This document shows positions 1 through 64,000 of a stretch of 64,000 nt of DNA, piece by piece. Source of the stretch: Botryosphaeria dothidea (taxonomy: Eukaryota; Ascomycota; Dothideomycetes; Botryosphaeriales; Botryosphaeriaceae); assembly GCA_011503125.2 (NCBI GenBank), contig WWBZ02000001.1:1364001-1428000 (forward strand), in the 5' to 3' direction. Positions within the stretch are counted from its first letter, which is position 1, and every line of letters starts with the position of its first letter. The notes beneath the pieces were generated by a model. It ran no database searches. It saw only the letters and a list, made by a program, of their open reading frames with translations, and was not told the origin of the DNA. The position numbers and the translations under genes were made by a program.

Positions 1-1480
1 CCGGTTCGGAGACATGAGAGGACCTGGGTTGAAAAGCTGAGAGCAAAAGATCAAGTGTCTCACGCCAAATTGTCTACGCAGGTCGCAAAGGTCTGTCTGG
101 AACATCTTGGCCAAGATGCAAGATAGACAGTGGCGCTGGGAATGGATCGCTTCTTGCCATTCAGCCTTCGAGAGACCACTCACGGATGCGATATGGTGCT
201 GACATGTTTCGCAAGACACTGCTGGCAGAGTCTCGTCCATGCTGTGAGCTGCTTACTGATCGCGTCAAGTGATTGTCCTGTTGCGATAGAAGCAGAACTG
301 ATGTCGACGTAGTAAAGTAAAGCCACGGAGTGTCCATTCAGAGTGGGCGCAGCCTAGGCCGTCTGTGAAAGCTCCCGTATGGGGCCGGTGGTGTTGTCTA
401 GATGGATCTCGATCAACTGTTGAGAATTCTACAAGGCTTGAGACATTTAGCCTTGCGGATGAATCCACACATCACACCTCGCACGCAAATTCATATCGTA
501 GGAGCTGCGATCTCAGACGACCCGCTGTGCACGCAACGTACTGGGCCGGATGACTTGAAGTACCATGGACAGGTCCTAAAAGATATTGTTGCTCAAAGGA
601 AGGGAGTAGCTTGGCTTTGTGTCTGAAGGCGAGGCTGGCACGATAGCTTGCGGCTTATCTGCTTCCTTGTTTAAAGGGTGTAGATAACTCAAGCAAGGAT
701 GTATTTACACATTCTGGAGTGGCTCGGGTGCGTAGCAGTCATCTCCCGTAATCGCTTGAGATCTTCAGATACATTGCAGACCTCACAAGAGGCTTGAGTA
801 AACGAGTGCTGAGAAAATTCTTCTCCAGAAGACCGCAAATCTCCTACCAGTTACGGAACGGAGCATGCGCTTACAGGATCCTTGTCGCATATCCCAGCAG
901 TACCTCGCGCCCACTCCCTCACCCAACTCTCGGCCATCTCTCACCCACCCCAAACAACACCCTCACGCCTCAATCCCTGACCTCCCTCTCCTTAGGAACC
1001 CCCAAATTCCCCTCCACCACATCCCTCCCCATAGACCAAGCAAATTCGACTCCTGGTGGTGTGCAGAAACAGGGCTACACGAACAAGGGTTCTCTTCATG
1101 CAACGTGTCGCCGCTTTCGTCTCTGACCGCAGCACGTCAAGGCCTCAGCCGCCTCCCCAGCCATCCACTTTTTTTTTCTCTCTCTCGACAGCCTCACACG
1201 CACACAGCCCATCAAACCTGCATACACATACAGTGGGGCGAGGCGGCTGACTCCTGCGAAGGGGAATTCCCGATGATCCCTAAAAAAAAAGAAAAACGAT
1301 AGAATTGCGCGTCCCACTCTCGCGCGGTGATGCCGGGTGCATCTTTTTCGTCTGGCCCCCGTTATTGCGCGTGTGCTTGCTGCGAGTTTGCCGAGTCTAA
1401 CGATCCTCGGAAACATAGCGCCGCGGGGAAGCGGGTGCGAGAGAGAGAAAAGTCCGAACGACACTCGACTTGTTTTTTTC

Positions 1481-1503
1481 CTTCTTCTTCTTCTTCTTCT
1501 TCT
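1481..1503. repeat. CTT trinucleotide microsatellite
   Basis: About seven and a half uninterrupted CTT units follow a short T run. The tract lies in non-coding DNA. On the minus strand it would read as a poly-Arg, poly-Lys or poly-Glu run depending on frame, which explains the long spurious minus-strand frames here. Confidence 0.9.
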
Positions 1504-1904
1504 GCACGATGCGACCGGTGAGATAGGGAGGGTGAGTGTGTCTGGGCCCCCAATACTGGGACGGGACGGGGCGGGATGGGCGGGAGAGCGGCAAAGGCGG
1601 TCCGATGCATCTTCGCAATCGCGACGGCATGCCTGCTGCTGTTCTTCCCTCTGGCTGCGAGGTGCCCGGTGAGTGAGGATCGGATCGATCTTGATGCCTA
1701 CGGCCGCCGCGATTGCTACTGGCAGGGGCGAAGTAGGGGTCGTGGTACCTTTCCGTACAGCGTCAGGAAGAGATAGAGTGTTGTCCGTCAGAAGGGAACC
1801 ACGGTTGAGCCATTTGGAATGGGGTATGGTAGAGCGTGGGTCTTCCTTGGGCTGAGATGGGTAGGAGAGATCGCGACTGTTTGCTTGGCTGTGCGATGTG
1901 ATGT

Positions 1905-2183
1905 TTGGTCGGAGATGGAACGGCGCTGAATGTGCGTCAGACGGCATTGGAGGAGGAGGACTGCCTTACGATGAAATGCCCGGGAGAAGAGTGCCCGTGG
2001 GCAAGAAAGCCGTGGATGAAATGCCCATGGACGGATTGCCCGCGGTTGGGATCAATTTCGATTGCGATGCCATCCGGTGCTGGTTGGCCTGTCCGCATGG
2101 ATGTGAGGTGCCCTTTGCAATGCAACCATAATCCTTGTCCCGCATGCATTCACCGAAAACTCATCGACTGCCCGTCTGTGTAA
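1905..2183 (+). CDS. Possible small Cys-Pro-rich protein (92 codons)
   Basis: Open frame of 92 codons with 10 cysteines, seven of them followed by proline (KCP, ECP, KCP, DCP, RCP, PCP, DCP). The middle part is built from five 15-bp units that read as C-P-G/W-x-x pentapeptides, one unit having K in place of C. No signal peptide is visible at the N-terminus and I recognise no family. Further TGCCC words continue downstream of the stop but in another frame, so the frame may be a chance product of a repeat or a decayed gene. Treat as tentative. Confidence 0.22.
   Translation: MVGDGTALNVRQTALEEEDCLTMKCPGEECPWARKPWMKCPWTDCPRLGSISIAMPSGAGWPVRMDVRCPLQCNHNPCPACIHRKLIDCPSV
1977..2051 (+). repeat. 15-bp tandem minisatellite (five units)
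   Basis: Units begin at 1977, 1992, 2007, 2022 and 2037. Four start with TGCCC; the unit at 2007 is degenerate. The rough consensus is TGCCC followed by a purine, then TGG and a purine-rich tail. The TGCCC word recurs at 2109, 2169, 2184, 2225, 2291 and 2331, with the first three spaced by 72, 60 and 15 bp, so the array seems to fade out downstream. Confidence 0.7.
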
Positions 2184-3219
2184 TGCCCTCGCTGCAGCAG
2201 TCGGAATTGAACCAAAGTATCCACTGCCCTCCAGCGGCTGTTACCGCGGGCAGTCTAACCCCAAATGCTGTGGCACTGGTGTTGGATGACTGCCCGTGCT
2301 GCAACTGTCAAGGATAGTGAAGAGAAATACTGCCCGCAGTCGAATGCATATTTGCACACCCGGACCTACAGAGGAAAGAAGCACGAGAAACGGGCTGTTT
2401 CACGAGTGCAGTGAGTCATGAGTTGTGATACCCTGCATGGAACGCGCAGGAAAACAAGACTCGGGGAGATCGGGATGCACCCGATCCTTGGTCCCGATCC
2501 GCAGAAGGCTGATGGACTCAGGAACAATATTGGGATGAGGCGAGAACGGTTGCCGGCAGGGACGGGACAACTGCCAGGGGTTGAAGAAAAAAGAAAAGAA
2601 ATCTGGCCACAACGGTCTTTTCGAGCATTCATGGGACGGGAAACCTGATCGCCTTGCATTCGAGGAGGCACGAGATATGCAAGCATAGACGGGGATACTA
2701 AATCTGTTGTGCATGAGGCGGCGGTCTGCGTGGATCAAGGAGGCAAAGACGGCCTACTCCATCTCCATGAGACGAGGCAAACGCTGTACGCACCCGCAAC
2801 GGCGGCGGTTCGCATGTGGCCTGCCGCTGCATACACGGCGCCCAGCAGCGGTGAATGCTCGAGACCTCTGGATCATCCATGCGCGGTGAATTCCGCTTAC
2901 GACTGGGGATGCTCGCAGATGCCCATCTGGCCTGATGAGATTGAGCGCTGTTGCACACGCAAGGAGTCGTGATGAAGTCGGCTAAAAACAACATCATAGA
3001 TCGAATCAATAGGCTGCGGATGACTGCATTGTTGGTAGATGTGGATGCTGTGAAAGCGTGATTTAGGTGCATATCCGCTCTTTGATGCCTGCGTATTGGC
3101 AGATCCTGATGGTGGGAGGCTCTGTGCATGAGGACTGCATCCTCAGCCCAATGCTGAGCCGTGGATGATGGGAGAAAAGGCCTCATGCAGATGCTTTAGT
3201 TTGGGGCAGTGATGGGCTG

Positions 3220-3271
3220 TGCATGAAAAACCGGCAGCAGGAGCGTCAGCTGAAAGCCGGCGCTTCATGCA
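3220..3271. repeat. Imperfect inverted repeat
   Basis: Arms of 16 nt at 3220-3235 and 3256-3271 match at 13 of 16 positions, with a 20-nt loop. Both arms contain TGCATGA or its complement, and the same word recurs at about 2711, 3123 and 3183. No gene is adjacent, so it is not clearly a terminator; it may be a trace of a small mobile element. Confidence 0.4.
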
Positions 3272-5466
3272 GATATGACGGTATTTTCGTAAAGCGGGTA
3301 GCTGCTTTTATTGATTCCAGGCGAGCCTTTCCGCTGAGGTATGGAGAATAGGCGCTAAGTGAAACGTCACGGCCACATAGACGAGCTTACACCGTTGACC
3401 GATAGTGCGGGTGCGGCTGATGGATCTGCCATGCATTTGCTCTGACGAGTCAGCTGCTTCTAAGTGTACATTCGCCTAACAACGGGCATTACAGGCGCTC
3501 AGACAGCCTCGGTATCCACACTCGCAACTAGCCGTGCAGCGCACTCTTGGAGCACCCTCTGAAGTGTGTTATCTGGCCAATGTTGGGTGTCTGTGTACGG
3601 TCTTGGCGGGAACTGCATGACGCACGCCTGGGCCAGATATTGGACAATCGGGCGAGGATGAGCACTGAAACTCCGTGACCACAAAGCTTGCAGGGTCGAC
3701 GATATTGCTGGGGTCGGAGTGATGCAGTAGCGAGTGTCCAAGTGAATTCGAGGGAATGAATTGACGCGACCGTAGCGAAGGGACGGTCAATCCCATGTGC
3801 GACAATCGAGGGCAGGACTGAGCTGAATCTCATATCCGTCGCAGTCAGCCATCACAGGAGAGTGCCACCTAAAATTCTCCACCGTTGGTAACATTTCGGA
3901 GAAGACCAGGGTCGGGCCGTCCCAGGCATGGAGTTCAAAGAAGGTTCCGCGCGGTGTTGATAATCCTCTGCGTCAGGGCACACTGCTGCAGTACCGACAA
4001 CGTGGTGCAACAATGTGTTGCACAAGCTGACATTAGCTTGCCTTGGCATGCATGACGAATCGCCCGGCACTCGTGGCTGTCAACCACGGCCTGGGACTTC
4101 CAGAAGCCCGGCTGAGACCGTTCCACCTTGCCATGCCCTTGGTAGGGGCCCTAAAACCCCAGAACCCGGCTTGAAATCGTCAAAAAACTGCAGGAACAGG
4201 TCGAAAATCGAGGGTGAAGGAAAACGATGGTGAGTTGGGCAGTCACACTGACAAGGGTGTTTTCCAAATAGCCTGTAGTACGGAGGAAGGGAAAGGGTTG
4301 CACTGTGCCACGGTTGAGGGCAGCCAAGATGCCCTGTACTACGGCCATAGTGTAGGTGTGTGACGACCTGCATCTGGGCTGCAGGGCAGTGAGTTTCGTG
4401 ACGGTACGATACTGGTGGTGATGATTACGTGTTGAAACAGTACTGAGTAATGAAATGTGTGCGATGTTGCACGTAATCAGACGCAATTCTACGAAATGGG
4501 TGACGGGGATGAGATGCAGGACGGAAATGCACTTGCATTCTTCAGCTTTGGTTCATGTCGATTGACGGCCATGCAGCAGTCCAGACTAAGAGATGTGATC
4601 ATTCAGTCTCTGGCGGCGGAGCCTTGCAGGTCCATGTGCGCGACGTTGCTGCTTCTGTGCAACTTTGATGGGAACTGTTCGGATGGGCCGGGAATAGCCT
4701 TGCTTGGGATTGCGGGTATAGCAGGTTTTCCCAGTAACTTGACCAGACTGTCATGCATGTAGCGAGGTGAATGAGGCCACTGGTGTAGCTGGAAGCAGAG
4801 TATGAGCATGCTGGCGTGAGCAAACTTCAGAGTTCCGCTGTTCGAAGTGCCTAGCCGGGCCTCAAAGCCAAGGCGACTATGGAAAAAATGAAGCAAAATG
4901 CATGTTTGCTTGCTATACTTGCTCAAAGAAGGCTCCAATTGATGTTCTGTGCTACGCGCACGCGACCATTCTCAGCAAGACGATGGGTGCATGAAACTTC
5001 CATGTAAGAGTGGGCACATGGTGTGTGCCATTTGCCTAATACGACAATGTTTACGCAATTGTGCTACCGCGCGGCATGCAACACCGGCGAAGCGCGCGGC
5101 GGATCCATGGAGGGAAGGGTGGAGTAGTCGAATCAAGCGTCGAACCAGAGCAACCTAGCGGAGTAGTGACGGAGAGGCGCAGGAGATGTAGCACAAGCAA
5201 TCTATTTGAGCGTGATGAGATTCGTAGAACAGCCGCAGTTGGCGCCCATGAAGTCATCGGATAAAGACAGGAGCATACAAGAAGTAATCCTTTGAGGCAG
5301 GGCATTCAATCGAAGCTCGAGTTTTTGGTACGCTAATTGCAATTGCCGCAAGCCTTCGCAGAGGAATCAAAGCGATTACCTGCTCCTGCATACGAGTGAG
5401 TCGCAGCCATCCATGTGATGGAATTCCCAAGTGTACGGATTTGATATTGTGATACAGCAGGAACCA

Positions 5467-5844
5467 TCACTCCAATTCGCGGAGCCCATCCAGAAGCGCC
5501 TCGGTCGATCTTGCGAGAGACTTCTTTGATGGAGAGGCAGTCGGACGATCAGCAGGCACATCGGTTGCAGTCTTTTCCTCTCTCTCACGGCGGAGCGTTT
5601 CCTGGGCCTGCTCATAGCTGCCGAGGTCACGCACATTCTCGAAACCCAATGACCTCAGTGATTCGAGAGCAATGCCTGAGCGGCGGCCGGAACGACAATA
5701 GAGGGTGATGTCATCTTGCTTTGCGACTCCAGGGCGTGATGTGAGTTGAGCAATGTCCTGGTACTCGATGTTGATGGCGCCGTCGAGGAAACCAGTTGCG
5801 AATTCCGCCGGCGTCCGGACATCAACGAGCAGAGAATTTGGCAT
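5467..5844 (-). CDS. Single-domain rhodanese-like sulfurtransferase
   Basis: A 125-residue protein with one rhodanese domain. Residues 1-30 carry the opening motif VDVRTPAEFATGF, and the active-site loop is YCRSGRRSG with the catalytic cysteine at about residue 50, which would carry the persulfide. The domain is complete by about residue 85. The last 40 residues are polar and Ser/Thr-rich, probably disordered. I chose the ATG at 5844 because it begins directly at the conserved domain; an upstream in-frame ATG would add 35 residues that do not resemble the family. No intron is needed. No targeting signal is obvious, so a cytosolic role in sulfur transfer or cyanide/thiol handling is inferred from family. 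It stands alone, with more than 3 kb of empty DNA on either side. Confidence 0.9.
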   Translation of the reverse strand: MPNSLLVDVRTPAEFATGFLDGAINIEYQDIAQLTSRPGVAKQDDITLYCRSGRRSGIALESLRSLGFENVRDLGSYEQAQETLRREREEKTATDVPADRPTASPSKKSLARSTEALLDGLRELE

Positions 5845-8800
5845 GATTGCGGTTGAATGAAGCTCTAACTTGATTCGAAGAGGCCAATGAAGGCATTGGC
5901 CGTGAATTTTGGCTCGGTGCTTTGTCTCGGTGTTGCAGCCGGTAAGCACAGCCGCGGATGAGGAAGAGGATCATCGTGAAGAAGAAAGGATGCAGCGGAA
6001 GTCGGATTATCTAGGACCGCCTCGAGCCCCGTTAGCTAATCCACGTAAGACCTCGGAGTCCATTCCGAGAGGCGCTAATAGGCGGCGCCTGCACCCCTGC
6101 GCACGTAACAGCAACACCCCTGCTCGCCCACCTCGGCAACTCCAATACTCCACGACGGTTTTGATGTTCCCATCCGAAAATAAAGTGCGCAACACCACAG
6201 CGCAACGCCTGGTTCCCAAATAAAAGAGTTTGAATTGGCCAAATCTAACTGCGGCCAATTGTGCATGATCGAGTGTATTTTGGGAAAGCTCGCTTCGCTC
6301 TTGCATGGTCGTTTGTTTGGTTGAAAATAAGAGCCTCGATATCGAGCACGCGTCCAGAGTGAAAAGACCTCGTCACTGCGTATGCCCGCTGTTATTGCGC
6401 CCGTAGTCCTCTTAAAGAGCCCGTGTCCTTTGTAGAATCAGCTCTAAGGCAACGAGCAAATGATATTTCGCGTTCATAGTGTGTAGCGCCTACAGCTCAG
6501 TAAAGACGGGCACTTGAATTATGTCTTGCTCCATCGTCTTCCGGTGAAACAGAAATTTACGGAACAACCTTGGCATCTTCCCGTCTCTCGCGTATATCCG
6601 TTCACTTCGTCTCACGGATGGAAAGGCTGCGCTGCCCTCGTTTCCATGTTGTTTGATTTGAATGAGCACATCAAGCGTCTCCCCTCGTCCGACTACTCCT
6701 ATCTCCTCGCTTTGGAGCATCGGGAAATTTTGCTGACGGTGCCGAATCAAGTCACCACTCGCCGCCAGAGTGCGGGCTGGTGTGCTTGTCGGACCTCGAA
6801 AGTAATCCGTTCTGGGCAACCCCATGCGCCGGCAGTCGTCAAGAACTGATCGATTCGGAAGTCGGTTCGACGTCGGCTGCACCCTTAGAGACGGGGGTGT
6901 ACGGTTTGTCAAACTCTCAGAGATATTGACAGGGCTCCGCTTCGCCAGTGGAGCAACAAACTTCAACGTCGCGCACTGCGGCCTGTAAGTGCCGGGCATC
7001 TCCCTTGGACGGCTCAAAGGCCGAACCCTCAGCCAAACGATTGCGACGGAACGGTGAGGAGCATGCAGGTAGTCCCTACATTTGCCTTTCATTTTATCCC
7101 GTTGCCTTTTGTGTTGGATGTCATTGTGGGGCAATCGCTTTGAAGGCTTAGGGCCGCTTAGGGCGTCAGCCACACCTCAATCGATACTGGACACCCAGTC
7201 CACGGAAGTCTAGTGATGGCAGTAGAAGGATAGGCGCCGAAACACGTCAATATTGTTCTGGAAGGACAATCAGGACATGGCAGGGTAGGTTTGTGTCGGC
7301 GTAGTGGGTGCAGGGACGGGAAGATGGGAAAAGCAACCACCTGTGGGTCAAGGGTAATGAAGGCTCGGTTGGTGCGAAGGTGCTGTGGTGTTTGCTTTGG
7401 CGGGGAAGCGGCCTTTAGTACGGACATCAAAGCCGACAGCACTCCCTTGGCTCCGGGTAAGCAATTATGCCGCTGATGTGACGTCGGGAGGGGCGATGAA
7501 ATCCTTAAAGCACGCATGTCCCCGCTGAATGGCTCTTGTAATTGAATAGCCTGGTGCATCCTACTGCTCCGTCCACATACACGAACGAAGCATCCTGCCG
7601 GCCGTTCAGGGTGGAACGCAGGGTTTGACCGCCCGGCCTGCGGGTATTTCGATAGGAAGAAGCAAAGCAGCAAGGACCGTGTCTGAAGAAGCATGCATGA
7701 GTTGGACTAGGCCGTAAATGGTATGGTACTGGCAAGCGGTGGCTCGCCGGGAACGTATCAGCGCTCAAAGAGTCAGCGCGTAGATGGCTGACACACCCCG
7801 TCTCGCACGCAGAGATGGCACCTGTTAGACGTTTAGTCGTTTCGAATCCTCAACGAATCAATTACGGCTGCATGCATCCATGCCTTCTTGGATGATGTAG
7901 TGGTTTCCAGCTTCCGGGCCGCCGCACGTGGCCTCCGGATCTTGTTCCGCCAACTTAAGTATAAGAAAGGACAACGCCTGGCGCAGGCGTCGCCACAGGT
8001 AAGCCGCTCTCAACAATCCTCAGACTCACTACCACAAAACCTGACTGATGAAATGAAATGGGTGAATCAATCATAATGAGTCAATGAATGACTGAATTCT
8101 TGAGTAACTGGAGACTATCTGCAGCTAAATAGACACGACTGACAAGTCATCAGGCTAATGACAAATACCAAAAACAGTGTTGATACCAGAATGGTCGAAC
8201 TTGCGTATGAAACCTGATACATGAGTATTGCAGATCAGGTTACAGCTGATCTCAATTTCCATCACTGACTTTTTTTTTTTCGCAATCGAGCCATGCTTAC
8301 CATTCAGGCGATGCGTGTCTCCGCAGAGAGAACAGAAGCCCTCGTACCCGTCGACGCATCTTTTACCCGGACCCTCGGACGCCGCTCCCCAGGCCTGGCC
8401 CACGTCGCCTTGTGTTCCGTGACCTGCAGGGTCCGCTTTAGTTGCAGCACGCCCGACTTCCTTGCACCAGCACACCGTCGACAGGATGAGCGCGTCTTGA
8501 TGTTGGCATCGCTACCGCATTACTAGCGGAACGGACCCAACATTCTTGCACTGCCTTGATCATAGGAAGCCTTGCAATCCATCTCGCTTCTAGCTAGTGT
8601 TAGCAGCAACCCAACCGACCGAGGCCATGGACTGGTACATGAGCGGCCTACACAGAACTGCCTGTTCCCACGTCACCATCAGAGCTCGACTGCATCGGAT
8701 ACACCCCGTCAATGGACATGGATCTACGTGCTGTGTTAGGCGGCCAGAGAGACGCGGATGTCTATTATTGGAGTTAGTCTAGAAGAGCCGGGGGAAAGAG

Positions 8801-9301
8801 AGGAAATAACCCGTCGATATGTATAGCACCACATGCGCGCCACACCTGGGACCTTGCACCACCGAGGGGTATGCGTTCGACATAACCACGGTAGCTACAC
8901 GCCGTGAGGAAACGACCAACGTGGTTCCCGCGCTATAGTAGCACCTCATGGCACACGATCCACTCCCCTCTCCCGTTAACGCCACGCCGTTCAGGTGGTG
9001 AACGGCAATTGTTTCGCTGAGAGACATCCTTGTGCCAACTGTTTGTCGGCAAAAGAAAGCCACGCACTCACCTCAATTGGGACGTTATTGAGCTCCTCCT
9101 GCCAAAGGCCCGGGTTCACTTGTGTTACTGATGGAATGCATGGACCGTAGTGGAGGCCATGGGCCTGGAATGACTCTTCCTTTGTTCTCTTTGTTCACTC
9201 ATATCTCCAAGACTATTGGCAGATTAGCTCTAATAGCTCGCTTAACGAGCAGAGCTTGGCAGTTGGGTATATCAACCCCTGCCAACTCTCTCTTCAATCG
9301 A
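5845..9301. other. Intergenic, nothing recognised
   Basis: Several frames of 60-230 codons occur on both strands, but none shows family similarity, splice-supported extension or consistent codon choice. The longest (6490-7173 minus, 227 codons; 7158-7694 minus, 178 codons) look like chance frames. Confidence 0.5.
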
Positions 9302-10065
9302 TCATCCTTTCGCACCACATCCATCAGTTACATCTGGCATCCACGACGGCGAAGCTTTCTTGCCGGATGTGTCGAACTCGAGGCTATCTGCCGTCGCCGC
9401 GCTGGAGGGCGAGGCCACGGAGGCATCGTCTACGGTCACCGTAGGGACGCGGTGCGCTGGGCTAAATGTCTGATTAGAGGCAGCATTGACACCCAGGGCA
9501 GCATGGACGTCGTCTTCTATTCTGAGGGTATGCGCAACATCAGCTGTGGCGCGAAAGCGCGCGGTAGCTAGTTGGCGGGCCAGGGTGACGGCGGCATTCT
9601 CGTCGGCGGTGGAACCTATGCCCATGATGATGTCCTTCAGGTCGTCTACCTCGGTCTCCAGGTGCCGGATGCGTTGCTTTAGAGCCGAGGTGCGTCTCTG
9701 GTCTCCTGCGGCGTCATAGGCGCAACCGGGGCGTTTCTTCACGAGGCACGGCGTACATACGGGACGCGTGCCGTCACACTAACGAGGTGTCAGCGCTGGG
9801 CGTTGGGAAGAGTGCAAGAACTAACCTTGTGCTTGCGCTGTTGGCACGACTGGCAGGCGACGGGAGTGACATTGGTGCGCTTGGGCGGTCGTGAACGTTG
9901 TGTTGGCAGCGACTCACGGCGGCCAAGGGGGTCGGTGGGATGATGCTCAGCAGCGACAGCTCCGGCCGAAGCAGAGGAAATGGGACGTACGCTACCACGG
10001 GACCCGAAAGGCCCGAGAAGGGGCTGGATGGAGGCATGGTTGCCAGTGTTGAACGGGACGGACAT
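9302..10065 (-). CDS. Short Zn(2)Cys(6) DNA-binding protein
   Basis: Two exons, 10065-9826 and 9778-9302, joined across a 47-bp intron (GTTAGT...GTTAG), give 238 residues. The zinc cluster is split by the intron: CQSCQQRKHK ends exon 1, and CDGTRPVCTPC plus a final Cys follow in exon 2. Six cysteines are spaced 2-6-6-2-7, within the fungal C6 pattern. A leucine-containing coiled-coil linker (about residues 103-125, LKQRIRHLETEVDDLKDII) follows, as usual for dimerising members. The usual several-hundred-residue fungal transcription-factor middle region is missing: the protein ends about 110 residues after the coiled coil. A further splice near codon 228 (GTAACTG...GGCAG) is possible but yields no recognisable domain. 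It is either a naturally short regulator or a truncated one. Its target is unknown. Confidence 0.8.
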
Positions 10066-13000
10066 GATGGGGGAGTTTACGGGCGCTCAAGTTAACCTGA
10101 GGGGCAGTTGATGCGTTTATTACTCCTCCGACGGATCTCCAGGCGCGGGCTCGAAGCGACGCCATGGTGACGCAGCTGACGCGATTTCGGCCTCATTTCG
10201 AGCAGGCAGTCCTGTGGCATTGGGAATTGCAATGGCTGTCCTGCTGCCTCCTGGAGAGAATTACAAGCAGAAGAATACGGGGGTAAGCAGAGATGCTGCA
10301 GCCCGCCCGGTCGGCAGATCATAGCACAGACACACTCAATGCGCCACCTCGCCCGGACCGAATTCCGACCCAATCAGGGAATTTACGATGCTGCTGCTGG
10401 CCCCTTCCGAGTCCCGCAGGCCTGTATTGCACGCAGGATGCACGTCGTCCCCGTGCGTCCACAGTGGCAGTCAGCCCATTTTGCCCCTCCGGCAGTGCCA
10501 GGACCAGGAGGCTGTGAAGTGGACACTGGTCCAGTGTTTTCAGCCTGAGCCCAACTTTGGCAGCGGTAAACCTCTGCAACATGCACGCGTGCATGGCACA
10601 GGAGGACCCTGGGCATGTTGGGAAAGCATCTCTCCAACGGCGTTGCCCCGCGTCCAGGCTGCGGGGAAAGGCTTCAAAGACAGTCCTAAGAATACGCTCG
10701 GGAGCATACTGGATATTCGGCAAGCCACGCTCAAAAAAGAAAAAAAAAGATGTCGACGCAATCGTATCCTATCGCGAACACCTCATGCCGCGGTTCCTGG
10801 GAGTTGCCGCTGCGGAAGCTTCTACTTCAAGGTCTATTTCGGCGTCGTCTTGCGGCAGATGGCCTCCAGTCGCGAGAATCTTGAACGTGCGCCCGTCTGA
10901 GGAAGCCAATCTCAAACAGCTTGCACCTGGCGGATTCAGAGTTGATAGAATGAAAACGATAGCGCATACATTGCATCGCAGCCAATCATATCACGCTTTC
11001 GCCGACGGAGCGCGACTTGGAGTATACTCCGACAACGTCACTCATCCTGCTTATCGCCCCTACAGCTGATCTTCTTCCTATTATCAACGATTTCATTTCC
11101 CTTTACGCCGACGCAGGGTATATGCCCCCGCACTTCAACGTCCGCAACAACTGCTCCCACGGTCTCAACAGTCGTAGGCCATCGGCCTTTCCACCCTCCC
11201 CAACTCTGCACCGCTGCCGGACAACCCGACCTCTGAGCGAACGAACCTTGACGGGCCCAGGCTCTCGTTGTATCCCCACGCCTGCCTACTTGCCTGATTT
11301 CTTGTTTTTAGCAGATCGACGCCGACGCCTGAGTACGAGTACGCCAAGCTTCGCTCTCCGCTGTTTCGACTGATGCAGCTCTGACCCACTGCGCCTTTCT
11401 CCGTGCCGTCTGCACTACGATAGACCCTTTCTCATTCAATCATCACTCCCACAACAGGGAGACATGTTACAACAGTCTTCGCGCCGTATGCTCAAGTCCA
11501 TCCGCGTCATCTGTTCGTTCCTCCAAATCCCAGTTCTACACAATTGCTAAGGGTTGCCTTCCCAACGGAGCTGTGGGCACGGGTTATCCTTCAGTCGTTG
11601 AAGCTTGAAGCGTAGCTCACGGTGGCAGCCTGGCGTTGCTGACTGTAGACAAGTCTAGCGTAGACTATCACTGGCAGGTTCATCTTGCCACCGGTGGGCG
11701 CCATCTATCTATCTATCCTGCTGCTGCGAGACGCTGACGCATTAAGAGCCTGGCAGTTACGTAAGCTGACTACTTTGGGCAGCCTGAAAACACACAATGT
11801 TCCACCAAAACGAGGAAACCAGTGCTAGTAACGCGAGAGCAAATCGAAGCGACAAACAGCTCACGTCTCGGCCTGTGGACGTAAAAAAAAAGAGATCGTC
11901 GACAAAAAGAAAGGGGAGGGCAAACGACGAGTGGGGCGGGATTGACAATTCGGAGAATGCCGGTGTGCCTCCCCTCTTTCCTCAGATTGCTTAGGATGAT
12001 TGCTTAAATTGGCGGGGAGTCCGAGCGTTTGTCTTGCTTGCGCACGCAAGATGTGAACACTTTGCGTAGGTGCGTGACAATGACGCTTACACACTTTTCC
12101 AGAAAAGAAAATATCTGGTGAAAGAGAGAGCAGGCATCTCCAGGACGAGTATCGAGTCAGCCAGTGTCTCGTGTTGTGACATACTTACATGCTCTGAGGA
12201 GAACCATGGACAAAATTGGTCCGAAGGTCTGGAATGGATCGACGTCTGTTGGTGCAGCGAAGGGGTATGAATCTCCAGTCAAAGCTCCTTTCCGACTGGC
12301 GCGGAGAATGCTCGGAGACATACCCAAGTCTGCCTGGGTACGGGGGGTCTTTTCACGCGGCACGGTGTCCCGCTTCACCTACGGTGTTGTTTTAATCCCA
12401 ATGTGGACTTCAGACCTGTCAGTGGGGCCGTCTACATCCCCGACCGAGACAGAAAAGGCTGTGCTTATAAGGCAAGATCTGCTGCCTGTTTCGGTCCCCA
12501 ACATGCTCGGGATGCTTTACGTTAGTCTTGGCGCAGTGATGCTCATACGTAACTATACGCGGTTTAGCGGTCTTTGGGTGGGCGACAGAAACGTTCTACT
12601 ACAGTATGCTCATCATGCAGGCAATATCTCCGCTATGGGTTGCAGGGGGGTCTTGAATCGACCATCGGCCGATGGGCTGCGACTGTCGTTGTTTTCAGTT
12701 GCCCAGGAGCGACCGTACACATGAAGCATGCTTGCGGCGAGGAATTTCGGACAGCCTGGGAGAGAGCAAGGAGATAATTGTCTTGCCATTAAATGCACCA
12801 TAGACGACGAGCATTAAAACGGACTAGGAGCCATGGTCCTACCAAAGCTACAATCTAAGACAGGTGGAAGAGTAGAGATAAGAATAATTTCTGTAAAGAA
12901 AATAGCCTTTATCAGCCCGGTCCTACATAAGGAGAATGCGAGTACGGTTGGAAGTAAAGGCATCGATGCGTTTCGTTGAGTCGAGACTAGAGAAGTGGAA

Positions 13001-13371
13001 GCGGTGTTCAAATGGTTTGTCGAGGATCTGCACATCGCGAAGGGACTAAGGCCGGAATCAAAACGTAGGAAAGTGGCCGACCTGTGCAACTGCGGTAGAG
13101 GGTATCACTCCGACTACCGCCACCATCGGCTTCTGCCATGCACAAGCAGAGACATTACTGTTTTCGACACGCCCATAAGAGAGTCATAGCGGTGAATCGC
13201 AGCTGCGATGAACAAAGAGAGGTCTGCGGAAACGGCTCCGCACTATGGAGGCGAAGGTAGTGATGTCAACCGTACGCCAGCCGCTACCTCACCACCTTTA
13301 GCGGAAGAACCCCATTTTTCCGTGACAACGCCTTTATCTAGCCATATTCCTGCACTCTTAACGAAAGTCAG
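10066..13371. other. Intergenic, one unsupported open frame
   Basis: No conserved gene was recognised. A 186-codon plus-strand frame at 12164-12724 starts at a non-ATG codon and resembles nothing known to me. A short CTAT run lies near 11702-11718. The last several hundred bases presumably hold the promoter and 5' UTR of the histidine kinase gene. Confidence 0.5.
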
Positions 13372-16300
13372 ATGAGCCGATGCAGCTCGGAGCTCTATAC
13401 TAACTACAATGCTCGGCGTCGTGGCTGCGCACGAGCTTCGCAAGTATACTACAAACCCAATGTCCACGCTTCCTTCCAGAAGTTATCCTCTTGGGCTGAC
13501 TCTTGTCTTGTCGTCCATAGATACTCAGATGTCCACCAGCTTCCTCCAGCATCATCCACCTATGAACGCGCCCTGGGCCTCGACCCCTCTCTCGTCAAAA
13601 CATCGCCACTATGTGCTTCTCTCCACGCTTTCGCCGAGATCGCCAGTATCCGACTGAGTAGGTCGCTGTGCACGCAAGCCATTCCACGGTCGTTTGTCCT
13701 GACGAGCCGCTTTAGTGACCTATGGAGTCTTTATTTCGCTTACTGACGGCATCACACAACGCCTGGTTGCCGGAAGTTGGGGCACCCAGTCTGAATACGT
13801 CGCTCCGCATTGGCTTGCTATTGCAGATGCCGACAGGAAAACCTGGTTGAGGCTGGGACGCCTGTCAATCGGCATGGAAGAGCACTCTCCACTAGGTACC
13901 ACGCAGGTGCGCCTGAACGAGGATGATCGTACAGCAAACCTCTGCTGCGTCACAAGCCGTCCAAACCTAGCCTACTACGCCGCTGCTCCAATCAAAACTG
14001 ATCAAGATGTCGCGATCGGCACGGTGTTTCTTGTTGACGTTCGCGATCGCTCCCCACCGTTGCAGCAAGACATGGACCTCCTGCAGCAAACAGCGAAGAC
14101 GTGCATGGCTCAGCTGGAGTCGACACGCACTGCTCATCTGCGAGGCCGCTCCACTAGAATCAGCGAAGGTCTCAAGTCCTTCATATATTCCCGTGTGACC
14201 AATGCAACCATTGGAGAGGATCCCCGCAACCTGCGCCCCACGCCGAGCCACACGGACATACTCACAGATGTGCATCCCAATCCGGAGCTCGATGATATGC
14301 CCAAGGAAATTGTGAGCCCCGAGATGCAGCACGAGCGTCTAGAGGGGACTGGGCCTCACGGTCAGTCCCCAAGCAACTCGCAAGAAGACACAACATATCA
14401 GAAAACGTTCAGAAGTGCCGCAAAGACTCTACGAACTGCGTTGGACGTTGACGGTGTCGCCTTCATCGACGGTAATATCGGCTTTCACGGCAAGTTGAAC
14501 ACTGCGCCAGAGCCGGAACTGGAGCTGGAAGATGAGCAGCGCGCGACTTCACGCGAGGGGCAGCAACGAAAAGGCAACCTGACTCCGTCACAGGCCAGCA
14601 ATGTCTATACTCATGCATCAGACAATGACGGCAGCAGCAGCAGAACCTTTACCAGCGCTGAATACAAAGGATCTATACTCCTTCGCCGCCCAACCGAATG
14701 TCTTGGAATTTCCTTTGTCGACGATAAGCGACCAAATTGCGTCAACGTTTCCCCGACCACGCTTGGCTTAGACCACATCGACGAGGACTTTCTGCAAAAG
14801 CTCCTGGAAAAGTATCCTCGCGGGAAGATATGGTACTTCGAGGAACAAAGCAGAACGCCCTACGGCTTCTCCTGCGATGACAGGCTCACAGCTGAGGGCG
14901 AAGACAGCTATGCTCATCCGATATTATCTTCATTCCCCGGAGTACGGCAGTTACTTTTCGCACCTCTGACGGACCCAGCCTCGCTGAAACGCCTGGCAGG
15001 GTGTCTTGCATGGACGACGCGCGTCAGTCCAACGTTTACCGAAGCCACAGATCTGAATACCTTCATGAGCTTTCTTTCCTTGGTGGAGTCTGAGATTTCT
15101 AGGATCGATAGCACTGCTGCTGTTAAGCAACAAGAATCCTTTGTGTCATCCGTAAGCCACGAGCTCTGGACACCTTTACATGGTATTCTTGGCGCGGTTG
15201 AGTTTCTTGGAGATACGAAGCTCGACGATTTTCAGCAAGGCTTATCCGACTGTATTCGCTCTTGCGCCTCCACGCTGCACGAGACGCTGAGCAGTGTCCT
15301 CTCCTACGCGAAGATCAACGAGTTCGAGCAGAGATGTAATAAGCCGACACGGCGAGGAGCAAAGGAATCACCCTGGGCCTTAGAGAACAAAGACACTGTT
15401 CGTGCGCCAGAGAGAATCGAGGGGCTCCTTTGCTCGTCTAACATTGCCATGTTATGCGAAGAGGCTATCGAGGTTTCGGCTGGCGGGAATGCATATGGTA
15501 AGGTTGCAAGCGGCGCCACCAATCGCGTGAACGTTATTCTGGACATTTCCTACTGCGACCATTGGACCTTTTTGACCGAGCCTGGCGCTCTCCGCCGTGT
15601 CATGACCAATATTTTCGGGAACGCATTGAAATATACGGATCACGGCTTCATAAAAATTTCGTTGCACTTAGAGGAGCCCCAGAACGATGAAAGTCGCCAA
15701 GCAGTACCTACAAAGGGTTTTCAAATGCTCAAATTCACTGTTCAGGATTCCGGAAGAGGCATGTCCAAGCACTTCGTTCAGAGGCGTTTGTTTATGCCGT
15801 TCACCCAGGAAGATACGGTATCATCAGAGGGAGTAGGCCTAGGAATGTCAATTGTGAAAAATTTGGTTAGCTTACTCGGCGGCAAAATAGACGTCAAGAG
15901 CCAGCTGGGTTATGGTAGCACTTTCACTGTTAGCATTCCCGTTGGTGAGGAGGATGATCCGGCTCCTGCCACAGGCCCCGCTGTTGCGCTCACGGAAGCG
16001 GTTCGGGAACTGCGTCAACAGCGCCGTGCTGTCGCCATCTGCGGCTTCAACGGCTTGCTGCAACAATCTCTAACCAGCTACTTCCGGAGCTGGTTTCAGT
16101 GGAAAGTCGTGGATTCAGAGGATGATCAAAGGTCACGTTCGGAGATCATTATCGTCAACTACGCCAACGATGCTGCTACCAAGAATGCCTACGAACACTT
16201 CGATCCTAGAAGTTCTATCCTAATAAGCGTCCACCCGACTCTTTCATTAGGGCGAATTACCAAGCACGAGGCAGAATCTTCGAAGAGTCATTTGACGACG

Positions 16301-17158
16301 ACGCTGCCAGTTGGGCCGGTTAAGCTTTCCAAGCTCATCCGCGAGTGTGTTACTCGTCTCGCAATTGCGGATGAGGGATAAGGTTTTCTAGGTAACGACC
16401 CAACCTAAGTTATCGAATCTGCCACGGTTGGACGTTTGGAGAGCATGTCGCTCACACGACCGTGGAGCAACTCTACCTCGGTGGCCTCAACGCAACTAGA
16501 AGAACCCGAGTCCCTGAAAGTGCCACTTGCACCCACTGAGCCAGAACACACTCGAGAAACGTCGACTAAACGCACGCCTTGCCTACTTCTTGTGGAAGAT
16601 AATACCATCAATCTTAAGCTGCTGAAGACATTCATAGCTAAGAGGGGTTACGAAAATATCCGGACAGCGGGAAATGGACAACTCGCCGTCGACCATGTCA
16701 TGAAGTTGATGGAGGAGAGCTTAGGCTTCGACATTATTTTCATGGGTAAGTTGATCTTTCCACCAACAGAAGAACCAAAACAGAAGAATGCCATTTTTAT
16801 ACCTTTTCGTTTTGATTCCGCAATAATTACCATTTTAAACATATCTCCTCCCTCAAGGCCCATAGCTTACACATCGTCTGTAGATATTAGCATGCCCGTG
16901 ATGGACGGCTTCGCTGCAACACTCGCAATCCGTAACATTGAGCAGCAGCAACGCGAGGTGGGGCGCCTTCCAACAGTAGCATTACGCCCACCTGCGTATG
17001 TCGTAGCGCTTACAGGACTGGCAAGCGCGCAGGACGAGGAGAGAGCGTACCGAGCGGGCATGGACTTGGTGCTGACGAAGCCGGTCAAGTTTGAGAGACT
17101 GGCGAATCTCTTTGAACAATGGGAAAAGGGGGAAGAACTAAAGAGTGAAGTTAGGTAA
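13372..17158 (+). CDS. Hybrid sensor histidine kinase
   Basis: Modelled as four exons: 13372-13657, 13716-16346, 16410-16745 and 16884-17158, 1175 residues. The N-terminus looks GAF-like (ISLTDG motif restored by the first splice). The H-box is SVSHELWTPLHG with the phospho-accepting His near residue 577, the N-box is TNIFGNALKYTD near 730, and G-boxes are DSGRGMS and GVGLGMS near 773 and 801. A receiver domain starts near 1026 (LLLVEDNTINLKLL) with FMDISMPVMDG. The phospho-accepting Asp codon (about residue 1085) is itself split by the 138-bp last intron. Two in-frame TAA codons (16379 and 16406) separate kinase and receiver; they disappear only if the weaker intron 16347-16409 (GTGTTA...CTAAG) is used. 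The family phosphorelays to an HPt protein and then to Ssk1/Skn7-type regulators. The start codon is uncertain. Confidence 0.85.
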
Positions 17159-18436
17159 TAGAACGTATTCTGCTGCTTCAATTCATTATAATTGCTGTCT
17201 TACTACTGCTTTGATTTTCTTTGTTCTTTTTTGTCTTTGAGATAAACTTCTCAGTTACTCGAGCTTACTGGTAGAAGAGGGCCGCCGTTGTATGTGGACC
17301 ATCGGTGCTTCGTCGGACGGACGGCCCTCCACGCTAGCTCCTTCCTTCTTATCCTTCGCACCTTCCACTCCACTCCGAATCTCAGGGATTCAGCCTTCAA
17401 AGAACTCAATCTTTGGATGACGGTTGAATAGACGATGCAGGCGACTACAGAGTCCGCCTGAACCGTTTCAAATAACACCAAAGCAAAATTTCTAACTCTC
17501 ATAGGTAAAATTTTCATCTCAATCTCCATTTTTCACTTCGTCCCATCCCCCAATTGCTTGCGACTATCATGACCCAGCTGATTGCTCGTCACTCATCGGT
17601 CGGCTAATCTTGACGCGCTGCCATGCTTTTCCGACGCATCTCGGATAAAGGTGGACCGCAACGGCATGCCGCGATCCTAAGCCGCGTTCATTTTCACGAT
17701 GTCAACCGGATAATGTCAAGAACCTGCACCCGGTTCTACCCGCGCTCTCCACTCGCAGACGAAGGCACGAACCAACATTCAAGCCCAATAACGCCGAGGA
17801 ATGAATCGATGTCCATTCCGATGACGAAATTGGGGACTGTAGTGGCCGAGTAGAGAGGTCTTGACAATCTAAAAGACGATTCGAGTCAATGGCAGCCTCA
17901 CGCGATAAAGCAGGACAAGCTTGAACGATAATGGATATCCATTTCGGAGAAAAAATAAAGTAATATCGCGAATGAATGCTCCACAAGAGCTGGGATATCC
18001 GAAAACCAGAAAAAAAAGGGAGGTCGAAGACCACTGACCGGCAGCCACACAGCTACTCAGCTACCCTCCCACAGACACAAGAATAACGCCGCTTTGATGC
18101 CATTGTACTCCAACCCAATAGAAACGCCAGTGTGTGTGTGTCGTCCGTCCCGTTAATTCCTTCCCCCCCGCGAGGGTAACTCCAGAAAATGATGCCGCCT
18201 AAGAAACGAGAGACTCTGATTCATTTCCTCGATGCTTGTTCAACAGCCTCAGCCTACTCGGACACAACACCAATCGTAAGTCATAATGCAAATAAAAAAA
18301 ATAATGCAACCCGAGGAAAGTGAAAGAACAGAACCATGACGACACCCATTCATCCTTTATCCGGATTCGCGGGGAGGAAAGGCCTCTTTTTTTTTCCAGG
18401 ACGGAGGAGGAGGAAAGGGAGGGGGGGGGATCGGTA
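17159..18436. other. Intergenic, nothing recognised
   Basis: Region between the histidine kinase and the small membrane-protein gene. It holds homopolymer runs (A, G and T tracts near 18.0-18.4 kb) and a very short GT run near 18.13 kb. Presumed 3' UTRs of the two convergent flanking genes. Confidence 0.5.
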
Positions 18437-18859
18437 TCACTGCACCTCATAGATTTCCATGGCTCGCTGCAGGTCCTCGAGCGAGGAGCGGTCGCCGTAC
18501 GAGTTCATCAGGGCGGCGTTCTGCTCGCGCTGGGCCAACGCGCGGGCCTCGGGGCTGGAGAGGCCTTGCGGGGCGCGCGTGGGCGAGTAGCGGCGGTCGA
18601 GGTAGGAGGTTGCTGCGACGCCTGGTGGGAAGACGCTCGTTAGCGAGAAGTGTAGGATTTGGAATGTCTGGGGGGATGTGCGCGTACCGATGAACAAGAG
18701 GCCCGTCACTGGCAGGAAGAAGCGGCCGAACCGCGCGCGGGAGGCGGGCGCCGCGGACGACTGCATGGTGCTGGCGATGGGGTTGTGCGGGTGGAAGACG
18801 GGCAGGGCGGGGTGGACGCGGGCAGAGGTGGTGAAGGGACGCGGAGCGTTCGGAGCCAT
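18437..18859 (-). CDS. Small conserved single-pass, probably mitochondrial protein
   Basis: Two exons, 18859-18688 and 18621-18437, joined across a 66-bp intron (GTACGC...CACCAG), encode 118 residues. The N-terminus is rich in Ala, Arg, Ser and Pro without acidic residues (MAPNAPRPFTTSARVHPALP), the style of a mitochondrial presequence. One hydrophobic segment (about 47-63, FFLPVTGLLFIGVAAT) follows. The tail RSPEARA-type helix ends in SSLEDLQRAMEIYEVQ and looks like the conserved part. I know this pattern from fungal proteins annotated only as hypothetical and cannot assign a function; a small inner-membrane accessory subunit is one possibility. The intron falls inside the membrane segment, and without splicing the frame stays open but adds 22 unlikely residues. 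Confidence 0.75.
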   Translation of the reverse strand: MAPNAPRPFTTSARVHPALPVFHPHNPIASTMQSSAAPASRARFGRFFLPVTGLLFIGTRTSPQTFQILHFSLTSVFPPGVAATSYLDRRYSPTRAPQGLSSPEARALAQREQNAALMNSYGDRSSLEDLQRAMEIYEVQ

Positions 18860-20354
18860 AGCTTTGGAATTTCAAGGATGGCGGCGGGAGACTCGATAAT
18901 AACGGGTAGAGCGCGCTAGGTATGTGTGCGTGCGTTGGGTATTGTGGCTGTGGCGGTGCTTGTTTGCTTGGGAAAAGGCAGGTAGGCGCGGAATTGGTGC
19001 ACAGGTAGAGATGGTGTGCAGGCCTCGGGATCCTCGGTACAATCAATTGGTCGGGTGTGGATGTGAGGGAGGGGCGATCCGCTCTGGTTTGGGATGCGGT
19101 TGGCTGGTTTGTTTGGTTGTTGAGGGTTGAGTGCTGCTTTGTGTTGCGTAGTTGCAGGGCTGTAGCTTGATGCAAGAAAAGTGCGGAGAAGGCGAAATTG
19201 ATATACAGATGTTGTGCTGGGCTGGTGATTTCATGGTCTGGTTATGGTCGGATGATGCTGCAGCTGGCGCCACCTCCGCTCCGCCCGCCTGCATTTGCCC
19301 ATACACACGCGACACCCCTCAGAAAACCCTCGAACCCCTGTCTCTGCCATCTGTCCCCCGATCTTGCGACAATCTGGCAGAGAGGCCGGCAAAGGCGCTC
19401 TCCACCGCACGAAGATGCACCGGAAGCACGCACCCGGCTCTGGCAAGCCGGGCCAACGAATGGCGCTCTGGGCTTGCTGACGCTGAGCGAGACACCCCTG
19501 GGACTTTCGTGGGTGGAGCGACACGGCCCCGCTTTCAGAGCTCGCCCCCGTATCACCAGATCGCCCGACTGATCGTGGGGTGACCGCCGGCGGCTCCCGC
19601 CACGGCTCTTGCGCAGGCCCCCGGAAGAATGTTGACCCTAGCAGAAAAGGCCCTACGCCTCAGGCTCGACCCGCTGACGTACGCATCCATCTGCTGCGTG
19701 AGCCCTGCTTTTTGTATGCGTGCGCGCGTTCGAGAAAAGTCGACACCTTTTTACCCACAACGATCCACTCGTCCGGTGGAGCGCTGCGCCTGCAACGAAA
19801 GGTCCTCAGTGTTTCATGAAGGCCCCATCCAAGGTCGGACTTTTCTCGCTGCTAGATATCCGACTTGCCTTAAACGATGCTCACAGGCCATGATCCTCTC
19901 AAAGGTGGAGCTGCCACTATACACAGGACGAGGCCTGCCTTGATTCGAGACTAATCTTCCTATGGTGGAGAGTTTGAAGAAAACGTGGTGTGCATGGCGC
20001 CTCCGGGCCGACCCGGCATGTGCGCCTCCGGCCCAGTTTATTCCACCACTTGTTGCTTGGCCAGCTATCTTCCTTAACCAGACCCTTCCAATGACGCACT
20101 TGACGGTAGATTAGCCGGCATAGGGTCGGTCGGCCGGTCCCGAAAGGATCGCTGCAATAAGAGTAACTATCTATTTACATTCATTTTCTGATGGAGGACT
20201 TCGTATGCACTGCGTCGGGTGTTGCAGTACCTTCGAGTTCAACCTCCTATCCAGAGAAAAAGTGAAAGAAATGGTGAATCTTCATTCTATGCAAGAAGCC
20301 TCTATGATCCCCTAAGCCACAATGCCCATATTCCTACAAGAACCCAAAGAAATC
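18860..20354. other. Intergenic, nothing recognised
   Basis: The promoter of the small membrane-protein gene (minus strand) should lie near 18.86-19.2 kb, and the 3' UTR of the chloride channel just left of 20.35 kb. The frames here (up to 143 codons) overlap one another on both strands and show no family signal. Confidence 0.5.
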
Positions 20355-23346
20355 TCAACCCAGACCACCTCGTCTATGTCCATCTTCATCGTCTTCATCA
20401 TCGTCACCTCCCAACAACCCCCTCTCCTCCACCGAAAATCCGTCTTCCCTGACCGCACTCCGGCCCACCACATTCCCAACATCCCTTATCTCTCCCTCGC
20501 CGTTCAACACGAACCAGACGTCCTTCTTGGTGAGCAAGCCGCGCAGGCAGCCCTTCTCGACGAAGATGACATAGCGCAGCCCGAGCTTCGAGAACATGCT
20601 CACCGTCAGCTGCAAGCTGGCCTTGGCATTCAGCGTGATGGGCGTCTGGTCCATCCAGGGGCGCAGATCGAGAGAAGCCGTCGCGTCAGACAGGGGCTGG
20701 TGGGCAAAGAAGGCCTCCGCGTCCACCGAGAGGTTGCGCGGAGTGGAAATCGCCACCGACAGCGCGTACGCGAGCTCCGTGCGTGATATGTACCCGAGCA
20801 AGAGCGCGTCGCGCGGGTTGTCGATGACGGGGAACCCGCGGAACGAGTGCTGCGACAGCAGGCTGCGCAGGCTTTCGATCGTGTGGCCCGTCGCCGTGAT
20901 GACGACCAGGTCTTCGATGCGCGTCATGACCTGCGAAGCGGGCACGTCGGGCACTGACGATCCGTCGTCGTCGCGATTGTCCAAAAAGGGGTATCCGTTG
21001 AAATGGATCCATGCTTCGTAGATGCCGCGCGGAGAGATGGCGTCGCCGACCCATTTACTGATCATAACGGCGATCATGATGGGAAGAACGTAGGTGAGTG
21101 CTCCTGTTAACTCGAACATGATGACCACGATCGAGACGGTCATGCGAGTAGCACCGCCAATAGCCGAAGCGGCGCCGATAATTGCGTATGTTCCAGGCGT
21201 GACACACGGTACGTCGGGTTCGCACGCGCCAAAAGGGAATTTGTTCTTACGAGACATGTGCATAACTCGGATGATGAGCCCAACAGCGCGTCCGTAAAGA
21301 GCTCCTATAGCCATTGAAGGCAGAAGGATGCCAGCTGGGAGGAGGAGACCGAAACTTATGGCTGCGAGAATGACCCCGAGGACGGCAGAGACAATCAAGA
21401 GAGATATGACCTCGGTGTTGGCCTTCCCTGCTTTGCAAAGACCAAGTTGGTCGTCCATGATATCCCGACATTCGGCGAAGAGCACATACAAGAGCTCCGT
21501 CGCCTGTGCGCGCATGAACTTGATTGGGAAGTTGATCAATGCGGTGAGCAGACTGACTGCGAGTACTTCGCGAATGGGCCCCTTGAAGAGCGGACTGTCG
21601 CGTCTCCTCTCGGCAATCTTCAAGTTAAGTTTGATCAGGACTCCACCATATATGCCGCCAAGAATTCCGAGAATGGCGAATGGGACCATCTCAAATCCGT
21701 GCCAGCCAGAATGATACGTTACTTGATACATGACAAGCTTGTTGGTCCGAAATGGATCGAACCAGTGCAAAGCCACTGCACCAGTCATGGCGCAGACGAA
21801 GCTCTGCCACATGGTCTTGTCTGGAAAATAATATGATAGCGTCTGGTAGTCATTAGTGTTTGATACCCTCAATGTCCGCGAGTGCGACAGACCTCAAGAC
21901 TGAAAAGCACTCCTCCAACGGGAGCTCCGAAAGCCACTGAAATGCCAGCAGCGGCAGCAGCGGAGAGCACTTCTCGTTTACGTGCTAAGGGTCGTTAGCT
22001 GCAGGAGATGTGTGCGCGACGGATTCTAATACCTTCATTGCCGTTGAGGTTCTTGAAAAGCTTCATGAAAAGATTTGCGAAGCAGCAGGCCACATGAACA
22101 AGGGGCCCTTCCTTCCCAACCCAAAGGCCAGAGGCGACAGAAAGACACTACAGGCTGTCAGCTGTGACTCTCCATGATGCAATAGGAGAGACGCACGAGA
22201 CCGAGGGACTTGATGACCAAGGTCCAGCCGCCCATGAAGTAGCGTATGACGAAACCACCCAAAACGGTTTTGATCTCTGGAATGCCGCTATGCTTCGCGT
22301 AAATCGCATGGTTCTTAACCAAAATGCTGGCACACGCCGCAAAAAGAACCTGAATGAGATCAGCGAAGCGCCGAAGAGCCACTAGCGAGCATTTAACGTA
22401 CAGATAACAGAATAAAGAAAGAATACTCGACAATGTAGCTGCCGGCTTTGGAGGTAACACCAAGAGCACCACTCCAGGGATGCCAGTCAGTGCACTGCGC
22501 TAACTCTGGGCCATGTCAGCGAAGCAGAGCGGAGGGCGCGAATGCGCCTACCTTCGTATCCCCAGCAGCAGAAGTTCTTGTGCAGGTAGAATTTGCCGTC
22601 TCCGCCCTCGTCCTTGCAGTATCCGGTTTTCAAATCACCAAGCCAATCGCTTGCCACGTCGATAAAAGCTGAGACCAAACCGCTCGATAGGCCTGTCAAA
22701 ACCAGCACGATCCAGATCTGACTTGCGTCACCGATCTGCTTGAGCTGACCCAGGGCGCCCGATGCGCCGGCATAGAGCAACCGTAAGCGCTGGCGCTCCT
22801 TTGCGTATTCGAAGATCCAATCGATAGCGGTAAGATCGTCGTATCCTACACGGCGACCGGGCCCCTCGACGTACCAGTCGACTCCAGAAGGGTCTTTTCC
22901 ATCGTGAGGCTCGCCGACGCCGTCGCCGGAGGTATCGTAATGCGCGAAGCCTGAATTAAGAGACTCTTGTGTGACGTATCCGCTGCGGTTCCGACGATGC
23001 TCTGCACGCGACGAGGAGGGTCTTTGCAAGGGCGTCTGGCCGGAGGTGAAGAGCTTCGGGAGCGAGGACAGGGAGAGGCCATTGGAGCTTAGGCTCTTGT
23101 TGCGGCGCTTGAACGAGACCCTGCGGCGGTCAGCGGGCTTAATGCGGAGGGCGAAAGATTGGAGGCAGACTGCTCTTGCAGGCCGGGGCCTAGCGGGTCA
23201 TCGTCGAGGAGATTCGCTTCGTTGTCGTCGCTCTGGTTCTGGTCTTGGGGGGTGGTTTGGCCGGAGGGCGTGCGACTGCGGCTGCGGCTCTGCGAAGCTT
23301 CGGCGTGGGGATGGCTATGGTCGTGAGAGCTGGCGGAGGCCGACAT
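20355..23346 (-). CDS. CLC voltage-gated chloride channel/exchanger with CBS pair
   Basis: Seven exons: 23346-23171, 23120-22552, 22505-22402, 22349-22197, 22147-22033, 21984-21893 and 21842-20355, giving 898 residues; all phases agree. The first ~150 residues are a hydrophilic, Ser/His-rich cytosolic tail. The CLC core follows, with the anion-filter loop KHSGIPEIK (about 301-309), the gating glutamate in GKEGP (345-349) and the third filter segment AGILLPS. The last ~200 residues hold two CBS domains ([14 protein letters not shown] and [17 protein letters not shown]). The enzyme conducts chloride or exchanges it for protons in intracellular or plasma membranes. The KHSGIP form is one I associate with a fungal CLC subgroup rather than a defect. 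Introns are 48-52 bp. The first donor (GTCTGC) is weak but restores the frame exactly. The C-terminus ends in an acidic Asp/Glu run. Confidence 0.93.
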
Positions 23347-24199
23347 GGGAAGGGATGGCTGCTGCTGGCGGGGAGGCAGCAGCGGGCATGCTCGTGGGCC
23401 GTCGGAGGAGAGTCGAGATGAGAGCTGGAGAGCTTGCGATGTCGCATTGGCGTGGGCGGATTGCGCCTGGGCGGCGGAGCTCAGCCCTGCGCCTCGCCAA
23501 GCCCGCGCCGGGCCCGACTACTTCCCACCTGTCCACTCTGCCTCCAGCCAACCACGCGTCATCTCCGTAAACAAGGGACTGTGCGGTCTGTCTTCCATCC
23601 TTCCTCTGTCCTGAACGCGCCGACAAGGCCGCCTTGCTGCTGATCGCCGTCTCCTTTCATCTGGCGCTCTGACCAGCTCCCTGGGAACTCCGGCAGTTTG
23701 TTGACGCGTCCACTTCATCACCCACGCGCTCCGGCTGCGCTGGCATTGTCGAGGACACGCAGGAACATCGTGAATCACGGCTCCGGAAGCTTTGATATAT
23801 GATTCCCAGTTACCCCAGATTGATCCCAAGCACGTCATCCCAACCTGGCCAGTGCGCAAAGAGAACGGACGCCTTGGCAGCGAGCATCCGGAACCCGGCA
23901 GGAGATCAGCCTTCTTCGTGTAGCCACAAATCTGGCCCTGGATTGCGGAGTGCTAACGCGCTCGTGCTATACAGGCCGGACTCCTCACACTTGCACCGCT
24001 TCCCGCACCGGATCGTGCCGGACTACTCACTTGCTCCACTTCCCGTACCGGATCGTGCCGGACTGCTCACACTTACTTCACTTCCTGCACCGGATCGTGC
24101 CGTGATAATCCGGTTGTTCTGAGAGACAGTCAGCTTCACGAAAGAGACACAGATGGCTGCGCCCAGACATTGCAGGCCTAGTCCGCCTGATGTATTATT
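23347..24199. other. Intergenic with a minisatellite
   Basis: This holds the promoter side of the chloride channel gene and the 42-bp repeat array described separately. No gene was recognised. Confidence 0.5.
23978..24101 (+). repeat. 42-bp minisatellite, three copies
   Basis: Three direct copies at 23978-24019 (42 bp), 24020-24059 (40 bp) and 24060-24101 (42 bp). Each begins GGACT and ends with CACCGGATCGTGCC or TACCGGATCGTGCC. A partial fourth copy may follow. It sits just downstream of the decayed HET gene. Confidence 0.85.
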
Positions 24200-26047
24200 C
24201 TAGATAAGTATCAAGGGCGTATCCTCTGTCACACCTTCCAACACCTCACCATCCATGACTCCGTCCAGAAAGCAGTCACCTACAAATCTACGAGTACTCC
24301 CGGATTGATGCTCTTGCATTGTCTTTCTAAGAACAAAAGGCACATTGGATCCAAACAGAACACACACCTCATCTCCAGCTCGAGCCTTGGCGTCGCACAG
24401 CCCCATTCTTCCATTCTGAGTGGTGTAGAAGGACCGTCCGGTAATAGCCATGGCTGCTCCCGACTCAAGGTGCCCTGGCAAGGCCGCTGCGTCCCCGTTC
24501 ATGAACTATTGCCACTCCGCCTCGGTAGGCATATCAGCTTCGCTACTACGCCTCCACCCTCGCCCAAATTCCACCCATATTCTCCAGTCCTCGGTGGCAG
24601 TAGGACATATCACCCGAGACATCGTTTTGCTCACCAGAATCTCGTCTGTCGAGCCGATGACCACCTCACACAGATTGGTCCATTGAGCGAAGATGCCTTT
24701 CAATTTTTCCACGGAATAGAGGTCTTTCACCGGTATACCGACTTCCTTGATTATGTCCGCCTGAACACCAGTCACATGGAGTTCCTTCTTGTTTTGAATC
24801 CGTAAATCACTCGTCCTTCCCCAAGAAGCTTTGAAAAGACAGTATATTTGGATTCTTCGAAGTTCTTCTCCCACTGTGTCTAACGAGAAGACTCGTGAGA
24901 AATCGCGGACCCAAGATGGAAGACCATGGAGGCTTGAGCCGAAAGCAGCGCCAAGGAGACATCGATAGTCGTGGTCAGTCTCCGATAGCATACGCCCAAA
25001 GACCTCCGTGTAGCAATCATACGCGGGGACACGGTAGTCAGGCTTGAACGTCTCGAATGCAGTGGACTTGGCCATGGCAAGAAGCGAAAAGACCCTGTCG
25101 CGCGGATCCTGACAATATCGAAAGGCAAATGTCTGTATGACCTCGTGGAAAGGGGGATCAGGGAGCGGACCGGTCCACTCGAGGTCGTAAGAATATCCTG
25201 GGTTGTGCTTTTTGAGATGCAGCAGCCGAAGTCTTTCGATGAATTCGATCTCCCAGCCAAACCGATCGAAGACCTTCCTTTGAGGAATCGGGAATGCTCT
25301 TAGACTTTCTGGGCATCCACACTGCCGTGAGTCTCCGAGATGGCGATTCCGATTTTCCCTGGCGAGATTGATCGCATCGAATGACATTCTCCAATGCCCA
25401 TACAGGGCGATTGCTGTACGCGGCAGAGCGGTTTCTTGGATGGTCCAAGATCTTGTCCACCATTTACTGCCTGCCACGAGAAGGAAGCTTTTCCAAAGGA
25501 CAAGAAAATCTTCATTCTCGTGGAAAACCCAGGCTCCCTTGTCGTTTTTGCTGAAACCTGGGAGCTCATGGTAGTGCCCGTTCTCCGCAAAGTGGCGAAG
25601 GAGGGTGAACGGGTCTTGACTGAGGCGCCTCGTGCTAGGAGGAGATCCTAGCCATAGGTATACCGTGGAGCATCCTGAGTAGATGTCACTCATCATTGCG
25701 ACTTGATGTGGCTTCTCCGAGAGATCTTCTTGGTTGATGCAGATTGCGTCAATCCACAAAATGATTACATCTTCAGGACTCCGCGGGTGGGAGAGACAGC
25801 TCAGTAAGTTCGTAGTAACTTGCAACTCCTCGCCGTTGATCTGTATGGGTCCTGTCACAGAAATATCACTCTAGACATAGGATACGCATATGTATGGTCG
25901 TCTTGTCGTATCTTCCAGGTCTTGAACTTCAAGCTCGCCACAAAGTTGTTCGCTCTCTGAACCCGGGAATAACCGCAGGATTTTACACACTTTCTTCGCT
26001 GGATCGAGAGGGAGTCTTTGATATGTGACGAGGTTGCCGTGCGACAT
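24200..26047 (-). pseudogene. HET-domain gene with two in-frame stop codons
   Basis: One continuous reading frame of 616 codons from the ATG at 26047 to the stop at 24200, interrupted by TAG at 25871-25873 and TAG at 24506-24508. Before the first TAG the protein reads RRPYICVSYV, the start of the HET signature, and the stop stands exactly where the invariant Trp of the SYxWG motif is expected. Between the stops lie clear HET-domain landmarks (IILWIDAICINQED, VYLWLGSP, WTRSWTIQETALP). After the second TAG the frame resumes with the conserved C-terminal segment seen in this family (SFYTTQNGRMGL, CVLFGSNVPFVLR, GVMDGE). HET proteins trigger cell death between genetically unlike hyphae. Single-base TGG/CAG to TAG changes would explain both stops. 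No intron can remove the first one, because only about 25 bp could be excised. It is likely a recent null allele. Confidence 0.85.
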
Positions 26048-29000
26048 AGTGGCGTGCTTGAAGTTTTGATAATGCTTTCATGGAGAGAAAAATGGTCAAC
26101 AACCGCGCCTTGAGGTGTTCAAGAGGACAAATTCCCCTTTTAAATTGCGGCATTGTTCTTGGTAATGGCAATTTCCATCCCTCGGAACACAACTCCTGCG
26201 TTGGTTGAGAAGATGGAGGATCAATTTGAACGACAACAAAATCATTCCGAAAGAAGGCGACCAGTACAAGCCTGCCAGGTTTGCTTTCAGAATGGGTTTC
26301 AGCTTAGCTTACATAGCGTAATTCTTTAGGTACTCGCTGCCTCAAGACAAGTCACCGGGTGCCCCTCCTGGATCCACATCCCTGCTCCGCAACGGTTGCC
26401 TTCGGTTGCCTCAAAACTGCTCATCATCTTTCACCACAAGTTATTCAAGGCGTTTGATAGCCTAGTCGAGGCGGATGGAAAGGGGGTTGGAAGTCTGACA
26501 GTCGCAGGTCATCACGGCCATGTGTCAAAGAAGGGAATGGATGGCTTATCAGTCGGCACATCTGAAGGATCTCTGGGCGCGAGTCAGGAAATGACGTGTT
26601 CATCAATACTTACCAGAACAAGTCACCGGTGGAGGACGCATTGTTCGCCAAGATATCTCTTGTTTCTTCGACTGTGTTGCTTGGTTTCTATGTGTCTTGA
26701 CAGCATCTGGTGCTAAAGCCAGGATGCCGCTGATGTCAAAGCGTCGCCAAAACGACCAGACTACTACCAATTGAGCCAACTTTGTTATCGCTTGAACACT
26801 TTGGCGCCTTGAATTCAATATATGTCTCGATATGTAATTGGGTCCCTTGGCCTTCAAGGATTGTTATGGCGGAAAAGACAGGTAGCACACCAAGCCGTCG
26901 ACTCTTGTGGCTGGACCAGCCGACCGGATGGCTCTGATCGAGGCGATCGGCTTCATCACCCTGATCAGAACGGCCGACCAATACGTCGACGAGAAGAATA
27001 TCACTCACATCGATATCGTTCAGGAAGTCACAGGCGGGACCCAGCGCGGCGAGGAAAATAGAGTTGTCGATAGCGTCAAGCGGTCTCTGGAAACTGAAGC
27101 GATTGGGCAGATTCTTGAGTGGAGCCGCTGGACGGACCTCTCTGACATTGATGATCGTTTTCTGCGCACCGTGTGGGTCCATGTCGATAAGGGCGGAAGT
27201 GGAAATGCTGGCCTCGATGGAGAGCGACAAATTGAAGTCTGCTCATCCACGGAGGGTGTGCGTTGTATGACCAAGGCGGTGTGGGGGTTCATTGAGTTGA
27301 AGGGCAAGAGGTACCGTGCGAGAAAGGCCACTTGCATATGCAGCAGCATGGTCGCGATCTGCACTGGAGTTTATGGCTGGAGGGAATATGCTTGAATGGC
27401 GTTACTGTGCACATCAGTCTGGTACAGCTGAAGCGAAAATGACATAAAGCTACCAATCGGGTAGAATTTCAGAACCCATTCAACTCGAGGATCATGATCT
27501 GAATATTGCTCTCTGAAACTCACAGTTGTGTGGTCAGCGTTTTCTGTCGAGCGTTCCGGTTCGTTCGGCATCGACTTGAACATTGCTGTAGCAGGCGCAG
27601 CGCTGGAGACTGTTGCGGGTGGCTTGATGATTCGCGCTCCAACAAAGGCACGTCAGTCAGACTGGCGGCGGTGGTACTCAATATCGTTGGGGGTGGACAG
27701 AGCGCTATCGTTGTGCGGGCTGTTCATCCACACCCAAGTTGCCGTGCCATGGACAAATCGGCACGGTGAGTAGCCTCGAAATTTCCATCCAGGTAGTCGG
27801 CGGAGTGTCCTGCGTCGTCATATTTACGACCGCTTGCGTCAGTGGGTTATCGTCTTTGCTTTCGCGCCTCAACGTTGCTGACGCCTGAACGTATGTTCCG
27901 TCGGACCCGGTGCGCCGAGTCATTCGGGTTTGCTCTCATCCGGTGCAGAACGGTTGGTGGTTTATGTTTACTTGTGCTTGCATGATTCACAAATATAGTC
28001 TTTCCTCCATCAGTCCAGACAGTGAGCGGGTAATACACACGGCAGAGGAGGCCTCGGCATTCGAGTCATTTTCAGAGTCGCACCAATTAGCTTGTCCTTC
28101 TTTTCCTACAGCACGGCTGTCGCAATGATGAGGCCGATGATACGAGTGGCGTTGACAAGGTCCGCGTCGAGGAGTAAGCGATGAAACATGGACGGGGCCC
28201 AAGCTCTTGAGGATCCCTGTATGCGTGCATCGTGTCTGACAGGGTTCTGAGCCTCCCGTCGGATGCGCTCTCTGCCATATCATATCGGGTTCCGCCCTAG
28301 CGAGGAAATATTGTTACCAAGCATCTAGGCTCCTGAGCAAATTCGATGAGTTCTTCTAAGGGATATACTCTGTAGATTTCTCAGACGTTTGGTCGGGACA
28401 GAACTTCCGAGGACAGGCGTATACTCAACCGAGGAAACTCCTGTTGGACCGCTTAGGACCTCAGCAGACTCGAGGCCCCGTCGAATACGTAACCTCCATG
28501 TGCCGTCGTTGCCGGCTAGCTTTTCAAGGGCGGTAACTTTGCATTAGAAGCTTTTGGCCGCTATGTCCCACCGACACATTTACTTTGCCATACTTCCGCA
28601 ATAGGTTCGTTTCCCGAAAGTAGCTTGGCGACTGCCGTATTGAGGAAGACAACACAGCAGCGTTGAAGCCCTTCCAAGTGAACCCATGCCAACGCACAGG
28701 GATGAAGTCGGTGTGAGCGCTCATCGGTTCGCAAACCAAACGTCCAAAGTACATTTAACCCTGACGTGTTTTGAACTCTATACTATCCTTGCCGGTCTTC
28801 TTCTAGACTTCGACTGAAGCCTGCAGTCCAAGACCGTACGCTAGAAATAACTGAACATATTCATGCCTTGGGACAGGCTGACTCCCTATCTCCTTTGTGC
28901 ACCCGTTCAGCACCCATCCTCTCTTGCTAGTCTGTCGAGTTCACTGCTCCGCGGCGCATCAAATATCATGGGCTTGGTTCATGTGAAAGAAGGCTAGACT

Positions 29001-29663
29001 TGCAAATAGAATCATGTCTTGATTGGGAGACGGATTCGTATCTGAAGCCCGATTTCACATCTGTCAGATCAAATTGTTTGGGACCTACACAGGGTTGGTC
29101 CGCAGCCTTAAGGGGATCGAGAAAGCTAAAGCCAGATGATCTGAACAAGAGCCACTGGGGAGTATGTTGATCACGAGTCAAACTGAACCTAGTTGCAACA
29201 TCATTACAAGATGCCTGATATGAACCGTGATGCTGGTGGCAAGATCGGTACTGGTAGAGACTGGTGGTGTCCACTCGGTGATACGATAAGCTGACGAATC
29301 CCGTCCGTCACGGCGATGAGCCTACGGAATCCAGCTTCCTAAGTTACGCTTTGTGCCATTACCTGTAACGTTTCTGATATATGAATCTCTCGCGGCCTTG
29401 TCATACTTACGAAGATCATCGCGTGATCTGATCACATTCCTTTCTTGCCACTGTCTCACCAGAAAGTCTTCAAGCTTCTACGCAGTACTTTCGGAAGTGC
29501 GTATATATATACCGCTTTTCTGAAAGCAACAATATATGCAATTGACAGCGTCTGTTTTGCATTGGAGGCTTTATCATCAGAGAGGATAACGCTTATCGGT
29601 GAGATCCAAATTCCAGCGTATCTTCGGGGCCAAATTCTGACACCACCCTAACGCAGTGCCACC
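26048..29663. other. Long stretch without a recognised gene, upstream of the IPT gene
   Basis: Two overlapping opposite-strand frames (26907-27395 plus, 162 codons; 26736-27230 minus, 164 codons) are the only sizeable ones, and neither matches a family I know. I looked specifically for a cytochrome P450 heme-binding motif, which accompanies some fungal cytokinin genes, and did not find one. The last 250 bases hold the IPT promoter. Confidence 0.5.
29502..29511 (+). promoter_or_regulatory. TATA box candidate for the IPT gene
   Basis: A perfect TATATATATA run lies about 150 bp upstream of the IPT start codon. Position and orientation fit a core promoter, but the transcription start is unknown. 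Confidence 0.5.
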
Positions 29664-30446
29664 ATGATTCCAATTATTGCTATCGTAGGACCCACAGGGG
29701 TTGGAAAAACGAAGCTGAGCATCACCATAGCCAAAGCGCTGGGTGCTGCGGAGATCATCTCCGTCGACAGTCTCCAGGTGTATCGAGAGGCGCCCATCAT
29801 GACGGCGCAAGTCTCGACCGCAGAGATGGAAGGAGTGAGGCATCATCTGATGTGCTATCTCAATGCAGCAGAGGAGCCTCGGGACTTTGTGCCACTCGCT
29901 CTGAAGGCCATTGAATCCATTCGATGCCGAGGGAATATTCCAATTCTGTGCGGCGGATCAACTTCCTTAATGCAACCGCTCCTCATTCACCCCTACTTGG
30001 CCAAATCGAAGCGCTACATCCTTGGATTGGCCTGCCCGATGTCCGTGCTCGGCCCTCTGCTGGATGCTCGTATCAGCCAGATGGTTCATGATGGCCTTCT
30101 CGACGAAGTCTGCAAGCTTCTTCGACTCGAAGCAGAGCACCACCCACAAAAGCCTTGTGGCGTATGGAACGCTATTGGATACACCGAACTCAAGCCCTGG
30201 GCTAGTGCAAGATCTGTCGATGATGCGGTCTTTGTGCTTGACCAAGGCCTGGAAGATATGAGGCAGCATACTCGACGTTATGCAGAGACGCAGATGCTAT
30301 GGATGTTATTGGAACTCTTTCCTTCTTTGGAGAGGCTCCCTATAAAGACCGAGATGTTGGTTCTACGGTCGCACTCGGAATTCGAAAGTCAGGTGGTAGC
30401 CCCGGCGCTTGAGCTGTGTAAGGAGTGGCTGAGTGATCATGCATAA
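29664..30446 (+). CDS. Isopentenyltransferase (IPT), probable cytokinin synthase
   Basis: Intronless, 260 residues. The P-loop is GPTGVGKT (residues 9-16), followed by VDSLQVYREAPIMTAQ (34-49), the IPT signature in which Asp35 would act as general base. GVRHHLM (58-64), the CGGSTS loop (96-101) and HTRRYAETQMLWM near the C-terminus also fit. The family transfers a dimethylallyl group to N6 of adenine, either on tRNA (Mod5/MiaA, usually 300-430 residues, often with a C-terminal zinc finger in eukaryotes) or on free AMP/ADP/ATP. This protein is short and lacks the zinc finger and the long swinging domain of tRNA enzymes, which favours the free-nucleotide type. The neighbouring LOG gene 365 bp downstream on the same strand strengthens that reading. 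ATG context GCCACCATGA is good. Nucleotide preference and activity are inferred, not seen. Confidence 0.88.
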   Translation: MIPIIAIVGPTGVGKTKLSITIAKALGAAEIISVDSLQVYREAPIMTAQVSTAEMEGVRHHLMCYLNAAEEPRDFVPLALKAIESIRCRGNIPILCGGSTSLMQPLLIHPYLAKSKRYILGLACPMSVLGPLLDARISQMVHDGLLDEVCKLLRLEAEHHPQKPCGVWNAIGYTELKPWASARSVDDAVFVLDQGLEDMRQHTRRYAETQMLWMLLELFPSLERLPIKTEMLVLRSHSEFESQVVAPALELCKEWLSDHA

Positions 30447-30691
30447 ATACGTATTGAGCTGCTTTCTCAAACATCATTGCTTATTGCCACAACCTTAAAG
30501 CTCTTAGACCGTATATTTAATTTCGAGAAGGATCAAGCATCTACCGATTCTCAAACTTTAGGATGAACTGTGAAGAACTAATGACTAATTGACTCGTCGC
30601 TTCATCTTTAACCTTTGGAAAGGAGCTCTACTTTTAATCTGGAGCACCGCACTCTAATTCGCGCGCGTTTGCTGAGTAAGATGAATTGATT

Positions 30692-30697
30692 TATAAA
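30692..30697 (+). promoter_or_regulatory. TATA box candidate for the LOG gene
   Basis: TATAAA lies 114 bp upstream of the LOG start, between the IPT stop and the LOG ATG. It indicates that LOG has its own promoter rather than being read through from IPT. Confidence 0.5.
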
Positions 30698-30810
30698 GCC
30701 CCCCAGTCCCCTCCTTACCGTCATCATGCTTTAGCCAGGTCACCGTGAGATTTTCTCTCACAATCACACACACACATCTTCCAACTTACTCAAGACGACT
30801 TGGCGGAGAC

Positions 30811-31470
30811 ATGACTGAACGTTTCACTATATGTGTCTTCTGCGGTAAGGGCATGGAATATTATGAATGTCAAAACCTCGAGACTCATTTCTGCTTTACA
30901 GGCTCCAGCTTTGGGCTTTCGGACGAATTTATCGAAGCAACAAGATCTCTTGCACTGGAAATACACCTGCGCGGCTGGTCACTTGTCTATGGCGGAGGAA
31001 CCAGAGGGCTAATGGGCGTGTTGGCTGAGTCTCTCGTCAAGCTCAGCGGACCAAGTTCTGTCCACGGAATCACGCCGCGTCCTTTCTTACAAACCTCGAC
31101 CGGAATTTGCACTCCAGACGAAAGTCGTTTTGGCCGAACTACTGTGGTCTCCACTATGCACGAGCGAAAGGCGCTGATGGCGAAGGAGGCTGATGCTTTC
31201 CTCGCACTACCTGGAGGCTATGGAACGATGGAGGAGCTATTTGAGATGATCACATGGAACCAGTTGGGTATCCACACTCGCCCCGTCGTGCTCCTTAACA
31301 CGAATGGTTTCTTCGATGGCCTTATTTGCTGGATCGAGAAGGCAATGAGTCAGGGGTTTATCTCAGCAGAAGCGCGCAATATAGTGGATGTTGCTGAGAC
31401 TGCGGATGAAGTGATTGAGAAGATTGAGATATATCAAAGTCCTATCGTGGCGGAACTGGAATGGTTGTAG
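30811..31470 (+). CDS. LOG-family cytokinin riboside 5'-monophosphate phosphoribohydrolase
   Basis: Two exons, 30811-30844 and 30902-31470, joined across a 57-bp intron (GTAAGG...TTACAG), give 200 residues, the usual LOG length. Splicing restores CVFCGSSFG at the N-terminus. The remaining signatures are complete: YGGGTRGLMG (41-50), MHERK (97-101) and the catalytic PGGYGTMEE (115-123) with its Arg/Glu pair. LOG enzymes hydrolyse cytokinin nucleotides to the free base and ribose 5-phosphate, the activation step after IPT. Older database labels call them lysine decarboxylases, wrongly. An upstream in-frame ATG at 30745 would add 22 unconserved residues, so 30811 was chosen. The gene converges with the sugar transporter 250 bp downstream. 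Confidence 0.92.
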   Translation: MTERFTICVFCGKGMEYYECQNLETHFCFTGSSFGLSDEFIEATRSLALEIHLRGWSLVYGGGTRGLMGVLAESLVKLSGPSSVHGITPRPFLQTSTGICTPDESRFGRTTVVSTMHERKALMAKEADAFLALPGGYGTMEELFEMITWNQLGIHTRPVVLLNTNGFFDGLICWIEKAMSQGFISAEARNIVDVAETADEVIEKIEIYQSPIVAELEWL

Positions 31471-31720
31471 GGAGGTTAGAGCTAGAACTCGATACTATTG
31501 ATAACTGAGCAAACTATGGCCGACTTGTCTGACCCCGTTGTCACCTGGGTATTTTGACACCTGAACATGTATATCATTGTGGGTAATTTACAAGCAAATC
31601 CGTTCAAAAAGTGCATATCTTCTACCAGACTGAGGTGATTGAGCCAAGTGAGAATGGTAGCGTACATGCGAAAACCGCCAAGAGGCAAACCTTGCCAATA
31701 CAGCTACTAACTTGAGGCTC

Positions 31721-33510
31721 CTACGCATCGCCCTTCCGGCTCTCTTCTACTACATGTATGCGCTCGACATTGCCTTTTCCTTCCTTCGCTGCCTCTACCA
31801 CTTTGTTCACCTCTCCCACCGTGGCATCCTTCCCATCGAATAGCATGGCCACGGCTTCCAGACTCGGACCCTTGGTCTCAATGAAGAAGAAGTACACAAC
31901 AGCAAACTCAACCAATATCCATCCGACGTAGAACCAGTAAAATTTCCAGTCAAATGCATCCAGGCCTAAAGGATTGACGTACGTGTTGAACGCACCAGCA
32001 GCTCCAGTCAACAGCCAGAACAGCGCAATGCCCTTGGCTCTGAGTGTACACGGCAGCACTTCTACCACATACACCATCATGGCTCCCGTCCATCCGAGGT
32101 TGTGGACACCGCTGTACAGGTAAATGAACGCGACTGAAGCGTACGATGCCGATTCGGAGCCCGACCAATTCTTGCCTTTCTCGACGAATACTGCGTTTTG
32201 TCAACATGACGCTGACAACCACCAAGGTGGGGTTTCACTTACAGCCCGTGCAAATAGTAATCAGCGTAAATACAACCCACATCAACGCCATGCTCCACAG
32301 TAACAACGGTCTTCGTCCCACTCGCTCCGGCAAGAAAGCAAACGCAACGCTGCAAGCCAAGCTAAACATCTGGCTCGTAGCCGTGATAAGAGTCTGTTGG
32401 AGCTCCGTCGTAACACCAGCCGAGGTCAGCATGGAGTGCAGATAGTAGCTCACTAAACCGTTACCTGACCACTGCTTGCAGATGCCGCACCAGATCATGA
32501 TGAAGCTGCGCCACCGGTTGCCCGGTGTACGCCACAGCTCACTCCAACGGGTCTGCTTTGCCGCGATTTCCATTTCGATAGTTGAGCATATCTCATTGTA
32601 TTCGTATTGCACCACGGGGTCCTCGCGGTCGCCGTTGGCGTGATAGTGGGCAAGGATCTCGAGCGCTTTTTCGTTTCGGCCTTTGCTGACAAGCCATCTG
32701 GGCGATTCAGGAAGGAACAAGATCCCAACCGCCTGAAAGACGGACGGCAATGCCTGGAAAACGGACGGAATGCGCCATGACCTCGGAGATGTCAGCGGGA
32801 ATTCCGAGCAGCTCAAAGATTTCTTACCAAGTGCTGCTCATCCGAAAGCTCCCGAAGGTTATCCACGCCGCGACAATGGCGCCAGTGCTGTACTGCGTGT
32901 TTGACATGGCTGTGGCTGTAGCACGGTGGCTGGGGTACGCCAGCTCGGCCATGAGCACTGGGCCGATGGCTCCGACAATAACACCTCCAATTCCAAGTAG
33001 AAGCCGGCCAGCAATGAACATGCCGGCTGCTCTCTATTAGTCTTGATTCATGCATGGCTCTTGGACCACTTACCATTCACCGCGCCAGTAACGAGGGCGG
33101 TGCCGAGAATGCAAATTGTGGACCCAAGAAACATGGCTGTGCGTCTGCCCCATCCATCGGAGAAAGCGGTGATGAAGAACACTCCGAGGATGTTGCCAAT
33201 CCAGTAAGATGCACTGAGAATCCCCAAGAGACTGCCCTTTGGATGATGGAATTCTGCAAGATTGATTTTGAGTCAGTTCCTCATGATTCGGGGGTGAAAG
33301 CTCACCATTCTGCCATGTCTTAAGCTGCTGTACATTATTGATCAAACTTGCATCATATCCTTGGACATATTCGGACATCAACGGTATGAAGAGAAGCAAG
33401 TTGAGCTTCAGCAGTCCGCGGTCCCTCCACCAGTGGCCTGTTTTGTTATCGAGAGGAGTCGTGGCGGCCAAAGCCTGCCTGTCGGACTGTGCATTCTTGT
33501 GAGCATGCAT
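31721..33510 (-). CDS. MFS sugar transporter (lactose/hexose permease-like)
   Basis: Five exons: 33510-33306, 33253-33074, 33026-32828, 32781-32243 and 32190-31721, 530 residues, with introns of 46-52 bp and all phases consistent. Sugar-porter hallmarks are SDGWGRR after TM2, GRLLLGIGG, PESPRWLVSKGR before the central loop, PERVGRRPLLLW after TM8, and FFIETKGPSLEAV after TM12. A cytosolic N-terminus (HKNAQSDRQAL) precedes GYDASLINNVQ in TM1, the form common in fungal lactose/cellobiose-type permeases. It should import a mono- or disaccharide by proton symport. The divergent BNR_4 gene shares its 560-bp promoter region, so co-regulation is plausible. The substrate cannot be read from the sequence. 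Confidence 0.93.
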
Positions 33511-34070
33511 TGCGGCTCAAGATTTGTACATGCCAACGATTTGACAGGAGATGAAGATGGGGTGGCTGACTCGGAGGCTTCGGTGACAAGAAGCTTATAC
33601 CTTCACCAAGCAGCGGCGTGGCAGCCATGGCGATGCACGCCAAATCCTACGGCCTTTCTTTTCCAACCTAATTGCATGGATACAAGTGCAAATGATAGTA
33701 CGCCGCACGCGCGATACCACTTACAAGGCTAACCCCGCAAGCTGCGCGCCATAGCGGGAGCGTATGGGGAAGGTTGCAGCAGCCACAATTCTTCCGGGGT
33801 AGCCTCGCGCGGAAGCGGGGGCTGCGATCAGCGTCATCGTCAACGGTTTCCCAGACGCTTTGCGTTGTCTTCGCAGCGCGCTCTGCCGAATCGCGTCTCT
33901 TGATTTTTCCGGGGCGTCGCTTACGACGTGGGGCATGCTCGAAAGCAGGGAAACGCGTTTGTGACGGGAGCGGGGAAGCATGTGAGCGGGACGGAACGCT
34001 GATAATGTTTGCCTGCGGGAGTGGTGCGCTGAGCGGCACAGACCTTGCGGATCCTTCACTTACTGTCAGA
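33511..34070. other. Shared promoter region of transporter and BNR_4 gene
   Basis: A 560-bp gap between divergent starts. The open frame of the BNR_4 gene extends upstream to an ATG at 33774, but those 99 extra residues are Arg-rich and unconserved, so they are counted as 5' leader. Confidence 0.5.
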
Positions 34071-35786
34071 ATGGCAGCAGCAGAGGAAGAAGCTTTCAGT
34101 CACCTGGAGGCTACTGGCAGCGTACTCGGCGACGACCCGCCGCGCACTCATCGCATCAACGCGAATTCTTTCCAGCAGAGCGCGCTGCTGACCGTGAACG
34201 GCTGGCAATATGCGGCCTTCTACCAAGCAAAGGAAGGTGCTGAAAATAGCCACATCTGCTACCCGACGCTTGCGCGAAGGCTGTTACGCAGCTGGCCGAC
34301 AGGTCCCGACGGCGCCTGGGAACATCTGATCTTCGATGATTATGAGCAGACGTTCGACGACGGACACAACACCATCTCCATCGGTGTTTGTATCGGCGAT
34401 GGCACGATTCATGTCTCATATGATCACCACTGCGATACGTAGGTGCCATGTCGTCCGGAAACCAGTCGGCGGAAATTAACGGGTTTCAGGCTGAGATATC
34501 GGCATTCCGTCCAAGGCCTTGCGGCCAAACCAGAAGAATTTGAATGGGAGAAGGAGCACTTCAGCGAGACCTCAAGCGAGCTGCCTGGGCTCTCGGCTTC
34601 CAAGATGATGGAAGAAGTGTCCTACCCCCGCTTCGTCAGCGCGGACCAAGACATGTTCTTGACCTACCGCATTGGACAGCAAGTTCCCCCATCTGATAGG
34701 CACGACGATGAATATACTAACCAAGTACACCGTTTTGCAGAGCTGGCTCCGGTTCCGATGTCCTCTACCGCTATTCCTCCACTACCCACGGCTACGATTT
34801 TCTCGGCACTATTCTCACCGGCGAAGGCAATTCTCCATACATCAACGGCATGGACTACCGCGCCAATTGCCTCCACGTTTCCTGGACCTACCGCAAGTTC
34901 GTCGAATACGAGGGCGTCCACGACCCTACATCCACCGCCCACAAAGCGCAGGCGGGCCCCAACGGTCCGGAGAACAACTACAATCTATGCTACATGTACA
35001 GTGAAGATGGAGGGGTCAGCTGGAATGACTCAGACAAAAGAAAAATTGCGGATCTCGAAAGTGGTCAGACGGTCAAGCCGACTACCGAGGGTATCATAGT
35101 ATTTGACATTCCGACAAACAGTGGGATTTTGAACCAGGAGGCCCAGTGCGTGGCTCCCGATGGAGAATTCCACGTATTGAACAGAGAGAAGCATGAGGAC
35201 GTAGAGACATGGATGCTGTATTCCAGACACCCGGCCGGTATGTATGACCATTTCTTGTACAACTGACAACTCATTTATTGACTGCTCAGACCTCTGGAAG
35301 CGGAGCCCCATAAAAGGCTTCTCCCCGACGGAGACGGGTTCCAGGGGCAGCATCTGCGCTGACAAGGATAGCAACATCTACGCCATCCTGCCCGGGAACA
35401 TCGATTCCTCCCTCACGATCATGCAAGCACTGAAGCAGGAGGGGTACCTGAACTTCAAAACCGTCTGGAGGCAGGATGGGTTCGATGGTGAGCCGTTGGT
35501 CGACCAGGCGAGGCTCGATGAGCAGAACGTTCTCTCCATTTTCACGCGGACGGATGAGGATGAAGAAGGAAAACGCAGAGTTGTGGTCATCGATATCGAC
35601 CTGGGAGGCCCAGAAGAGTACCCTTACGGAATGCAGCTGGCCTCGGAGCACGATGAGGCCCGCACGCAGGAGATTGAGCAGGCAGAAAACGAAGAGCTGC
35701 AGGCCAAGAGCGCGGGATGTGTCGGCAGCATCAGCGATAGCAACCCGGATGAAGAAGCGCGACCTCAGGAGCCTCTCCAGGAATGA
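34071..35786 (+). CDS. BNR_4-type beta-propeller protein (putative glycan hydrolase or lyase)
   Basis: Four exons: 34071-34438, 34490-34678, 34741-35237 and 35290-35786, 516 residues. Conserved BNR_4 blocks occur in order: NGWQYAAFYQAK, FDDYEQTFDDGHNTIS, GDGTIHVSYDHHCD, YPRFVSADQDMFLTYRIG, LHVSWTYRKF, YMYSEDGGVSWND and LNQEAQCVAPDG. Intron 2 (34679-34740) must be a GC-AG intron: its donor is GCAAGT, and only this choice joins YRIGQ to AGSGSDVLYRY in frame. Propellers of this kind include rhamnose- and uronate-linked polysaccharide hydrolases and lyases. No signal peptide is seen, which suggests an intracellular enzyme acting on imported oligosaccharides, or a missed N-terminal exon. The C-terminal 50 residues are acidic and repeat-poor. 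The exact activity is unknown. Confidence 0.82.
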
Positions 35787-36365
35787 TGAAGTTGGTGTGA
35801 CGTAATGGGGCTACGGTGGGCGTGCGCGACCTGGAACGCTGAACTTCCGTTGATAAACTCCGCAACGCGGACTCTTCCGAATTCTAATATTTCCTGGTCA
35901 TTGTTGCCATATTGCATTACCTCTATATTTCTCCAACATGAAGGTTTGGGGAGCTCACGTCTTTCGTTCGGCTCCATTGAGGGTGCCAGCGTCCGCTCTA
36001 CGCAGGAGTGGCCCGTTGCCACTTGGTGCCCGTCTTTTCTCTGCACGCTCAACGCCAACCGCAAATTATCCCTGCATCACGAAAACCTCGATAATTTCTA
36101 CTAGCTTGGGAGCACAACTGTTACCGTCCCAGGCCAACCGGTCACTGCAGCGTGGTCGCAGCTTCTCTACCTGTCTGCCTTGCGTAAATGACATCATTGT
36201 GCCCTATGTCATCATGACTGCCAGTTGCAGTTTGCTGCACGTCGTACTCGCCGCTTTGTTTAAAGGGATTCCTCTTGCTCCTCACCAGACGATATTTTCC
36301 ACCGCACACGACCACCATTGCGCTGCACACTCTAACAGCGATCTACTGACCCGACGACTTTCCAG
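35787..36365. other. Intergenic, nothing recognised
   Basis: A 579-bp stretch containing the 3' end region of the BNR_4 gene and the promoter of the dehydrogenase gene. Frames here are short and unconserved. Confidence 0.5.
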
Positions 36366-37349
36366 ATGGCTCCCACCAACAACAATCAGGACTTCCAGCT
36401 CAGCGAGGTCTTCAATGTCAAGGACAAGGTTGCCCTCGTCACCGGAGGAGGCTCTGGGATTGGCTTGATGGTAAGCCCTCTCATCTCGCAGATACGTTAG
36501 CTCACGGCTAAAAGCAAATCGCAGGCAACTCAAGCCCTTGCAGTCAACGGAGCCAAGGTCTACATCGTCGGCCGTACCAAGGAGAAGCTCGACCAGGTCG
36601 TGAAGGTTTACGGCCAGGACATCCCTGGCGAGATCATTCCGCTCGTCGGCGATGTGACCGACAAGGACGGCGTCCAGAAGCTGGTCGAGGAGATCGAGTC
36701 TCGCGAGAAGTGCCTCTGCGTCCTGATCAACAATGCCGGCATCGCCGCCCCGAAGACCACTCCCGACGGCGAGAACGCCGAGGAGCTGAAGAAAAACCTC
36801 TTTGAACCCACCTCGTATGTTGCCCTTTCTAGACGCTGATCAACCCGATCCTAACATTCCGACAGCGTCAAGGAATGGACCGACATCTACGCCACCAACG
36901 TCGTCGGCCCCTACCTCATGTCCACCGCCTTCCTGCCCCTCCTGCAGAAGGCCACCGAGCACCAGCACGGCTACTCGGGCACCATCATCAACATCACCTC
37001 CATCAGCGGCATGATCAAGATCTCGCAAGGCCACTTCTCGTACAACACCAGCAAGGGCGCCGCCATCCACCTCAACAAGATGCTCGCCTCGGAGATCGCC
37101 AAGGCCGGCCTGAAGATCCGCGTCAACTCGATCGCCCCCGGCGTCTTTCCGTCCGAGATGACGACGCAGGAGAGCGGCGAGGATCAGAAGAGCTCGATGC
37201 CAAAGGAGCACAAGGAAGGCCTTCCGGCGCAGAGGCCCGGCAATGATAGGGACATGGCCAGTGCGATTTTGTTCGCGGTTACGAATCAGTATCTGAACGG
37301 TCAGAACCTCGCTGTGGATGGCGGATATGTTACGCAGGTCGGCCAGTGA
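36366..37349 (+). CDS. Short-chain dehydrogenase/reductase
   Basis: Three exons, 36366-36470, 36525-36814 and 36866-37349, encode 292 residues. A classical SDR: cofactor motif TGGGSGIG (26-33), VYIVGRTKEKLD, LINNAGIA, catalytic Ser in INITSISGM, catalytic YNTSKGA, then VNSIAPGVFPSEM and a C-terminal LAVDGGYV. It is an NAD(P)-dependent oxidoreductase of the 3-oxoacyl-reductase/RhlG-like group. The Arg in GRTK after strand two favours NADP(H). No signal peptide is present, so it is cytosolic. The actual substrate is unknown. Exon 3 is strongly C-ending in codon use, unlike the flanking intergenic DNA, which supports active expression. Confidence 0.93.
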
Positions 37350-39086
37350 GCTGGAGAGGTGATTGGTTGCGCGACTGGGACAGGACAGAAAAAGTTTGAT
37401 GGCCGATCATGACCTTACGTAGCATTTGATAGGCGTCTCGATCAGGAAAAATGGATATTTCCGTGCTGGGATTTGTATAATGTCTCTCGTCTGTGCAACG
37501 TTTGTTGAGAGAGACACGTTCCGCGGAAGAATAAACAGACATCAAGCAACGAAAGTGCTCTCCAACAAATCACAATGATGCTGATGCCTGCAGAACGGCA
37601 CGCACTCACCTCACTCCGCCCGGAACTAGAAGCAAGTGGAAAAGGAACAGGCCATCAAAGACAGACAGCAAGTAGTCGCCAATGCCCAAAAGCACCACAC
37701 AGTGGTCTCCGTTTGCTGCAACTCAAAACCGGACCACGAAAGTGTGCTTGTGCTGTTACTTATAACAAGACCAAGTCACTAGGGTGGCGGTAATGAATGA
37801 TACAGCAGAACAGACAACACAAAGTATGGTGTATGTGCCTTTAGAACAACAACACGCAGCCAGAGTGGCGCCAAGTTATGGCGCAACGAAACAGACAGCA
37901 CAGTGTGCTGGTGCTGTTGCTATCAATGGCTATGCCACTCCTGTTGCTGCTGTCGTTCGTTGTCGGAAGAGAAAAGAGTGTAGAGAGTTGGGTTGGTGGG
38001 GTTTATGTAGGTATCGGGGTGGTCGGAGGCTCAAGTCCTGCACGTACGGTTGGATTCCAAGGTTGCACGAGTCTGGTGGATGACGGGCTGCTGGAAGGTA
38101 CCGCGTGGAAGAAGAAAGTGGTTCAGGCCGTCATGTGAGGGGCTGATCCTTTGGAAAGTCTGCTTGAGGCTTTGCAGTTGATGTTGATACGGGCTCGTGC
38201 AGGTGCTGAGGAGTATCAATGGTCTGCAGTTGACCGTTGTGCAGATGGGATTGTGGCATCTACTCATGTCGTGCGTACCTGGTGCCCTTGGTTCTGCATA
38301 GAGAGTCCAGTTGACTTATCTGGAGCGTATTTAACATAATGGGTCGGTATCTTCTGCCGCTCTAATCGAAGACATCCACTTGGTGCTGCAGTCTGGCCGA
38401 AGAACGGTGAGATGGTCAGCCACAAATGCATCCCACAACATGGGTCCGCTGCCATGGGGCCGGCTCAAGGTCCGGCAGATTGGTCGGGTTGCCGTCCAGA
38501 AGGCGTTTTTCGCTGCATCCACGATGGGATTTCCCGGGTGGTGTTGAGAGCAGGAGAGCATGTGGTGTGCAACAGCACCGGCGAAGCCGGCAATTGGGAG
38601 TGAGGAGATGACCGGGGTTCGCCGGCGGCGACGAAACCCTTGACGGCGCGCGCGAACCCTTGATACGCGCGCTCCCGACTGCCCCGACCGAGCGCGTTCT
38701 CCGCAACGTCTGTGCAATTAACATTGGGTCCGCCCTTATCTGAGCCCTGCCGGATCGTCGCGAAAGGGCCATGCAAACGAGGGGAGATGGCTTTTGCGGC
38801 GCGGACGGGGCAACAAAGTCCATGTGAATAGACCTTTCATCACCAGCCCAGTCCTCCTATCGCACAGGCACCACCTACCCTCCAGCAACAGGTCCAGACA
38901 GTCATAGCCTTTACGCTTGCAGACGCCTCGCGCTGCCTCCCCCGGCAGTGATCCCGAGCTCTTCCTCGTTACTTTCTTTTTCGTCACCTCATAAGCGCGC
39001 TCGCACGCTCTCGGTCGCCTCGTGTCTCGCGCGCTCGCACTCGTCCACACTTCACCGTGTCACTCGATCTTTCCGACGTCTCCGCA
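37350..39086. other. Intergenic, nothing recognised
   Basis: No family signal on either strand. Three overlapping minus-strand frames at 38331-39050 are out of register with one another and look fortuitous. The pyrimidine-rich last 300 bases before 39087 are typical of a fungal promoter/5' UTR and probably belong to the permease. Confidence 0.5.
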
Positions 39087-41008
39087 ATGGCCGATTCGAA
39101 TGACGCGGCCGAGTCCAAGGCGCCTGCCGCCACCAAGACGGTCTCGGTGGACACGCACGATGCAGACCAGCTGCGCCTGAAGCAGATGTAGGTTTCCTTG
39201 AAAGATGCGACGTCGAAAGAAGAATTGTGGTTTTTGCCTCCGCTGACACGAAGAAGGGGCCACGAACAAGAGCTCAAGCGGCACTTTACTGTTTGGAGCT
39301 TGATCGGCTTGGCCTCCACCACGACCATTTCTTGGACCGGCTTGGGCCTTGGGTACGTCTTGCATCCTCTTTTTTTTTTTTCCGTAGCGATGCGCGGGCG
39401 ACAATGCAGGCTGACTCTCTTCCCTGCTCGACAGCTTGATCACCGAGATCAACGCCGGTGGTCCTGGTGCTGTCATCTATGGATTCATCCTCGTGTGGAT
39501 TCTGCAATGCTTCTTGGGAGCTTCTTTAGCTGAGTTCGTCTCGGCGTACCCCACAGAGGGTGGTATGGTATGACATGCTCAAGCTTCGTTTGACGGCCAA
39601 TGGTTCTAACGCGGAATAGTACCATTGGGTTGCTGCCATTGCACCACGCAAGCACAGCGGATTCTTGTCATTCATTACCGGCTGGTGGAGCGTTTGCGGA
39701 TGGATCTTCACCACCGCGTCGACCAATTTGGTCTACGCTCAGAACTTCATGGCGCTTATTGCGCTGTACCGGAGTGATCTAGTTATCAAGACATGGATGA
39801 CCTTTGTGGTCTACCAAATCACGAACCTGGCTACTGCCAGTATTGTGCTTTTTGGCAACAAGATCATTCCCGCCATGAACAAATTCTCCTGTAAGGACAC
39901 CATCTCTGCTTTTTGGACTACGACTAATGGCGGCAGTGTTCTATCTTCAAATTGCCTGGTTTGTGCTCATGGTCACTGTGGCCGCCACGGCTCCCAAGCA
40001 CAACGATGCCAAATTCGTCTTCCGGACGTGGATCAACAACACCGGATGGGAAAACAACGTCATCTGCTTCATCACGTAAGTTCCGGTCGAATCCCTCCAT
40101 CCCAAACAAGCCTCTAAAAAAACCTCAGCGGCCTCGTCAACCCCCTCTATTCCCTCGGCGGCCTCGACGGCATAACGCACATCACCGAAGAGATGCCCAA
40201 CCCGTCCCGCAACGCGCCGCTCGCCCTCCTCTGCACCCTCGCCATCGCCTTCGTCACCGGCCTCACCTACCTCATCACGCTCATGTTCTCCGTGCAAGAC
40301 TACGCCGCGCTCGCCGACACGTCGACCGGCCTGCCGCTCGCCGAGCTCTTCCGCCAAGCCACCTCGTCGACCGGCGGCGCCTTCGCGCTCATCTTCCTGC
40401 TCTGGATCGCGCTGGGCCCGTGCATGGTGGGCTCGCAGCTGTCCACGTCGCGCGTCGTGTGGGCGTTCGCGCGCGATCGTGGCCTGCCGCTGTCGCACCA
40501 CCTCGCGCGCGTGTCGGCCCGCTTCCGCGTGCCCTTCAACGCGCAGCTGCTGGTGACGGCCGTGTGCGCGGCGCTCGGCTGCCTCTACCTCGGCAGCAGC
40601 ACGGCGTTCAACGCCATGCTCGGGTCCGCCGTTACCGTCAACAACATCGCATACCTCGTTCCCATCCTGACCAACGTGCTGCAGGGGCGCAAGGTGCTGG
40701 TGCGCGGCCAGTTCCACATGGGCACGTGGAAGGGCATGCTGGTGAACGTCGTGACGCTGTGCTGGCTGGTGTTCGCGATCGTCTTCTTCTCGTTTCCGTA
40801 CGTGCAGCCGGTGAGCGCGGCGAACATGAACTACACGTGCGTGTGCGTGGGCGGGATCGGGTGCATTGCACTGACGTGGTGGTTCGTGGCGGGGAAAAGG
40901 TTTACGCAACTGATGGAGAAGGCGAAGGAGGATGAGGCGGCGCGGGAGGCGGCGGAGGCGGTGTTGAGGGGGCAGGTCGTCAAGGCGAAGAGTGAGGAGA
41001 GCGGGTAG
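39087..41008 (+). CDS. APC amino-acid/GABA-type permease
   Basis: Six exons: 39087-39187, 39257-39352, 39435-39567, 39620-39890, 39937-40075 and 40129-41008, giving 539 residues with every phase consistent. Fungal amino acid/choline transporter landmarks are ELKRHFTVWSLIGLA, GGPGAVIYGFI, GASLAEFVSAYPTEGGMYHW, the loop HITEEMPNPSRNAP, and AFARDRGLPLS. About twelve hydrophobic segments alternate with short loops. The N-terminus (34 residues) and the Lys/Glu-rich C-terminus are cytosolic. It should import an amino acid, GABA or choline at the plasma membrane; the substrate cannot be settled from sequence. The last exon is very GC-rich, which creates a long spurious open frame on the opposite strand. 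Confidence 0.93.
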
Positions 41009-41831
41009 TGGGTGGGGGGGAGTTCTGGGATGTTCACACGAGATGTCTTTCATTTGGTTGGATGGTGATGGCTGTTGAACGGTTCGGGCCGGATCGGATA
41101 CCCCTATAGTAGTAGTGAAGTAATGAGATGTAATGTTGAACGAATTCTGAGACTGTCACGCGGGCTGTAGCAGCGTTGAGTATTGTGGGCCCTTGGAGCA
41201 GGAAGTTCTGGTGTCCTTCGCATGAGAGACGTAGTCATTCGAGCAAACCGAGAAATGACGGCCTCACGAGTGCTTTCCGAGAGCGGCAGCTGCTGAGTCG
41301 CGCATGCCAGCTACCCGGCGCGGCGTTTTTGCCGTGGCCGGGCCGGCGGCAAGTTGCGCTTCACCGACGAGAGCCGCCTTGAGCCTCTCTCCCCCTCCCC
41401 TCTCTCTTTTTTCTTATCGACCCGGACCCGAACGCCACGCGACGACCATGTCAACGGCGGTGAAGGCAAGCGAGCGCTGACGATGGGTTCCCAGCGCCGA
41501 CGTCGGCTGAAGACCGACATCACCGAGATGACCGGGGCCTGATAGGCTCCCCCGCGTTTGCCAACGCCCTTGGCAGGCACGCCGGTGGTCTTTTGCCCCA
41601 GCGAGCCTAGCCGCATGTGCGTCGTCCGCCCGCCGACGCTGACCGGGATGGCGGATGCGGGTGCGGGCGATTGATATGCGAGCCAAGCTTGGTCCGGGTC
41701 AATCTTTTGTGAAGAGCAATATAAAGATGTGCGCGCGCGCTGCCTCGGCGGTGACGTGGGCCCTGCTTTTCTTTCCGTACTGTTCTTGGTCCTTCCCCTC
41801 GGTCACGTCCTTCGCTCGGTGATACTGAACA
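41009..41831. other. Intergenic, promoter of the secreted-protein gene
   Basis: No gene was recognised. A TATAAA at 41720-41725 lies 107 bp upstream of the next start codon and is a credible TATA box. The stretch is CT-rich near 41.38-41.42 kb. Confidence 0.5.
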
Positions 41832-43632
41832 ATGGTGGCGCCAATGTCGCGTCGGAGCCTCGTCTCGCTCCTCCTGCTCGGAGCGCAGCCATGTGTCTCG
41901 TCGTTTGTGTCGACGCTGCCGGCTGGCGCGCAGGATATGTTCAACATGTCCATGTCGTGGTTGGACACGCTCTACGATCCGGAGGCGTACTATCTGTACG
42001 ACGTGTCCCAGGGCACCCAGACGTCGCTGAACCACGAGACCCGCGCTTCGGCGTGGTATGCGATTGGTTTGCTGGCCAGGAATGACGGTGAAGATGTCGC
42101 GAATGCCCTGCAAATAATTCAGAACATCATTGCCGGCCAGTTCAAGGATCCCAAGGACCAATGGTACGAAAGTGCTCTTTAACTTGGGATATGAAGGCTA
42201 ATGCGTTTCAGGTATGGAGACTACCAGAAATACCCCGAGGAGCCCACCGTTGGAACAGCCTACTACCCTGCCGATATCTATGACAGCTGGGATCCGAACT
42301 GGCGTGGCTTTATTGGCACCGCCTTTATTCAGGGCTTGGAAGACTTCTCCGACCTGATCCCTGAGGACGTGCAGGATCTTATGCTTGAGTCGCTGCACAA
42401 CAACACTGTTGGCGACAGCTACCGCGTCGGAGGCGTGGACGACGACAATCTGTACCCTGCATACTCCAACCCCTCCATAATGAGGGCTTTCGTCAGCGGC
42501 TGGACGGGAAGGAAAATTGGAGAGGCAAACATGACGCAAGCGGGCGAGGACTACGCCGCCGAGATCGTGGAGCTCTTCAACCGTGCCAACACCCTCTCCG
42601 AGTTCAACAGCGGCACCTACGCCGGCGTCTCCATGTACGCGCTGTCGCTGTGGGCGCGCTACATGCCCGCGGACTCGATCATGGGCAAGGAGGGCACGCG
42701 CATGCTGCAGGACACGTGGAACTCGGTCACCAGCCTGTACCACGCCGGCATGAAGAACTCGGCCGGCCCGTGGGACCGCACCTACGGCTACGACATGAAC
42801 CGCTACCTCAGCATCCTAGCTCTACACATCTGGAACCTAGTCGGCCGCGAGGCCAGTCCGCTCATTGACAAGCCCTACGCCATGGGCCACTCTGGGGATT
42901 ATGCGTACGCGCCGCTGATCGCCATCATGGCCCCTTTCCACAACGAGGTTGTTCCTGAGGATGCCGTCAAGCAGCTCACCGTCTTCCCGGGCGAGCACAC
43001 CGTGGAGACCAGCGCGTTCAGCCCGCCCTACGACGCCTACCCCCGCAACATCACCACCTGGCTCAGCGACAGCATCACCATCGGCGGCTCAACGTTCAAC
43101 GAGACGCGTATCGGCGGTCCGGCTCTGAACCCCAACACCTGGAGCCCCGCGGTCGTGCAGTGGGATGCTGGCAACCAGGTCGGCTGGCTCAAGGTAAGCT
43201 TGGATCCATGAGAAAAATTCTTGTAGTCATGTATAACTGACCTTGGGTAGTGGTACTCAACCGAGGCTTCCCTCATCGCTGACGTCTCGCCCGGCGTCCT
43301 GAACCTGACTTACCCCTACGGCAACAACACCTCCGTCTTCTCCTTCATGGTGTCGACGTTCAAGGGCCACTACGATATTGCTTCCTGGGATGATGTCCAG
43401 GGAGTCAAGGTCAACGTTACCGGCAATGCCAATTTGACGTACTCGCTGCAATTCCAGGGAGCGTATGGAGGTGCTGGGGAGACTGTTAAGTGAATGATCC
43501 CCATATTTGATGTGAGAAATGACTTGCTGACCAGGATTGCGCAGCGACTTTGAGTTCTGGAACTTCACTTACCTGATGCCTGAAGATTTCGAGGGCACGC
43601 CGAACTTGGTCTTGTCTTTTGATGTGGTGTAG
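41832..43632 (+). CDS. Secreted protein of unknown function, possibly helical-barrel glycosidase-like
   Basis: Four exons: 41832-42163, 42212-43193, 43251-43489 and 43545-43632, 546 residues. A signal peptide is clear (SRRSLVSLLLLGAQPCVSSF), with a second in-frame Met at residue 5. The body is rich in Trp/Tyr/Asn and amphipathic helices (RASAWYAIGLLARN, GTYAGVSMYALSLWARY, MNRYLSILALHIWN), the texture of alpha/alpha-barrel carbohydrate-active enzymes, with several NxT/NxS glycosylation sites. I recognise the overall pattern from uncharacterised fungal secreted proteins but cannot name the family or place a catalytic residue. The third donor is less usual (GTGAAT) but is the one that joins GETVN to DFEFWNFTYL in frame. 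Confidence 0.8.
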
Positions 43633-44742
43633 ATGTTTTTGCATCTCGGGTGCATTCATGAGATTATACATAATGGTCGTATGTTTTAATGATGAATGTA
43701 ATGTTTCAATGGCGAGAGGCAGTGCGTGTTGGCGCGGATAGTGTGCCTCACCATATCCATTTTTACACCAGTAGCGGGACCCCCGATACTTCGAAGACTA
43801 CATCAAGCCCGGGCTCTGCGGGATCTTACTGTCGATCAACTTCCAGCGTTTTCTTTCTACTATCTTCATACGTCTGCTTCGGCTAAGGCTCTTGATTAGT
43901 GAGCTCGGATATTCCGCACCTAAAAGAAAATGTAGAGCGTCTGTTCAATGCGGTCGTTGTCTACGTTGAGCACATATTTGGCAACTTTGCCCTTGATCCT
44001 TACAAATTCGTCCGAGTAGTAGGAAGCATCGAAGACGTGCTCGACAAGTCCTTTGCATACCTTCGTCTTGCTTATGCATCGTGTAGTACGCAAATTGATA
44101 GTAGTTTGCAAGACTCGCGCTCACAGACACGTAGGATGTACTTGAATTGTTTAGCCTCAAACATATAGAGAACTGTAAATACTGATTGTAGTATTCTGCA
44201 AGTAAAAGTTGACGATCCTGTTAGTGCAACCGAACGGAGCAAACAACAAGGCCGTATCGGCGAAAAGGTCCGGTGTCAACCAATCAGCGCTTGGGGCCTC
44301 AATCGGCTTTACTTCCTTTGTTCGCAATACATCCGGCCCTTGATTAGCAATACGCCAAAGAGGCCTAACAGAGCAATCGCGTCCTACTTTTGAACCTCGG
44401 TACTTGCTCGGGTCGTCCCAAATGACCCACTTTTATCACCGTTTGCTTCCCCTTGATTACGAATTGTCAGCCTCACACCATCACTTCGGACGAAAAGGCG
44501 TACGGGCTACGCACGAGAAGAAAAATGGCGAAAGCCACGCGGGCACTATATAGCCCAACGCAGAGAGTCTTTCTCACTCCTCCTGACCCACTATCCATCC
44601 TCAACATAACCTCGCCCCCGGAATCCAGCCTCCTTCTATCCCGCACCCCGCCGCCTCTTCTTCAAAGAAAAGAAATACCCAAAACAACACAACATTAAAG
44701 TAAAAAGAAGAGAAAGATATATATATATAAAAACCCACAACC
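43633..44742. other. Intergenic, promoter of the OYE gene
   Basis: No gene was recognised. TATATA at 44547-44552, and a second AT-repeat just 20-30 bp before the ATG, are TATA candidates. A CCAAT word (ACCAATCAG) lies near 44.28 kb. Confidence 0.5.
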
Positions 44743-46062
44743 ATGGCCGCCGCCGAAAACACCAAGCTCTTCCAACCCCTCACCGTCGGGCCCTCGCCGC
44801 TCGCCCACCGCGTCGCCATGGCCCCGCTGACGCGCTTCCGCGCCACGCTCGAGAACGTCCCCACCCCGCCCATGGTCGAGTACTACAGCCAGCGCGCCGC
44901 CGTGCCCGGCACGCTGCTCATCGCCGAGGCGACCTACCCCTCGCGCCGCGCCGCCGGCTACCGCAACGTGCCCGGCCTGTGGTCGCCCGCGCAGCTCGCC
45001 GCGTGGAAGCAGGTCACTGACGCGGTGCACGCGCGCGGCAGCCAGATCTGGGTCCAGATGTGGGCGCTGGGGCGCGTCGCGCAGCCGGTCGGCCCCGGCG
45101 GCACAGCGACGCCGGACGAGACGTTCGAGTACGCAGGAGGCGTGGTGAGCGCGAGCGCGGTGGCGGTGGGCGAGGGGTATCCGGTGCCGAGGGAGCTGCG
45201 GGAGGAGGAGATTTGGGGGTTCGTCGAGGACTTTGGGAGGGCGGCGAGGAATGCGGTCGAGGTGGCGGGGTTTGATGGCGTGGAGATCCATGGGGCGCAT
45301 GGGTGAGTTTTTTTTTTTTTTTCTCTTCTTCCTTTGCTCCTGCTTCGGGTGTTTTTGCCGTGTGTTGTTGTGCTTGGAGTTGGCAGTGGTTGCGCACGAG
45401 ATGCTGACCCGACGATTCTCCCCCTTAGATACCTCGTCGACCAGTTCACGCAGGACACGTGCAACAAGCGCACCGACGCCTGGGGCGGCAGCATCGAGAA
45501 GCGCTCGCGCTTCGCCATCGAGGTGTCCAAGGCCGTCGCGGCGGCCATCGGGCCCGACCGCACCGGCATCCGCCTGTCGCCGTGGAACACCGTGCAGGGC
45601 ATGCGCATGGCCGACCCCGTGCCGCAGTTCACGCACCTGATCGAGCAGCTGACCAAGCTCGAGCTGGGCTACCTGCACCTGGTCGAGCCGCGCGTGCACG
45701 GCGTCTTCGACAAGAACCCCCCGGAGTCGGAGAACCTGCAGTTCGCCCTCAAGGCGTGGGGCAAGGCGCGCCCGGTCCTGATTGCGGGTGGCTTCACGCC
45801 CGAGCTGGCGGTCGAGGCGGTCGAGAAGAAGTACGCCGGGTATGATGTCGTGGTCGTGTTTGGCCGCCGCTTCATCTCGACGCCGGACTTGCCGTACCGC
45901 CTCAAGAAGGGCATCGAGTGGGAGCAGTACGACCGCAAGACCTTCTACATCGACCAGACGAAGGGTCAGAGCCTGGAGAAGGGTTACGTCGACTACCCCT
46001 TTTCGAAGGAGTTTCTTGCCGAGTACGGGAGCAAGATTGGTGCGCCCCAGGCGCATCTGTAG
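44743..46062 (+). CDS. Old Yellow Enzyme family NAD(P)H:flavin oxidoreductase (ene-reductase)
   Basis: Two exons, 44743-45302 and 45429-46062, separated by a 126-bp intron with a long T run, encode 397 residues. OYE features are LFQPLTVGPSPLAHRVAMAP at the start, MAPLTRFRA, YYSQRA, QIWVQMWALGR, the substrate-binding HGAHG (His183/His186), YLVDQFTQD, RSRFAIEV, IRLSPW, LIAGGFTP and VVFGRRFISTPDLPYRL. FMN-dependent enzymes of this family reduce the C=C bond of alpha,beta-unsaturated ketones and aldehydes. Length and motifs are complete. ATG context is good (CACAACCATGG). It converges with the Baeyer-Villiger monooxygenase gene, stops 282 bp apart. Confidence 0.95.
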
Positions 46063-46344
46063 ATCTGCTCGGTGAGCTCTAGACGTAGACGCATTTAGAC
46101 GGCGTTCGGGCTGCACGTAGAGAAGAGAGATCTTTCTCCTGGGTCACATTTTATGAGCTTGTTACGGATTTACAGTTACAGAAATGGTCAATCACAAAGA
46201 AAGCGTTACGTTTCGATCTGAATCTTGCCAGTAGTGATGGAGGGTTCTCATCTACATGACTGAAAGCTCTCTCGTAGTGTAACGCGCGCCGTTGGCAGGC
46301 CGGGAAGTAAGCGGAGATCTGCACTCGGGACGATGAAGATGATC

Positions 46345-48092
46345 TCACGAAGGAACAGCCGTCGCCTCTGGAACAATGGAAGCCGTCGGGACCTTTGCCG
46401 GCGCGTCGCTGGCGAAAGGCTTGAAGCCACGCCATCCGTCCTCCATGACCTCTTTCATCTGATCGCGCCAGCTCTTCAGCCCGCCAAAGTAGAACCGGCA
46501 CGCCAGCGGCTTCCCCGGGATGTTCGCGCCGAAGATCCACGAGTTCTCCATCCGGAAGAGGCTGCCCGCCGACACCTCCTCGCACCGCCGCGCCCACCCC
46601 TTCTCCGCCTCCTCCGTCGCCTCGACGAGCGCGGGCTCGCCCCCGCGCTCCTTCCGCACCTCCTCGGCCCTCCTGATCGCCGCCGTGATGACCTCGACGC
46701 TCGCCTCGAGCATCGGCGGCATGCTGCTGAACGCGCTCTGCGGGCCGCACACCATGAACATGTTGGGGAAGCCCGCCTCGAACGAGCCCAGGTAGCTCGT
46801 CGGCCCGTCGGCCCAGCGCTCCTTGATCGTCTCGCCGCCGTGCCCGCGGATGCAGACGCGCGTGTAGCTGCCGTCGACCGCGTCGAAGCCGGTGGCGAAG
46901 ACGATCACGTCGAGCTCGTGCAGCGCGCCGTCGCTGGTCTGGATGCCGGTCGGCACGATCGAGTCGATCGGGTTGGCCAGGATGTCGACGATGTCGACGT
47001 TGTCCCGGTTGAACTGCTCAAAGTACCTGGCACCAACATCAGCACGTTTGCCCCCCCCCCTCTCTTGCACGAAAGGGGTGTCGGAATCTACCCGCTATCG
47101 CAGATCGGCCGCCGCGCCAGCGGCTCCCACGGCGTCAGCTTCCGCGCCTTCTCCGGGTCCTGGACCGTCTGCCGGATCTTCTTCCGGATGAACTTGCACG
47201 CCTCCTCGTTGGCGTCCTTGTTGGTCGCGATGTCGCCGAAGCCTTCGAACATGAAGCGGAAGCCGCTGCCGCGCGCCCACAGCTGCTCGAAGATGCGCTC
47301 GCGCTCGTCCTCGGGCACGGAGAAGACGGGGCGCGTGGACTCGGCGAAGCCGAAGCCGAGGGCCGAGTCGCGCAGCTGCTGCCAGATGGCGTCGTAGTTG
47401 TCGTTGACCCACGCGCGGTACTCGGGGGCGACGGGCTTGTTGCCGCTGGGCACGGAGTACTGCGGGTGGCGGATGAAGGACGTCAGGGAGGCGACTTTGG
47501 GGGCGATTGCCGTTACGATCTGCACGCCGGTCGAGCCGCAGCCGATGATGCCGACGCGCTTGTTGGTGACGTCGAGGTCGTGGGGCCACTGGGAGGTGTG
47601 GATAAGGTCTCCCTTGAACGCGTCGATGCCGGGGATGGCTGGGAAGTTGCGTTTGGACAGCACGCCCAGCGCGGGGATGAAGTAGCGCGCCAGGAACGTC
47701 TCGCCGGTGCTGACGACGATCCGCCAGAGCTTGGCGTCGTCGTCCCAGTCGGCGGACAGGAGCTCGGTGTTGAACTGCATGTCCTTGCGGAGGTCGTGCT
47801 TCTCGACGATGTGCTTGATGTACTCCAGGACTTCGGGCTGGTGGACGTAGTGGTTCGGCCAGGGGTACGTCTGGAGGTCTTCTTTGTCCCAGGAATACCG
47901 GTATACGAAGCTTTCCGTGTCGCTCATAGCCCCCGGGTAGCGGTTCCAGTACCATGTTCCTCCGACGTCTGAGGCGACGTCTATAACTCTTACAGAAAGA
48001 CCGAGCTTGCGGAGCTCGTGGAGCTGGTAGATGCCCCCTAGGCCTGCTCCTACGATGAGTGCGTCGAAGTGTTGACCTGATGTGGCGGCCAT
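46345..48092 (-). CDS. Baeyer-Villiger-type flavin monooxygenase
   Basis: Two exons, 48092-47092 and 47026-46345, joined across a 65-bp intron (GTAGAT...GCCAG) that contains a C/G homopolymer, give 560 residues. The FAD-binding GAGLGG (15-20) and GGTWYWNRYPGAMSD are typical. The Baeyer-Villiger fingerprint F-x-G-x3-H-x3-W-P is present as FKGDLIHTSQWP (159-170), followed by the NADPH-binding GCGSTG (184-189) and the ATG motif VIVFATGFDAVDG. Class I BVMOs use NADPH and O2 to convert ketones to esters or lactones. No signal peptide. The family size (500-650) fits. Substrate is unknown. Its 3' neighbour is an ene-reductase that could supply saturated ketones. Confidence 0.95.
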
Positions 48093-48624
48093 GGTGGGAT
48101 CCAGCTAGGGTGCAGGGGTTGGAAAATGAGTTCTGACTAGAAGTATGGTTGGTTCTGAATGGTCAGGGCGTTGAGAGTGAAGTGGCTGACAAGTAGGCCA
48201 ACGAGCATTTAACAATCTCAAGCATCGCCACACAACCATCGGTAAATCGGTTATTGGGAAGATGACGAATACTTTGATCGGCCGTCTTATGTGCGTTGGT
48301 ACGGTTCCAAGATGTTTTCGAGTTACCTTGAACGTGCATCCGCTCCAACCATGTGAGGTCCACTGCATAAGAAGCCTGTATTGTGGTGTGGTGGGGTCCA
48401 AATTGTGCGGGGCATCTTATCGAGCTCAGAGCGGGGAAGTATCAGGGATATGTTCTTATCCGCATCAGATGTAGGCATGGACTGCTGGTTCAAGGAATTT
48501 TCACTGAAGATCTGAGATGTTTCTTCCTTTCTCGTCATGATTGAAAATTTCTATTTGTTCCTGATATCAGTCTTGTCGGCAAAACGGTTTATTCGAGAGC
48601 GGTAACACGTCAGCCGCGCTACCC
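48093..48624. other. Intergenic, nothing recognised
   Basis: Promoter side of the Baeyer-Villiger gene and 3' side of the small secreted protein gene. No family signal. Confidence 0.5.
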
Positions 48625-49470
48625 TCAAGCAGAAGCACAAATCCCGTTAGTGCATACAAGCTCGTCGCTGCAGTCATCATAAGTGGAGCACTTGGCGCCT
48701 ATAAACGGTATCATCGTCAGCGGGCCATATCAATGCAATACCTTGGCATCCACTTACCAGCACAGTGGCCGTCCCAACTGCATGAACCAGAGCCTCCGCC
48801 ACCAGACCCGCCACTGCAGGCCTTGCTCGCATCCGCGTTGTTGTACGTGTGCTCAGTGTGGCATTGGCCATTGCTCCAAGTCGGGCTTACTGCAAAGAAG
48901 AAAGTCAGTACTACGGAATTTCTTGAGTTGGCTCTGCCTAAGGTCTTACAATCAACATCCAAGCCCGCAGGTGGGTTGCGTACGATGCTCTGGTCGGCAT
49001 CCGGAGTCAGCGCATTCTCGCACTCGATCTGCGGCTGGCCGTCGTTGTTGCTGTTGCCGGTCCAGATGTCGATGTGCCAGGTGCGGGAAGAGGTCCAGTC
49101 ATCGGCTTTGGTGAAGTCAGTATCGCCATTCTTGAAACGAAAGACTGAGAAACGTACTGCACTGGGCACAATAGTCTTGATGAATGAGGTACTTCTTCAG
49201 GTACGGTGCGTAGATGACTTCGCAGTCATTGAATTCTCCCTTTGCCGTAGCGAAAGTAAGCGGGTCGTCGTAGCTGCCGGTTCCTCCAGCTGTATACTGT
49301 CGACCGCTGACTTTGGCGCACGTGTACGCAGTAGCCGGCCCCGGAGGGTCGTTGTCAGGGGCACCGTAGAACGTGATTTTCGTGGACTGAGTGGAGCACG
49401 TCTGAGCCAACGCGTGCTGGATAGCAGCAAGTCCGAGGACCGCAGAGCTGATGAAAGACTTGGCCAGCAT
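48625..49470 (-). CDS. Small secreted cysteine-rich protein
   Basis: Four exons: 49470-49158, 49105-48950, 48889-48758 and 48698-48625, encoding 224 residues, phases consistent. Signal peptide MLAKSFISSAVLGLAAIQHA, cleavage near residue 23. The main domain carries TKITFYGAPDNDPPGP, AGGTGSYDDPLTFATAKGEF, YCAQCTDDW, TWHIDIWTG and ECENALTPDADQS, a layout I know from fungal secreted proteins without assigned function. A Gly/Ser linker (SGGSGGGGSGS) leads to a C-terminal module with six Cys spaced 5-4-5-5-4 (CSWDGHCAGAKC...DDC...VC...IC), probably disulfide-knotted. Splicing of the last, 59-bp intron is needed to complete this module. A wall-binding or effector role is possible but is inference only. 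Confidence 0.85.
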
Positions 49471-50259
49471 GGTAGTGAAGTAATTGCTGTATCGGTTGCT
49501 TTGTTGTCTAGCTTGTTTGCTGTTGGCAATGAGAGAGCAGAGCAAAGACTTTTTATACCGTTCTGATCAGCCTTCGTCGTACAACTTGGCCCCATTGTGG
49601 ATGTACGTCCCGATCCACAAATATTTTGGAGTCCAGAGCTGTCAGCAGGCTCACTATCTGTGGCCTCATAAGCCTTGCGCCGCTCCGCGCTGGGGGGCTT
49701 TAAGCTTTCCGCCCCCAGCAAATCTCAGAACTCAAAAGTGGGCCCTATGCAGCCTCATCACTGCTTTGATTTCTTCTTTGAGTGCTAGGCCTTGTATTAC
49801 CTTCCTTCTTGGTGCGCTGACAGATGATTTCTGCAAAGCTCTCATGCGAGGTACGACCCCACATGGTTCACTGCTGATTAGACGGCGCTCGTGGTGCGCA
49901 AGGCTGAAATGCCACCAACATCGTGAACGTACGCCCCTTGCACCATGTCGGATTTCCGTGCATGGATCTTCGCTGAATCCGTATCCGCCCTTAATCAATC
50001 ATTCAGCTTTGCGAACCAATCATGGTAAGTCAAGGCAGCCTAGAGGTGCACATTTGTATTGTGTATATTGAAACGACGACTTTAAATCCGCCAAAGCATT
50101 TACAAGGGAATTTGATTATTCTTTCTCATTGCAATGATGAAATCCAGAGGGCAGAAGAAATCGAGGCCTGCCCGCTGTCCGAGGCTCCACCACCAACCAA
50201 ATCGCGGGCCCCACGGCAGTACGCCCTCCTCATCAATCAATCAAACCCCAGCCTCACAT
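49471..50259. other. Intergenic, promoter of the small secreted protein
   Basis: Apart from the TATA box listed separately nothing was recognised. The 3' side of the GMC gene lies at the right end. Confidence 0.5.
49551..49557 (-). promoter_or_regulatory. TATA box candidate for the small secreted protein gene
   Basis: TATAAAA on the minus strand, about 85 bp upstream of the start codon at 49470. A strong TATA box is common in highly inducible fungal genes. Confidence 0.5.
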
Positions 50260-52370
50260 TCAGCTGTACGCCTGCTTGATTATGTCCGCCGCCTGAAACA
50301 ATATTAGCAAAAGCTCCCAACAAAATCCAAAAAAAAAGGGGGTCTCACCTTCTCCGCAACCGCGTAAATCGTCGAGCTCGTATGCGTCGCCGGCAACAGC
50401 GGCATGAACGACGCGTCCACCACCCGCAGCCGCTGCACCCCATACACCCGCAACGCCGCGTCCACCACGCCGCCCTCCTCGCGCGCCATCATCGGCGCCG
50501 TGCAGCACACGTGCGCGAACGACGGGCTCAGCGAGGCGCGCAGGACGGCCTCCAGCTGCGCGTCGCTCGTCAGGTTGGCGCCCGGCGCGAGCTCCGCCGG
50601 GGACAGCGCGCGCATCGCCGGCGTCGCCATGAAGGCCCGGATCTTGCGCACGGCGGCGAGCATGATCTGCATGTCCGTCGGCGCCAGCATGGCGCCGTAG
50701 TCGAGGACGGGCGGCGCGAGGGCGTCCGTGGTGTTGACGAAGACGGTGCCGCGGCTGAGCGGCTTGAGCATCACGATGGCCATGGTGCCGCCGCCGCCGT
50801 AGCTGGACTCCTTGACGGACGTGTCGGGCGAGGCGTAGGTGGCGACGAGGAGGTCTCGTTGGGCGGCGTAGCCCTTCTGGACGGCGGCGGGGACGTCGAG
50901 GGTGGGGTAGACGGTGCTGGTGTTGGTGGTGCTGGCGAGGGAGGTGATGGCCGCGAAGGTCGCGCTGTCGGTGAGGTTGGAGAGGGGCAGGAAGCAGACT
51001 GTGGCGCCTCGGGCGATGGTGTAGGGGCCGGTGCCTTGGGCGTAGTAGAGGGCGAGGGATTCGTCCTGGTAGGTCTGGTTGGAGGCGAAGTATGATGGGC
51101 TGGGAAGCTGCTCGGTCGCCACTGTTCTTGTCAGTGTGTACATATCATCCTTGTATGCATTTTAGGGAAAATCCTACAGGTCCAAGACGAGTAAAGGGTC
51201 GGGTGATCCTGGAGATTGTACCCGACCGGAAGATCCACCAAGACTTCAATTCCGAGACTGCTCAGGAGGCTTTCGGGACCGATTCCAGAAAGCTGAAGAA
51301 GCTGCGTGGTGTGGACTGTGCCAGCAGAAAGAATGACCTCTTTGCCAGCGCTGGCGGTGCCGGTTTCACCGGTTTCACGGCTGACAAATTCTACTCCAGC
51401 CGCAACAGTTTCATTGAATAGAAGCCTTGTGGCGGCATGCATGGTCAATAGATGATAGTTTGATCGAGAAGCAGCCCTATTATGATGAGCCGTACGTGCA
51501 GAGGATCTGGTTTGGTTTCTGGGGTCCTTTGAGCTAGGTGCCCAGAAAACTCCTGCTTTACTGCCAGCGCCAGGATCTGCGGGTATGGGAACGCCCAAGC
51601 TCGTCCAACCGCTGAAGAAGTTCTCTAGAAGTGGTCATCAGTAATGGAGTTTGTTTGGTAAGAGAAGGAATATTACTGATGCTTTCCCACATGAAAGGCG
51701 GATAGCTTGACTGTACAGGGCCATCCGTGCCATGAACGCTCAGATCATAGGACATGTTCCACTCCTTCGCAAAGCTGTCATTGTTCGGGGTGAATGTCTC
51801 GCTCTGTAGTATATCAGTAACAATTCCAAAACGGAATACTGAATTGGGTATACCTTGATGAAGTATGGCAGGAGGCCGTCCCACCCCCACCCGGGGTTCC
51901 CGAGCTTTTCCCAATCATCGTAGTCGGGAGCACCGCCGCGGTCGAAAAACATGCCATTCACAATGGTGCCGCCGCCCACAACGCCTGCGGCCGTGATTCC
52001 GTATGATCTGTTCCCGAGCCCTGTCATTGGGGCGCTCGTAAGGTTGAAGCTGTATTCCGTGTATGCGGTACCGGCCAGACCGGGCACGGTTACACCTGGC
52101 TGGCCGCGGTCGAGCGGTCCGAACTCGACCACCAGCACAGATACTGTTCAGTCAGCCCTGGTCAACGCGAGCTTTTTGTTGGAGGTTATCGTTACCATCT
52201 GCATCTTCAGTGAGGCGATCTGCAACCGTCAGCCCGCTCGTACCGCCCCCCACAATGACGAAATCGTATTCATCTTGCAGGCTCACATCCTTGCCGACAA
52301 TTTGCGCATGTTGGCCCAAGCGGGCGTGAGCGCCCAAACAAAGAAGGGAAAGCACGAATGAGTGAACCAT
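50260..52370 (-). CDS. Secreted GMC-family FAD oxidoreductase
   Basis: Six exons: 52370-52196, 52143-51854, 51803-51677, 51624-51178, 51121-50349 and 50292-50260, 614 residues, introns 50-56 bp and all phases consistent. Signal peptide MVHSFVLSLLCLGAHA. FAD-binding motif DFVIVGGGTSGLTVADRL, then GGGTIVNGMFFDRGG, VILSAGTVHTTQLLQLSGIG (GMC signature 2), GYNLQDHP, and the C-terminal VVDASFMPLL with THTSSTIYAVAEKAAD. The active-site pair should be the His of FAHVCC and the His of PATHTSS. The usual H-P-x-G-T at the first position is changed to HVCCTAP. Relatives include glucose/alcohol/choline oxidases and dehydrogenases. Peroxide production or cofactor recycling outside the cell is inferred. The upstream Met at 52403 would put 11 residues before the signal peptide and was not chosen. 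Confidence 0.93.
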
Positions 52371-53392
52371 CGAGCTGGGAGCTGTGTAGGGAATACCTGA
52401 CAAAGGAAACGAAAGGGCAAGGTTAAGGTTTTAAGGTTACGTGAAACGCATTTGCCAGCATCCTTCTTGGGGGCCAGTCCAGGAGAACACCACAATCTCG
52501 CTTCTCTGCCGCGCCGCTGTGGGCCGTGGAGTGGCGTCCAAAAGCCGTTCACCTGCCGCTCCTCGTGCATGTGGCTTGCTGGTGTCTAGACTGCAAAGGA
52601 ACCGGCTACCGGAACATTTACTGGGCTTGCAGGGATCATGTCCGCTTTTTTAATCTATTCGCTCTACACCGGTATCCGCAGCGTGGGCGTTGCATGAGAA
52701 GTGGCTTGCATTCTGCCGTGCGCACATCCTAGCGAACCTTCGAAACAAACGTGTGCGTGTTGAATGTATGTGTTTCAATGCAAGAAGCGGATAAGTTGAT
52801 TCGATCGGCTACGGCGCTGAAAATAACCGCACGCAGGAACGCGGAAGCAAAGTCTAAAGTTGATTCAAGTACCTGCATGAAGGAATATCAATGATTTCAA
52901 GACAGCGAAACTAACAATGCGACCCCGCATGCAGCACACTCTTCATGCTCACTCGTGGAAGATCAAAAATAGCCCCTGCACCAGCGTGCCGGAGCGCACC
53001 AAAGCCAATGAATACGAGTAAGTTTCCCAGGCAGCAGATCTACTACCACGAGATTCAAAAGTCAAGCCGGGTTTTCCAGAATCCAATTTCCCCACGACTG
53101 GATGTCCTGCAAGCTTGGCTCGAGAGCCAAATGCCTTTTTCGATGCTTCGACGTGTGTATGGTACCTTCCGCGCCTTCCGGCAGGGCTCTGCCTTGTCAT
53201 GCGTGGGTGGTACCGTTTGAACCGGCTTTGCTCGCAAACTTTCTTTAATGACCAGAAATCCCGTCGGGGTTGGGTGGTGGAGAACCCCTCACACGCAAAA
53301 ACAGTTCAAAACGAAAGAATCTTGCTGGTGGGAGTCTCTCGACGCCATTTTCACTCTTTCGCGGTGACATTCGTTGCGCGGTATTGGCGAAC
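52371..53392. other. Divergent promoter region of GMC oxidoreductase and S8 protease
   Basis: About 1 kb between the two divergent secreted-protein genes. The protease open frame runs upstream to 53270, but the added residues are Lys/Arg-rich and precede the signal peptide, so they are excluded. Nothing else was recognised. Confidence 0.5.
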
Positions 53393-56300
53393 ATGTTGTG
53401 GACCCACATTCTTTTGCTACCTGCCTTTTTCGGCTTCAGCGCCGCAAGGTACGATGGTGCAGCGAACACTCCCCCCAAGGCCCTGAAAGCCTTTGGTCTG
53501 GGCTTCCTTTGTGAATTCGAAAACGCCCGCAACAGCGAGCCTCAAGTACGTCCCCTGTACGAATCAGACAATACAATTAGCTCATCGTGTTCGCAGGCCG
53601 CTGCGTCTGTTCAGAGGCAAGTCAATGAAGCCACGACGGGCAGCCTGGCCCCGATCAAAATTGAGAAAAGGTTGGAGTTTACCAGTGAAATCTTTTCCGG
53701 GGCCTCTTTCGTTGTCACTGCGGTGACTGGGCCCGCGGACGACAATGCCTTCCGGTCCGCCCTCGAGGCCGTCCCAGAAATAAGGGCCGTGTACCCAATG
53801 AACACGTACTACGCCACTTCGAATATGCGGCGAGAGCCCATGTACCAATGGTCTGGCGATTCTGTGGACGCGCAGTTTGAAAAACGCCAGGACCCCGAGC
53901 CAGACCCGCAGACTGACATCAATGCCATATTCTCGACCCATGTCATGACCGGCGTGGACAAGCTGCACGCCGAAAATGTCACCGGGAAAGGTGTCAAGGT
54001 AGCTATTCTGGATAGTGGAATAGACTATCTGCACCCAGCCTTGGGAAAGGGGTTCGGCCCGGGCTTCAAGGTTGTCGGCGGTACGGATCTTGTTGGAGAC
54101 TTGTACAACTCGTCCACGAATCGCCCTCCCAAGCCAGACCCGGATCCGATCACAGACTGTCATGATCACGGAACTCACGTGGCGGGGATTATTGGCGCGA
54201 GTCCGTACAAATACAACGTCACCGGCGTTGCTCCAGATGCGGAACTGGAAATGTACCGTGTCTTTGGCTGCGCCGGTGGGGCCAACACCGATGTGGGAGT
54301 AAACGCGTCTTTGCAAGCCTACAACAGCGGCGCTGATATCATCCATGCATCCATTGGTGGTGTTGGAGGCTGGAGTGATGGTAATTATGTCGATTGGAGA
54401 ATGACTTCCCAGATGCTGACCGGAAATAGACGCCTGGGCCGTCGTCGTGGAGCGCATCAATGCAAAAGGAAGAGTTTACACTCTTTCGGCTGGTAACTCT
54501 GGCCTCGAGGACGGCATATTCGGTGCCAATGGACTCGGCGGGGGACCCAATACGCCCTTGGTCGGCTCAATCGACAACACCGACAGCCCCGAACTGTTGC
54601 TGAACGCAACGTATAAAATCGAGAAAAAGCCCGCCGTCGACTTTCGATTTGCAGCTGGTTTCCCACAGAACTTCACTGCAGACTTGGAGCTTTACGCACT
54701 CTCTTTCGACGTGGATGATGATTCGGACGCCTGCGATGAACTTCCGGACAGTACCCCTGACTTGACCAATAGGCTCGTCCTGGTGCAGCGGAGAATTAGG
54801 TGCCGCACAGACCAGAAAGTCGCCAATATACAGCGGCGTGGAGGGCGTTACATCTTGTTTGTTCAGCTGAGGGACGATGATCCAATCCGACCACTTGCTT
54901 GGCTGGACTACAACGGACAATCGTATGAGTGGCGTGAACCCAAAGATGGGCCTTTGCTCCAGGGTATCGGTATGGTGGAGATGGCAGTTGGAAAATTGTG
55001 GATTGATAATCTGAAAAACGGCACCAAAATCACTGCTACGCTGCCAAAGGCTGTGGAGAACAAGGAACTCCGGTACCAGATCAACAACCAGACTGGTGGT
55101 CGGATGAGCCAGTTTACTTCATGGTGTGTATTGCCTGCTGTTGCCAGCAAACTTGACTGATTTTGTTCAGGGGACCTACGTATGAAGCTCAACCCGGAGT
55201 GACGGTGTCTGCTCCAGGTGGAAACATCTTGTCGACACTGAGCCGAAAGGTAGGAGGATACGGAGTCTATTCTGGAACATCCATGGCTGGTCCCTACATC
55301 GCTGGCGTGGCAGCTCTGATCAAATCCGCCAATTCTGATATCACAGCAAACGAAATCCGATCCCGTCTAGCAGTCACAGCACGGCCCGTGAAATTCAACG
55401 ACAACACCACCACAGACTACGACTTCCTGGCGCCAGCATTCCAGCAAGGCGGAGGGCTGGTAGACGCCTACCGCGCGGTCCGCGGAACCACCATCCTCAA
55501 CGCCACCTCCCTGAACCTGAACGACACGGCCTTCACCAACAACAAGCAGCACTTCACCATCACCAACAGCGGCGCCAAAGACCTCCACTACAACCTCTCG
55601 CACATCGGCGCCGGCACCATGTACGCGCTCCCCGAAGCCGACCCGGACGAGAACCAGCCCCTCAACTTCAACGACGAGCGCTTCGTCAAGGCCCTCACCA
55701 AGGCCTACGCCACCGTCGACATCTCCCCGCAAGCCGTCGACATCGCGGCGGGCGCCTCGGCCACCATCGCCGTCAACTTCGACTTCCCCGACCTCGACCG
55801 CCGCCGCATCCCGCTCGTCAGCGGCTACATCGCGTGCAACGCCTCCGACGGCACCGCCGTCACGCTCCCCTACAACGGCATCGCCTCGGCCCTCCGCAAC
55901 GCCGTCGTGCTCGACCCGAACATCCAAGACAGCTACCTGATCGCGGTGAAAAACTCGACGCTCAACGAGACCGGCTTCCTCGAGCCCGCCGCGCCCGGCA
56001 GCGGCAGCGTGCTCTCCGTGCCCAAGGTCACCAACACCAGCCTGCTCAACGACGTGGTGCTGCCGGGCGTGCAGCTGGTGCTGGCCATGGGCACGCGGCG
56101 CGTCGACTTCGACGTGCTGCGCGCCGACGACTCGGTCAACATCGGCACCGCGCTCGTGCTCGATCCGCGCCCGCTGTACGAGAGCTCGTACTCGCGGAAC
56201 CTGGTGTACATCCGGCTGTTCTACGGGATGCTGGCCAACATGACGTACGTGCCTGAGGGCGAGTACAAGTTTCTGGTCAGGGCGCTGCGGATTACGGGCG

Positions 56301-56410
56301 ATCCGAAGAATTTGGATGATTATGATTCGTTTACGACCGAGTCGTTCCATCTACGGTATACTGAGGAAGATAAACAGGAAGGAGATGGTCAGCAAGGAGG
56401 AGACGGGTAA
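53393..56410 (+). CDS. Secreted subtilisin-like serine protease (S8) with PA-like domain
   Basis: Four exons: 53393-53545, 53597-54380, 54430-55123 and 55171-56410, 956 residues. Signal peptide MLWTHILLLPAFFGFSAA. A propeptide (about 30-150, inhibitor-I9-like, ASFVVTAV...AVYPMNTYYA) precedes the catalytic domain: Asp190 in VAILDSGIDY, His242 in DHGTHVAG, Ser581 in GTSMAGPY. The large His-Ser gap is filled by a PA-like insert (RLVLVQRRIRC...NIQRRGGRYILFVQ). A long C-terminal beta-rich region follows, with many NxT/NxS sites. This is the architecture of fungal vpr-type extracellular proteases. Intron 1 keeps an open frame if retained (17 codons), so both isoforms could be coding. Intron 2 is required to reach the SAGNSG oxyanion block. 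The tail ends in Gln/Asp/Gly. Confidence 0.93.
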
Positions 56411-56602
56411 TAGGCTGGTAATAGGCGGGGTACATGGTCCATCGATGCGGATCTAGACTTGGAGATTTCGGTGGTTAGAGGCGCCTTAGAATGAATCTTA
56501 CACGGGTTGCGCTGCACGAAGGTCTCACCTGCCTCACTGTTACATGTACAGTTCTTTCCGTCCGGGTAGAGAAACACCAAGCTCCCGCATTCCGGACACT
56601 CG

Positions 56603-58131
56603 TCACTCCTTCTCCAACCGCACATCCACCCGGAGATCGAACGGGAACTGCTTGACATCCTTCCTGGCCCTGCAAACACGGTCAATACACCCCACAAATG
56701 AGGAAAGAAAAAAACATACCTCGCCCCTGTCCCACAACCCTGCCCACCCGCCGCCGCCGCCGCCGCCGCCAAGAGCACAACCCCCTCCCTCACCACCCTC
56801 CACCACCACCGCGCCCCCAACACCACCTTCGCATACACATCCGCCCGCGCCCGCATCTTCTCCCCCCTCCCCACCCTCGCTGCAGCATACCTCCCCAACG
56901 CCTCCTGAAAACCTCCCCTCTCCCCTCGCGGCGGATTGTTCAGGATCGCCGCCGCCAACACGCTCCCGTCCTCGACCGCAAACGCGGCCCCGGACCCGCT
57001 GCTCGGCAGCATCAGGCGCGCCGCATCGCCGACGACGACGCCGTTGCCGCCGCCCTGGATCTCGGAGCGCGTCCAGACGCGCTGGCGCAGGGGCGCGTGG
57101 ACGATGCGCGTCGAGCGCGCGAGGAGGCGCCCGAAGGTGCGCGCGGAGGGGTGGAAGACGGCCGCGTGGCGGCGCAGCAGGGCGGCCGTGCGGGCGCGCG
57201 GGTAAGGGCCGGGGGCGATGGCGGCCTGCCAGGGCTCCTCCTCGTCGGCGGCGGGAGAGACGGGAGCGGGGACGTCGTGGGGCGGCGCGTCGGCCGGCTC
57301 GGGCACCATCAGGTCCCAGCGGATGTGGTTGGCGGGGAGCGGCGAGGTGGAGAGGAGGCCGCGCGGGAGGAGGATGCCGTGGGTGTCGTCGCGGCCGGGT
57401 TGGAGTGGGGCGTGCGTCGCGATGCCGTAGACGTTGCTGGCGTTGCTGTAGGGCGGCGCCCAGCGGGCGGCGGCGGCGGCGGTGGTGCTGGCGCTGTGGT
57501 TTTGCTGCAGGATGATGTGCTGGCGGACGCGCGACCAGCCGCCGTCGGCGCCGACGACGAGGTCGAGGGTGCGTTCGTGGTGGTCGTCGAAGAGCGCTTT
57601 GATGCTGCCGTCCGGGAGGGCCTCGAGGGCGTGGAGTCTCTTTCCCCACGAGATGTCGCCGCCGAGGCTTTTGATGCGGTCGAGGAGGACGGCTCGTAGC
57701 TGCCGGCGCTCCATGGCTCGCATGTTGGTCTGTAGGTCCTCGGACCACGAGGCGTATTCGGCTCTGCTGATGAGTTTGTGAGGGCCTGGAACGGTGTCTT
57801 TGACGCGCTGGAAGGGCTTGCTGTCTGGGCCGTAGGCGGCTCTCCAGGTGCTGACTCCCACGATTTCAGTGCTGATTTTCTCGATGTCCTCTTTGAGACC
57901 GAGTTGGTACAGCGGGTAGATTCCGTTTGGAGACATTCCAACTGCCGCACCGGCTGTCTGCATTCGCTCGGTGTCGCTCAAGGTGTAGGGGTCTGAGCCC
58001 TGATCGAAGAGGGTGACTTTATAGAGAGATCGTAGGGTGGGGTGAGAGAGCATCTGCAAGGCGAACACCGGGCCTGCTATCCCCGCCCCAATGATGCCTA
58101 TGGCACGTTGAGCGACCCGCAATTCGGCCAT
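56603..58131 (-). CDS. FAD-dependent monooxygenase (salicylate hydroxylase-like)
   Basis: Two exons, 58131-56720 and 56669-56603, joined across a 50-bp intron, encode 492 residues. Motifs of class A flavoprotein monooxygenases are AIGIIGAGIAGPVFALQML (10-28), the DG motif VVGADGGWSRVRQ, and the GD motif VVVGDAARLMLPSSGSGAAF. It should hydroxylate an aromatic or polyketide-type substrate with NAD(P)H and O2. A proline/alanine-rich insert (about 250-320) is unusually GC-rich. An open frame continues 133 codons upstream of 58131, but the flavin fold begins a few residues after this Met, so it was chosen. It is convergent with the S8 protease and divergent from the LaeA-like methyltransferase. 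The substrate is unknown. Confidence 0.92.
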
Positions 58132-59604
58132 TTCCCTCTCATGGAAAGATTGCGGCGTGGTTATGCCCCGATTGAGGGAGCGTGAGAGATACCTAGCGTA
58201 TGATTGTGGTCTTTTGTTGCTGAGTCCGACTGCTCGTCGATAGAGTATGTAAGTCGTGACGTGTGCGAAGGCTGTCGAAGTAAGTGTATTGGCTGTGTCT
58301 TGAAATGTTGGAGCTGAGGAAGCCTGGTGCCTGGGACGCCAAGGTGAATCCTTCGGTGACACCAGCGGCGTAGATGGCGTATTCTGAATCAATATCCCGA
58401 ACATATGCCGCAAAATAAGCATACAGCGACCTATCTGGCACATCCTGGAGGTCAAGGGTCTGAGACTTTGTGTGGCTTCATCGCCAGTACGCTGCAGCTG
58501 GACTAGCCATCTGGTGGCCCTGATTTGCAAGATTCCTTATGCGGCGCGCTATTAGTCTGTGTCGCTCTCAGCTTTCCTATTTTCATCTACTTAGTTGTGG
58601 CTTCCTGTCATGCCTGTGACGTATTCCAGTTTGAGCCGCGACAAATAGTAGGTGGGCGTTGAAAAAATCGGCCGCGTAAAGACGTGTGCCGGTAACGATT
58701 TTAAGATCTCAAGTAGTGCTATAGTCCGTTGGCGGTGTAATGCAACAGTCAAAGACCTAGGCCCGGAATGAATGACGAATTTTGGTGTTCACTGTTGGTT
58801 TGAAAGCGGGAGACTGGGGATATCGAACAAGTTTTGCAAGCCCGCATCTTCACGATTTTGCATCCGATTGGGGCATGGCGGGCGTGAGAATTGCCTCGGC
58901 GAGAAGGGTAGGGCAGGCGAGACGGACCGCGAACAGTGGCGGCGGGCCGGGCGTTGTGGGACTGTGGCGCTCTGCACGGCGCGGCCCGTGGGGCAATCCT
59001 GAAATCCTACGCTGCAACTTTGGAAGTTTGGATGTTTTTGAGTGTATCTTCGTGTCCAGTCGGTCGAGTCTTGCGGGATTTGCTGTCAGACACCCAGATA
59101 TCCCATGATCCGCTCCTGAAGGGTCAAACCGGGCGACAGGACGTGTCTTATGCCCGTGAATTATAGGTTGATCTTCGGCCGCGGTGATCCGATCAGGGTA
59201 CGTGTCGTCGGATGGCTGCCGGAGGGTATAGATCCGGAGGCCATGGTTACATCTAGATGTGATGGACGGCAGGGCCATTGAAATAGCGCGCAATAGCTTC
59301 TCGAGCGGAAGATCGAATGATAAACGAGCCTTGTCATCTCCCTCGACGCGTCCGAGCCTGGTCTACGGATTGGTCCAGTGGCCGGGGCTCTTGCTGTTCC
59401 GATATGATCTCCGATCGGCTTGACTCGTGATCGAGGTGGGGGGCCAACGGAGCGTAAGCCCTGCCGCGTCGCACTACTGGCTGCCCTACAAAGCCGGCCA
59501 GACCTGCATTCTGCGGAGGCTGAAGAAACCCTATTTTCTTTTTCTGTTTTTGCCCCGCATCATCATCATCATCGTCAGCATCACCACCAACAAACCTGAT
59601 CATT
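58132..59604. other. Divergent promoter region of monooxygenase and methyltransferase
   Basis: 1.47 kb without a recognised gene. The right end has a short ATC microsatellite (about 59558-59573) within the presumed 5' UTR of the methyltransferase. Confidence 0.5.
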
Positions 59605-60822
59605 ATGGCGCTCGCGGCCGATAACGTGCCTCTCGAAGTCGACGTAAGCCGTAATTCGCCTGGCAGAGGAGCGTGTTCACGATGGGTCGAGTCTCATGCT
59701 TCAGCAGGACGTCATCAGCGATTCGGATTCGGCGTTCTGCAACCAATCCAGCGCCTCCACCTCCGTCACCTCCAGCATCTTGAACTACAAGTACGAAAAC
59801 GGACGTCGCTACCATGCCTTCCGCGAGGGAACCTACTTTGCGCCGAATGACGACAAGGAGCAAGACCGGATGGACCTCTTCCACCACATTTCCACCCTGG
59901 TTCTCGGCGGTATGTATCAGATGCGTTGCATCACGTGAACCACCCCAGCCTGACCGTGACTGTAGGCAAGCTGTTCCGTGCGCCTCTCACCAAGGATCCT
60001 CAAAAGGTCCTGGACTTTGGCACCGGCACCGGCATCTGGGCCATGGACTTCGCCGACGAGTTCCAGAACTGCGAGGTGGTCGGCACCGACCTGAGTCCCA
60101 TCCAGCCCTCGTGGGTCCCGCCGAACTGCCGCTTCCTGGTCGACGATGTCGAGGCGGACTGGGCCGACGGCGAGCAGTACGACCTCGTCCACGGCCGGAC
60201 CATGGGCGGCTCGGTCAAGGACTGGCCGCGCCTCTTTGGCCAGGCGTATGCGAACATGAAGCCCGGCGGCTGGATCGAGCTGCAAGAGTTTGAGATCCAG
60301 TATGGTTGCGATGACGGTTCTTACCCTGCCAAGGCGCCGACTGTTGCTCTTTTCATCGAGAAGCTCAATGAGGTGGGAACGGACTGGCCCCTAGGCTGAC
60401 GTAAGATTGCTGACGTTCACCTTCAGGCGGCTGAATCTTTCGGAAAGCCCATGGATGTTGCGAGAGATCTGAAGCAGTGGATGATTGATGCCGGGTTCAC
60501 CAATGTACAAGACGACGTCTACAAGGTATGGATAGCCACTCTGAGCTTAATGTCTTTGTGGTGCTAATCAGGGTTGATGTAGGTGCCGATGGCTCCATGG
60601 GCAAAAGACAAGAGGCTCAAGGAGATCGGAAAGTATGCACTCATCCATGTGCTCGAGGCCATCGAGGCGTACAGTCTGGCCCTGTTCACGAGAGTCCTGA
60701 AATACACCCCCGAAGAGGTTCAAGTCATGATGGCCAAAATCAGGAAAGAGTTCAAAGACCCCGAAGTACATCTCTACTGGATCTACCACATCACTTACGG
60801 CCAAAAGCCCGAGAGTGCATGA
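59605..60822 (+). CDS. LaeA-like SAM-dependent methyltransferase
   Basis: Five exons: 59605-59643, 59705-59909, 59966-60372, 60427-60525 and 60583-60822, giving 329 residues with consistent phases. The N-terminal block ENGRRYHAFREGTYFAPNDD and QDRMDLFHHI are diagnostic of the fungal LaeA/Tam group. SAM-binding motif I is KVLDFGTGTGIWAMDF, followed by VVGTDLSPIQPSWVPPNC, FLVDDVEADW, and MKPGGWIELQEFE. LaeA itself is a nuclear global regulator of secondary metabolism that works with the velvet proteins. Many paralogues are pathway methyltransferases, and nothing here shows which role applies. No signal peptide. The 13-codon first exon is supported by a good donor (GTAAGC) but is the least certain part. 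Confidence 0.9.
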
Positions 60823-61028
60823 CATTCAAATCAAGGTGGACGTAGAACAAAGACTCTGGAATAAGCTTGCTCCAAACCAAAAGTTTGGCTTGTTCCGGAA
60901 CAGCCGGTCGATGCTACCGTTTCCTATCCCGTTTTAAAATATATACATATCAGGGTTTCTGACAGGCAATGAAAACTTTCTTACAGTTCATGACTCATCC
61001 CTCCCATGCTAACACGAGTTCAACTTGA

Positions 61029-62729
61029 TCATCGGTAAGACTCACGAGAATCTTGTAGATAAATCCTCGCCTTCAAGTTTCTTTTCGTCTCCGAACCCAT
61101 CGGGTATCTTACTGACAAAATAGCATTTCGTTTCGTCAGTGGCAAGTAAGCCCTGGTCCAATCCGCCCCGTCTCCGCTCTCAAGTTCGGATAGGCGTGGA
61201 AGCTGGGAACTAAGCAATTCCTCGGGACTCTGCATACCGGCTCCGATCGACTGTTGCAAATCACACGAAGGCGACGTTCCACCGAAGTAGAGAAATGCCA
61301 CAAGGACTTCCTCCGTGGACTTGTTGCGGAACCGGATCCAGAAAGAAGGAGCTGTGGCAAGATATTCAAGCACGAAAGGCTTTGAATTCGGGACCGGGGG
61401 CATTCCACGTCCAAGATCTGTGTCGACAACGACGAAGCCCTCGAAGATGCTATGGTCGACTTGAATGATCCATTGTGGCTGGACGTTTCGATGACTCACG
61501 CGACGGCGACGCAAGCTGGGGACGAGAGACCAGCGTTGTGAAGAAAACGTCGCGTCGATAAACAGCTCCTGGATCTTGGCCGAACGCGGTCTCTCGCTCC
61601 ACGCACTTCGTGTGTTCCTCAATTCTTCCGTGATTATCCTCCTGTATTGCTTCGAGTTGGAAGCCGTGGTGACCGGTTCCAGGTATATGGTGAAGGGCTC
61701 GTCGGAAGCATTCGGATCGGGATTGCGGATACGGCACGCCAAACTTGCGCGAAGGACCTCATGATCGCCAATATTCAATCCGGACTGCACTGGTAGCCAA
61801 ATTCGCAACCCCAGATTTGTCAGCTCGTAGTGCTCCTTATTGTCGATATTCTCCCTTGAAATTGTTCCGAGGTTGACAGTCTCGATGCTTGAGCCATTCA
61901 AGAACAATCTGGGGTCCCTCGCGAGGATTCCGCAGGTGAGTGCGTGGCGTGAGCTACGTAGCGGGTCATCCCAGGCAAAGATGCTATGATCCGTCGACGT
62001 TTTGATGATCTCCAGCTGGAGTCTCGTGAACGCACCTTCCCCCTCACCGTAGATGATGGGCATGTTAACGCTGAATATCCCCATCAACGAGTACGCCCTG
62101 TCTTCTATTCTGGTGGTGTTTCGCTTTGCAGCCCAAGACATCCTTGTCGAGATATTGGCGCCGTCCATCTTCACAGGGTCCCAAAGGATATAGCGGTCGA
62201 TATTTGTGATTTGCTCCAAGGTCACCGCCAGGCTCTTCCTGCTTCCAAACTCGGCCCAGTCCTTGGAGAAGAAGATGACGTTCTTCGGAGCAATCAGTTC
62301 CTGCAATGTCCAACCGCGCTTGAACCATTCGCTCCCCCTGAATTCGGAGTTTGCTGCCTCGGGATCACTCTCTGCCGTGCTCACGTCTTGCAAGTAAGCA
62401 AAACAAACGCCAGAGCTCCGGTAGTAGCGATACATGGAATTGATTGCCTCTGAAAGCTCTGCGCTGCTGGACCTGTCGATGCAGCATGTGTCAGTCCATA
62501 CGTAGGACAAGTCTTCCTTCAGCGCCTGTGCGCAACATCCTTCCACCTTGGCATAGTCCTTCTTCGCTTCTGCAGTGCCGTTCATAAAATCCCTGAAGGT
62601 GACCTCCTCACCAGCCGAGCCCCAGCGGTGAGAGAGTATGGCGTACGGCGGTACATCGGGCTCGTTGTGTTCCTCGAGACCGACGGCGATGTTGCCCTCA
62701 GGGCCGCGATGGCAATGGAGGAGACGCAT
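61029..62729 (-). CDS. HET-domain protein, intact
   Basis: Intronless, 566 residues. HET-domain signature blocks are complete: PPYAILSHRWG (27-37), YVWTDTCCIDR, SSGVCFAYLQDV and EWFKRGWTLQELIAP, then the conserved RIEDRAYSLMGIFSVNMPIIYGEGE-type segment (its core RAYSLMGIF is seen). The C-terminal half (about 300-566) matches no motif I know; no NACHT, WD40 or ankyrin repeat follows. Proteins of this type drive heterokaryon incompatibility and cell death and are often polymorphic between strains. The domain is the HET-D/E-like kind and differs clearly from the decayed gene at 24.2-26.0 kb, so the two are not recent duplicates. Confidence 0.93.
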   Translation of the reverse strand: MRLLHCHRGPEGNIAVGLEEHNEPDVPPYAILSHRWGSAGEEVTFRDFMNGTAEAKKDYAKVEGCCAQALKEDLSYVWTDTCCIDRSSSAELSEAINSMYRYYRSSGVCFAYLQDVSTAESDPEAANSEFRGSEWFKRGWTLQELIAPKNVIFFSKDWAEFGSRKSLAVTLEQITNIDRYILWDPVKMDGANISTRMSWAAKRNTTRIEDRAYSLMGIFSVNMPIIYGEGEGAFTRLQLEIIKTSTDHSIFAWDDPLRSSRHALTCGILARDPRLFLNGSSIETVNLGTISRENIDNKEHYELTNLGLRIWLPVQSGLNIGDHEVLRASLACRIRNPDPNASDEPFTIYLEPVTTASNSKQYRRIITEELRNTRSAWSERPRSAKIQELFIDATFSSQRWSLVPSLRRRRVSHRNVQPQWIIQVDHSIFEGFVVVDTDLGRGMPPVPNSKPFVLEYLATAPSFWIRFRNKSTEEVLVAFLYFGGTSPSCDLQQSIGAGMQSPEELLSSQLPRLSELESGDGADWTRAYLPLTKRNAILSVRYPMGSETKRNLKARIYLQDSRESYR

Positions 62730-63557
62730 CCTAGAGCCGTTGCGTAGCAGTAGTCATAGAGTATCAGCCAGGAATGCCCTCCCTAGCGAAAATTTGCTGT
62801 TTGATCCATGATGCTTCTCTGGCCCGGAAGCCAGGTAGGCGGCTGCTGCGTGGAGGAGGTGCAATGAGTTGGAGTTGATAGTTGTGAGACGGGAGCGGAA
62901 AGTGGTGCGGGGCAGATCAACGCCTTTTCTCGGTTACGCTAGCGCTTTTGCGGCGGCCGCACCAACAGGCTTATAAATCTCATTGCTGTGAAGTCGCATC
63001 ACAGAGCAGTTTCCACAGAACAATCACGGGTAGCATTTCCACGCTCTGTACACCTCATTTTGCGGAAAGGGGCTGGAAGAAAGTGCGCTACGAATAAAAG
63101 GTTGTGCGTGCTTGCTCTTCACGTCCAATCAGCGGAGCTTTTGCATCTTTTTGTCTTACTCAAAAATCACACGACATCAGGATATTTTAGCTACAACCAG
63201 CTATCAAGGCCGCGGCCTGACACATCTAGTGCATGAGAATTAAACTAGATTTGTACAGACAGCTGTCAATGGGGCATTTTAAAGCTTCTAGCTGTCCAGC
63301 AAACTCAGTGAAATCATGATCAGTATCTATAGGAGCACTTGATTGTTGCTACGGCCTCCTTCTGTTCCGGGATTCGCGGGTTTTAGAATTTTTGTCCGTC
63401 CCTCTTCTGAACTGAAACCAGCACGTCCAATTTCCATCTCTCCCGAGACCGTGTATTACTTCGCAACCGGAAATGTATCGCTTTTGCTCTTGGTCAGCCG
63501 CCGACCTCCGTTACTGCAGAATCTCCCGAGAAATTGAAGGCGAGGTTTGGTGATCTA
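62730..63557. other. Intergenic, promoter of the HET gene
   Basis: No gene was recognised. The HET promoter reads leftward from here, and the retrotransposon relic begins at the right end. Confidence 0.5.
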
Positions 63558-64000
63558 AAGCATGAGAGATATGTTGTGGAAGTTCTCGGCCTGGAAGGAA
63601 AATGCGGTGTCATTGAGCTGAGAGTGCTCGAGACACCTTGTAGCCACCGAAGCGAAGTTGCAGGCAAATGGCTCCTCTGCTATTCTAAGCTCTCTGAACC
63701 TGCGTCTTTGTAATGGCGTAGTTGATTATTTACCAAATTTATGACTCAAGCAAGTGAGCATATCCTCGATTGTGTCAAACTCGAAGCCCTGTTCATTAGT
63801 GTGACGGACCATATGGAACTGCGCATTTTGAGTGAGCCGAGAGTAGACATATGCCATACGGTGTTGGTCGGAATGGAAGTGATCCGCGTCGTAAGTGAGC
63901 TTCAGGCGAATATTGAATATCCAGCCTGGGAAATAGACCGGTGACGCATCGAAACGCTCAGGGTCAGGTAGCTTAGTGGAGTGTCCAGACTCAGACTTGC
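63558..64000 (-). mobile_element. Decayed LTR-retrotransposon gag fragment, cut by the window edge
   Basis: On the minus strand, from the window end, one frame reads 90 residues of gag-like protein: KLPDPERFDASPVYFPGW near the start, then LKLTYDADHFHSDQHRMAYV and YSRLTQNAQFHM. This layout, with KLPDP, a W-containing helix and a R-x-A-Y-x-x-S-R-L block, is that of fungal retrotransposon gag. A TAA at 63726-63728 interrupts it, and the same frame continues for 56 residues (FRELRIAEEPFACNFASV) to a second stop. With two stops it cannot give a working gag. No reverse transcriptase or LTR is inside the window; the element must extend right. The superfamily is not assigned. Confidence 0.7.

Follow-up and report, generated by a model that had tools for sequence, protein, structure and literature searches.

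A candidate two-gene cytokinin module in Botryosphaeria dothidea: adjacent, unfused isopentenyltransferase and LOG genes

The stretch of DNA that we call the window, 64,000 nucleotides of Botryosphaeria dothidea (C1:1364001-1428000 of a 51.7-Mb genome in 78 contigs), carries an isopentenyltransferase (IPT) gene and, next to it on the same strand, a gene for a LOG phosphoribohydrolase. The explanation that we would back with good confidence has two parts, namely that the two genes form a module for making cytokinin de novo and that a single lineage of short fungal IPTs was coupled to LOG twice. In such a module, the IPT would place the dimethylallyl of DMAPP on N6 of adenine in a free nucleotide, with AMP the likeliest acceptor, to give isopentenyladenosine monophosphate, and the adjacent LOG would cleave off ribose 5-phosphate to release free isopentenyladenine (iP). 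One coupling would have produced gene pairs like that of the window, whose LOGs form a subfamily of their own, and the other would have fused the IPT to a housekeeping-type LOG.

These statements do not all stand on the same footing. Both genes are intact, the fold and the catalytic motifs are in place, the genome’s complement of such genes has been counted, and at least one other fungus has the two genes side by side. That iP is the product of the pair is likely from the families to which the enzymes belong, and it is from the same families that we infer the substrates (including AMP as the acceptor) and the coupling of IPT to LOG; a role in plant interaction is likewise presumed. The phylogeny suggests two couplings of one short-IPT lineage to LOG, with a borderline result in one of the tests described below.

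Two genes and the stretch between them

The IPT gene (29664..30446, + strand), of putative adenylate type and lacking the tRNA-binding insertion domain, is intronless, begins with an ATG in the context CCACC-ATG and encodes 260 aa, and its open reading frame bears out what a sequence-only reading of the window had described: an IPT of 260 residues in which the P-loop (GPTGVGKT) and DSLQVYR are both complete. It scores 104.2 bits against the Pfam profile PF01715, its AlphaFold2 model has a mean pLDDT of 95.1, and alignment, model and structure matches together place the IPT core fold, the P-loop and the catalytic D, Q and Y in the protein. The adenylate IPT of hop (PDB 3a8t), which is 27% identical to it, matches its fold over 249 residues at 2.0 A and has the P-loop and core motif in common with it.

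The LOG gene (30811..31470, + strand) has two exons and a spliced product of 200 aa. Its intron (30845..30901, + strand) is 57 bp long and phase-1, reads GTAAGG...TTTACAG with GT...AG ends and, once excised, joins CVFCG to SSFG, the usual LOG N-terminus. The earlier description of a complete LOG 365 bp downstream on the same strand was right about the strand and the motifs (GGGTRGLMG and PGGYGTMEE, in a gene ending at 31470), but the spacing is 364 bp, and the intron had been missed. A mechanical open reading frame of 241 aa from a GTG at 30745 was rejected as the LOG gene, the ATG at 30811 with the 57-bp intron restoring CVFCGSS. Scored as that unspliced frame, LOG lies above the cut-offs of PF03641 (131.1 bits; cut-off 27) and TIGR00730 (169.9 bits; cut-off 96.35) and below that of the CtkRMPhLog equivalog NF058542 (112.4 bits; cut-off 300); the last is a narrow model, so we claim membership of the broader TIGR00730/PF03641 family only. 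The spliced protein matches the structure 5ajt with an E of 1.7e-47. Additional residues are found at the intron site in records P0121, P0129 and P0136, as one would expect of an old intron that gene callers had taken for coding sequence.

With the IPT stop at 30446 and an ATG of LOG’s own at 30811, the claim that two cytokinin steps are here split into separate genes holds. Each gene had also been credited with a TATA candidate in its upstream stretch. Such strings do exist, as three overlapping TATAWA matches in TATATATATA 5' of the IPT (29502..29511, + strand) and as one TATAAA at 30692-30697 in the 364-bp intergenic stretch (30447..30810, + strand) 5' of LOG, but they do not go beyond chance: at least one turns up in 15% of shuffles of the IPT stretch and in 30% of those of the LOG stretch, and we therefore count them as weak evidence.

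The short IPT and the tRNA enzymes

Is the window IPT simply a tRNA isopentenyltransferase? It has the core fold and the catalytic motifs in common with Mod5 and MiaA, but it lacks both the tRNA-binding insertion and the zinc finger of those enzymes. Where the insertion would sit, it has 11 residues vs about 70-120 in Mod5/MiaA rows, a deletion common to 73 of 73 fungal short-IPT rows (11-12 residues left), and at 260 aa it stops before a C-terminal zinc finger. Its score on the tRNA-IPT model TIGR00174, 132.3 bits, lies under the cut-off of 148.65. A whole-genome PF01715 search found only two IPT genes in the 51.7 Mb, the window gene and a Mod5-type gene at C58:3448207-3449067, which matches the full profile and in which we read, by eye, a C-terminal zinc-finger sequence and a P-loop exon immediately 5' of a short intron. 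That the window IPT might be the genome’s sole tRNA-IPT is excluded by this separate gene, and, as judged from the sequences, the window IPT is not the tRNA enzyme.

One could still take it for a Mod5 paralogue, a further tRNA isopentenyltransferase that has been truncated and came to lie beside LOG by accident. Its closest solved structures do include tRNA enzymes, and in a tree of 86 IPT rows with a bacterial root, the fungal short IPTs, a single clade (100/100), adjoin three of the four Mod5-type rows (95/84, on long branches). Its S36, moreover, is the tRNA-IPT state (the position was assigned by motif, without superposition), a point that counts against our best explanation: the hop IPT has Lys63 there, again by motif, and Arg or Lys is the residue that PMC8234997 names for AMP- and ATP-binding at the equivalent position of bacterial and plant adenylate IPTs. 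The missing insertion and zinc finger, the TIGR00174 score and the separate Mod5-type gene all speak the other way, however, as does the related Claviceps fusion, which runs the IPT and LOG reactions on the free nucleotide according to PMC7913349, and we regard a truncated paralogue as very unlikely. A further column, at R204, has Arg in the window IPT and in 10 of 11 bacterial MiaA rows and Leu in 22 of 29 IPT-LOG fusions, possibly a difference in donor binding.

LOG genes, too, number only two in a whole-genome PF03641 search (the window LOG and C1:818962-819438, with 45% identity to it), so that a further LOG and an IPT of tRNA type exist besides the window pair. Two separate genes, each with its own upstream region, are what one would also see if IPT and LOG were chance neighbors with no functional link, but with so few such genes in 51.7 Mb, a same-strand pair 364 bp apart is very unlikely to be accidental, and Pyricularia and probably other fungi have the arrangement as well. 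Coincidence is, to our minds, the least credible of the readings weighed here, and extremely improbable. As to the 51.7 Mb, P450 matches with identical scores form five C36/C78 pairs, the positions in each differing by almost the same amount (about 885.7 kb), with single pairs also on C36/C69 and C3/C12, which implies large duplicated or redundantly assembled segments, so the figure may overstate genome size.

Fusions, pairs and two kinds of LOG

Fungal IPT-LOG fusions are known from Claviceps and Fusarium, with a P450 in the cluster (PMC7913349). CpIPT-LOG of Claviceps purpurea and FCK1 of Fusarium pseudograminearum belong to the same fungal IPT clade as the window IPT, have the same deletion of the tRNA-binding insertion and run the same two reactions in the same order as we propose for the pair. 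They differ from it in that a fusion is one protein (464-503 aa in the 29 used), whereas the window has two genes, with both domains in no single protein and no P450 found beside them. A bacterial parallel is offered by fasD and fasF of Rhodococcus fascians, where IPT and LOG likewise have a gene each, within a single operon (PMC8234997, which also covers bacterial IPT substrates and key residues); Agrobacterium Tmr and Tzs are further bacterial counterparts.

From the 86-row tree, we excluded two standalone-looking records that had fallen inside the fusions in a quick tree. The short IPTs in it comprise one clade of 31 standalone rows, the window IPT included (100/96), and another of 29 fusions with 11 standalone rows (99/83); nested in the latter, all 29 fusions make up one clade (100/96), to which the window IPT does not belong. 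An AU test rejects a single clade of standalone IPTs (p 0.015, for a group chosen after a first tree). Because the fusions are nested among standalone IPTs, the unfused state is the older, and so the fusion would have arisen once among the sampled rows, from unfused genes, outside the window’s branch. The sequence-only reading had proposed that the window locus is either the unfused ancestor or an independent assembly. For IPT, the first half of that proposal survives insofar as the unfused state is ancestral (standalone IPTs being paraphyletic), but the window gene sits in a sister branch and is itself no ancestor.

For LOG, it is the second half that gains ground. In a tree of 84 rows, the 22 fusion LOG domains are one clade (100/100) and group with seven housekeeping-type LOGs, the genome’s second LOG among them (100/94), and the window LOG, the four further LOGs with a co-located IPT and 15 close relatives make up a separate 20-row clade (100/98). 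Constraining pair and fusion LOGs to be together is worse by 22 log-likelihood units, with a p-AU of 0.067, so that the LOG tree alone is not decisive. The alignment adds an insertion of six residues, seen as the distance between HxRK and GGYGT: all 22 fusion LOGs have 24 residues there, with Ser ahead of GG, all 20 pair-type LOGs (none of which has the insertion) have 18, with Pro ahead of GG, and among the other sampled LOGs, the distance is 24 in 18 of 30 and 18 in 12 of 30. It is also 18 in 12 of 12 remaining top matches. Tree and insertion thus indicate independent recruitment, although the AU test falls short of 0.05, and the simplest reading is that the fusion LOG derived from a housekeeping-type gene and that the pair uses another LOG lineage.

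Could the fusion nevertheless descend directly from one such adjacent pair, both domains having merged? The gene order and strand of the pair are the domain order of the fusion, the fusions lie inside the unfused IPTs (with standalone monophyly rejected), and a joint LOG clade is not rejected at 0.05. This descent is at odds, however, with the grouping of fusion LOGs with housekeeping-type LOGs, with an insertion found in every fusion LOG and in no pair-type LOG, and with the place of the window IPT on the other main IPT branch, and we consider it distinctly unlikely. The full history that we favor, with a little more belief than doubt, is that the short adenylate IPT evolved once in fungi, when a Mod5/MiaA-like enzyme lost its tRNA-binding insertion, and that two LOG couplings followed. 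One would be the linked pair, free of P450, with its own LOG subfamily and iP as the end product, in Dothideomycetes and Sordariomycetes, and the other would be the P450-linked fusion with a housekeeping-type LOG, mostly in Hypocreales.

Surroundings, relatives and the likely product

The absence of a P450 within 3.5 kb, claimed from the sequence alone, extends to more of the window: the Pfam scan found none among the 20 ORFs that it covered besides IPT and LOG, out of 51 of at least 170 aa, and a six-frame scan of the window for the heme motif gave a single match, at 19326 on the minus strand, whose open frame is no P450 by eye. A genome-wide search (92 of 450 candidates scored) found dozens of P450s, the closest scored one on the same contig being about 477 kb off, and trans-zeatin could be made via a P450 elsewhere in the genome. 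Six-frame searches of the genome found neither a CHASE domain nor a cytokinin-dehydrogenase domain.

Among the scanned window ORFs are a chloride channel, two HET genes, a subtilase and flavin-dependent monooxygenases. The HET-domain (heterokaryon incompatibility) ORFs lie at 24509-25858 and 61032-62729, both on the minus strand. At 13715-17158 (+), about 12.5 kb upstream of IPT, a receiver-domain ORF comes after an ORF for a histidine kinase (HisKA, HATPase_c), and tail-to-tail with LOG lies an exon of a sugar transporter (MFS, by Pfam; 32238-32816, minus strand), which with the flanking ORFs, resembling additional exons by eye, probably extends over 31721-33510.

How far does the pair reach beyond this genome? 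A search with the IPT protein gave 552 matches, and the best 120 include 11 fungal-type relatives (40-96% identical), followed by MiaA-type proteins from 108 bits down; a profile made from the fungal-type relatives gave 7410 matches among 7999 scored, of which the best 120 were again listed. Standalone fungal IPTs among the listed matches come from Colletotrichum salicis, Alternaria tenuissima, A. alternata, Stemphylium lycopersici, Pyrenochaeta, Venturia effusa, V. nashicola, Cadophora and a Penicillium, and at least 44 records combine an IPT with a LOG domain (Fusarium, Claviceps, Clonostachys, Dactylonectria, Ilyonectria, Microdochium and Ustilaginoidea). On this profile, scores are 251-413 bits for the standalone IPTs and 199-290 for the fusions that we used, and among the listed matches, bacterial-type proteins reach at most 178 and two Mod5-type proteins 193-202. 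One fungal-type IPT (P0004, FH972_022600) is assigned to Carpinus fangiana, a tree, where it lies on a contig of 2.2 Mb; this looks like fungal contamination in a plant assembly. Two short IPTs (P0296 and P0298, proteins of 282 and 314 aa, one of them from a Penicillium) have a precomputed match to PF00491 (arginase), and this may be an annotation error or an odd fusion.

The LOG search returned 6154 matches (best 120 listed). In Pyricularia pennisetigena, LOG and IPT have consecutive locus tags (PpBr36_10099 and PpBr36_10100), so that the genes are neighbors in at least this relative, and equal contig sizes suggest three more cases: P0001 (IPT) and P0121 (LOG), with a common longest contig of 87122 bp and, over aligned columns, 96% and 99% identity to the window IPT and LOG; the Pyrenochaeta IPT P0250 and LOG P0130, with 598373 bp; and P0007 and P0142, with 7561 bp. 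Close neighborhood is addressed only by the Pyricularia case and the 7.6-kb contig. Co-location with a LOG could be assessed for 4 of the 43 standalone IPT records and is indicated in each of these, and five carriers that were placed by taxonomy belong to Dothideomycetes, Sordariomycetes and Leotiomycetes. Among the listed matches, there are also pair-type LOGs with no IPT partner, from Colletotrichum zoysiae, C. orchidophilum, Neonectria, Pyricularia and several Fusarium (records P0122-P0126, P0128 and P0129 are such LOGs), and some may therefore work independently of a short IPT. Fusarium beomiforme has an IPT-LOG fusion (P0291) besides a pair-type LOG.

The prenylated adenine might be meant for the fungus itself (e.g., in sporulation) or be an intermediate of another metabolite, with no mimicry of a plant hormone. 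We find this doubtful but deserving of a hearing. The negative searches for a P450 in the window and for CHASE and cytokinin-dehydrogenase domains in the genome would fit it, as would the standalone IPT of a Penicillium, but the named carriers are mostly plant-associated genera. The published record also cuts both ways: a Claviceps P450 mutant has raised sporulation (PMC7913349), but the Claviceps and Fusarium fusion clusters make cytokinins (PMC7913349, PMC6606975). For the Claviceps fusion, PMC7913349 gives a preference for DMAPP and no use of ADP or ATP. The tRNA route is given for other fungal cytokinin synthesis (PMC4765853, PMC5521058) and a single IPT, tRNA-type, for Leptosphaeria maculans (PMC5521058), with further background in PMC9861600 and PMC13164970. 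An unfused fungal pair of IPT and LOG is described in none of the titles and abstract openings of the papers listed in the literature searches; it may appear in Hinsch 2015, Niehaus 2016 or Sorensen 2018.

If our explanation of a de novo module and a twice-coupled IPT lineage is true, the pair would be a second architecture for fungal cytokinin synthesis, beside the P450-linked IPT-LOG fusion, and as a recurring unfused arrangement it would account for iP being made where there is neither a fusion nor a P450 in the cluster. Dothideomycetes (Alternaria, Stemphylium, Venturia and the fungus studied here) would join the candidates for de novo synthesis, and pair and fusion would together be a clear case of the same two enzyme steps linked twice. 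Single-gene deletions could then test how cytokinin in plant-associated fungi is divided between the tRNA and de novo routes.
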